Source of the DNA: Candidatus Saccharimonadota bacterium
GTDB taxonomy: Bacteria; Patescibacteriota; Saccharimonadia; Saccharimonadales; Saccharimonadaceae
DNA: 33,027 bases
Reading direction: 5' to 3'
Assembly (NCBI GenBank): GCA_017536895.1
Contig: JAFWCN010000013.1
Location: 1-33,027 of the forward strand
This document shows, piece by piece, positions 1 through 33,027 of the stretch. The position numbers and the translations under genes are program-made. Each line of letters starts with the position of its first letter. Position 1 is the stretch's first letter. Below the pieces are notes generated by a model that worked only from the letters and a program-made list of their open reading frames with translations, searched no databases and was not told where the DNA came from.

Positions 1-1
1 A

Positions 2-1867
2 GACACTTACACAATATCCATAGGTGCTAGAGCCAACAACCAAACCAAACCAGGCTCATACAATAGTGATACCTTCATTATCACTGCCGTCACCAACAAA
101 AGCATCATAGAATGTGATTCTTCCAAACTCTGTGTGCAGTACAATGGCAACGGCTTATCCTATCCAGAAACTAGCTCACAACTACCTAGAACCGTTAATA
201 ATGTGAACTATAACTCCACCACCACTTCACAAACTATCACCAAGATTCTCCATTCAGACAACGTCGGTGATGATGGTATCGCTACTGGAAATAGCGACGT
301 AAATACTGATCAAACCAAAGAAACAACAATTGATGGTGCTAGTAATGTGAGCGTATCGTTATACTATGATACTGAGGGTGTTAGTTATGACTGGGTTGCA
401 CTTTATGCTGGTGCAGATTCAGTTCCATCTTCAGCCAACGATGGCAACAAAGGCTCTAATGGCAACCTCACTGGTAAGCTTGGGGGCAATAAATCTGGCT
501 ACACTACATCATATACCACTTGGAATCTCTGGAATAACGACGGTAACCCAATAGATACAGACACAATCAAAATTCATTTCAAAACAGACAACTACGGTGG
601 TTCCTATATCTCATACGGCTACTACGCCATCATCACCGGTACTGGTACAGCTTATGAACGCTCTGTCTCCTCCGGCGAATACGCCACTCCCACTGGTACT
701 AATCCTGTCTTCCATGGCTGGTCTACTTCTCAAACCACTCCAGGTGGTGGCCTTCCTAGTGACGTAGAATACACTAATGAATCTGAAATCCTCGCCAAAA
801 TGCCAGGCGATGAAGGCGAAACCAAAACTCTCTATGCCGTCTGGCAACAAGGTCAAGCCATCACCTTCACCATGGATAGCAATGTCACTAAAATTGATGT
901 CCTAGATGCTAGTGGCACCACAGTAGGCACTATTACCAGCAGTGGTCAATCTCTCGCCCTTACTCAAGGCAACATCTACACCATTAAACCTACTCATACC
1001 ACAGGCTATATTACCAACACCATCACTAAAACTTCCGGTGCCGGTACCATTAGCGGCAAGCAGTTCACCGTAGGTGCTGGTTCCGCTACCCTTAGCGTCA
1101 CCAGTAAAGCCATGTCCCCCATCCAAAACTTCAACTGCTCCTCTCTTGCCAGTGGTAGTACAAAAGAAGTCTACGACACCCGTGACAACGAGGTATACCT
1201 CATCGGTAAGCTCGCAGATGGCAAATGCTGGATGCTAGACAACCTCCGCCTAGACCTCACCAATTCCACTATCCTAAATGGTCTCACTACTTCTAACACC
1301 CACGTAGACTCTGCCTCCCTCACCTCCCTCAAATCTGGTAATCGTAGTGCTGGTAACCAATACGCTAGTAGTGGCTTTGAAATATGGGATTCTAGTCATA
1401 AGTCAGACTACTACAATCGAGCCAAAGCCAATGCAGACTACAAAGACACTACTACCACTAGCTACGGTGCAGGCTCTGGTAAAATCGGTGTCTATTACAA
1501 CTACTGTGCTGCCTCAGCTGGCTCCTATTGTTACGACGATGGCAAGGGTACCGGTAACGCTTCTTACGACCTTTGCCCAGCTGGCTGGCGCATGCCTACA
1601 GGAGGCTCCTCCGGCGAATACAAAGCCATTTACACAGCCTATAGTAGTGATGCCACAAGCTTCAGAAATGCTCTTTCTACGCCTCTCTCTGGCTACATCC
1701 GCAGTGGCTCGGCGAACTATCAGGGCACGTACGGCCGCTTCTGGTCTTCTACTTACTACGATGCTAGCGATATGTACAACCTCCGCGTCAATTCTAGCAA
1801 TGTGGATACGTCCCGTGACGGCATTCGCAACGACGGTCAGTCTGTTAGGTGCTTACTGAGTTCTTAG
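2..1867 (+). CDS. Surface protein with InlB-type repeat and FISUMP domain (5' partial)
   Basis: The reading frame is open to the left edge, so the true start lies outside the window; 621 residues are visible. The protein is rich in Ser, Thr, Gly, Asn and Tyr, as is usual for secreted surface proteins. Around positions 650-850 there is one Listeria-Bacteroides (InlB B) type repeat, ending in the typical FHGW ... TLYAVW pattern. From about 1120 to the stop lies a domain like the Fibrobacter succinogenes major paralogous (FISUMP) family, with GKCWMLDNLRL, LCPAGWRMPT, FWSSTYY and a final SVRCLLS. Cysteines recur in the FISUMP part and probably form disulfides. No C-terminal sorting signal or anchor helix follows the FISUMP domain. 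The role is probably cell-surface display or adhesion; the substrate or partner is unknown. Family assignment is from motif memory; the fold is not tested. Confidence 0.8.
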   Translation, partial: DTYTISIGARANNQTKPGSYNSDTFIITAVTNKSIIECDSSKLCVQYNGNGLSYPETSSQLPRTVNNVNYNSTTTSQTITKILHSDNVGDDGIATGNSDVNTDQTKETTIDGASNVSVSLYYDTEGVSYDWVALYAGADSVPSSANDGNKGSNGNLTGKLGGNKSGYTTSYTTWNLWNNDGNPIDTDTIKIHFKTDNYGGSYISYGYYAIITGTGTAYERSVSSGEYATPTGTNPVFHGWSTSQTTPGGGLPSDVEYTNESEILAKMPGDEGETKTLYAVWQQGQAITFTMDSNVTKIDVLDASGTTVGTITSSGQSLALTQGNIYTIKPTHTTGYITNTITKTSGAGTISGKQFTVGAGSATLSVTSKAMSPIQNFNCSSLASGSTKEVYDTRDNEVYLIGKLADGKCWMLDNLRLDLTNSTILNGLTTSNTHVDSASLTSLKSGNRSAGNQYASSGFEIWDSSHKSDYYNRAKANADYKDTTTTSYGAGSGKIGVYYNYCAASAGSYCYDDGKGTGNASYDLCPAGWRMPTGGSSGEYKAIYTAYSSDATSFRNALSTPLSGYIRSGSANYQGTYGRFWSSTYYDASDMYNLRVNSSNVDTSRDGIRNDGQSVRCLLSS

Positions 1868-1880
1868 CTGTGAAGGGTTT

Positions 1881-1959
1881 GTGTTTTCTTGCGCTTTCCC
1901 CGCTCTCCATCCCGGAATAGAGCGCCCAAGCCCTGAGGGCGCAGGGCGCGGAAAAACAC
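1881..1959. repeat. GC-rich palindromic intergenic element
   Basis: The outer arms are near-perfect inverted repeats (GTGTTTTC at 1881-1888 against GAAAAACAC at 1951-1959). Inside them lie two further hairpins: CGCTCT/AGAGCG around 1901-1924 and GCGCCC/GGGCGC around 1922-1942. It is much more GC-rich than its surroundings and carries no open frame. It could be a folded RNA at the 3' end of the surface-protein transcript or a small repeat element. It differs in sequence from the two palindromes in tsaD. Confidence 0.5.
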
Positions 1960-2060
1960 CTAGCAACCGTGATGCCTGGCAACTGCAATCATTCAAACCC
2001 CTATCTCACACCGCTTAACCTTGACCGCTCAACCATCAATGGCTATACTAGAACCAGTAT

Positions 2061-2115
2061 AACTGCCATTATCAATCTGACTACACAATCCAGCTTGATC
2101 ATGGCAGTTTTTTAT
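2061..2115 (+). terminator. Rho-independent terminator-like hairpin upstream of vapBC
   Basis: AACTGCCAT (2061-2069) pairs with ATGGCAGTT (2101-2109), with an extra TCAA/TTGA step inside, followed by a T6 run (2108-2113). The loop is long for a classical terminator. A small adjacent inverted repeat TATACT/AGTATA lies at 2044-2061. It probably ends the surface-protein transcript and separates it from vapBC. Confidence 0.5.
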
Positions 2116-2181
2116 TAACTATAAAAAGGAGTACCATGACAATAACGACTCTAACCAAATACAATCCAACCCCAAATCTCC

Positions 2182-2210
2182 TTGACAAAGTATATACAAC
2201 AATATATACT
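2182..2210 (+). promoter_or_regulatory. Promoter of vapBC (TTGACA-N17-TATACT)
   Basis: A near-perfect sigma-70 type promoter: -35 TTGACA at 2182-2187, 17-bp spacer, -10 TATACT at 2205-2210. The Shine-Dalgarno AAGGAGG at 2217-2223 follows almost at once, so the leader is very short. Because this promoter lies inside the longer possible vapB frame, it argues for the start at 2232. Confidence 0.75.
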
Positions 2211-2231
2211 CACTCTAAGGAGGAAACCACA

Positions 2232-2462
2232 ATGGAAACAGCAAAAGTCTTCACCAACGGAGGTAGTCAAGCCATCAGGCTTCCTAAAAACTGCCGTTTT
2301 GACAGCGACGAAGTCACCGCTAGCAAAATCGGCAAAATAGTCATCTTGATGCCAAAAGACGATTCTTGGGCCGAACTAAAACAAGGCCTCGAGCTATTTT
2401 CCGATGACTTCCTAAAAGATGGTATTGATCAGTTACCTTTGCAGGAAAGAGCCGCAATATGA
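2232..2462 (+). CDS. vapB: VapB-type antitoxin (AbrB/SpoVT-like DNA-binding)
   Basis: A 76-residue protein that neutralises the downstream PIN-domain toxin and should repress its own promoter. The N-terminus (KVFTNGGSQAIRLPKNCRF) is the typical swapped-hairpin AbrB-type DNA-binding signature of VapB proteins. The acidic C-terminus, ending FSDDFLKDGIDQLPLQERAAI, is the expected toxin-binding tail. The start at 2232 is preferred because AAGGAGG sits 8 nt upstream and a near-consensus promoter sits just before that. A longer in-frame start at 2136, also with an AAGGAG, would add 32 residues with no family resemblance. The stop overlaps vapC by 4 nt (ATGA), indicating translational coupling. Confidence 0.88.
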   Translation: METAKVFTNGGSQAIRLPKNCRFDSDEVTASKIGKIVILMPKDDSWAELKQGLELFSDDFLKDGIDQLPLQERAAI

Positions 2463-2857
2463 AGTACATGCTCGATACCAACATTATCATCTACCTCATA
2501 AACCATCGCTCTGAGAAAGCATTAAAACAATTTACGAAGCATAAGCCAGGAGATTTATGCATTTCAGCTATCACTATGGCCGAGCTCGAATACGGAGTTT
2601 ACAAGAGCAAGCAAAAGAGCCAAAATCAACTAGCCCTTATCCTTTTTCTTTCCCGTATTAAAATTCTCCCCTTTGACTCTAAGGCCGCCACTGAATACGG
2701 TATCATCCGTGCCAATCTCTCCCAAAAAGGTCAACTCATTGGCGCCAATGATCTTCTCATCGCTGCCCACGCCAAAGCCAAAAATCTCACCTTAATCACC
2801 AACAATACCCGCGAATTTCAGCGTGTCAAAGGGCTTAAACTTGCAAACTGGGCCTAA
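2459..2857 (+). CDS. vapC: VapC-type PIN-domain ribonuclease toxin
   Basis: A 132-residue PIN-domain protein of normal length for VapC. Visible acidic active-site candidates are Asp6 in MLDTNI, Glu42 in MAELEYGV and Asp98 in GANDLLIAAHA. The typical ITNNTREF motif follows near residues 113-120. VapC toxins are Mg-dependent RNases, usually cutting tRNA or rRNA, held inactive by VapB. The start overlaps the vapB stop (ATGA), so the pair is co-translated. All catalytic residues are present, so the toxin is probably functional. Confidence 0.92.
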   Translation: MKYMLDTNIIIYLINHRSEKALKQFTKHKPGDLCISAITMAELEYGVYKSKQKSQNQLALILFLSRIKILPFDSKAATEYGIIRANLSQKGQLIGANDLLIAAHAKAKNLTLITNNTREFQRVKGLKLANWA

Positions 2858-2863
2858 CAAGTA

Positions 2864-2872
2864 TGCTATAAT
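2864..2872 (+). promoter_or_regulatory. Extended -10 promoter of the P-type ATPase gene
   Basis: TGcTATAAT with the -10 hexamer at 2867-2872, followed by exactly 6 nt and then the ATG at 2879. Transcription would begin at or next to the start codon (leaderless mRNA). It overlaps the region just after the vapC stop. Confidence 0.7.
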
Positions 2873-2878
2873 CAACCT

Positions 2879-5050
2879 ATGAATCTAACCGGCCTAACAG
2901 AGGAGCAGGTCCAATCCCGCATCAAGCAGGGAAAGGTCAACAAGTCTCCTAAAACCACGAGAAACACCGTTGCGAAAATCATCCTGAAAAACACTCTCAC
3001 GATTTTTAACATCGTAAACCTCATCCTTGCCCTCATGATTATCTCTGTTGGCGCTTACAAGAACCTCCTCTTCATCCTCGTCGCAGTCGCAAACACCCTT
3101 ATCAGCATCATCAACGGCATCCGCGCCAAGAAAACCGTCGACAAAATGCGCCTCCTCGCCGAGAAACGCCCTACAGTAATCAGGGAAGGTAAACAACGCC
3201 AAATCGACCAAGACCAAATCGTCGAAGGCGACCTTCTCATTTTCAGCCTCGGCGACCAAGTTATCGTCGATTCAATAATCGAACAAGGCCAAGTCGAAGT
3301 CAACGAATCCTTTATCACCGGCGAACAAAAGAGCATCGTCAAGTCACAGGGTGACCAGCTCACCTCTGGCTCATTCATCGTTTCCGGCACCTGTAAAGCC
3401 ACCGCCACCGCCGTTGGCGCTGACAATTTCTTAAGCAAACTCGAACAAAACGCCCACGACATCAAGACCGCCGACTCCAAGCTCTTCACTATCATCAACA
3501 ACATCGTCAAATACATCAGCTACGCCTTAATCCCTATCGGTATTCTACTCCTTTGGAGCAGATTTCGCGTCGCCGGTACCACCCCCGAAGTCGCCGTTAC
3601 CAGCACCGTCGCCGGCCTCATTAGCATGATCCCCGAAGGCCTCGTCCTCCTCACCAGCTCCGTTCTCGCCCTCGCTACGATAAGACTAAGCACCAAAAAA
3701 GTCCTCGTCCAGGATCTCTATTCTGTCGAGACTCTCGCCCGCGTCGACGCCATCGCTCTGGACAAAACCGGCACCCTCACTACCGGCCAAATGACAGTTC
3801 ATGACTTCACCCCACTTGAAAAATCCTTTGAGAGCGCTTTAAACGCCATTCTAAGCCATCAGACATCCGAAAACGCAACCATAACCGCCTTGAAGCAAAA
3901 GTTTGCAGGAAGCGGCAATACTAAAGAAATAAAGGGTATCACGGATGTCATCAGTTTCTCATCTGAACGCAAACATTCCGGCATCAAAACCAAATCCGCC
4001 ACCTACCTTCTCGGCGCCATCGATTTCATCACCGATGACAAATCCCTCATCAAGCAGGTCAAATCCGCCTCCGAAGGCTATCGCACCCTCGCAGTCGTTA
4101 AGAACAAACAGCTCCTAGGCTACATCCGCCTCGAAGACGAAATCCGCCGTGATGCGAAAGACATCATCAACTACTTCTATGATAACAACATCGATGTCCG
4201 AATCATCTCTGGCGACGACCTCGACGCCGTCACTAAAATCGCGGGACGCGTCGGCGTAAGAAACCCCAAAGGTTTTAACCTCTCTTCCGAAAAAAACCAC
4301 AACTACGCCAAACTCGTCAAAGAATATAACATCTTCACTCGCGTCACCCCTACCGAGAAAAAACACCTCATAAGCGCCCTGAAAAAACAGGGCAAAACCG
4401 TCGCCATGACCGGTGACGGTGTCAACGACATCCTCGCCATGAAAGAAGCCGACTGTTCCATCGCTATCGGCGAAGGCTCCGACGCCGCCCGCCGCTCTGC
4501 TAAACTTGTCCTCTTAAACAACGATTTCGCCTCTGTCCCCTCCATCATCAACGAAGGTCGCCAATCCATCAACAACCTCGAGCGCTCCGCCACCCTTTTT
4601 CTCAGCAAAAACACCTATGCCGCTATCCTCGCCGTCCTCTTCATCCTCATCCCGATTGAATACCCCTATGCCCCTATCGAGATGAGCCTACTTAATGCTC
4701 TCTGTATCGGCATCCCTGGCCTCATCCTCGCCTTCGAGCCTAACACCGCTCGCATCAAGGACCAATTTGTCAAAAACATCAAAAAGTACTCCATCCCCAC
4801 CGGCATCACCGTTGCGGTCTCCATGCTCATCCTCTCCATTGTCGCCACCATCATCCACCTTGAACGCCCTTACCTACTCACCCTCTCCGCTATTATCACC
4901 TTCACTATCGACATGCTCCTAATCTATCGCATCTCTCGTCCGCTCAATCTCTTCCGCCGAGTTCTCATCATCGCTCTTGTCGTCATCTTCGTCTTAACTC
5001 TAGCACTTCCATTCACCCGCACCCTCTTCGACTTCGCCCCTCTATTCTAA
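2879..5050 (+). CDS. HAD-type P-type cation-transporting ATPase (CtpE/YfgQ-like)
   Basis: A 723-residue ATP-driven membrane cation pump. The order is typical of P-type ATPases: two N-terminal membrane helices (about residues 35-80), an actuator domain with ITGEQKS in place of the usual TGES, two further helices with MIPEGLVLLTS (about 245-260), the phosphorylation motif DKTGTLT with Asp295, the nucleotide-binding domain, TGDGVND at 511-517, and about six C-terminal helices. The IPEGL in helix 4 rather than CPC or DPP types points to the CtpE/YfgQ branch, where calcium uptake has been reported for a mycobacterial member. The ion here is inference. Start chosen from the promoter 6 nt upstream; there is no Shine-Dalgarno. 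Confidence 0.9.
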   Translation: MNLTGLTEEQVQSRIKQGKVNKSPKTTRNTVAKIILKNTLTIFNIVNLILALMIISVGAYKNLLFILVAVANTLISIINGIRAKKTVDKMRLLAEKRPTVIREGKQRQIDQDQIVEGDLLIFSLGDQVIVDSIIEQGQVEVNESFITGEQKSIVKSQGDQLTSGSFIVSGTCKATATAVGADNFLSKLEQNAHDIKTADSKLFTIINNIVKYISYALIPIGILLLWSRFRVAGTTPEVAVTSTVAGLISMIPEGLVLLTSSVLALATIRLSTKKVLVQDLYSVETLARVDAIALDKTGTLTTGQMTVHDFTPLEKSFESALNAILSHQTSENATITALKQKFAGSGNTKEIKGITDVISFSSERKHSGIKTKSATYLLGAIDFITDDKSLIKQVKSASEGYRTLAVVKNKQLLGYIRLEDEIRRDAKDIINYFYDNNIDVRIISGDDLDAVTKIAGRVGVRNPKGFNLSSEKNHNYAKLVKEYNIFTRVTPTEKKHLISALKKQGKTVAMTGDGVNDILAMKEADCSIAIGEGSDAARRSAKLVLLNNDFASVPSIINEGRQSINNLERSATLFLSKNTYAAILAVLFILIPIEYPYAPIEMSLLNALCIGIPGLILAFEPNTARIKDQFVKNIKKYSIPTGITVAVSMLILSIVATIIHLERPYLLTLSAIITFTIDMLLIYRISRPLNLFRRVLIIALVVIFVLTLALPFTRTLFDFAPLF

Positions 5051-5056
5051 AACTAT

Positions 5057-5086
5057 TCGTGATGATACTTCCCACCACTAGTTATT
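5057..5086 (+). repeat. Imperfect copy of the rlmH 3' end (direct repeat 1)
   Basis: A 30-bp stretch matching 6306-6335 at 26 of 30 positions, with the first 17 identical. Read on the minus strand it encodes EITSGGKYHHE and a stop, against QIASSGKYHHE and a stop at the true end of rlmH. No other rlmH-like sequence surrounds it, so it is a fragment, not a gene. It and its partner flank the single gene at 5159-6292. Confidence 0.75.
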
Positions 5087-5140
5087 TCGAATCTCTCCTC
5101 ATGACCATGAAATCTTTTCGCTCGCCATCTCGTATAACTA

Positions 5141-5149
5141 TGCTATAAT
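5141..5149 (+). promoter_or_regulatory. Extended -10 promoter of exported NlpC/P60 fusion gene
   Basis: TGcTATAAT with the hexamer at 5144-5149. The gap to the ATG at 5159 is 9 nt, slightly longer than the 6 nt seen at most genes here; a leader of only a few bases is expected. Confidence 0.65.
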
Positions 5150-5158
5150 GTTAACAGT

Positions 5159-6292
5159 ATGCATAAGCATTCTAAGATACTTTTTCTTGTTACAGTATTA
5201 ACGATTTTTCTTGCTTCATTATTTATCTTCCGTCCTACTCTTGCTACTGATACTAGCGATATTGTAGAAACAACCTTCTTTGGCAACCTCAAAGATGATG
5301 GCGAAGGTTGTGGCGTTTATACCATTCTGAATATAGTGGTAGACACTCTTTCGATTGGAGTAGGTATTCTCGCCATAATCGGCATCGTCATCGTCGGTAT
5401 AAGATACCTCACTGCCAAGGGAGACATAGCTCAAACCAAAAAAGCTAAACAACGCATGCTCCAAATCGTTATTGGCTTAGTAGTCTATGCTCTCTTCTAC
5501 GCTGGTGTTCAGTGGCTTCTCCCCGGCGGAAAGCTGAATACTACATCGTGCACCACTATATCAGATCAGGAATTAGCCAACCTCAAGGAGAAGGAAAGAC
5601 AAGAAAAGGCAGAACAACAGAAAAAGACCAACCCGTCATCAACCTCTTCTGCTACCAAAACAGAAACCAAAACTAGCGCTAATAGCAATGATCAAATCAA
5701 AAATACAGACTTAAAAGGGGCCACCGCCGTTGGCAAAAAAGTCCTCCGATTCGCCGAAGATACCGCCAAATATATGGATAAACATAAATTTATTTATTTT
5801 CAATACGATCCAAGCAATGGCTTCAATAATAGAAAGATACGAAAAGGATATGGTCCAAAAGATGGTAATATCTACGCAGACATCTGGCCAAGAAACTGGG
5901 AAGTGGCCAAGCAATGGAGGTTTACACACTGTTCTGGCTTTGTAACCTTAGTATTAAAAAGAGCAGGGTTGCTCTCAAATGGGAATGTCTATATTAGTGG
6001 GGGTAAACTTGGATTCAATAAATCAAAACAAGAGCTCCTTAAAAAGTTTACAATTATTCATGGAAACGGCGATACCATTGCGAACTTAGTAAAAAAGAAG
6101 AAGTTGTCTCCTGGTGATGTTTTTGGCTATCCAGGCGCAACACATACTATGATTTTTGCTGGAAAAGTAAACGGCAAATATTGGATTTACGAAGTTAACG
6201 CTCCTGTCAATCAAATCCTTAAGTATAATGGCGGTCTACATAAGTCAATTTCAGGATCCAAACGCGTTGGCGACATTCTCCATGCCAAATAA
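5159..6292 (+). CDS. Exported two-helix (T4SS-pilin/VirB2-like) module fused to NlpC/P60-like peptidase
   Basis: 377 residues. Residues 1-30 form a signal peptide. Residues 36-131 form a module with FFGNxxDDGEGCGVYTIL, two hydrophobic helices (about 55-83 and 100-120) around a basic loop (TAKGD...KKAKQR), and LLPGGKLN. This helix-loop-helix layout resembles VirB2/type IV secretion pilins. Cys51 and Cys131 bracket the helices on the outer side and probably pair. A Lys/Thr/Ser-rich linker (135-185) leads to an NlpC/P60-like domain with candidate Cys258 (HCSGFV) and His329 (GATHTMIFAG), suggesting peptidoglycan cleavage. Two other proteins in the window carry the same module with different partners. 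It sits between direct repeats copied from the rlmH 3' end. The module function is inference. Confidence 0.75.
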   Translation: MHKHSKILFLVTVLTIFLASLFIFRPTLATDTSDIVETTFFGNLKDDGEGCGVYTILNIVVDTLSIGVGILAIIGIVIVGIRYLTAKGDIAQTKKAKQRMLQIVIGLVVYALFYAGVQWLLPGGKLNTTSCTTISDQELANLKEKERQEKAEQQKKTNPSSTSSATKTETKTSANSNDQIKNTDLKGATAVGKKVLRFAEDTAKYMDKHKFIYFQYDPSNGFNNRKIRKGYGPKDGNIYADIWPRNWEVAKQWRFTHCSGFVTLVLKRAGLLSNGNVYISGGKLGFNKSKQELLKKFTIIHGNGDTIANLVKKKKLSPGDVFGYPGATHTMIFAGKVNGKYWIYEVNAPVNQILKYNGGLHKSISGSKRVGDILHAK

Positions 6293-6301
6293 AGAAACCT
6301 C

Positions 6302-6736
6302 TCACTCGTGATGATACTTCCCGCTACTAGCGATTTGTGATGCCCGATAAATTTGTTCCACCACCATACACCTAAACAACTGGTGCGGAAATACTAATTT
6401 CGAAAAACTCCACACAAAATCCGCCTTCTCTCGCACCAAATCCGAAAATCCATACGCCCCGCCAATCAAAATTACCACGTCTCGCCCCTCCACAAACACC
6501 CCCGTTAGAATCTTCGAATATTCATCTGATGATATATTTTTGCCACGCTCATCACAACAAATCACATATTCCGAAGACTTTTCAAACGGCCAATCAACAA
6601 GCTTCTTCATCAATTTCTCTTCCTCATAAAACTCCCAACGGACATCGTACGGCTTGCGGAGCCTCTTCTCATATTCAGCAATAATCTCTGAAAACGCCCC
6701 CGAATTTTTCTTACCACCGCAAATAATCCTAATCAT
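6302..6736 (-). CDS. rlmH: 23S rRNA pseudouridine-1915 N3-methyltransferase RlmH
   Basis: A SPOUT-fold methyltransferase that modifies helix 69 of 23S rRNA using S-adenosylmethionine. Features are the N-terminal MIRIICGGKK, the knot motif VVILIGGAYGF, FPHQLFRCMVVEQIYRA and the conserved C-terminal KYHHE tail. The start at 6736 gives 144 residues, close to the family norm (about 155); an alternative TTG four codons earlier (6748) is less likely. The gene overlaps the end of tsaD by 8 nt, indicating a minus-strand tsaD-rlmH operon. Its last 30 bp are duplicated at 5057-5086. Confidence 0.93.
   Translation of the reverse strand: MIRIICGGKKNSGAFSEIIAEYEKRLRKPYDVRWEFYEEEKLMKKLVDWPFEKSSEYVICCDERGKNISSDEYSKILTGVFVEGRDVVILIGGAYGFSDLVREKADFVWSFSKLVFPHQLFRCMVVEQIYRASQIASSGKYHHE
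6306..6335 (+). repeat. rlmH 3' end, partner of the direct repeat at 5057-5086
   Basis: Same orientation as the copy 1249 bp upstream: 26 of 30 bases match, with 17 contiguous (6306-6322). It covers the last codons of rlmH including its stop, the position that serves as the attachment site of SCC cassettes in staphylococci. Confidence 0.75.
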
Positions 6737-7967
6737 GGTCAATCTCAATCTTCGGATAAATGTTTAACGCATACGGATCTACTGGTTTCACCCCAGACTG
6801 TATCTCATAAAAACAAGCCGCCGCCACCATCGCCCCATTATCCCCAGAGAGCGAAGGAGTAGGGAAGAATACATTTATATCCTGACTCGGGGTATTTCGG
6901 AGCGCGGCAGCGCGAGAGTTAACGCGCTCGCCCCGTGACGACGGGCGCGAGCGACGCGACCCCGAGTAGGATATAAATGTGTTCCTCAGTTCCTCATTTG
7001 CACTCACCCCTCCGGCAATAACGACCGATCGTGCCTCAGGATATTTTTTAAGCGCAGCCTTCATCTTTTCAAGCAATATCTCCACCGCTGTCTTTTGAAA
7101 CGACGCCGCAAAATCAAACACTTGTTCAGGAGTCAGTAGTTCCTTCAACTTATGCGACGGATATGAAATCGGTACGCCCACTTCTTTCTGCACGGCACGA
7201 AGCACCGCCGTCTTCAGCCCCGAAAAAGAAAAATCGAGCCCATCAATCTTCGGATGCGGCAACTTATATTTATCCGCATCACCCTTTAGTGCAGCCTTAG
7301 CAATCGCCGGCCCACCAGGATAGGGAAGCCCCAAAATCTTCGCCACTTTATCAAAACACTCCCCCACCGCATCATCCCTCGTCGTCCCCACAATCTCAAA
7401 CTGATTATGCTTTGTCATCCGCAAAATTTGCGTATGCCCACCAGAAACCACCAGCGCAAGCAAAGGGAATGATGGTGAGGGCAAATCGGAACATGCTTTT
7501 CGAGTGCTTCCGGAGGTTACGACCGAGGATGAGGGCGCTCGCCCCGTGACGACGGGAGCGAGCGACCCGTCCCGAGAAAAGTCATGTCCGATTTGCCCTG
7601 CATCAAGCCAATTCGCATACACATGTGATTTCAAATGATGTACCGCATACAACGGTTTATCATGTAGTATCGCGAGCGTCCTCGCCGTCAATGTCCCAAT
7701 TAACAAAGACCCCAGTAATCCCGGCGCATGTGTCACAGCAATCGCATCAATCTCATCCCAGGAAACACTCGCATCGGCTAAAGCCTTATCAATCACCGGC
7801 ATCATCACTTCTAAGTGACTACGAGCAGCCACCTCTGGAATCACTCCACCATATTCTGCAAAAATATCAATCTGACTCACCACTACATTCGACAAAATCC
7901 TAACTCCATTTTCAACTACAGCGGTCGCCGTCTCATCACAACTTGTCTCAATCCCTAATATTTTCAC
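6729..7967 (-). CDS. tsaD: tRNA N6-adenosine threonylcarbamoyltransferase TsaD with two in-frame insertions
   Basis: Catalyses transfer of the threonylcarbamoyl group to A37 of ANN-decoding tRNAs (t6A), with TsaB and TsaE. Seen: MKILGIETSCDETA, the metal-binding HxxxH (His111, His115), VVSGGHTQ, the phosphate-binding region, and SGDNGAM with Asp376. At 412 residues it is about 70 longer than usual. The excess lies in two blocks, residues 123-163 and 330-366, which coincide with two palindromic DNA elements (7478-7599 and 6871-6980). Both fall where family members vary in length, so activity is probably kept. The start is GTG at 7967, with TATAAT 6 nt upstream and no Shine-Dalgarno. Confidence 0.93.
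   Translation of the reverse strand: MKILGIETSCDETATAVVENGVRILSNVVVSQIDIFAEYGGVIPEVAARSHLEVMMPVIDKALADASVSWDEIDAIAVTHAPGLLGSLLIGTLTARTLAILHDKPLYAVHHLKSHVYANWLDAGQIGHDFSRDGSLAPVVTGRAPSSSVVTSGSTRKACSDLPSPSFPLLALVVSGGHTQILRMTKHNQFEIVGTTRDDAVGECFDKVAKILGLPYPGGPAIAKAALKGDADKYKLPHPKIDGLDFSFSGLKTAVLRAVQKEVGVPISYPSHKLKELLTPEQVFDFAASFQKTAVEILLEKMKAALKKYPEARSVVIAGGVSANEELRNTFISYSGSRRSRPSSRGERVNSRAAALRNTPSQDINVFFPTPSLSGDNGAMVAAACFYEIQSGVKPVDPYALNIYPKIEIDHD
6871..6980. repeat. Palindromic element A inserted in frame in tsaD
   Basis: About 22-bp terminal inverted repeats (ACATTTATATCCT...GGGGT at 6871-6893 and its complement at 6959-6980, with one extra G on the left) enclose a GC-rich core. The core 6924-6955 matches element B (7535-7566) at 31 of 32 positions in the same orientation and is itself a hairpin around CGTGACGACG. 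The terminal arms differ completely from those of element B. It is translated as part of tsaD (residues 330-366). Confidence 0.8.
7478..7599. repeat. Palindromic element B inserted in frame in tsaD
   Basis: Terminal inverted repeats AGGGCAAATCGGA... (left arm from 7478) and its complement ending at 7599 enclose a core nearly identical to that of element A (7535-7566 against 6924-6955). It is translated as tsaD residues 123-163, a Ser/Thr/Arg-rich stretch foreign to the family. Confidence 0.8.
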
Positions 7968-7973
7968 CTCTTT

Positions 7974-7982
7974 ATTATATCA
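7974..7982 (-). promoter_or_regulatory. Extended -10 promoter of tsaD-rlmH
   Basis: On the minus strand TGaTATAAT, hexamer 7979-7974, then 6 nt and the GTG start at 7967. This is a leaderless arrangement even with a GTG start. Confidence 0.7.
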
Positions 7983-8025
7983 TAAATATATCACCAGATG
8001 AATAATCGCCAAAATATAGAACTTA

Positions 8026-8034
8026 TGCTACAAT
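8026..8034 (+). promoter_or_regulatory. Extended -10 promoter of SGNH fusion gene
   Basis: TGcTACAAT with the hexamer at 8029-8034, then 6 nt and the ATG at 8041; no Shine-Dalgarno. Confidence 0.65.
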
Positions 8035-8040
8035 AGGTTT

Positions 8041-9177
8041 ATGCATCATAAGTTATTCAAGCATCTTTCAATCTTCACTATTATTGCAATTACCTTAATC
8101 TTTTCAATCTCAGCTTCTGCAATATCACTTAGCGGAAAGTCTATTCTCATTGACGGTGATTCAGTTGCTAGGGGAACTCATGCGACTGTCGATAATGGCA
8201 GATACAGTTATGGGGACTATTTAGCTTCACTAGGGGCAGACGTCACAAACATAGCTTATAGTGGTTCCTTGTTTTATTATCCACCAGGCGGTGAGGATAA
8301 AATGATTAATCATCTCACATCGGATGTCACTAGCGTACCGTACGATTACATCATCCTAGAAGGAGGCGATGTTGATATTGAATATCACGGAAATGTAGAC
8401 TATGCTGCTGATGCCATAGACGAATATTTTGCGACTGTAAAAAGCACTCCCGCATGGCAAAATTCCAAAGTTTTCTTTCTAATTACTCCTCATATGGACT
8501 TCAGTTCCGACGTTTTAGACAAAACTAACGAGCTTTGGAAAAGAGTTAAAAGGCTTTGCACTAAACATCGTATCAAATGCATTAACCTCTTTAAAACCAG
8601 CAAAGATGATGGCAACACAACTCCAGTTGGTTTCAATTACAACCTCATGAGCAATAGAATTTCATTTAGCGAAAATGAAACCGTAGAAGGATCAGTCGAT
8701 GGCGAGCACCCCTCTAAAAAGGCTCAAATCACAATAGGTAAAATAATTGCCAAAAGACTTAGAGCCAACAACGGCGATCCTTCCAATCCTGCTGAGCAGA
8801 ATTCATCCGACGAAGACAATTCATATACTCCTTCTATCTCTACCTATGATGGTACTGTTGAAACTAGCTTTTTCGGCAACATGCAAGATGATGGGCAAGG
8901 ATGTGGTGTATACACGATCCTTAGCTTAGTAGTTGATACTTTATCTATTGGCGTTGCCATCTTGGCTCTCATAGGTATTGCCCTCACAGGGGTCAAGTAT
9001 CTCATGGCAAAGGGCGACATCGAACAAGCTAAAAATGCCAAACACAGAATGTATCAAATAATTGTTGGGCTAGTAGCCTATGTTTTACTTTACGCTGGTG
9101 TTCAATGGTTGCTCCCAGGCGGTCATTTCAATAGCAATCAATCTTGTTCTACCACATCAGCCCAAAAGACATCATAG
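8041..9177 (+). CDS. Exported SGNH/GDSL-type hydrolase fused to C-terminal two-helix module
   Basis: 378 residues. A signal peptide (1-28) is followed by an SGNH hydrolase-like domain (about 30-240): block I IDGDSVARG with nucleophile candidate Ser41, block II IAYSG, block III LEGGD in place of GxND, and block V DGEHPS with Asp220 and His223. Such enzymes are esterases or lipases; O-acetyl or lipid ester removal at the cell surface is plausible. An acidic linker leads to the module SFFGNMQDDGQGCGVYTIL - two helices - LLPGGHFN (275-364), bracketed by Cys288 and Cys369. The module is the same as in the 5159-6292 protein, but here at the C-terminus. The block III asparagine of SGNH is not obvious, so catalysis is not certain. 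Confidence 0.75.
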   Translation: MHHKLFKHLSIFTIIAITLIFSISASAISLSGKSILIDGDSVARGTHATVDNGRYSYGDYLASLGADVTNIAYSGSLFYYPPGGEDKMINHLTSDVTSVPYDYIILEGGDVDIEYHGNVDYAADAIDEYFATVKSTPAWQNSKVFFLITPHMDFSSDVLDKTNELWKRVKRLCTKHRIKCINLFKTSKDDGNTTPVGFNYNLMSNRISFSENETVEGSVDGEHPSKKAQITIGKIIAKRLRANNGDPSNPAEQNSSDEDNSYTPSISTYDGTVETSFFGNMQDDGQGCGVYTILSLVVDTLSIGVAILALIGIALTGVKYLMAKGDIEQAKNAKHRMYQIIVGLVAYVLLYAGVQWLLPGGHFNSNQSCSTTSAQKTS

Positions 9178-9191
9178 TCTATGTTTAAAAC

Positions 9192-9221
9192 TTGATTTAT
9201 ATTCAAAATCCATGCTACAAT
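9192..9221 (+). promoter_or_regulatory. Promoter of small membrane protein gene (TTGATT-N18-TACAAT)
   Basis: -35 TTGATT at 9192-9197 and -10 TACAAT at 9216-9221 preceded by TGc, then 6 nt to the ATG at 9228. The -35 TTG could be mistaken for an in-frame start codon. Confidence 0.65.
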
Positions 9222-9227
9222 AAACTT

Positions 9228-9770
9228 ATGGATAATAGTAACTTTGAACAACAGTTTAAACAAAATGTTAAAACCTCGGCTATGGCGCCAGTACCAACCG
9301 CCTCAACCGGAGAAACCAACAAACTACCATTAATTATTGCCATTGTACTTGCGATAGTTACATTAGTAGAATCAATAGTCCTCATCATAGCACTCTCAAA
9401 TCGTCCTTCCGTGCAAACTGAAACCTCTGAAAATAACGACTATCAAACTCCGATTGCCTACGATGATTATATCAGAAGTGCCTATGTCTACGATGACGAT
9501 TACAACCTTATCGCTGTGAACTTTTCCTGCGTAGCAGATGATAAATCATCATACATTCTAACCGCAAGCAATTATTTCGAGCAACGCGATAGTGCTGGTT
9601 CTGTCACAGCATCTGGCGATTATTCTATCTCCAATGATAGCTTGGTCTCTTTAAAAGATTCCGGTAAAGTTCTCTACTATGATGGTTTCAACATAGCCGA
9701 TGGTCTCACAATCTACAAATGTGAGGAAGTTGCTGCGGAGACTGATGCTGATGAAGACACCGAAGATTAA
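9228..9770 (+). CDS. Single-pass membrane protein of unknown function
   Basis: 180 residues from the ATG at 9228. About 38 cytoplasmic residues (Gln/Thr/Pro-rich) precede one long membrane helix (about 37-60, LPLIIAIVLAIVTLVESIVLIIAL). The outer domain of about 120 residues is rich in Asp, Tyr and Ser, has two Cys that could pair, and ends in an acidic tail (ETDADEDTED). No known family is recognised. It lies between two members of the two-helix module family and overlaps the next gene by about 26 nt, so it is co-transcribed and may be a partner protein. Start chosen from the promoter 6 nt upstream. Confidence 0.7.
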   Translation: MDNSNFEQQFKQNVKTSAMAPVPTASTGETNKLPLIIAIVLAIVTLVESIVLIIALSNRPSVQTETSENNDYQTPIAYDDYIRSAYVYDDDYNLIAVNFSCVADDKSSYILTASNYFEQRDSAGSVTASGDYSISNDSLVSLKDSGKVLYYDGFNIADGLTIYKCEEVAAETDADEDTED

Positions 9771-11538
9771 TCGTCACTTGGTAGTCCGTTTTGCTTTAGG
9801 GATCCTTATTCTATGTCTTTCTACCACCGCTATCGCTATTCATTCAGTATATGCCGATATCACTATCGATGGTAGTTTAGTCCAAAAAGTAGGTGATTTT
9901 CAAGCAGATAATTATGGTATCCAGGGCGGTACTATTTCAGAAAAATACTATATTTTTGCAGATAGCAATAGCCATGGCTCTACCAATGGACGAACCACTA
10001 TTAGATTTTTTGATCGTAAAACCGGAAAAGAGGTCTCGGCCGATAGTAGTTTAGTCATGCAAGATTTTTATCATGCAAGTAGCTTGCATTATGACTGGGG
10101 CACAGGATACGCTCAAGTTGGAGATGCTAGTACAGGAAATTGGTGGTGTTTTAGTGTCAAAAACAGAAAACAAGTCTCAGAGAGTAAATGTAAAAACGGC
10201 TTTCTTGCATCTAGTGGCCTAGGATATGGAAATACTCGTCAGGGGTGGACTCAATATGGCGATTATTATTTTCGTGCTTTTGGCAACGAATACGACGAAG
10301 GTGCCAACATTACAGTGTATGACAAGGACAGAAATTTCGTTGAAAACTATGTTGTTCCTCTTAGCGCCACAGATGTGTGTGAGATTGAAGATGTTGCTGT
10401 AGATGGCGATGAAGGTGCCCTCTATATGCTATGCGATGATAAAGCAAAAGGACATTACGCAGGTTTTTACAAGATAGATCAATCAGTCTTTAGTCAATAC
10501 ATTACTGCTGGTACCGGTTCCGAAAAACGTACTGCTGAAAAATCCGCTGTCAACAAAAAAGACCCTTCCAAATATCAAAATAACTACACACCTTCTGTCT
10601 CAACTTATGATGGCGTCGTTGAAACCTCCTTCTTTGGCACTATTCAAGACGACAAAGAAGGATGTGGCGTCTACACTACCTTGGACCTCATCATGACCAT
10701 ACTCACTATCGGTATCGGAATCTCTGGCGCCATTGGCATTGCCGTTTCTGGCATCATTTACCTCACTGCCAAGGGCGATGTAGCGAAAACTACCAAAGCC
10801 AAGCGCCGCATTTACGAAATAGTAATTGGCCTTGCCGCCTACGCTGTGATTTGGGCACTTTTGACCTTTCTTCTTCCTGAGTTTAACCCTGAACTCAAAG
10901 CCTGTAAAGCTCTCACTGCCGAAGAAATGGCTGCCCGTGACACCAGGATTGCCGCCATTAGAGCAGAAAACGCCAAAAGAGCAAATCCTGGTGGTGTAAC
11001 CGATGAATCTACTGAGAAGTGTCTAAAAAATGCCGCCAAGGTTGTCAGAAATCAGGTTTGCAAGCTGAAAACCCCCGCCGAACGCATCTCAGCCACTGCA
11101 AAACTCTTAGCTGGCTCTTCAAACGCTCCAAATGCTAAATATAAACAAGCCATGAAAGAAACTGGAGCAAACTCTTCCGGTCCATGCGAAGTGAATGGAG
11201 AATCATGCAATACTTATGTCGCCACAGTGCTATTAGCATCGGGTGTTGATCCAAATGTTCCTAATGGCAAAGTAGGGAACAATACCGCAGACCTCTATAA
11301 TTATTTCTCAAAATCTCCGAAATGGAAAAAAGTTGGTAATAGCCCTGGATTATCACGCGACGGCGATGTAGTGATAAAGCCCCTTCCTAATGGTCACGTG
11401 ACCATAACAGTCAAAAAACCTACTGGAAAGCTCGTCACTGCTCACGCCAGCTACTGCGATTCCTACCCCATTGTCTCTAATAGTATATTTGATGATTACG
11501 ACGGCACTCCTACAGTCTTCCGCTACGTCGGTAAATAA
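9745..11538 (+). CDS. Exported propeller-like protein with two-helix module and Cys/His hydrolase-like C-terminus
   Basis: About 597 residues. A signal peptide (to the AxA-like SVYA near residue 36) is followed by about 240 residues of short aromatic and glycine-rich strands resembling a beta-propeller. Next is the shared module (ETSFFGTIQDDKEGCGVYTTL, two helices, TAKGD...KAKRR, FLLPEFNPELKAC). A helical linker (AEEMAARDTRIAAIRAENAKR) leads to a C-terminal domain with Cys488 (GESCNTYVATVLL) and His551 (PNGHVTITV), laid out like an NlpC/CHAP cysteine peptidase; this last call is weak. It overlaps the previous gene. GGAG at 9737-9740 supports the ATG at 9745; 9751 or 9700 are alternatives. A terminator follows at 11603-11626. 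Confidence 0.68.
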   Translation: MLMKTPKINRHLVVRFALGILILCLSTTAIAIHSVYADITIDGSLVQKVGDFQADNYGIQGGTISEKYYIFADSNSHGSTNGRTTIRFFDRKTGKEVSADSSLVMQDFYHASSLHYDWGTGYAQVGDASTGNWWCFSVKNRKQVSESKCKNGFLASSGLGYGNTRQGWTQYGDYYFRAFGNEYDEGANITVYDKDRNFVENYVVPLSATDVCEIEDVAVDGDEGALYMLCDDKAKGHYAGFYKIDQSVFSQYITAGTGSEKRTAEKSAVNKKDPSKYQNNYTPSVSTYDGVVETSFFGTIQDDKEGCGVYTTLDLIMTILTIGIGISGAIGIAVSGIIYLTAKGDVAKTTKAKRRIYEIVIGLAAYAVIWALLTFLLPEFNPELKACKALTAEEMAARDTRIAAIRAENAKRANPGGVTDESTEKCLKNAAKVVRNQVCKLKTPAERISATAKLLAGSSNAPNAKYKQAMKETGANSSGPCEVNGESCNTYVATVLLASGVDPNVPNGKVGNNTADLYNYFSKSPKWKKVGNSPGLSRDGDVVIKPLPNGHVTITVKKPTGKLVTAHASYCDSYPIVSNSIFDDYDGTPTVFRYVGK

Positions 11539-11602
11539 TAGCAAAAAAATGGCTGGTTTGAGCAGGGAAGTCTCCCTTCGCCATCCGCAGGAAAACAAAA
11601 TA

Positions 11603-11626
11603 GGAGAGCAAGCTCTCCATTTTTTT
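11603..11626 (+). terminator. Terminator, probably bidirectional
   Basis: GGAGAGC-AA-GCTCTCC (11603-11618) followed by ATTTTTTT on the plus strand ends the exported-protein operon. Read on the minus strand the same stem is followed by TATTTTGTTTT and can end the tRNA-Gln transcript. Confidence 0.8.
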
Positions 11627-11628
11627 CC

Positions 11629-11703
11629 TGGCTGGGATGGCAGGGATCGAACCTGCGAATGACGGGACCAAAACCCGCTGCCTTACCACTTGGCGACATC
11701 CCA
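11629..11703 (-). tRNA. tRNA-Gln (anticodon TTG)
   Basis: On the minus strand the acceptor arms TGGGATG and CATCCCA pair over 7 bp. The anticodon loop TTTTGGT sits in a 5-bp GCGGG/CCCGT stem, giving anticodon TTG (Gln). The T-arm has GGTTCGATCC. A G discriminator and an encoded CCA close the 3' end (11629-11631). A TGaTATAAT promoter lies just upstream at 11714-11722. Confidence 0.93.
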
Positions 11704-11713
11704 GTGTGCCACG

Positions 11714-11722
11714 ATTATATCA
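11714..11722 (-). promoter_or_regulatory. Extended -10 promoter of tRNA-Gln
   Basis: Minus-strand TGaTATAAT with the hexamer at 11719-11714, 10 nt before the mature tRNA 5' end at 11703. Confidence 0.6.
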
Positions 11723-11745
11723 CAAAAACAATGATAATTCCACCA

Positions 11746-11775
11746 TGAAAAACCACCTAGATAATCTAGGCGGTT
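11746..11775 (-). terminator. Terminator of the two-gene minus-strand operon
   Basis: Stem AACCACCTAGA (11751-11761) / TCTAGGCGGTT (11765-11775) with a 3-nt loop and one mismatch. On the minus strand it is followed by a T5 run. It sits 15 nt past the stop of the gene at 11790-12668. Confidence 0.75.
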
Positions 11776-11789
11776 CTCGAAGTAAACGA

Positions 11790-12668
11790 CTATTTGGCAG
11801 AATCAGCGCTTACTGTTAAGGCGTGATACGCTGCCTCCATCTCTGCTGTGTCGCAAACTACCTCAAATTCCAGTGTGGAATTCCCCACAATTTTTAGTAG
11901 TTTCGACAGTGTCCGGATTTCGCGCATCTTAAGCTCCTGGCACTCTTCACGGTTCACCAACTCCTGATACAGGATATCAGCACCGGTATCGTCAAGATTG
12001 ACAGTAACAGATTCGTCCATTGGCGCTATAGTACCATCGGTGTAAGCACATATTACTATCTTCAGCATTTCATCAAGCTTCCGGCGTTTCTCTTCGAGTT
12101 CCGCCTTCACTTCATGTTGCTTTTCTAGAGCTTCGTTTGCTTTTGCTACGATTTTAGCGTCTCTTTCCGCGATAGTATTATACTTTCTCTTCAGGGCCAC
12201 TATTTTCTCGCGCATCGATTCTAGCTCCTCTTCCAGCTTACCCATTTCTTCAGCCGAGTTGTGATGCTTAGTCAGCCATCTTTTTCGCTCAGTTTCAAGT
12301 TTCACCGCCTGTTCTTCGAGGTCGTGAATCTCATTCTCAAGCAAGATTTTACCTGGAATTTCTTCCTTTGACTTATCATCACTCTCGAGCGCCATAAACT
12401 CATCAAGAGACATGTTCTTAATCTCAGAAATCGGTACGCCTTTGTACTCCGTTACCGGCAGTTTAGTGCGCTCTTTTATGCGCTTTTTCTCGTTTTTAGA
12501 AATGTCCCTCAATAGCCTTTCCGCGTCGTCCTTGTTATTCTTGTATAGAGCCATTACCGCGTCTTGCATTTGCTCCTTATCCATTCCATACTTCTCCTGA
12601 AATTCCTTAAAGCCAAACCCGTTTTTGATTCCTAGCTTCAGCCCTTTTCTGTCGATTGTCATTTCCAT
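11790..12668 (-). CDS. Coiled-coil protein with putative N-terminal HTH, unknown function
   Basis: 292 residues. The N-terminal 50 residues (FGFKEFQEKYGMDKEQMQDAVMALYKN) look like a helix-turn-helix. A long charged coiled coil follows (about 105-205, rich in Glu, Lys and Leu heptads). A compact C-terminal domain of about 80 residues with beta character ends the protein. There is no signal peptide or membrane helix. AAGGAGG lies 7 nt before the ATG, and the gene begins 2 nt after the upstream gene, so the two form an operon. The coiled coil suggests an oligomeric DNA-binding or structural protein, possibly of phage or plasmid origin; no family is recognised. Confidence 0.7.
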   Translation of the reverse strand: MEMTIDRKGLKLGIKNGFGFKEFQEKYGMDKEQMQDAVMALYKNNKDDAERLLRDISKNEKKRIKERTKLPVTEYKGVPISEIKNMSLDEFMALESDDKSKEEIPGKILLENEIHDLEEQAVKLETERKRWLTKHHNSAEEMGKLEEELESMREKIVALKRKYNTIAERDAKIVAKANEALEKQHEVKAELEEKRRKLDEMLKIVICAYTDGTIAPMDESVTVNLDDTGADILYQELVNREECQELKMREIRTLSKLLKIVGNSTLEFEVVCDTAEMEAAYHALTVSADSAK

Positions 12669-12670
12669 TA

Positions 12671-13024
12671 TTAGCCCTCCTTGGCCTTTAGCTCTACATC
12701 TTCAGCAATAAACATTTTGATTGATCCCAGCATTTCATCAATTTCCGCAATTACGATGTCGCAATGCTTATTGAATTCTTCTGGGTTCAGGGCTTTCAGA
12801 GCTTCTCTTGAAACTCGCTCAAAAGGTGCGTGTTTTTTATGCGCTCTATCTAGCAGCTCTTTCTTGGAAACTCCTCGCTCTTTTGCGATATCACCCAGTA
12901 TCTTATAATAGTGAGGTACTGAAACACCGCAGTATTTCGCGATTTCGGGATGGGACATCCCTTTAGCCCGTAGCTCGTCAAATAGACGTTTTACTTTTTT
13001 AGTGCTTTCGCTTTCTCCCCGCAT
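12671..13024 (-). CDS. Small HTH protein, putative transcription regulator
   Basis: 117 residues. Residues 8-45 (VKRLFDELRAKGMSHPEIAKYCGVSVPHYYKILGDIAKERG) fit a helix-turn-helix in which SHPEIAKYCGVSVPHYYKIL is the turn and recognition helix. The rest is helical and charged. It is expressed from a good promoter with a leader and a strong GAGAGGAGG site, unlike most genes here, and is first in an operon with the coiled-coil gene. It probably regulates itself or neighbours; the target is unknown. Confidence 0.7.
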   Translation of the reverse strand: MRGESESTKKVKRLFDELRAKGMSHPEIAKYCGVSVPHYYKILGDIAKERGVSKKELLDRAHKKHAPFERVSREALKALNPEEFNKHCDIVIAEIDEMLGSIKMFIAEDVELKAKEG

Positions 13025-13074
13025 TTTATTATGCCTCCTCTCAGTAATATATCGGGAAATAACGAACTCCCATA

Positions 13075-13103
13075 ATTATAGCACAAAAACCATAAAAAGT
13101 CAA
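13075..13103 (-). promoter_or_regulatory. Promoter of the HTH operon (TTGACT-N17-TATAAT)
   Basis: On the minus strand -35 TTGACT (13103-13098), 17-bp spacer ending in TGc, -10 TATAAT (13080-13075). A leader of about 45 nt with a GGGA...TCCC hairpin precedes the Shine-Dalgarno. This gene pair therefore uses conventional, not leaderless, initiation. Confidence 0.7.
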
Positions 13104-13127
13104 CCGTCCACCCCTATTCCATACCCC

Positions 13128-13156
13128 TTGTGTTTTTCTTAAAAGTGTGCTATAAT
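13128..13156 (+). promoter_or_regulatory. Promoter of ftsK (TTGTGT-N17-TATAAT)
   Basis: -35 TTGTGT at 13128-13133, 17-bp spacer ending in TGc, -10 TATAAT at 13151-13156, then 6 nt and the ATG at 13163. This fixes the ftsK start at 13163. Confidence 0.75.
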
Positions 13157-13162
13157 AACTAC

Positions 13163-15343
13163 ATGGCTAACAAGAAGCGAAAACCAACAAAAAACACCAA
13201 AAAACGCTCCGCCAAGAAGGAAGCACCAGTTGAGCATGAACTACCTGGTGGTTTTTGGCGTCAAGTTACCGCTATTTTGATGATCGCTCTAGCACTATTT
13301 TTCGTTGTCACATGGTTCGGCCAAGGGGGAACTGTCCTCAACGAAGTCCATAAATTTATCCTGAGCGCCGTCGGCTTTGCTACTTACTTCATTCCTGCTA
13401 TCCTAGTTTATCTTGGCATCAAAAAGCTCCGCGTCGACGACAACCGCATCGCTTTTCCAGTTTATATCGCTAGCATCCTTATGATTTTATGGATCTCCGG
13501 CATCGCCGCTATTTGGAAAAACGGTGGCATCGTTGGCAACTGGCTAAACTCATTGATGCTGAACGTCTTGTCTCAAGGTGTCGTCATCTTCATTTATATT
13601 GTTCTCATTTTTATCACTGCTCTCTTCATCCTCCAACTCTCTCCAGTCACTTTCTTCAAAGGCACCAAGAATCTCGCCAAACGCGAAAAGAAATCCGCTA
13701 ATCCCGACGAAGAACCCAAAAAGAAAAAGCTCGGTCAGCTCGAAATCAAAGTCAACTCTGGCGTCAACACTGCCGAGCAAGCCTCGCCAAGCCCCCTCAA
13801 AAAATCCGCCATCAAGCGTCCTGCCGCTGAAGCTAAAGAGCCCGCCAAGGAGCCAGAAGCCCTCGTTGCTCTCTCTGACCCAGATTGGAAGACTCCGTCC
13901 GTCGACTTGCTCGAAAAGAAACAATCACCAGCCGATGCTGGCAACATTCAGCAAAATGCCTATATTATTAAATCTACACTCGCTGAGTTCGGCATCGATG
14001 TTGAAATGGAAGGCGCCAATGTCGGTCCTCGCGTCACCCAGTACACCATGAAGCCACCAGCTGGTGTCAACTTGAGTAAAATTTTATCACGCGATAAAGA
14101 GCTCGCTTTGAACCTCGCTGTCGACAAGATTCGTATTGAAGCGCCAATCCCAGGCACCCGTTCAGTTGGCGTCGAAATTCCAAATGCTCGTAGTGCCGAC
14201 GTTCGTTTGCGTGGCGTGCTCGAATCTTCCGAATGGAAGAAAACTTCCGACCCGCTTGCCTTTGCAGTAGGGAAAGATATATCCGGTAAAGCCGTCATCG
14301 CCAATCTCGCCAAGATGCCTCACCTTCTCATCGCCGGTACTACTGGTTCTGGTAAGTCGGTCATGACCAATACACTTATTAGCTCACTCCTATACCGCAA
14401 TGCCCCATCCGACATGAAGCTTATCATCGTCGATCCAAAGCAGGTTGAAATGGCCCAATATCAGGACATTCCTCACCTTCTCACTCCTATCATTACCCAA
14501 ACTGACAAAGCCCTCTCCGCCATGAAGTGGTCTGTCGGCGAAATGGAACGCCGCTATACCTTAATGGCTAAGGAAAAAGTCAAAAACATCGCCGATTATA
14601 ATGCCAAAATTGCCAAATCCGAAGATGCTGAAAACACCAGCAAAATGCCTTATATCGTTATTGTAATCGATGAGATGGCTGACCTCATGATGATGGCCGG
14701 AAAAGACCTCGAGATGCTCATCGTCCGCATCGCCCAGAAGGGTCGTGCCGCTGGTATTCACCTTGTGCTCGCTACCCAGCGTCCTGAGGTTAAGGTCATT
14801 ACTGGTCTCATTAAGGCTAACATCCCAGGTCGTATTGCTTTCGCTGTAGGCTCTCAGATGGATTCTCGTATCATGCTTGACCAAGGTGGTGCCGAGAAAC
14901 TCCTCGGTAAAGGTGATATGCTCCTTCTCACTACCGAAATGATGGGCAAACCCCGCCGTCTCCAGGGCGCCTTCGCCTCTGATGCTGATATTGCTAAGGT
15001 TACCGACTTCCTCCGTGAACAACGCGAACCACAATATAACGATGAAGTCATCTCTCAGCAAGTCGCCATCAAAGGCATGCCAGGTTCTGGCGGTGCCAGT
15101 GATCTTGGCCGCCGTTATGACCCGAACGACCCAACTGTTCGAAAAGCCGTCGAAATCACCTTAAAACAAGGTAAATTCTCCACGGCCTCTCTCCAAACCT
15201 GGCTCGGCAAAGGCCACGGCTTCGTCGCCGGTCTCGCCATCTGGCTCGAAGAAATTGGCGTCATTGGCCCTCAAAATGGCAACAAACCACGCGAGGTTCT
15301 CATTACCTCTATGGACGAGTTTGACGAACTAGCCGGCGCGTGA
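13163..15343 (+). CDS. ftsK: DNA translocase FtsK/SpoIIIE
   Basis: 726 residues. ATP-driven motor that pumps chromosomal DNA through the closing septum and helps Xer resolution. Basic N-terminal tail (KKRKPTKNTKKRSAKK), four membrane helices (about residues 35-180), a Lys/Pro/Ala-rich linker (about 185-260), the alpha/beta motor with Walker A AGTTGSGKS (about 390) and Walker B YIVIVIDEMADLMM, then a C-terminal winged-helix gamma domain (VRKAVEITLKQGKFSTASLQTWLGKGHGFVAGLAIWLEEIG) that reads KOPS-like sites. The linker is short for the family, as in other small genomes. The TG of the final TGA forms part of the next promoter. A Xer recombinase is encoded at 28345-29283. Confidence 0.95.
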   Translation: MANKKRKPTKNTKKRSAKKEAPVEHELPGGFWRQVTAILMIALALFFVVTWFGQGGTVLNEVHKFILSAVGFATYFIPAILVYLGIKKLRVDDNRIAFPVYIASILMILWISGIAAIWKNGGIVGNWLNSLMLNVLSQGVVIFIYIVLIFITALFILQLSPVTFFKGTKNLAKREKKSANPDEEPKKKKLGQLEIKVNSGVNTAEQASPSPLKKSAIKRPAAEAKEPAKEPEALVALSDPDWKTPSVDLLEKKQSPADAGNIQQNAYIIKSTLAEFGIDVEMEGANVGPRVTQYTMKPPAGVNLSKILSRDKELALNLAVDKIRIEAPIPGTRSVGVEIPNARSADVRLRGVLESSEWKKTSDPLAFAVGKDISGKAVIANLAKMPHLLIAGTTGSGKSVMTNTLISSLLYRNAPSDMKLIIVDPKQVEMAQYQDIPHLLTPIITQTDKALSAMKWSVGEMERRYTLMAKEKVKNIADYNAKIAKSEDAENTSKMPYIVIVIDEMADLMMMAGKDLEMLIVRIAQKGRAAGIHLVLATQRPEVKVITGLIKANIPGRIAFAVGSQMDSRIMLDQGGAEKLLGKGDMLLLTTEMMGKPRRLQGAFASDADIAKVTDFLREQREPQYNDEVISQQVAIKGMPGSGGASDLGRRYDPNDPTVRKAVEITLKQGKFSTASLQTWLGKGHGFVAGLAIWLEEIGVIGPQNGNKPREVLITSMDEFDELAGA

Positions 15344-15349
15344 TATAAT
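15341..15349 (+). promoter_or_regulatory. Extended -10 promoter of rpsF operon, overlapping the ftsK stop
   Basis: TGaTATAAT, where TGa is the ftsK stop codon (15341-15343) and TATAAT is 15344-15349. It gives a leader of about 85 nt before rpsF. Confidence 0.65.
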
Positions 15350-15355
15350 AGAACC

Positions 15356-15441
15356 AATATCAGCTCAGCAGAGGTGTCAACCCGGGCCTTAAAGATTAGG
15401 AGAACGGAGAACAGCCACTGCTTTAACCAAAGGAGTTTTCT
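15356..15441 (+). promoter_or_regulatory. rpsF leader, candidate S6:S18 autoregulatory RNA
   Basis: AGCAG (15367-15371) pairs with CTGCT (15418-15422), extended by GG/CC and TGT/ACA. The enclosed region contains a CCG trinucleotide (15382-15384) and a CCT/AGG hairpin. Known rpsF leaders bind the S6:S18 complex through a hairpin with a CCG bulge, and both rpsF and rpsR are in this operon. Match to that motif is inference from layout. Confidence 0.5.
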
Positions 15442-15813
15442 ATGAAAGATTACGAACTCTCTGTCGTGTTTCATCCCGATCTCGAGATGAATCTCGACCC
15501 TGCCCTCGACAAGGTGAAGAAAATCATCGAGTCGAACAAAGGCAAAATCACAAAAGAGGAAAACGACGGCAAGAAACGCCTCGCTTACTCTATAAATGGC
15601 CAAGATTTTGGCGTTTATTACTATTTTGACCTTCAGCTTCCAGCTGAGGCCCCAGCCAAAATCAGCAGCACCTTTAATATTACCGATGAGGTTTTACGCT
15701 ATCTCCTCGTCAAGACTGATCCACGTCGAGCCAAAGCAGCCGCTCTTCGCAAGGAGGAGGAATCAGCCGAATCAGTGAGTGATGAAACTACTAACCAAGA
15801 AAAAGGAGAATAA
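15442..15813 (+). CDS. rpsF: 30S ribosomal protein S6
   Basis: 123 residues, a normal S6 with an acidic C-terminal tail (EEESAESVSDETTNQEKGE). It begins YELSVVFHPDLE, has the KGKITKEENDGKKRLAYSINGQDFGVYYYFDLQLP core and the VLRYLLVKTDPRR strand. S6 binds S18 on the platform of the small subunit. It has a strong AAGGAG site and leads rpsF-ssb-rpsR-efp. It follows ftsK with its own promoter. Confidence 0.95.
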   Translation: MKDYELSVVFHPDLEMNLDPALDKVKKIIESNKGKITKEENDGKKRLAYSINGQDFGVYYYFDLQLPAEAPAKISSTFNITDEVLRYLLVKTDPRRAKAAALRKEEESAESVSDETTNQEKGE

Positions 15814-15819
15814 CTTATT

Positions 15820-16260
15820 ATGCGCGGATTTTCAAAAGCAATCATTACCGGTAACTTAACTCGCGACCCAGAGCTTCGCACTACCCCTAACGGTGCCTCA
15901 GTCTGTAGCTTTTCAGTCGCAGTCAACCGCACCTTCAAAGATTCTAACGGCGAACAAAAGGAAGATGTTTCTTACATCGATTGTTCTGCATGGGGTCGTC
16001 TCGGCGAAATGATTAACCAGTACGCCAAGAAGGGCTCCGGTGTTCTAGTTTCCGGCCGTCTTGATCAACGCAGTTGGGAAGACAAAAACGGTGGTGGCAA
16101 ACGCTCCCGCGTTGAAATCGTGGTCGAAGATTTCAATTTCATCGGCGCACCTCGCGGTGACGGTGGTTCAAGCAGCAGTAGCTCTTCTGCTTCCGCTCCA
16201 GCCGATATCCCAGATGACATTCCTGAGGAAGAAATTGATCTCAGCGAAGTACCATTCTAA
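15820..16260 (+). CDS. ssb: Single-stranded DNA-binding protein
   Basis: 146 residues. OB-fold domain (1-110): GFSKAIITGNLTRDPELRTTPNGASVCSFSVAVNRTF, YIDCSAWGRLGEMINQYAKKGSGVLVSGRL, RVEIVVEDFNFIGA. A Ser/Ala-rich linker leads to the acidic tip DIPEEEIDLSEVPF, which recruits replication and repair partners. Position between rpsF and rpsR is the classic arrangement. It starts 6 nt after the rpsF stop, with AAGGAGAA upstream. Confidence 0.95.
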   Translation: MRGFSKAIITGNLTRDPELRTTPNGASVCSFSVAVNRTFKDSNGEQKEDVSYIDCSAWGRLGEMINQYAKKGSGVLVSGRLDQRSWEDKNGGGKRSRVEIVVEDFNFIGAPRGDGGSSSSSSSASAPADIPDDIPEEEIDLSEVPF

Positions 16261-16299
16261 ATCAATTAATCTAAGTCAAACGAAGGAGAATACTAAACT

Positions 16300-16494
16300 A
16301 TGAAAAGGATTAAAACCGATCCGAACCTCTATTTCGATTATCGCGACACGAAAACTTTGCAGCGCTACATCGATAGTTACGGTCGTATCGAGCCAATTTC
16401 AAAAACCGGCCTTTCAGCCAAGCAACAGCGTCAACTCGCAGTCGCTATTAAGCGTGCTAGGCACTTAGCACTTTTGCCATTTGTAACAAAATAA
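16300..16494 (+). CDS. rpsR: 30S ribosomal protein S18
   Basis: 64 residues, shorter than the usual 70-80 because the N-terminal extension is reduced. Core motifs are IDYRD-like [51 protein letters not shown]18 pairs with S6 in the platform. AAGGAG lies upstream. rplI, often next in other bacteria, is not here; efp follows 9 nt later. Confidence 0.95.
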
Positions 16495-16503
16495 GGAGTT
16501 AAT

Positions 16504-17064
16504 ATGTACGGACCAACAGATCTCAAGAAAAACACTTTGATTACTTTGGACGGTCAGCCGTACAAGGTGGTGGAATACTCCCAAAAAGTCATGGGGAGAG
16601 GCGGCTCAATCGTCAATGTCAAAGTCAAAAACTTGATTACTGGCGCTTTGCTCCCCAAGACTTTCAAAGGTCAAGAAAAAATCGAACCAGCTGAAGTTAC
16701 GACTCGCAAAGCCCAGTATCTTTATAAGGATGACGAAAAGTTCTATTTTATGGACCCAGAATCATTCGAACAGTACGAATTAAACAAGGACTTAGTAGGT
16801 GAAGCCGATGACTTTCTAAGAGAAGGGGACGAAGTAGAGATTCAATTCTACAATGGTACCCCTATCAATCTTCAGCTTCCTAAAAATCTTTGGCTCAAAG
16901 TCACTTACACTGAATCAGTCGTCAAAGGCGATACTACCAGCTCAGTCATGAAGGATGCAACTCTAGAGACTGGCCTTGTCATTAAGGTACCTGCTTTCAT
17001 CAAAGAAGGCGACATCGTCTCCGTCGATACTGAAACATATGCTTATCGTGAACGCAAGAAATAA
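16504..17064 (+). CDS. efp: Elongation factor P
   Basis: 186 residues with three beta-barrel domains; it binds between P and E sites and rescues ribosomes stalled at polyproline. The domain I tip loop reads KVMGRGGS, so the residue at the usual modified-lysine position is Arg32. Arg-type EF-Ps are rhamnosylated by EarP in some proteobacteria; no earP is in the window and the sequence context differs, so modification is unknown. C-terminal GLVIKVPAFIKEGDIVSVDTETYAYRER is typical. AAGGAG precedes the ATG, and it ends the rpsF operon. Confidence 0.95.
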   Translation: MYGPTDLKKNTLITLDGQPYKVVEYSQKVMGRGGSIVNVKVKNLITGALLPKTFKGQEKIEPAEVTTRKAQYLYKDDEKFYFMDPESFEQYELNKDLVGEADDFLREGDEVEIQFYNGTPINLQLPKNLWLKVTYTESVVKGDTTSSVMKDATLETGLVIKVPAFIKEGDIVSVDTETYAYRERKK

Positions 17065-17077
17065 TTCAATTTAACTC

Positions 17078-17106
17078 TTGCATTTTAAAACAATTAAGCT
17101 TATAAT
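17078..17106 (+). promoter_or_regulatory. Promoter of the pilus operon (TTGCAT-N17-TATAAT)
   Basis: -35 TTGCAT at 17078-17083, 17-bp spacer, -10 TATAAT at 17101-17106, then 6 nt and the pilM ATG at 17113. Confidence 0.75.
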
Positions 17107-17112
17107 AGTAGT

Positions 17113-18159
17113 ATGAATTTATTGCATGGCGTGGGCGATTTCTTCTCGCTAGATATCGGGACAAATTCGATGCGTATCGTACAGCTTTCTGGTGACAATC
17201 AGCACGGTTGGACTCTCCAGAGATTTGCTTATGTGCCAATTGATCAAAAATTAACCGCCGACTCTTCGGATCTCGGGAAAAAACGCCTCGGCGAGGCGAT
17301 TATGGGTGCTGTCGTTCAGGCTGGCATTCATACCAAAAATGTTGCAATTGGTCTTCCCGCCAACAAAACATTTACTTCGATCGTTGAGACTGAAACTCTC
17401 CCTGAAAAAGAACTCAAAAAATCCTTCAAATATGAAATGGATAAATACATCCCGATGGCTTTAAGTGATGCCAAGGCTGATTTTATCATCCTCGGACCTA
17501 GTCCGAATGATCCAGCTAGGACAGAAATCCTAGTCAGCTCCATCGCTAAGGATTATGCCGAGTCGACGATGGAAACTATCGAAAAAACCGGACTCAACAT
17601 TGTCGCTATGGAACCAGAGCCACTAGCTATGGCTCGCGCACTTACCAATCCTGGCGCAATCGATGCCACTATGGCAGTAGATTTTGGCGAAAACTCTACT
17701 GATATTGTTATCATTTATAAAAACCACCCTCGCCTCGTTCGTTCTATCCCGGGCGGTTTCAGCGTTCTAGTCAAAGCTATCTCAAGTGGTCTCAACGTTC
17801 GCGAAGATCAGGCTCGTCAATTCATCCTCAAATTTGGTCTCGATCAAAACCAAGTCGAAGGCCAGGTTTTTAAAATTCTCGATACACATCTCGATAATTT
17901 TGCTTCCGAGCTTGCCAAATCCGTACGCTTCTTCCAAACCAAGTATATCAATGGTAAAGTCGGCGGCATCATTTTGTCAGGCTATGCCAGCATGATTCCA
18001 CTCTTCGCTAATTTCATCGAAGCAAAAACCGGTATTGCTACCATGAATGGCAATCCATGGCAATTCGTCAGGACAACTCCAGAGCAACAGCAAATGCTTA
18101 TGAACGTCGCCAGCGAATTTGCTGTCGCTATCGGCTTATCGGAAAGGAGTAATGACTAA
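17113..18159 (+). CDS. pilM: Type IV pilus assembly protein PilM (actin-like)
   Basis: 348 residues. Cytoplasmic actin-fold ATPase that binds the N-terminal peptide of PilN and couples the motors to the membrane platform. Seen: FFSLDIGTNSMRIVQL (phosphate 1 motif), VAIGLPANKTFTS, AVDFGENSTDIVIIYK (phosphate 2) and GGIILSGYASMIPLF (adenosine motif). It leads the seven-gene pilus run and has a leaderless-type promoter. Its stop overlaps the pilN start by one base (TAATG). Confidence 0.93.
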   Translation: MNLLHGVGDFFSLDIGTNSMRIVQLSGDNQHGWTLQRFAYVPIDQKLTADSSDLGKKRLGEAIMGAVVQAGIHTKNVAIGLPANKTFTSIVETETLPEKELKKSFKYEMDKYIPMALSDAKADFIILGPSPNDPARTEILVSSIAKDYAESTMETIEKTGLNIVAMEPEPLAMARALTNPGAIDATMAVDFGENSTDIVIIYKNHPRLVRSIPGGFSVLVKAISSGLNVREDQARQFILKFGLDQNQVEGQVFKILDTHLDNFASELAKSVRFFQTKYINGKVGGIILSGYASMIPLFANFIEAKTGIATMNGNPWQFVRTTPEQQQMLMNVASEFAVAIGLSERSND

Positions 18160-19328
18160 TGGCACACGAAATAAACCTCGTTCCAGACATTAAGAATGAA
18201 ATGATCAAAACCCTAAAACTTCGTAATTATATCTTCTTTGGTTGTATTGTGGTGGCTGTAGCTAGCATCATTCTAACCTTAATCTTTGGTCTCATTATGG
18301 GCGGTCAGCGCGTTGCAATTGAAAACAAGAAATCCACCCTTGAAACGCTATCTGCAAAACTAAATTCCTACACTGATCTCAATGATTTTCTTACTATCAA
18401 GGATCAGCTCGGTAATATCGATACACTAACCAGTAATAAAACCGTTCTCTCACGTACTTTTAATATTCTTTCGGCTTTACTCCCGACCGGCGCCGACACT
18501 ATTACGGTTTCTGAACTAAACGTGGACCTTACTGGCGAACAACCTAGTTTTTCGCTTGAGGCACAAGCCAACGCTGGTAAGGAGCCCTTCATCGATTATA
18601 ATGTGCTTGATTCCTTCAAGAAAAGTATGCAATACATGCGTTACGATTATGGTAGCTACGTCGACAAAGACGGTAACAACATCCCAGCATATTGTATGAT
18701 TGAGCAAGGTTCTGATGGTGCTTTCCTTAATGATGCAGAAAAAGGTATTTACGCTTATTGGACTATTGAAGGTGATGGTTGCAATCCTTCCGATAAGCTC
18801 AAAGAAGAGGATTATACCATTGAAGATTATGAAGGACAAAAAGTCGTTCGCATTTGGCGCACCCCACAATTTGCCGATTGGTACAAGGACAAAGAATCCA
18901 AAGACCAGCCGTATATGAGCCTTGATGGCGAAATCAAAAACGTAGAGCATTTTAATAGTTCTTGCATCACCTATAAAGGAAATACAAGTGGTGATAACGC
19001 TAAATCTAAATGGGATATTACTAATGATTGCAAACTAGTTTATGGTGCCGCAGGTGAAGAAAACGATGAAAGTGGTATTGTTATTACCGAATCATCAAAC
19101 GGGCGTGATTCAACCAATGAATTAGTACTACGCTTTGCCGCAAATATTACTTTTGCTCCAGAAGTATTCCAGTTTAATAATACTCACATGATTGCCATTG
19201 CGCCATCAGGACAACGCAACGTCACTGATTCCTACGTCCAAATACAATCCATGTTCGGCCAACGTGCCGCCGATTGCGCTGAGGGCGATACCGCTTGTAA
19301 AACCGCTAACACCAATGGGAGGGGCTAA
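18159..19328 (+). CDS. pilN: PilN-like pilus platform protein with enlarged outer domain
   Basis: 389 residues, about twice a usual PilN. The N-terminal HEINLVPD is the conserved PilM-binding peptide. One membrane helix (about 24-52) and a coiled-coil stretch follow, then a large outer domain with a Tyr/Asp/Lys-rich insertion (about 150-310) absent from typical PilN. The outer part has six Cys (an even number), suggesting disulfides. It works with PilO as the inner ring of the alignment complex. Assignment rests on order and the N-terminal peptide. Confidence 0.8.
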   Translation: MAHEINLVPDIKNEMIKTLKLRNYIFFGCIVVAVASIILTLIFGLIMGGQRVAIENKKSTLETLSAKLNSYTDLNDFLTIKDQLGNIDTLTSNKTVLSRTFNILSALLPTGADTITVSELNVDLTGEQPSFSLEAQANAGKEPFIDYNVLDSFKKSMQYMRYDYGSYVDKDGNNIPAYCMIEQGSDGAFLNDAEKGIYAYWTIEGDGCNPSDKLKEEDYTIEDYEGQKVVRIWRTPQFADWYKDKESKDQPYMSLDGEIKNVEHFNSSCITYKGNTSGDNAKSKWDITNDCKLVYGAAGEENDESGIVITESSNGRDSTNELVLRFAANITFAPEVFQFNNTHMIAIAPSGQRNVTDSYVQIQSMFGQRAADCAEGDTACKTANTNGRG

Positions 19329-19330
19329 TC

Positions 19331-20206
19331 ATGGCTAAAGAATTTAAAGAAATAGCAATCAGTAAACGCCTCAAAATATCCGAAGCACAAAAATACATGC
19401 TGATGTCTGTAATCGCCGCTTCAGTGGTTTTGGGTGTAGCAATATCGCTAATCTCATATTTCGTTCGTCAGATATCCTTTAACACCAAAATTATTATGGC
19501 AGAAGAAGAAGCTATTGCTGACTATTCAAACGTTATCAAAAGCACCGGTGCCTGCAAAGCTCCAAGAGGCAGTATTTACTCTGGCGATGAGCTTAAAAAC
19601 TGTACCCCTGATAGCGTAGAAGTCTCCGAAGTGCCAGATACACTACGTTCTGGTATTCTTGAAGGTCTAGCTTCAGATTCCGCACTTAATTCAGTTCCGA
19701 AAGAAGATAATTCTAGCTGCATTAATCCCGATACTAGTAAAAACTACACCTATAAAGAACTTAGCAAAATTTACAATGACGCCAACGGCAGCGAAGAGCT
19801 AAACGCCGCCAGCCAACTAATCAAAAGTTGTTCTGCACTTCGCGTAATTCCTGATGCGCTCCCGGCCTACAAGAACGAAGAAGCTTTGCTTGCAAGCTTA
19901 AACAAATTATTCAACATATCTAATTGGGAACCAGAATCTATTAGTCCAAGCACCAACGAAGTTGAAGAAGATCTTCCAGAAGGTCTTAATGGAATCTCCG
20001 TCAATGTTTCAGTTGAAGCAAGCTCTGGTACTACCATGACCGTTTTACACAACATCGAACGATCAATTCGTGAGTTTAACATCGAGTCAGCCACAATTGA
20101 ATGGAGTGGTAGCGACAACCTTCTTTTGCAAGCTAGAGCTACCGCCTACTACAACGATAAATCAATTATCACTGAAAGCAAGAAAACCATTCGGGAGGAT
20201 AACTAA
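19331..20206 (+). CDS. pilO: PilO-like pilus platform protein
   Basis: 291 residues: a cytoplasmic tail of about 20 residues, one membrane helix (about 24-47) and an outer domain with four Cys and a C-terminal ferredoxin-like stretch (ISVNVSVEASSGTTMTVLHNIERSIREFNIESATIEWSGSDNLLLQARATAYY) typical of PilO. It follows the pilN-like gene by 2 nt. It is longer than the usual 200 residues because of an inserted loop (about 70-180). It would heterodimerise with PilN. Confidence 0.75.
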   Translation: MAKEFKEIAISKRLKISEAQKYMLMSVIAASVVLGVAISLISYFVRQISFNTKIIMAEEEAIADYSNVIKSTGACKAPRGSIYSGDELKNCTPDSVEVSEVPDTLRSGILEGLASDSALNSVPKEDNSSCINPDTSKNYTYKELSKIYNDANGSEELNAASQLIKSCSALRVIPDALPAYKNEEALLASLNKLFNISNWEPESISPSTNEVEEDLPEGLNGISVNVSVEASSGTTMTVLHNIERSIREFNIESATIEWSGSDNLLLQARATAYYNDKSIITESKKTIREDN

Positions 20207-20515
20207 ATGAAAAATGATCTTATCACTGCAATAATTGCCGCCGTTGCTGGTGTGGTAGTTTCATACTTTGTCTGCAATATGTTTGTTGGTAAATCTGGCG
20301 ATTTCTCATTCACTGCTGTAGACTCTTCTGTTAACAGCAACCTCACGTCACCTGATTCAGAACTGTTCAACTACAAATCATTAAATCCGACCGTCGAAGT
20401 GTACGTCGGTAATTGTACTGACGTGAACATGTACGGTGAATGTGTTGACGAATCCTCCGAACAAATTGAAGAGGGGATTATCGAGGAGGACAACGATAAT
20501 GGCGTCGCTGACTAA
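20207..20515 (+). CDS. Small membrane protein of the pilus operon
   Basis: 102 residues: one N-terminal membrane helix (about 6-28), then a short acidic outer domain with two Cys (GNCTDVNMYGECVDE) and an acidic tail (EEGIIEEDNDNGVAD). It starts immediately after the pilO-like stop and overlaps pilB by 17 nt. It holds the position of PilP, but it has no lipobox or recognisable PilP fold, and there is no secretin for PilP to serve. It probably completes the PilN/PilO ring; function unknown. Confidence 0.75.
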   Translation: MKNDLITAIIAAVAGVVVSYFVCNMFVGKSGDFSFTAVDSSVNSNLTSPDSELFNYKSLNPTVEVYVGNCTDVNMYGECVDESSEQIEEGIIEEDNDNGVAD

Positions 20516-22265
20516 AGAAGCCGAAGATCGAGTTGTTAGCCTACTTTTAGCTGAGGGTCTTGCTGACCCAAATTTAGTTGGCAGCATCAAAGTTCAAGCG
20601 GAATCTGCCGGCAAACCAGTTCTCGCTGAATTAATCGCTGGCAAACTCATCAACGAGGACATGGTCGCACGCGCCACTGCTGCTATCATTGGTGTTCCTT
20701 ACGTTGAGCTCAAAAACATCACTATCGACCAAGACGTCTTATCCAAAATACCAGGCGACGCTTCTTCACGAGTTCTTGCCGTCGCACTAGGTGAAAAAGA
20801 CGGCATGCTAAATGTCGCCATGGTTGACGTCACTAATGTTCAATCCACCGACTACCTTTCAAATCTCATTAATCAACCAATTCGCGTTTGGATGTCTTCC
20901 GAACGTGGTATTCGTGAAGTTCTTGAGCAATATCACGGCGATTTTTCTAGTGTCAAGGAAGCCGTCGATGAAACCAACGAAGAGATAGCCGAAGAAAACG
21001 CTAATTCTAATGTCAAAACCATCGTCCAAGATTCCCCAATCTCAAAAGCTTTGACCACTATTTTAAGCTATGCTGCCAAAACCAAAGCTTCCGATATTCA
21101 TATCGAGCCACTCGAAAACTCTCTCATTATCCGCTGTCGCATTGATGGCGTCCTTCGTAAAATCATGGAGCTTCCTAAAACTGTTGCTCCTGCCCTCGTT
21201 TCTCGCATTAAAATCCTTTCCAATCTCAAAATCGATGAACATCGTATCCCGCAGGATGGTCAGTTCACGGTATTAGTCGATGACCAGGAAATCGACCTTC
21301 GTATTGCCATCTCTCCAGTAACTTGGGGTGAACAAGTTGTAATTCGTTTGCTCGACAAAACCGGCGTCTCTATGGAAATCGAAAAAATGGGTATGAGCGG
21401 TCGTGCTCTCCGTGACGTCTTAAATGGCATCAAACAGCCAAACGGAATGATTCTAACTTCTGGCCCTACTGGTTCTGGTAAATCTACTACTCTATATGCC
21501 CTCATTCAACAAATTAAATCTGAACAAATCAACATCGTCACTCTAGAAGATCCAGTCGAGTATAAAATGGACGGCATCAACCAAATCCAAGTTAATGTTG
21601 ACGCTGGGCTGACTTTTGCAAGTGGCCTCCGCTCTATTCTTCGTCAAGACCCTGATGTTGTCATGGTGGGGGAGATTCGTGACTCTGAAACTGCTGGACT
21701 TGCGGTCCAGGCTGCTCTTACTGGCCACCTTGTTTTTAGTACTCTCCACACTAACTCCGCTGCCGGTATCCTACCACGTCTTCTAGACATGGGCATTGAA
21801 CCATTTTTGCTCGCCTCAACTTTGAACGTTGTGATTGGCCAACGCTTAGTGCGCCGTATTACTGAAAAGCGAGAAATGTACAAATCATCCGAAGTCGAGA
21901 CCAAAGGCATCAATGAAATAATCGGTAACTTATTGCCTCAGGACAAGGAATCTGTCGCCAAAGTTAGCGAGGATCTTGGCTATTCTGGCCTCCCGGTCAA
22001 AAACGACGATCACTATATGTTAGCTCGTGGTGTTAATTCCAAAGAAACTCCGGGTGGTTACAAAGGCCGCGCCGGTCTTTATGAGACTATTACCGTTGAT
22101 GAAGATATCCAGAAAACAATCATCAACCATTCCACCGCCAACGAAATTATGCGCTTAGCCAAAGAAAAGGGAACCATCACCATGCGTCAGGATGGCATGC
22201 TAAAAGCCTTGTCAGGCATAACAACAATAGAGGAGGTAAACCGCGTAGCTAGTGACTTATCATAA
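20499..22265 (+). CDS. pilB: Type IV pilus extension ATPase PilB
   Basis: 588 residues. Hexameric ATPase that powers pilin assembly. N-terminal MshE-like domain (about 1-140), N2 domain, then the motor with Walker A GPTGSGKST (from about 322), Asp box, Walker B DPDVVMVGEIRDSETA and the His box GHLVFSTLHTNSA. The tetra-cysteine zinc motif usual in the C-terminal part is absent: the RRITEKREMYKSSE and NSKETPGGYKGRAGLYE stretches carry no Cys. GAGGAGG upstream supports the ATG at 20499 (an earlier in-frame start would overlap the previous gene further). It overlaps the upstream gene by 17 nt. Confidence 0.94.
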   Translation: MASLTKEAEDRVVSLLLAEGLADPNLVGSIKVQAESAGKPVLAELIAGKLINEDMVARATAAIIGVPYVELKNITIDQDVLSKIPGDASSRVLAVALGEKDGMLNVAMVDVTNVQSTDYLSNLINQPIRVWMSSERGIREVLEQYHGDFSSVKEAVDETNEEIAEENANSNVKTIVQDSPISKALTTILSYAAKTKASDIHIEPLENSLIIRCRIDGVLRKIMELPKTVAPALVSRIKILSNLKIDEHRIPQDGQFTVLVDDQEIDLRIAISPVTWGEQVVIRLLDKTGVSMEIEKMGMSGRALRDVLNGIKQPNGMILTSGPTGSGKSTTLYALIQQIKSEQINIVTLEDPVEYKMDGINQIQVNVDAGLTFASGLRSILRQDPDVVMVGEIRDSETAGLAVQAALTGHLVFSTLHTNSAAGILPRLLDMGIEPFLLASTLNVVIGQRLVRRITEKREMYKSSEVETKGINEIIGNLLPQDKESVAKVSEDLGYSGLPVKNDDHYMLARGVNSKETPGGYKGRAGLYETITVDEDIQKTIINHSTANEIMRLAKEKGTITMRQDGMLKALSGITTIEEVNRVASDLS

Positions 22266-22274
22266 AGCTTGTGG

Positions 22275-22280
22275 TAAAAT
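22275..22280 (+). promoter_or_regulatory. Possible internal promoter before pilT
   Basis: TAAAAT at 22275-22280, then exactly 6 nt to the pilT ATG at 22287, matching the leaderless layout of other genes here. It would allow pilT-pilC to be expressed apart from pilM-pilB. Confidence 0.45.
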
Positions 22281-22286
22281 AGTATC

Positions 22287-23372
22287 ATGGAAAACAGTGG
22301 GCAACTTTCAACTAATCTCAAAATCGAAACTTTACTTGAAGAATGTATTCGTCGCAAGGCATCGGATCTTCACCTTCAGTATGGCTTACCGCCAATTTTA
22401 AGAATTGACGGAGCCCTCACGCCTATTGTTGGCAATAACCCACTAAAAGAAGAAGAAGTCAAAAGCTTAATCTTTGCAACCCTGGATGAAGATCAACAAA
22501 AAATTCTCCTCCAAGACAAAGAATTTGACTACTCTTTTGCCTTTGGCGACGTAGCCCGTTTTCGTGTTAATGCCTTCCACGAACGTGGCAAACTTGCTGC
22601 CGCTTTCCGTTTAATTCCAAATCAGATTAAAAGCATTAATGATCTCGGCATGCCTGCCATTGTCGAAACGTTTGCCGAATTCCCTCGTGGATTGGTATTA
22701 GTCACAGGCCCGACTGGCTCTGGTAAGTCAACTACTTTAGCGGCTCTGGTCGATAAAATCAATCGTGAAAAATCTACTCACATTATTACTATCGAGGACC
22801 CAATTGAGTTCACTCATAAATCCCAAAGGTCAGTCATCGCCCAGCGTGAAGTTCACTATGATACTTTCAGTTTTGCTGCCGCTCTCCGTTCGGCCCTTCG
22901 TGAAGACCCAGACGTCGTCCTAATTGGCGAGATGCGTGATTTAGAAACCATCCAAGCCGCTATCACCATTGCAGAAACCGGTCATTTAGTCTTTGCGACT
23001 TTGCACACCAACTCTGCTGCCCAATCCATTGACCGCATGATTGACGTCTTTCCATCGCATCAACAACCACAAGTTCGCACCCAACTTTCCAACATGTTAA
23101 TGGCTATTTGTGCTCAGCGTCTTGTGCCTGCCATTGGTGGCGGCCGTGTTGTTGCTGCTGAAATCATGGTGGCAAATTCTGCTATCCGCGCGCTTATCCG
23201 TGACGGCAAAACCCACCAACTCGATACCGCCATTCAAACTGGCGCCGATCAAGGCATGCAGACTATGGATCGCACATTGGCTAAGCTTGTCCAGACAGGT
23301 GTTATAACCTACGATTCCGCCCGCGAATTTGCCGTTGACATTAACGAGCTTAATCGACTAGTAAAGGGCTAA
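22287..23372 (+). CDS. pilT: Type IV pilus retraction ATPase PilT
   Basis: 361 residues, normal length. Hexameric ATPase driving pilus retraction. Seen: CIRRKASDLHLQYGLPPILRIDG, Walker A GPTGSGKST, ITIEDPIEFTHKSQRSVIAQREV, Walker B DPDVVLIGEMRDLETI, His box GHLVFATLHTNSAAQSIDR and the PilT-specific AIRALIRDGKTHQL...GMQTMDRTLAKLV near the C-terminus. Retraction implies the pilus serves in pulling, twitching or DNA uptake. No clear Shine-Dalgarno precedes the ATG. Confidence 0.95.
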   Translation: MENSGQLSTNLKIETLLEECIRRKASDLHLQYGLPPILRIDGALTPIVGNNPLKEEEVKSLIFATLDEDQQKILLQDKEFDYSFAFGDVARFRVNAFHERGKLAAAFRLIPNQIKSINDLGMPAIVETFAEFPRGLVLVTGPTGSGKSTTLAALVDKINREKSTHIITIEDPIEFTHKSQRSVIAQREVHYDTFSFAAALRSALREDPDVVLIGEMRDLETIQAAITIAETGHLVFATLHTNSAAQSIDRMIDVFPSHQQPQVRTQLSNMLMAICAQRLVPAIGGGRVVAAEIMVANSAIRALIRDGKTHQLDTAIQTGADQGMQTMDRTLAKLVQTGVITYDSAREFAVDINELNRLVKG

Positions 23373-23373
23373 A

Positions 23374-24576
23374 ATGAGGCGTTATAAATATAAGGCCAAG
23401 GTTAAAGATACTGGCAAAACCGTCAAAGGTTTTATCCAGGCCGAGAACGAACAGTTTGCCGGTCGCCTCTTGATTGAGCAAGGATACATTCCTGATTCCG
23501 TTGTCGAAGAGGGAACTGGTTTACTAGGTAAGCAGGCTCGCGTTACCACCAAAGACCGCATCATGTTCACTCGCCAGCTATCCACTTTGATTGGTGCTGG
23601 TTTGCCACTTGCAACTTCTCTTCGTACTGTTGCCGAGCAAACTCAAGGCAAAGCCATGAAAGCCATTGTCGAAGAAATACTCGCTAAGGTTGAAGCTGGT
23701 AAAACTCTTCACGAATCTTTTGCTGCCTATCCAGATATTTTTAACGGCGTTTACTTAGCTCTTATCCAAGCTGGTGAGACTTCCGGTACTTTGGACCTTG
23801 CCTTGAAGCGTCTTGCTGATCAGGAAGAAAAGGACGCTGCGATGATGAGCAAAATTCGTGGTGCACTCGTCTATCCGGCTATTATTTTCGTAGTTATTAT
23901 TGCTGTACTTGCCTTTATGATGATTATGGTCGTTCCACAAGTTCAAGGGCTTTATGAAGACATGGGCAAGGAACTTCCAGGCCTCACTAAATTCCTAGTC
24001 AACATCTCCAATTTCTTCGGTCAGTTCTGGTGGCTAGTTGCTCTATTCACTATTGGAATTGTAATTGCTTGTTGGTACGCTGTCAAAAGAACTCCAGCTG
24101 GTCGCAAAGTTGCTGACGCATTCAAACTCAACGTCCCAATCTTTGGCGGCCTTTTTCGTAAACTATATGTTTCACGCTTTGCTCGTACGGCTGAAATGAT
24201 GTTAGCCACCGGCGTACCAATGCTTGATTCTGTCAAAATTGCCATCGACGCTACTTCTAACGTCGTCGTCGAAGAAGAATACAGCAAATCTCTCGATATC
24301 ATCAAAGGTGGTAAACCTCTCTCCGAAGGTCTCAAAGGCCGCGAATATATGTTACCGCTTGTTCCACAAATGGCTTCCATCGGTGAGGAATCCGGTAAAA
24401 TCGACGAAATGCTCGGTAAAGCCGCCCAGGTCTATGAAAACGAACTAGACGAACAAATCAATAACATCTCCACTATGATTGAGCCTATCCTCATGGTTAT
24501 TATGGCCGGCCTCATCGGTATCGTAGTTGGTGGTACTTTGCTTCCAATCTACTCACTTGTCAACTCTGTCGCATAA
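23374..24576 (+). CDS. pilC: Type IV pilus inner-membrane platform protein PilC
   Basis: 400 residues. Polytopic platform that binds PilB and PilT and moves pilins. Two GspF domains (about 70-190 and 270-395), each with the LSTLIGAGLPLATSLRTVAEQ or ARTAEMMLATGVPMLDSVKIA signature, and membrane helices at about 170-190, 215-235 and 375-398. It begins one base after the pilT stop. It is the last gene of the pilM run. Confidence 0.95.
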   Translation: MRRYKYKAKVKDTGKTVKGFIQAENEQFAGRLLIEQGYIPDSVVEEGTGLLGKQARVTTKDRIMFTRQLSTLIGAGLPLATSLRTVAEQTQGKAMKAIVEEILAKVEAGKTLHESFAAYPDIFNGVYLALIQAGETSGTLDLALKRLADQEEKDAAMMSKIRGALVYPAIIFVVIIAVLAFMMIMVVPQVQGLYEDMGKELPGLTKFLVNISNFFGQFWWLVALFTIGIVIACWYAVKRTPAGRKVADAFKLNVPIFGGLFRKLYVSRFARTAEMMLATGVPMLDSVKIAIDATSNVVVEEEYSKSLDIIKGGKPLSEGLKGREYMLPLVPQMASIGEESGKIDEMLGKAAQVYENELDEQINNISTMIEPILMVIMAGLIGIVVGGTLLPIYSLVNSVA

Positions 24577-24581
24577 AACTC

Positions 24582-24610
24582 TTGATTTTCAGCATAAACT
24601 GGTTTATTAT
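24582..24610 (+). promoter_or_regulatory. Promoter of the major pilin candidate (TTGATT-N17-TATTAT)
   Basis: -35 TTGATT at 24582-24587, 17-bp spacer, -10 TATTAT at 24605-24610, with a leader of about 28 nt containing AGAAAGGA before the ATG at 24645. A separate promoter and a Shine-Dalgarno suggest higher expression of this pilin. Confidence 0.65.
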
Positions 24611-24644
24611 AAACATAAGGATAAAATCTAGAAAGGATTTATTT

Positions 24645-25145
24645 ATGACTAAATCAAATACAAAATCTAAGAAAGGCTTTACTATCATTGAGGTCGTCTT
24701 GGTGCTTGCTATCGCCGGTCTTATATTCTTGATGGTATTTGTGGCTTTGCCAGCCCTTCAGCGCTCACAACGTGATACCCAACGTCGTGATGATATGGCT
24801 CGTGTTGCTACTGCAATCAACCAATATCAGACCAACAACAATGGCAGAGTGCCAATGGCAATGGCTACAGTTCCTACTGGTGCTGATTTTATTAATCGAT
24901 ATCTCGGTGGCAACAATGAATTTAGAGATCCAGACGGCACGGATTACACTATTGTGTTCGGTACCTTTAATAGTAACGGTTCAACTGATCCAAACAATAC
25001 AAACAATCAAACACTACATACGGTTTACGTTTACAACAGAGCCGCATGTGAAGGTGAGACGATGGTGTCGGCCGGCAATAATAACGAATATGCTATTCTC
25101 ACTAAGCTTGAAGGCTCCGGTATTTATTGCGCAGACAATAGATAA
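24645..25145 (+). CDS. Type IV pilin (candidate major pilin)
   Basis: 166 residues. Prepilin leader MTKSNTKSKKG followed by FTIIEVVLVLAIAGLIFLMVFVALPAL; cleavage after the Gly by prepilin peptidase leaves Phe1 and Glu5, the canonical pair. A 50-residue helix leads to a small globular head with two Cys (RAACEGE, GIYCADN) that probably form the C-terminal D-loop. The start at 24645 has a Shine-Dalgarno; an upstream in-frame TTG belongs to the -35 box. Own promoter and terminator make it a single-gene unit. Confidence 0.92.
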   Translation: MTKSNTKSKKGFTIIEVVLVLAIAGLIFLMVFVALPALQRSQRDTQRRDDMARVATAINQYQTNNNGRVPMAMATVPTGADFINRYLGGNNEFRDPDGTDYTIVFGTFNSNGSTDPNNTNNQTLHTVYVYNRAACEGETMVSAGNNNEYAILTKLEGSGIYCADNR

Positions 25146-25160
25146 CAGATTCGCATAAGA

Positions 25161-25191
25161 ATAAAGCGGCATTCGCCGCTTTATTTTTTTA
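25161..25191 (+). terminator. Rho-independent terminator after the pilin gene
   Basis: A perfect 10-bp stem ATAAAGCGGC/GCCGCTTTAT with ATTC loop (25161-25184) followed by a T-run, between two converging pilin genes. Confidence 0.88.
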
Positions 25192-25199
25192 TAATCTAT

Positions 25200-25760
25200 T
25201 TAGCTATTCTCGCAGTAAACTCCGCCGCCCTCAAGCTTGTATAGCACTGCAATTTTACGAGTATTAGAAGTCGAAATCACCCCTTTACCTTCATCTCCTG
25301 CACACTTTGCTTGAGTGATTACATACATATTCCCCACACTAGCATTAAAGGTATCGGTTAGAACTCTTTGCCATTCGCTATTTGACGCACAATCCTCGTC
25401 TTTACCCTTGCCATCACAAGGTTGTACTACCAAAGTGTATTCATCGCCGGTGCTTGGATCCTCAAAACTATTGTTCATGTAATCACGTAAGAATCCAGAC
25501 CAACTAGTACCATTGCCAGTTTCAGTCTCCCTATTAAAACTCCCTGTTCCACTTGGCAAAGCGCCCCTATTGTTTGTTTGATACTTCTTTACAGCCGAGA
25601 TAAAAGCAGTAATATCTTCCTTCCGCGCCGTATCTCGCTGTTGTCTTTGAAGAGCCGGCAATGCGATAAATATCATCAAGAATATCAAACCCGCAATTGC
25701 AAGTACCAACGATACTTCAATTATTGTAAACCCCTTAAGATTAAATTCACCCTTTTTCAT
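25200..25760 (-). CDS. Type IV pilin, minus strand
   Basis: 186 residues. Leader MKKGEFNLKG then FTIIEVSLVLAIAGLIFLMIFIALPALQ; the N-terminal helix is nearly identical to that of the pilin at 24645-25145, while the heads differ, so this is a paralogue after duplication. Four Cys in the head (two in CDGKGKDEDC, then AKCAGDE, VYCENS). The start at 25760 has TATAAT 6 nt upstream and no Shine-Dalgarno. It is divergent from the prepilin peptidase gene with interlocking promoters. Confidence 0.92.
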   Translation of the reverse strand: MKKGEFNLKGFTIIEVSLVLAIAGLIFLMIFIALPALQRQQRDTARKEDITAFISAVKKYQTNNRGALPSGTGSFNRETETGNGTSWSGFLRDYMNNSFEDPSTGDEYTLVVQPCDGKGKDEDCASNSEWQRVLTDTFNASVGNMYVITQAKCAGDEGKGVISTSNTRKIAVLYKLEGGGVYCENS

Positions 25761-25766
25761 AAGCCT

Positions 25767-25797
25767 ATTATACCATGATATAATTAGGATATGTCAA
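25767..25797 (-). promoter_or_regulatory. Promoter of the minus-strand pilin
   Basis: Minus-strand TTGACA (25797-25792), 19-bp spacer, TATAAT (25772-25767), then 6 nt to the ATG at 25760. Its -35 box lies inside the first codons of the divergent prepilin peptidase gene. Confidence 0.65.
25776..25784 (+). promoter_or_regulatory. Extended -10 promoter of pilD
   Basis: TGaTATAAT, hexamer 25779-25784, then 6 nt to the ATG at 25791. It sits within the spacer of the divergent pilin promoter, so the two cannot easily be bound at once. Confidence 0.65.
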
Positions 25798-26588
25798 TTT
25801 TATTTCATATCTTTCTTTTCTTCCTTGGAGCGTGTATTGGTTCTTACCTTTGTTGCCAAGCACGCCGTCTCAGGCTCAAAGAGCAAAAGAAAAAACCTCT
25901 CGGTCAACGTTCTGTCTGCATGAGTTGTCATCACCAACTAAAGTGGCATGACAATCTTCCCATTATCTCCTGGCTAGCATTAAAAGGGAAGTGCCGGCAT
26001 TGCCACAAGAAAATTGGCAATGCCGAATTACTGTCCGAACTCGGCACCGCCCTATCATTCGTCTTACTCAGTTTCAGCATAAATATCTCCACCGCCTCTT
26101 CAATGGATTGGACCATTTTCGTTGCAACGCTTTTGCTCTCTAGCATTCTAATATTTCTTGCCATCTATGACGGATTATATGGTGAATTACCCACAGTCTG
26201 TCTTGCTCTCGCCATCGGCTGCTCCATTGCAATTCTGCTATTCAGAATATACATCACGGTTTCTTTTAACGGGTTTACAATGGAGCTTATTTGGAAACCA
26301 GCTCTATCATTCGCGATACTAGGAGGAATCTATTTAATACTCTATCTCGTACCCAAGGGTCGCTGGGTCGGGGACGGTGATTGGCTACTCGGTACCGCCA
26401 TTGGTATTGCCCTATACGAACCGTGGCTCGCCCTCATCGCATTATTTCTCGCCAATTTCATCGCTTGTGTTATCATGTACCCCACTGTCAAATCCAAGAA
26501 AAACCACAAAATACATTTTGGACCATTTCTAGTCATTTCCTACATTATCACAGCTAGTTTTGCCAACTTAATTATGAGTATGATATAA
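25791..26588 (+). CDS. pilD: Prepilin peptidase (PilD/A24 family)
   Basis: 265 residues. Membrane aspartyl protease that cleaves the prepilin leader after Gly and can N-methylate residue 1. Seen: N-terminal GACIGSYLCCQARRL, a cytoplasmic loop with two CxxC zinc motifs (CMSCHHQLKWHDNLPIISWLALKGKCRHC), catalytic Asp candidates in AIYDGLYGELPT and VGDGDWLLG, and about seven membrane helices. Its substrates are the neighbouring pilins. It is followed closely by the large pilin gene, which has its own promoter. Confidence 0.94.
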   Translation: MSILFHIFLFFLGACIGSYLCCQARRLRLKEQKKKPLGQRSVCMSCHHQLKWHDNLPIISWLALKGKCRHCHKKIGNAELLSELGTALSFVLLSFSINISTASSMDWTIFVATLLLSSILIFLAIYDGLYGELPTVCLALAIGCSIAILLFRIYITVSFNGFTMELIWKPALSFAILGGIYLILYLVPKGRWVGDGDWLLGTAIGIALYEPWLALIALFLANFIACVIMYPTVKSKKNHKIHFGPFLVISYIITASFANLIMSMI

Positions 26589-26589
26589 T
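26560..26589 (+). promoter_or_regulatory. Promoter of the large pilin gene (TTGCCA-N18-TATAAT)
   Basis: TTGCCA at 26560-26565, 18-bp spacer ending in TGa, TATAAT at 26584-26589, then 6 nt to the ATG at 26596. It overlaps the pilD 3' end. Confidence 0.6.
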
Positions 26590-26595
26590 ATACTT

Positions 26596-28344
26596 ATGGT
26601 TAAAAAGGGTGACACATTAGTTGAGGTCCTTCTCGCAGTAGGCATTTTTTCCATGATTGCAATCTCGGTTGTGGCAGTAATGAGTGGAGGTACTTCTAGC
26701 GCTCAAACCGCTCTTGAAACCACCCTTGCTCGCGAGGAAATTGATGCTCAAGCCGAAGCTCTTCGCTATATTCACGATTCTTACATCAACGACAAAAACT
26801 CTAACAATTCCGAGCTTTCAACTGTAGCTCTGTGGCGAAGAATCATCAATCAAGACAACGTCTATGTCCCCAGCGGCGAAAAAAAAGATGAAGATCTTTT
26901 ACAGTATAGTCCTACCACCTGTCCCACCAGTGCCTCAGAACTTCCAGCCAATGCCTTTATTCTAGACACCAGGTCACTTAACCTTCCTGGTGGTATAGCC
27001 TATAAATCAGTCAAAGAAGACGCTGACGTTTTTGCTCCAGCTACGACATCTCCACGCCTGATTTTTGGCGCAGGAAGCGAAAACAGCCTGATCGAGAGCG
27101 ACACCAGTACGGCACTCAGCAGAGCAGAAGGTATCTATGTCATTGCCGTTGCTGATAAGGACACCACCACTGTCTTAGATATTGACGGTGAAAAAGTCGA
27201 GGCCGACAACCCCGCTTTCTTCGACTTTTATATCCGTACCTGCTGGTATGGTACCGATGCCGAGACTGCTTCCACTATTTCTACTGTCATCCGACTCCAT
27301 AACCCCGACATTCAGACCCAGTATTACAAATATTCACACTCCGTTCATGACGAATTTGGTAACGTTGTAAGCTCTGACGGCATAAAATATCAACCAACAA
27401 CCCTCGAGGATAGAGCTCAGGTCTATAATCAACCAGGTTGGGAATTCCTCGGTTGGTGCTACGGTGGTCAAATAATTTCAAAACCAGGAGATCCTTGCAC
27501 CGGTACAATTTTCAAGGAAACTAAATTCTATAATACTGATTCAGGCACCCAAGCGTATGATTTTTACCCTGCCTGGCACCAGATACAATACACGATTAAT
27601 TATGATCTAAACGGCGGAAGTTGGAATACCGGCTCAGCGCCAAAACCTCAAAAGTGTCTTGTGAAGTGGGGTACAGAATCTCAAAAGTGTGCCATTCAGA
27701 TGCCAGCAGACAAACAAGCCTTCACTCGCTCTGGATATGAGTTCAAAGGTTGGTGCAACGGTCAGGTTGACGACTCATCTGGCACTTGCAATGGTAAAAC
27801 ATACCCGGCTGGGCAGGCTAACAGCATCACTGCTCCAGGCGACTTTTCAAACAACAACCCTACAATTAACCTTAAAGCCATCTGGAAGGAAAATGACGAA
27901 GAAATCACCATTCGTGCCTCTTGGACCAGTAATACTGATTATGATTCATTCATGTATCTCCAAAAACCTGATTCTGATTCTTATCAATCTGCTAACTGGG
28001 GCACCACTAATATTAATGTCAATTATGGTAACAGAACTTATTCTCTCATCACCGGTGCTGGAGATGGTCGGGGCGAATCCAATGGTCGATACTACGAGAA
28101 CTTTGTAATTCACACCCTAGGTGGCAAAAACTATTACTATGCGATTACTAAATATTCGGGCGGTTGGCCAAATGGCGTAGGCAAAGATATTACAGTTACA
28201 GTTACTGGCTCAAGTATCGGCACTAAAACATTCCGCTCCTCAAGTATTAACTGCCCTAATGGCTATTGGAATGTTTTCGCTTATAAAAATGGTAAAATAA
28301 TTAGCCGCAATACATGTTCATCTGAAATACAATATAGTTATTAA
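26596..28344 (+). CDS. Very large type IV pilin-like adhesin with InlB-type repeats
   Basis: 582 residues, three to four times a normal pilin. The N-terminus MVKKG|DTLVEVLLAVGIFSMIAISVVAVMSGG has a prepilin site, with Asp instead of Phe at +1 and Glu kept at +5, as in minor pilins of the PilV type. A pilin-like domain (to about 235) is followed by two InlB/Listeria-Bacteroides-type repeats (about 270-330 with EFLGWCYGG ... AWHQ; 335-430 with INYDLNGGSW ... YEFKGWCNG ... LKAIW) and a C-terminal beta-rich domain. Many Cys occur in pairs. It likely sits at the pilus tip and binds a surface. Its stop abuts the convergent xer stop with no spacer. Confidence 0.85.
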   Translation: MVKKGDTLVEVLLAVGIFSMIAISVVAVMSGGTSSAQTALETTLAREEIDAQAEALRYIHDSYINDKNSNNSELSTVALWRRIINQDNVYVPSGEKKDEDLLQYSPTTCPTSASELPANAFILDTRSLNLPGGIAYKSVKEDADVFAPATTSPRLIFGAGSENSLIESDTSTALSRAEGIYVIAVADKDTTTVLDIDGEKVEADNPAFFDFYIRTCWYGTDAETASTISTVIRLHNPDIQTQYYKYSHSVHDEFGNVVSSDGIKYQPTTLEDRAQVYNQPGWEFLGWCYGGQIISKPGDPCTGTIFKETKFYNTDSGTQAYDFYPAWHQIQYTINYDLNGGSWNTGSAPKPQKCLVKWGTESQKCAIQMPADKQAFTRSGYEFKGWCNGQVDDSSGTCNGKTYPAGQANSITAPGDFSNNNPTINLKAIWKENDEEITIRASWTSNTDYDSFMYLQKPDSDSYQSANWGTTNINVNYGNRTYSLITGAGDGRGESNGRYYENFVIHTLGGKNYYYAITKYSGGWPNGVGKDITVTVTGSSIGTKTFRSSSINCPNGYWNVFAYKNGKIISRNTCSSEIQYSY

Positions 28345-29283
28345 TCATTTCGTCTCGCTATGAAACTTCTCATGTATCTCGCGAAGATGCGCATCCGTCA
28401 CATGTGTATAAATCTGCGTAGTAGATATATCGGCATGCCCGAGCATTGACTGCACCGATCTTAAATCCGCCCCGTTCATCAAAAGGTCCGTCGCAAAAGA
28501 ATGCCGGAGAGTATGTGGCGACACATGCTTTGTAATCCCAGCTAACCTTGCGTATTTTTCTACAATTCGTTCCACGCTTCGCGCCGAAATCCGTCGGTAA
28601 TCTCCCGAAGTATCTGCCGTCTGCAAATTTCGCGAGTTGTTTAAAAACAGTGCCGGTAGGGAATCAGTTCTCGCATCAAGATAATCTGACACTCTGTCTG
28701 CACAGGCTTTAGATATAAATATCGGCCGGTCCTTCGAACCTTTGCCCCGCACCATGAATTCACGCCGTTCCAGATTAATTGAATCCCGGTTTAGCCCCAC
28801 TAACTCCGATACTCGTAGCCCTCCGGAATACAGCAGTTCAATAATCGCTCTATCTCGAAGCCCAGATTCTGTTGAAGTATCAATCTGATTCAACATCTCT
28901 TCTACTTCGTCATAGTGTAAAAAAGTCACTTGCTTTCGCACCACTTTTGGCAGTTCCACGAGTGATGGGTCTAACGATTTTATATCCCTCCGCGCCAAGT
29001 ATCTCAAGAACCCCCTCAACGCAATTAGATGGTATGCCTGCGTAATTACCTTTAAATCATCCTCGCCATTTTCTGAACCATAGCGATTGAGTTTTAGCCG
29101 ATACTTTCTAAGTAGCTCCTTCGTAATATCTTGCGCTCGCACTGTGTCCTTGTTTAGTATTTCCTGCGCTATCATCATAAACCTTTCAAGATACAACCGA
29201 TAATTATCAATCGTCTTCTTACTCCTCCCCGCCTCAATCTCAAGATGTTCCAAAAAGTCATTTATTAACTCACTAATATCCAT
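28345..29283 (-). CDS. xerD: Tyrosine recombinase XerC/XerD
   Basis: 312 residues, normal size. Resolves chromosome dimers at dif together with FtsK. SAM-like N-terminal domain (INDFLEHLEIEAGRSKKTIDNYRLYLERF), catalytic Arg in LLYSGGLRVSELVGL, HTLRHSFATDLL (His-x-x-Arg) and Tyr in STTQIYTHV. C and D types cannot be separated here; small genomes often keep one. Start set at 29283, where TATAAT lies 6 nt upstream; a longer TTG start is unlikely. It might instead be an integrase, but nothing mobile adjoins it. Confidence 0.88.
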   Translation of the reverse strand: MDISELINDFLEHLEIEAGRSKKTIDNYRLYLERFMMIAQEILNKDTVRAQDITKELLRKYRLKLNRYGSENGEDDLKVITQAYHLIALRGFLRYLARRDIKSLDPSLVELPKVVRKQVTFLHYDEVEEMLNQIDTSTESGLRDRAIIELLYSGGLRVSELVGLNRDSINLERREFMVRGKGSKDRPIFISKACADRVSDYLDARTDSLPALFLNNSRNLQTADTSGDYRRISARSVERIVEKYARLAGITKHVSPHTLRHSFATDLLMNGADLRSVQSMLGHADISTTQIYTHVTDAHLREIHEKFHSETK

Positions 29284-29289
29284 ATAAGT

Positions 29290-29295
29290 ATTATA
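29290..29295 (-). promoter_or_regulatory. -10 box of xer gene
   Basis: Minus-strand TATAAT (29295-29290), then 6 nt to the ATG at 29283. The divergent ackA -10 is only 3 bp away. Confidence 0.65.
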
Positions 29296-29304
29296 TGATA
29301 TAAT
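29296..29304 (+). promoter_or_regulatory. Extended -10 promoter of ackA
   Basis: TGaTATAAT, hexamer 29299-29304. A short leader with AGGAG precedes the ATG at 29328, so ackA is not leaderless. Confidence 0.6.
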
Positions 29305-29327
29305 TGACAAAAGGAATAGGAGTAAAA

Positions 29328-30524
29328 ATGAAAATATTATGTGTCAACGCTGGCTCATCGTCTTTGAAGTTTCAACTTTACGAAATGCCAGAAGAAATAT
29401 CAATTATTAGCGGTTATGTAGAGAAAATCGGTGCCAAAGATAGCTTTTACACTATCAAACACGAAGGCGAAAAGACCGAAACCAAAGCCCCGATTAAGGA
29501 CCACACTGAGGCCGTCAAAATCATGCTTGATGAACTAATCAATTACGGTGTCGTCAAGGATCTAGAGGAAATTCGTGGTGTCGGCCACCGCGTCCTTCAC
29601 GGCGGGGAAAAGTATTCCGACTCAGTAGTCATTACCAAGGAAGTATTGCGTGATATCAAGAATCTAACCAAGCTCGGCCCTCTCCATCACCCAGGCAACA
29701 TTGCCGGTATCAAAGCCATGCAGGCAGCTCTTCCAAATGCTGTTCAGGTTGCAGTATTTGATACCGCCTTCCATCAAACCATCCCGAAGACTCAGTATAT
29801 GTACCCAGTCCCTATGGAATGGTATAAAAAGTACGGTGTTCGCAAATACGGATTCCATGGTACCAGCCATAAATATATTACGGAGCTCATGTCCCAAAAA
29901 CTCGGCAAGGAAAAGGTCAACCTTATTATTTGTCACGTAGGTTCCGGCGCTAGCATTACCGCTGTCAAGGATAGCGAGAGTTACGACACCACCATGGGTC
30001 TCACTCCGCTCGATGGTCTCATGATGGGCACTCGCTCCGGTTCAATTGACCCATCCATCATCAAATACATGATTGATGAATCTGGCATGAAATATGATGA
30101 AATCGACGAAGCTTTGAATAAGAAATCCGGCCTTCTTGGTATTTGCGGATTCAATGACAACCGCGACGTCGAGCAAGCCATCCGAAACGGTGACGAAGAC
30201 GCTCGTCTTGCTCTTGATATGTATGTTGATCGCATCGACCGCTATATCGCCGAGTATTACATCGAACTTGGTGGTAAAGTTGACGCTATCGTCTTCACCG
30301 CTGGTGTGCTTGAAAACGGCGCCGAGACTAGGGAATCAATCATCGAAGGCTTGGAGCCACTCGGTATTAAGATTAACCACGAAGTCAACAACGCTATCGC
30401 CAGCTTCAAGGAAATCACTAGCGGCATCATTACTGCTGAAGATTCTACCGTACCAGTATACGTAGAACCAACCAACGAAGAGGTCATGATTACCCGGGAC
30501 GCCTACAGATTCTGCGAAAAATAG
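29328..30524 (+). CDS. ackA: Acetate kinase
   Basis: 398 residues. Converts acetyl-phosphate and ADP to acetate and ATP, the final ATP-forming step of mixed-acid fermentation. Seen: ILCVNAGSSSLKFQLYEM, GHRVLHGGEKY, PLHHPGNIAGI, VAVFDTAFHQTIP, YGFHGTSHKY, CHVGSGASI, GLMMGTRSGSIDPSI and VFTAGVLENGA. The AGGAG and promoter favour the ATG at 29328; an in-frame TTG at 29304 lies in the -10 region. No phosphotransacetylase or phosphoketolase gene is in the window. Divergent from xer. Confidence 0.96.
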   Translation: MKILCVNAGSSSLKFQLYEMPEEISIISGYVEKIGAKDSFYTIKHEGEKTETKAPIKDHTEAVKIMLDELINYGVVKDLEEIRGVGHRVLHGGEKYSDSVVITKEVLRDIKNLTKLGPLHHPGNIAGIKAMQAALPNAVQVAVFDTAFHQTIPKTQYMYPVPMEWYKKYGVRKYGFHGTSHKYITELMSQKLGKEKVNLIICHVGSGASITAVKDSESYDTTMGLTPLDGLMMGTRSGSIDPSIIKYMIDESGMKYDEIDEALNKKSGLLGICGFNDNRDVEQAIRNGDEDARLALDMYVDRIDRYIAEYYIELGGKVDAIVFTAGVLENGAETRESIIEGLEPLGIKINHEVNNAIASFKEITSGIITAEDSTVPVYVEPTNEEVMITRDAYRFCEK

Positions 30525-30555
30525 TTGATTATTCGTCAAACAAGATGAATTGCGC

Positions 30556-30561
30556 TATAAT
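30556..30561 (+). promoter_or_regulatory. -10 promoter of amino-acid ABC operon
   Basis: TATAAT at 30556-30561, then 6 nt to the ATG at 30568; no Shine-Dalgarno and no clear -35 box. Confidence 0.6.
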
Positions 30562-30567
30562 AGTATT

Positions 30568-31419
30568 ATGCATAAGCTTAAACATGCGATATTTATAGCG
30601 CTTTTTATCGCAGTGACAATTGGGATGGGAGTTAGCGTTTTCTTTTCCATTCAAGGTGATGCCAAAGCCGACTATGTAGTCGAAACCAACGTCCCGTTTG
30701 CTCCGTTTGAATTCTACAAAGATCGTAAAATTGTCGGTGTCGACGTTGACATCGTCAATCGCGTCGCCAAGAAACTAGACAAAACCATTCAAATCAAAAA
30801 TGTAGAATTTGATGTTATTATTGATAATGTTGAAAACGGCCTCATTGCTGACGCTGGCGCTGCCGGCCTCACAATTACACCCGCCAGGGAAGAAAAGGTC
30901 AACTTCACCATCCCATATTATACTTCCGTCCAATATGTCATTTTTAACCATAATTTTCCGCCCACCCTCCGTGATGACCACGTCGTTTGGGACTCGCTCG
31001 CTGGCTACACTATCGGTTCGCAAATTGGTAGTACCGGATATATTTTCGTCGAAGATGAAATCAAGAACGGCACCCTAATGAATACTGGCACTTCACTCAA
31101 AGGTATCGACTCGCATCAGCTTGCCGTAGACGCCATTAATTCGCACATTGTTGATTTTGCCGTCGCTGATGAGTTGGTCGCCAAATTCATTATCGAAAAA
31201 AATCCCGATCTTGGCGCCCTCCCTCTTTACTATGCCGGCCGTACTCGTGACGAAGATTATCCAGTCGAAGAATCCTACGCTATCGCCGTCAACAAAGACC
31301 GTCCTGAACTTTTAAAAGCATTCAACGAAGTGCTAATTGAAATGCTTACCGACACCGAAGACGGCACCAATGAAATAGATAGATTAGTATTAAAATACAT
31401 GGGGTTAGAAAATGAATAG
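30568..31419 (+). CDS. Amino-acid ABC transporter, substrate-binding protein
   Basis: 283 residues. Signal peptide or anchor (about 8-30, with a possible AKA|D site; no lipobox Cys), then a bilobed family-3 solute-binding domain: NVPFAPFEFYKDRKIVGVDVDIVNRVAKKL, DAGAAGLTITPAREEKVNFTIPYYTS, SLAGYTIGSQIGSTGYIFVED, YAIAVNKDRPELLKAFNEVL. The ligand is probably a polar amino acid; which one cannot be told. First gene of a three-gene importer. The stop overlaps the permease start by 8 nt. Confidence 0.92.
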   Translation: MHKLKHAIFIALFIAVTIGMGVSVFFSIQGDAKADYVVETNVPFAPFEFYKDRKIVGVDVDIVNRVAKKLDKTIQIKNVEFDVIIDNVENGLIADAGAAGLTITPAREEKVNFTIPYYTSVQYVIFNHNFPPTLRDDHVVWDSLAGYTIGSQIGSTGYIFVEDEIKNGTLMNTGTSLKGIDSHQLAVDAINSHIVDFAVADELVAKFIIEKNPDLGALPLYYAGRTRDEDYPVEESYAIAVNKDRPELLKAFNEVLIEMLTDTEDGTNEIDRLVLKYMGLENE

Positions 31420-32134
31420 TTTAATAATCATAGGTGATTTCTTTGTCAAAGTATCAGAACTCTTTACCACGCCGGAGTATATCGACGCGCTTCTTCACGG
31501 TTTCTTACTCACTATCCAAATCTCGTATTTTGCTATTCTGCTTGGCATTATTCTTGGTACCATCATCGCCTTAGTTGATATTGCGAAACCCAAAGGCTGG
31601 CTTGTCATCCCGAAATTCATCTGTAGTGTTTATACCACTATCATTCGTGGCACGCCAATGGCTCTCCAGCTTTTCATTATGTTCTTTGCTATTTTTGCCA
31701 TCAAAGGTTTTCCGAGCATCATCATCGCCATTCTCGCTTTCGGGCTAAACTCTGCTGCTTATACCGCCGAAGTCATCCGTGGCGGCATACTCTCCGTCGA
31801 CAAAGGCCAAACCGAAGCCGGCGAAGCTCTCGGTCTTTCGCAAACTACCATCTTCTTCAAAATCGTCGCCCCCCAAGCCATTAAGAACATCATCCCGGCT
31901 CTCGGCAACGAAATCATCACCGTCATCAAGGAGACCGCCATTGTCAGCATGGTCGGCATGTACGACCTCAACATGGCCGCCAAGGACATCGGTTCCGGTC
32001 AAAACATGGCGAGCTACATTGTCCCGATGTTTGTCGCCGCCCTGTTCTACCTCGCGACCATCTACCTCATTACTTTTATCGTGAAACGTATTGAAAAATC
32101 ACTTCGAAAAAGTGATTTAAGGACGGAGGCTTAA
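31412..32134 (+). CDS. Amino-acid ABC transporter, permease
   Basis: 240 residues with about five membrane helices, of the His/Glu/Gln/Arg permease family. TTIIRGTPMALQLFIMFF and the ATPase-coupling loop EAGEALGLSQTTIFFKIVAPQAIKNIIPALGNEII are diagnostic. It probably acts as a homodimer since only one permease is present. Overlaps the upstream gene by 8 nt and abuts the ATPase gene without a spacer. Confidence 0.94.
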   Translation: MNSLIIIGDFFVKVSELFTTPEYIDALLHGFLLTIQISYFAILLGIILGTIIALVDIAKPKGWLVIPKFICSVYTTIIRGTPMALQLFIMFFAIFAIKGFPSIIIAILAFGLNSAAYTAEVIRGGILSVDKGQTEAGEALGLSQTTIFFKIVAPQAIKNIIPALGNEIITVIKETAIVSMVGMYDLNMAAKDIGSGQNMASYIVPMFVAALFYLATIYLITFIVKRIEKSLRKSDLRTEA

Positions 32135-32869
32135 ATGGAAAACAAAAACACGGATTTAGTTGTCAAGAATCTGAAGAAACATTACGGCAAGAACAAAGTC
32201 TTAAATGGTATCAATTTCGAACTAAAAGAAGGTGAACGCGTAGTAGTGCTTGGTCCATCCGGCTCAGGCAAATCAACCTTTCTCCGTTGTATCAATCGTC
32301 TTGAGGATCCCTCAAGCGGCCAAATTATCCTCGATGGCGTCGAAGTCACCGACAAAAACATCCGCAAAATTCGTCGCAATATCGGTATGGTTTTCCAGCA
32401 TTTTAATCTCATTAATAACCTTACTGTTATGGAAAACCTCACCTTAGCTCCCGTCAGGCTCAAGGTCATGAACAAATCCGATGCTGAGAAACGTGCTCAC
32501 GAACTTTTGAAACATATTGGTTTACCAAATAAAGCCAACTCCTATCCCGCCTCCCTCTCCGGCGGTCAAAAACAGCGTATCGCCATCATTCGCGCTATGA
32601 TGTTATCACCTGAAGTATTGTTATTTGACGAACCAACTTCCGCTCTTGACCCTGAATCCATCGGCGACGTGCTCTCACTCATTCGCGAGCTCGCCGATCG
32701 TGGCATGACCATCATGATTGTCACCCACGAAATGAGCTTCGCCCGTGAAATCGCCACCCGCATCGTATTCGTAGACAAAGGCAAAATCATCGAAGAGGGA
32801 ACACCAACCGAATTTTTCAACCGCCCGAAGACTCCCCGCGTCCAAGAATTCCTCCAAAAAGTTCTCTAA
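32135..32869 (+). CDS. Amino-acid ABC transporter, ATP-binding protein
   Basis: 244 residues, GlnQ-like. Walker A GPSGSGKST, Q-loop NIGMVFQHFNLI, signature SLSGGQKQRIAI, Walker B EVLLFDEPTSALD, and H-loop IVTHEMSFAREIA are all present. It energises the adjacent permease. The ATG directly follows the permease stop, with GGAGG upstream inside that gene. Confidence 0.95.
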   Translation: MENKNTDLVVKNLKKHYGKNKVLNGINFELKEGERVVVLGPSGSGKSTFLRCINRLEDPSSGQIILDGVEVTDKNIRKIRRNIGMVFQHFNLINNLTVMENLTLAPVRLKVMNKSDAEKRAHELLKHIGLPNKANSYPASLSGGQKQRIAIIRAMMLSPEVLLFDEPTSALDPESIGDVLSLIRELADRGMTIMIVTHEMSFAREIATRIVFVDKGKIIEEGTPTEFFNRPKTPRVQEFLQKVL

Positions 32870-32873
32870 AACC

Positions 32874-32902
32874 TTGTATTATAATGGGGGGGGTGATATA
32901 AT
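32874..32902 (+). promoter_or_regulatory. Promoter with G8 tract in the spacer
   Basis: -35 TTGTAT at 32874-32879, a 17-bp spacer containing eight consecutive G (32886-32893) and ending TGa, and -10 TATAAT at 32897-32902. A second TATAAT lies at 32880-32885. Length changes in the G tract would alter promoter spacing. Confidence 0.6.
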
Positions 32903-32911
32903 AAAACATAT

Positions 32912-33027
32912 ATGCATAAGCGAATAGGAGGTATAGTCTCATTTCTCGCATTAGCTTTACTATGTGGAGTTATCAGTCTTTTTAATGTTAACAGTACCTA
33001 TGCCACCGATTCAATCACTCTAAATAT
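32912..33027 (+). CDS. Exported protein, N-terminal part only
   Basis: The frame runs off the right edge; 38 residues are visible. MHKRIGGIVSFLALALLCGVISLFNVNSTYATDSITLN is a clear signal peptide with cleavage probably after TYA. It begins ATGCATAAG like three other exported proteins here. What follows is unknown; a surface protein like the one at the left edge is possible. Gap to the -10 box is 9 nt, with no Shine-Dalgarno. Confidence 0.7.
   Translation, partial: MHKRIGGIVSFLALALLCGVISLFNVNSTYATDSITLN

Follow-up and report, generated by a model that had tools for sequence, protein, structure and literature searches.

A poly-G tract in the promoter spacer of an exported-protein gene of a Saccharibacterium: a probable phase-variable promoter of the porA type

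The promoter that precedes an exported-protein gene at the end of the DNA analysed here is, in our view, a phase-variable promoter of the porA type and belongs to a set of poly-G contingency loci that spans the genus, a reading to which we give a probability of about 0.75. A run of eight G residues separates its predicted -35 and -10 elements, and this arrangement is probably a slippage-driven on/off switch, since many relatives share it with differing numbers of G residues and with surface-protein genes downstream. According to the proposed mechanism, slipped-strand mispairing during replication would add or remove one or more bases of the tract, the distance between the -35 and -10 elements would depart from or approach the 17-bp optimum, and transcription of the exported-protein gene would go up or down. 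The tract would be one of a number of poly-G contingency loci, some in promoters and some in coding sequences, of Saccharibacteria devoid of MutS-dependent mismatch repair. We infer that the tract would slip in living populations, that transcription would track its length and that the protein would act at the cell surface, perhaps in contact with the host cell.

Promoter and gene at the end of the window

The window, that is, the whole stretch of DNA analysed, is the entire contig C10 of the source genome (33,027 bases), and the promoter and the gene start occupy its last 155 bases (Table 1). The coordinates given in the earlier note, which had placed G8 inside a 17-bp spacer between TTGTAT and a TATAAT with an extended -10, were confirmed by direct reading, and G8 indeed gives the spacing of 17 bp that had been called optimal. 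The -35 begins 4 nt past the stop codon of the ABC transporter ATPase gene, and no terminator-like hairpin is evident between the two. The TATAAT of the predicted -10 is at 32897-32902, with TGA directly before it, and ends 9 nt from the ATG; the tract ends 18 nt from the ATG, which corrects the 19 nt previously reported. Because the -10 stands so near the ATG, the mRNA would have almost no leader, or none. The downstream frame encodes a typical signal peptide, MHKRIGGIVSFLALALLCGVISLFNVNSTYATDSITLN, in agreement with the earlier description of the product as a signal-peptide protein. It had also been said that the window holds no other G tract of such size, and G8 is in fact its only run of seven or more G residues, sharing with one A8 the rank of longest homopolymer. 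Two features had escaped the earlier note, namely the second TATAAT on the 5' side of the tract and the weakness of the -35, which matches TTGACA at three of six positions.

Table 1. Coordinates of the features at the 3' end of the window
Feature	Positions	Strand	Basis
Upstream gene, ATP-binding subunit of an amino-acid-type ABC transporter	32135..32869	+	ORF
Putative -35 element TTGTAT, 3/6 to TTGACA	32874..32879	+	read directly
Spacer TATAATGGGGGGGGTGA, 17 bp	32880..32896	+	read directly
Second TATAAT, immediately 5' to the tract; alternative -10, probably inactive	32880..32885	+	read directly
G8 tract, proposed slippage element	32886..32893	+	read directly; G7 in paralogue
Predicted extended -10, TGA-TATAAT	32894..32902	+	sequence; tract on its 5' side in relatives too
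5' end of exported-protein gene, signal peptide, ATG at 32912, cut by the contig end	32912..33027	+	identical in the C14 copy

Since the DNA homology of relatives ends at or before the ATPase stop codon, and a different sequence follows the ATPase gene in the three relatives with downstream DNA in view, the promoter and the exported-protein gene look like a local addition to the source genome. A similarity search of plasmid records with the locus gave no match. A Pfam search with the 38-aa stub of the window gene, and with the gene fragment found at the second tract on contig C9 (see below), gave no match either. Compared with the genus, the stub showed weak matches to signal peptides of exported proteins (best E value 0.005 per genome) and, as these homologues are weak, the assignment of the window gene to a family is indirect.

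Poly-G tracts in the source genome and in the genus

The source genome (Saccharibacteria, 836 kb, 99% complete) has only two tracts of at least eight G residues on both strands, the G8 at C10:32886 and a G10 at C9:30671. Each occupies a -35/-10 spacer ahead of an exported-protein gene, and the distance from the tract to TATAAT is 3 nt in C10 and 11 nt in C9. The probability of a TATAAT within 20 nt downstream of a random site of the window is 0.011, yet both tracts have it there, so that their position does not look like the work of chance. The C9 promoter reads CTTGC-G10-TATTTATGAGT-TATAAT, and the gene behind it is a member of a large surface-type family with nine matches in the source genome and up to 44 in relatives. 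A run of seven G residues is in itself unremarkable, with 1.7 matches expected per shuffled window. One G7 belongs to a second copy of the window promoter, on contig C14, and the seven remaining G7 tracts of the genome are coding or intergenic, none of them in a -35/-10 spacer. The start of a mature surface protein is encoded twice in this genome, at C9:30820-31170 and C15:23543-23839; the C9 copy stands behind the promoter with the G10 tract, and the C15 copy has another signal peptide and a promoter free of poly-G. Contig C1 carries a continuing gene body at both of its ends.

The arrangement recurs in the genus. In 174 species genomes, the pattern G8-N0-20-TATAAT, for which the -35 was ignored in selection, was found at 55 distinct tracts in 31 genomes, as against 7 matches in all for the reversed pattern in the same genomes. 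TTGAC was present within 16 nt upstream at 26 of 49 fetched sites versus 7 of 379 windows taken further upstream, and the complete TTGACA at 16 of 49 versus 0 of 379. When these sites were joined by some chosen from the list of tracts of at least nine G residues, giving a set of 61 tracts, a -35 with four or more of six positions matching accompanied 49 of them. Spacers in this set measured 12-23 nt, mostly 15-19, the tracts ran from G7 to G16 and little else was conserved in the spacer. Such a spread of spacers and lengths would be the expected trace of slippage, unlike a fixed promoter. A homopolymer between the -35 and the -10 is found both in the window and in the genus. In the wider order, a slightly narrower pattern occurred in 13 of 294 sampled genomes, seven of which are from the genus of the window, besides the source genome. 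A variant architecture was observed at four loci, the C9 promoter among them, in which CTTGC or GTTGC abuts the poly-G and 5-11 nt separate the tract from TATAAT.

Tract length also differs between copies of one promoter, in comparisons made between paralogues and not between cells. Genome G028 has two such promoters, with G15 and G10 in spacers of 20 and 15 nt, that are identical at 57 of 60 positions upstream and 29 of 30 downstream. In genome G096, two promoters with G10 and G14 (spacers of 12 and 16 nt) share 57 of 60 positions upstream and 131 of 140 downstream. Judging from these pairs, the length of the tract is the most variable feature of sister promoters. Since the sisters are paralogues, they would show tract instability on an evolutionary time scale and not switching in culture. 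The porA-type interpretation put forward in the earlier note thus gains support from the genus-wide recurrence, from TTGAC at the expected place and from lengths that differ between nearly identical promoters.

Coding sequences of the genus carry poly-G tracts as well. Tracts of at least nine G residues are present in 85 of the 174 genomes, many of them a few codons past an ATG, and surface-protein genes are among the carriers. Five paralogues of genome G095 start with ATGCTAAATATCCACAT-Gn; in the two G9 copies the frame is open (491 and 669 codons), and in the three G10 copies a stop follows after four further codons. Comparable differences were seen in G105 (G10 open, G12 shifted), G064 (G10 open, G11 shifted twice) and G108 (G10 open, G9 shifted). 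Readable and unreadable genes side by side would be the signature expected of translational phase variation; with coding tracts in and out of frame in the genus, a switch at the promoter tracts becomes more likely a priori.

The genes downstream of the tracts of relatives encode surface proteins in many cases, not in all. Pfam domains found there include InlB-type repeats (PF09479), leucine-rich repeats (LRR), SpaA, a pectate-lyase-like adhesin domain, Fib_succ_major domains and a papain-like protease; other downstream genes are of a seemingly cytoplasmic type, encoding a GNAT acetyltransferase and HNH-repeat proteins. By a crude measure, N-terminal hydrophobic segments showed no excess downstream of the tracts (29 of 55) relative to the membrane-rich window (15 of 28). 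At three loci, poly-G promoters precede homing-endonuclease-associated HNH repeats (PF18780), which are not obviously exported.

Mismatch repair and alternative readings

Loss of mismatch repair generally increases slippage in homopolymers. MutS (PF00488) was found in none of 20 genomes tested and is missing from the source genome too, with 11 of 14 controls positive, and in a published survey Saccharibacteria lacked both MutS and MutL (PMC8406219). The absence of MutS should favour slippage, and because of it even a tract of eight G residues may be slippage-active here.

The second copy of the window promoter and gene, with G7 at C14:87129, reads TTGCAATAAAAT-G7-TGATATAAT and is identical to the C10 copy at 134 of 134 bases downstream, up to both contig ends. 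The spacer is 17 bp with G8 in C10 and 16 bp with G7 in C14. The C14 copy has TTGCAA as its -35 (four of six positions of TTGACA) and TAAAAT at the site of the alternative -10, and upstream of the tract the copies are separated by substitutions, being identical at 12 of 16 positions. Both these substitutions and the shortness of G7 and G8 would suit the view that the spacer is G-rich by chance, that the tract is not long enough, or not unstable enough, to switch here and that the differences in length between copies are old. We regard this as unlikely, though worth weighing, because the identity of the copies over 134 bases indicates that the length change is recent relative to the divergence of the downstream part; the genus-wide series of tracts and the absence of MutS also speak against it.

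It seems quite improbable that the active -10 is instead the TATAAT at 32880-32885, so that the tract would coincide with the transcription start or belong to the 5' leader and act through transcript slippage or an effect on translation initiation. That hexamer is perfect and adjoins the tract, and it would leave a leader of about 20 nt, compared with almost none from the downstream -10. However, no -35 stands at the proper distance from it (AAAAGT occupies 32857-32862), the C14 copy has TAAAAT at this site and keeps TGATATAAT downstream, and in relatives the tract is 5' of the -10, within the spacer.

A sequencing or assembly artefact, by short-read homopolymer miscalls or two-colour poly-G noise, with the tract marking a contig end, is very improbable. 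The window, C9 and C14 each end within repeated exported-protein genes close to the tracts, some tracts of relatives are also at contig ends and a one-base error could be behind the difference between G7 and G8. However, an artefactual poly-G would not fall between TTGAC and TATAAT, many tracts lie deep within contigs of at least 100 kb, and the contig breaks are accounted for by the identical repeats downstream. Finally, we give hardly any credence to the tract working independently of spacing, as a regulator binding site or a G-quadruplex: poly-C or poly-G length in the opc and tpr promoters is thought to act partly in other ways (PMC7864442), but the range from G7 to G16 with so little else conserved, and length as the chief change between sister promoters, argue against it.

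As to the porA-type reading itself, some observations must be counted against it. The -35 of the window locus, TTGTAT, is weak, G8 is rather short for a tract expected to slip frequently, and the variation of the window tract is known from its paralogue only. The lack of an excess of hydrophobic segments, the cytoplasmic look of several downstream genes and the nearly leaderless mRNA also weigh against it.

Significance and relation to known systems

For the genus as a whole, we lean towards the view that these Saccharibacteria, reduced episymbionts without MutS and MutL, randomly switch surface adhesins by means of transcriptional (promoter spacer) and translational (early in the reading frame) poly-G loci spread over the genome. 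If so, these loci would form the first phase-variable system to be described from the Candidate Phyla Radiation (CPR) and a candidate means of altering host-cell recognition; they would bear on how Saccharibacteria and other CPR episymbionts recognize and change their bacterial hosts. Should slippage in poly-G tracts switch the surface proteins, a clonal population would comprise cells of several surface types, with consequences for host range and persistence. Genetic work is possible in one member of the phylum, N. lyticus TM7x (PMC12206443). In the open-access literature, no report of phase variation was found for Saccharibacteria or other CPR, incidental mentions aside; the porA-type mechanism is thus already known, and its occurrence in this group is without an earlier report in that literature.

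Judged by its anatomy, the predicted promoter is of the porA kind. In Neisseria meningitidis, the poly-G of porA, a surface-protein gene, lies between the -10 and the -35, and expression drops on departure from the 17-nt spacing (PMC7864442); the window promoter likewise has a poly-G in the -35/-10 spacer and the same optimum, and the gene that follows it, which encodes a signal peptide, is predicted to yield an exported protein. Unlike porA, which encodes the porin of a Gram-negative pathogen, the present system belongs to a MutS-less Saccharibacterium, involves many unrelated surface proteins and is predicted from sequence. In Treponema pallidum, poly-G tracts also lie by the promoter elements of surface antigens, the tpr genes (tprL, tprE, tprJ and others), and their length is variable within isolates (PMC7864442). 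The tprL tract leaves the spacing unaltered because it overlaps the -10 region, whereas here the spacing would be altered. A further parallel is the sortase-dependent pilus switch of Bifidobacterium breve, in which replication slippage reportedly controls surface structures of a gut commensal of a different lineage (PMC9187656).

A wider scan for TTGAC-N2-9-G9-N0-2-TATAAT, with one genome per species, yielded matches whose list is a lower bound. Among the matches listed are many uncultured gut Clostridia, Bacilli and Acholeplasmatales, and some streptococci. The promoters of the Clostridia, Bacilli and streptococci listed resemble those described here in having TTGAC, N2-9, G9-14 and TATAAT before lipoproteins or other exported proteins, with spacers mostly of 14-19 nt; they differ in phylum and in gene repertoire. 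Since so many of the matches listed come from these groups, poly-G spacer promoters appear to be widespread in gut bacteria.
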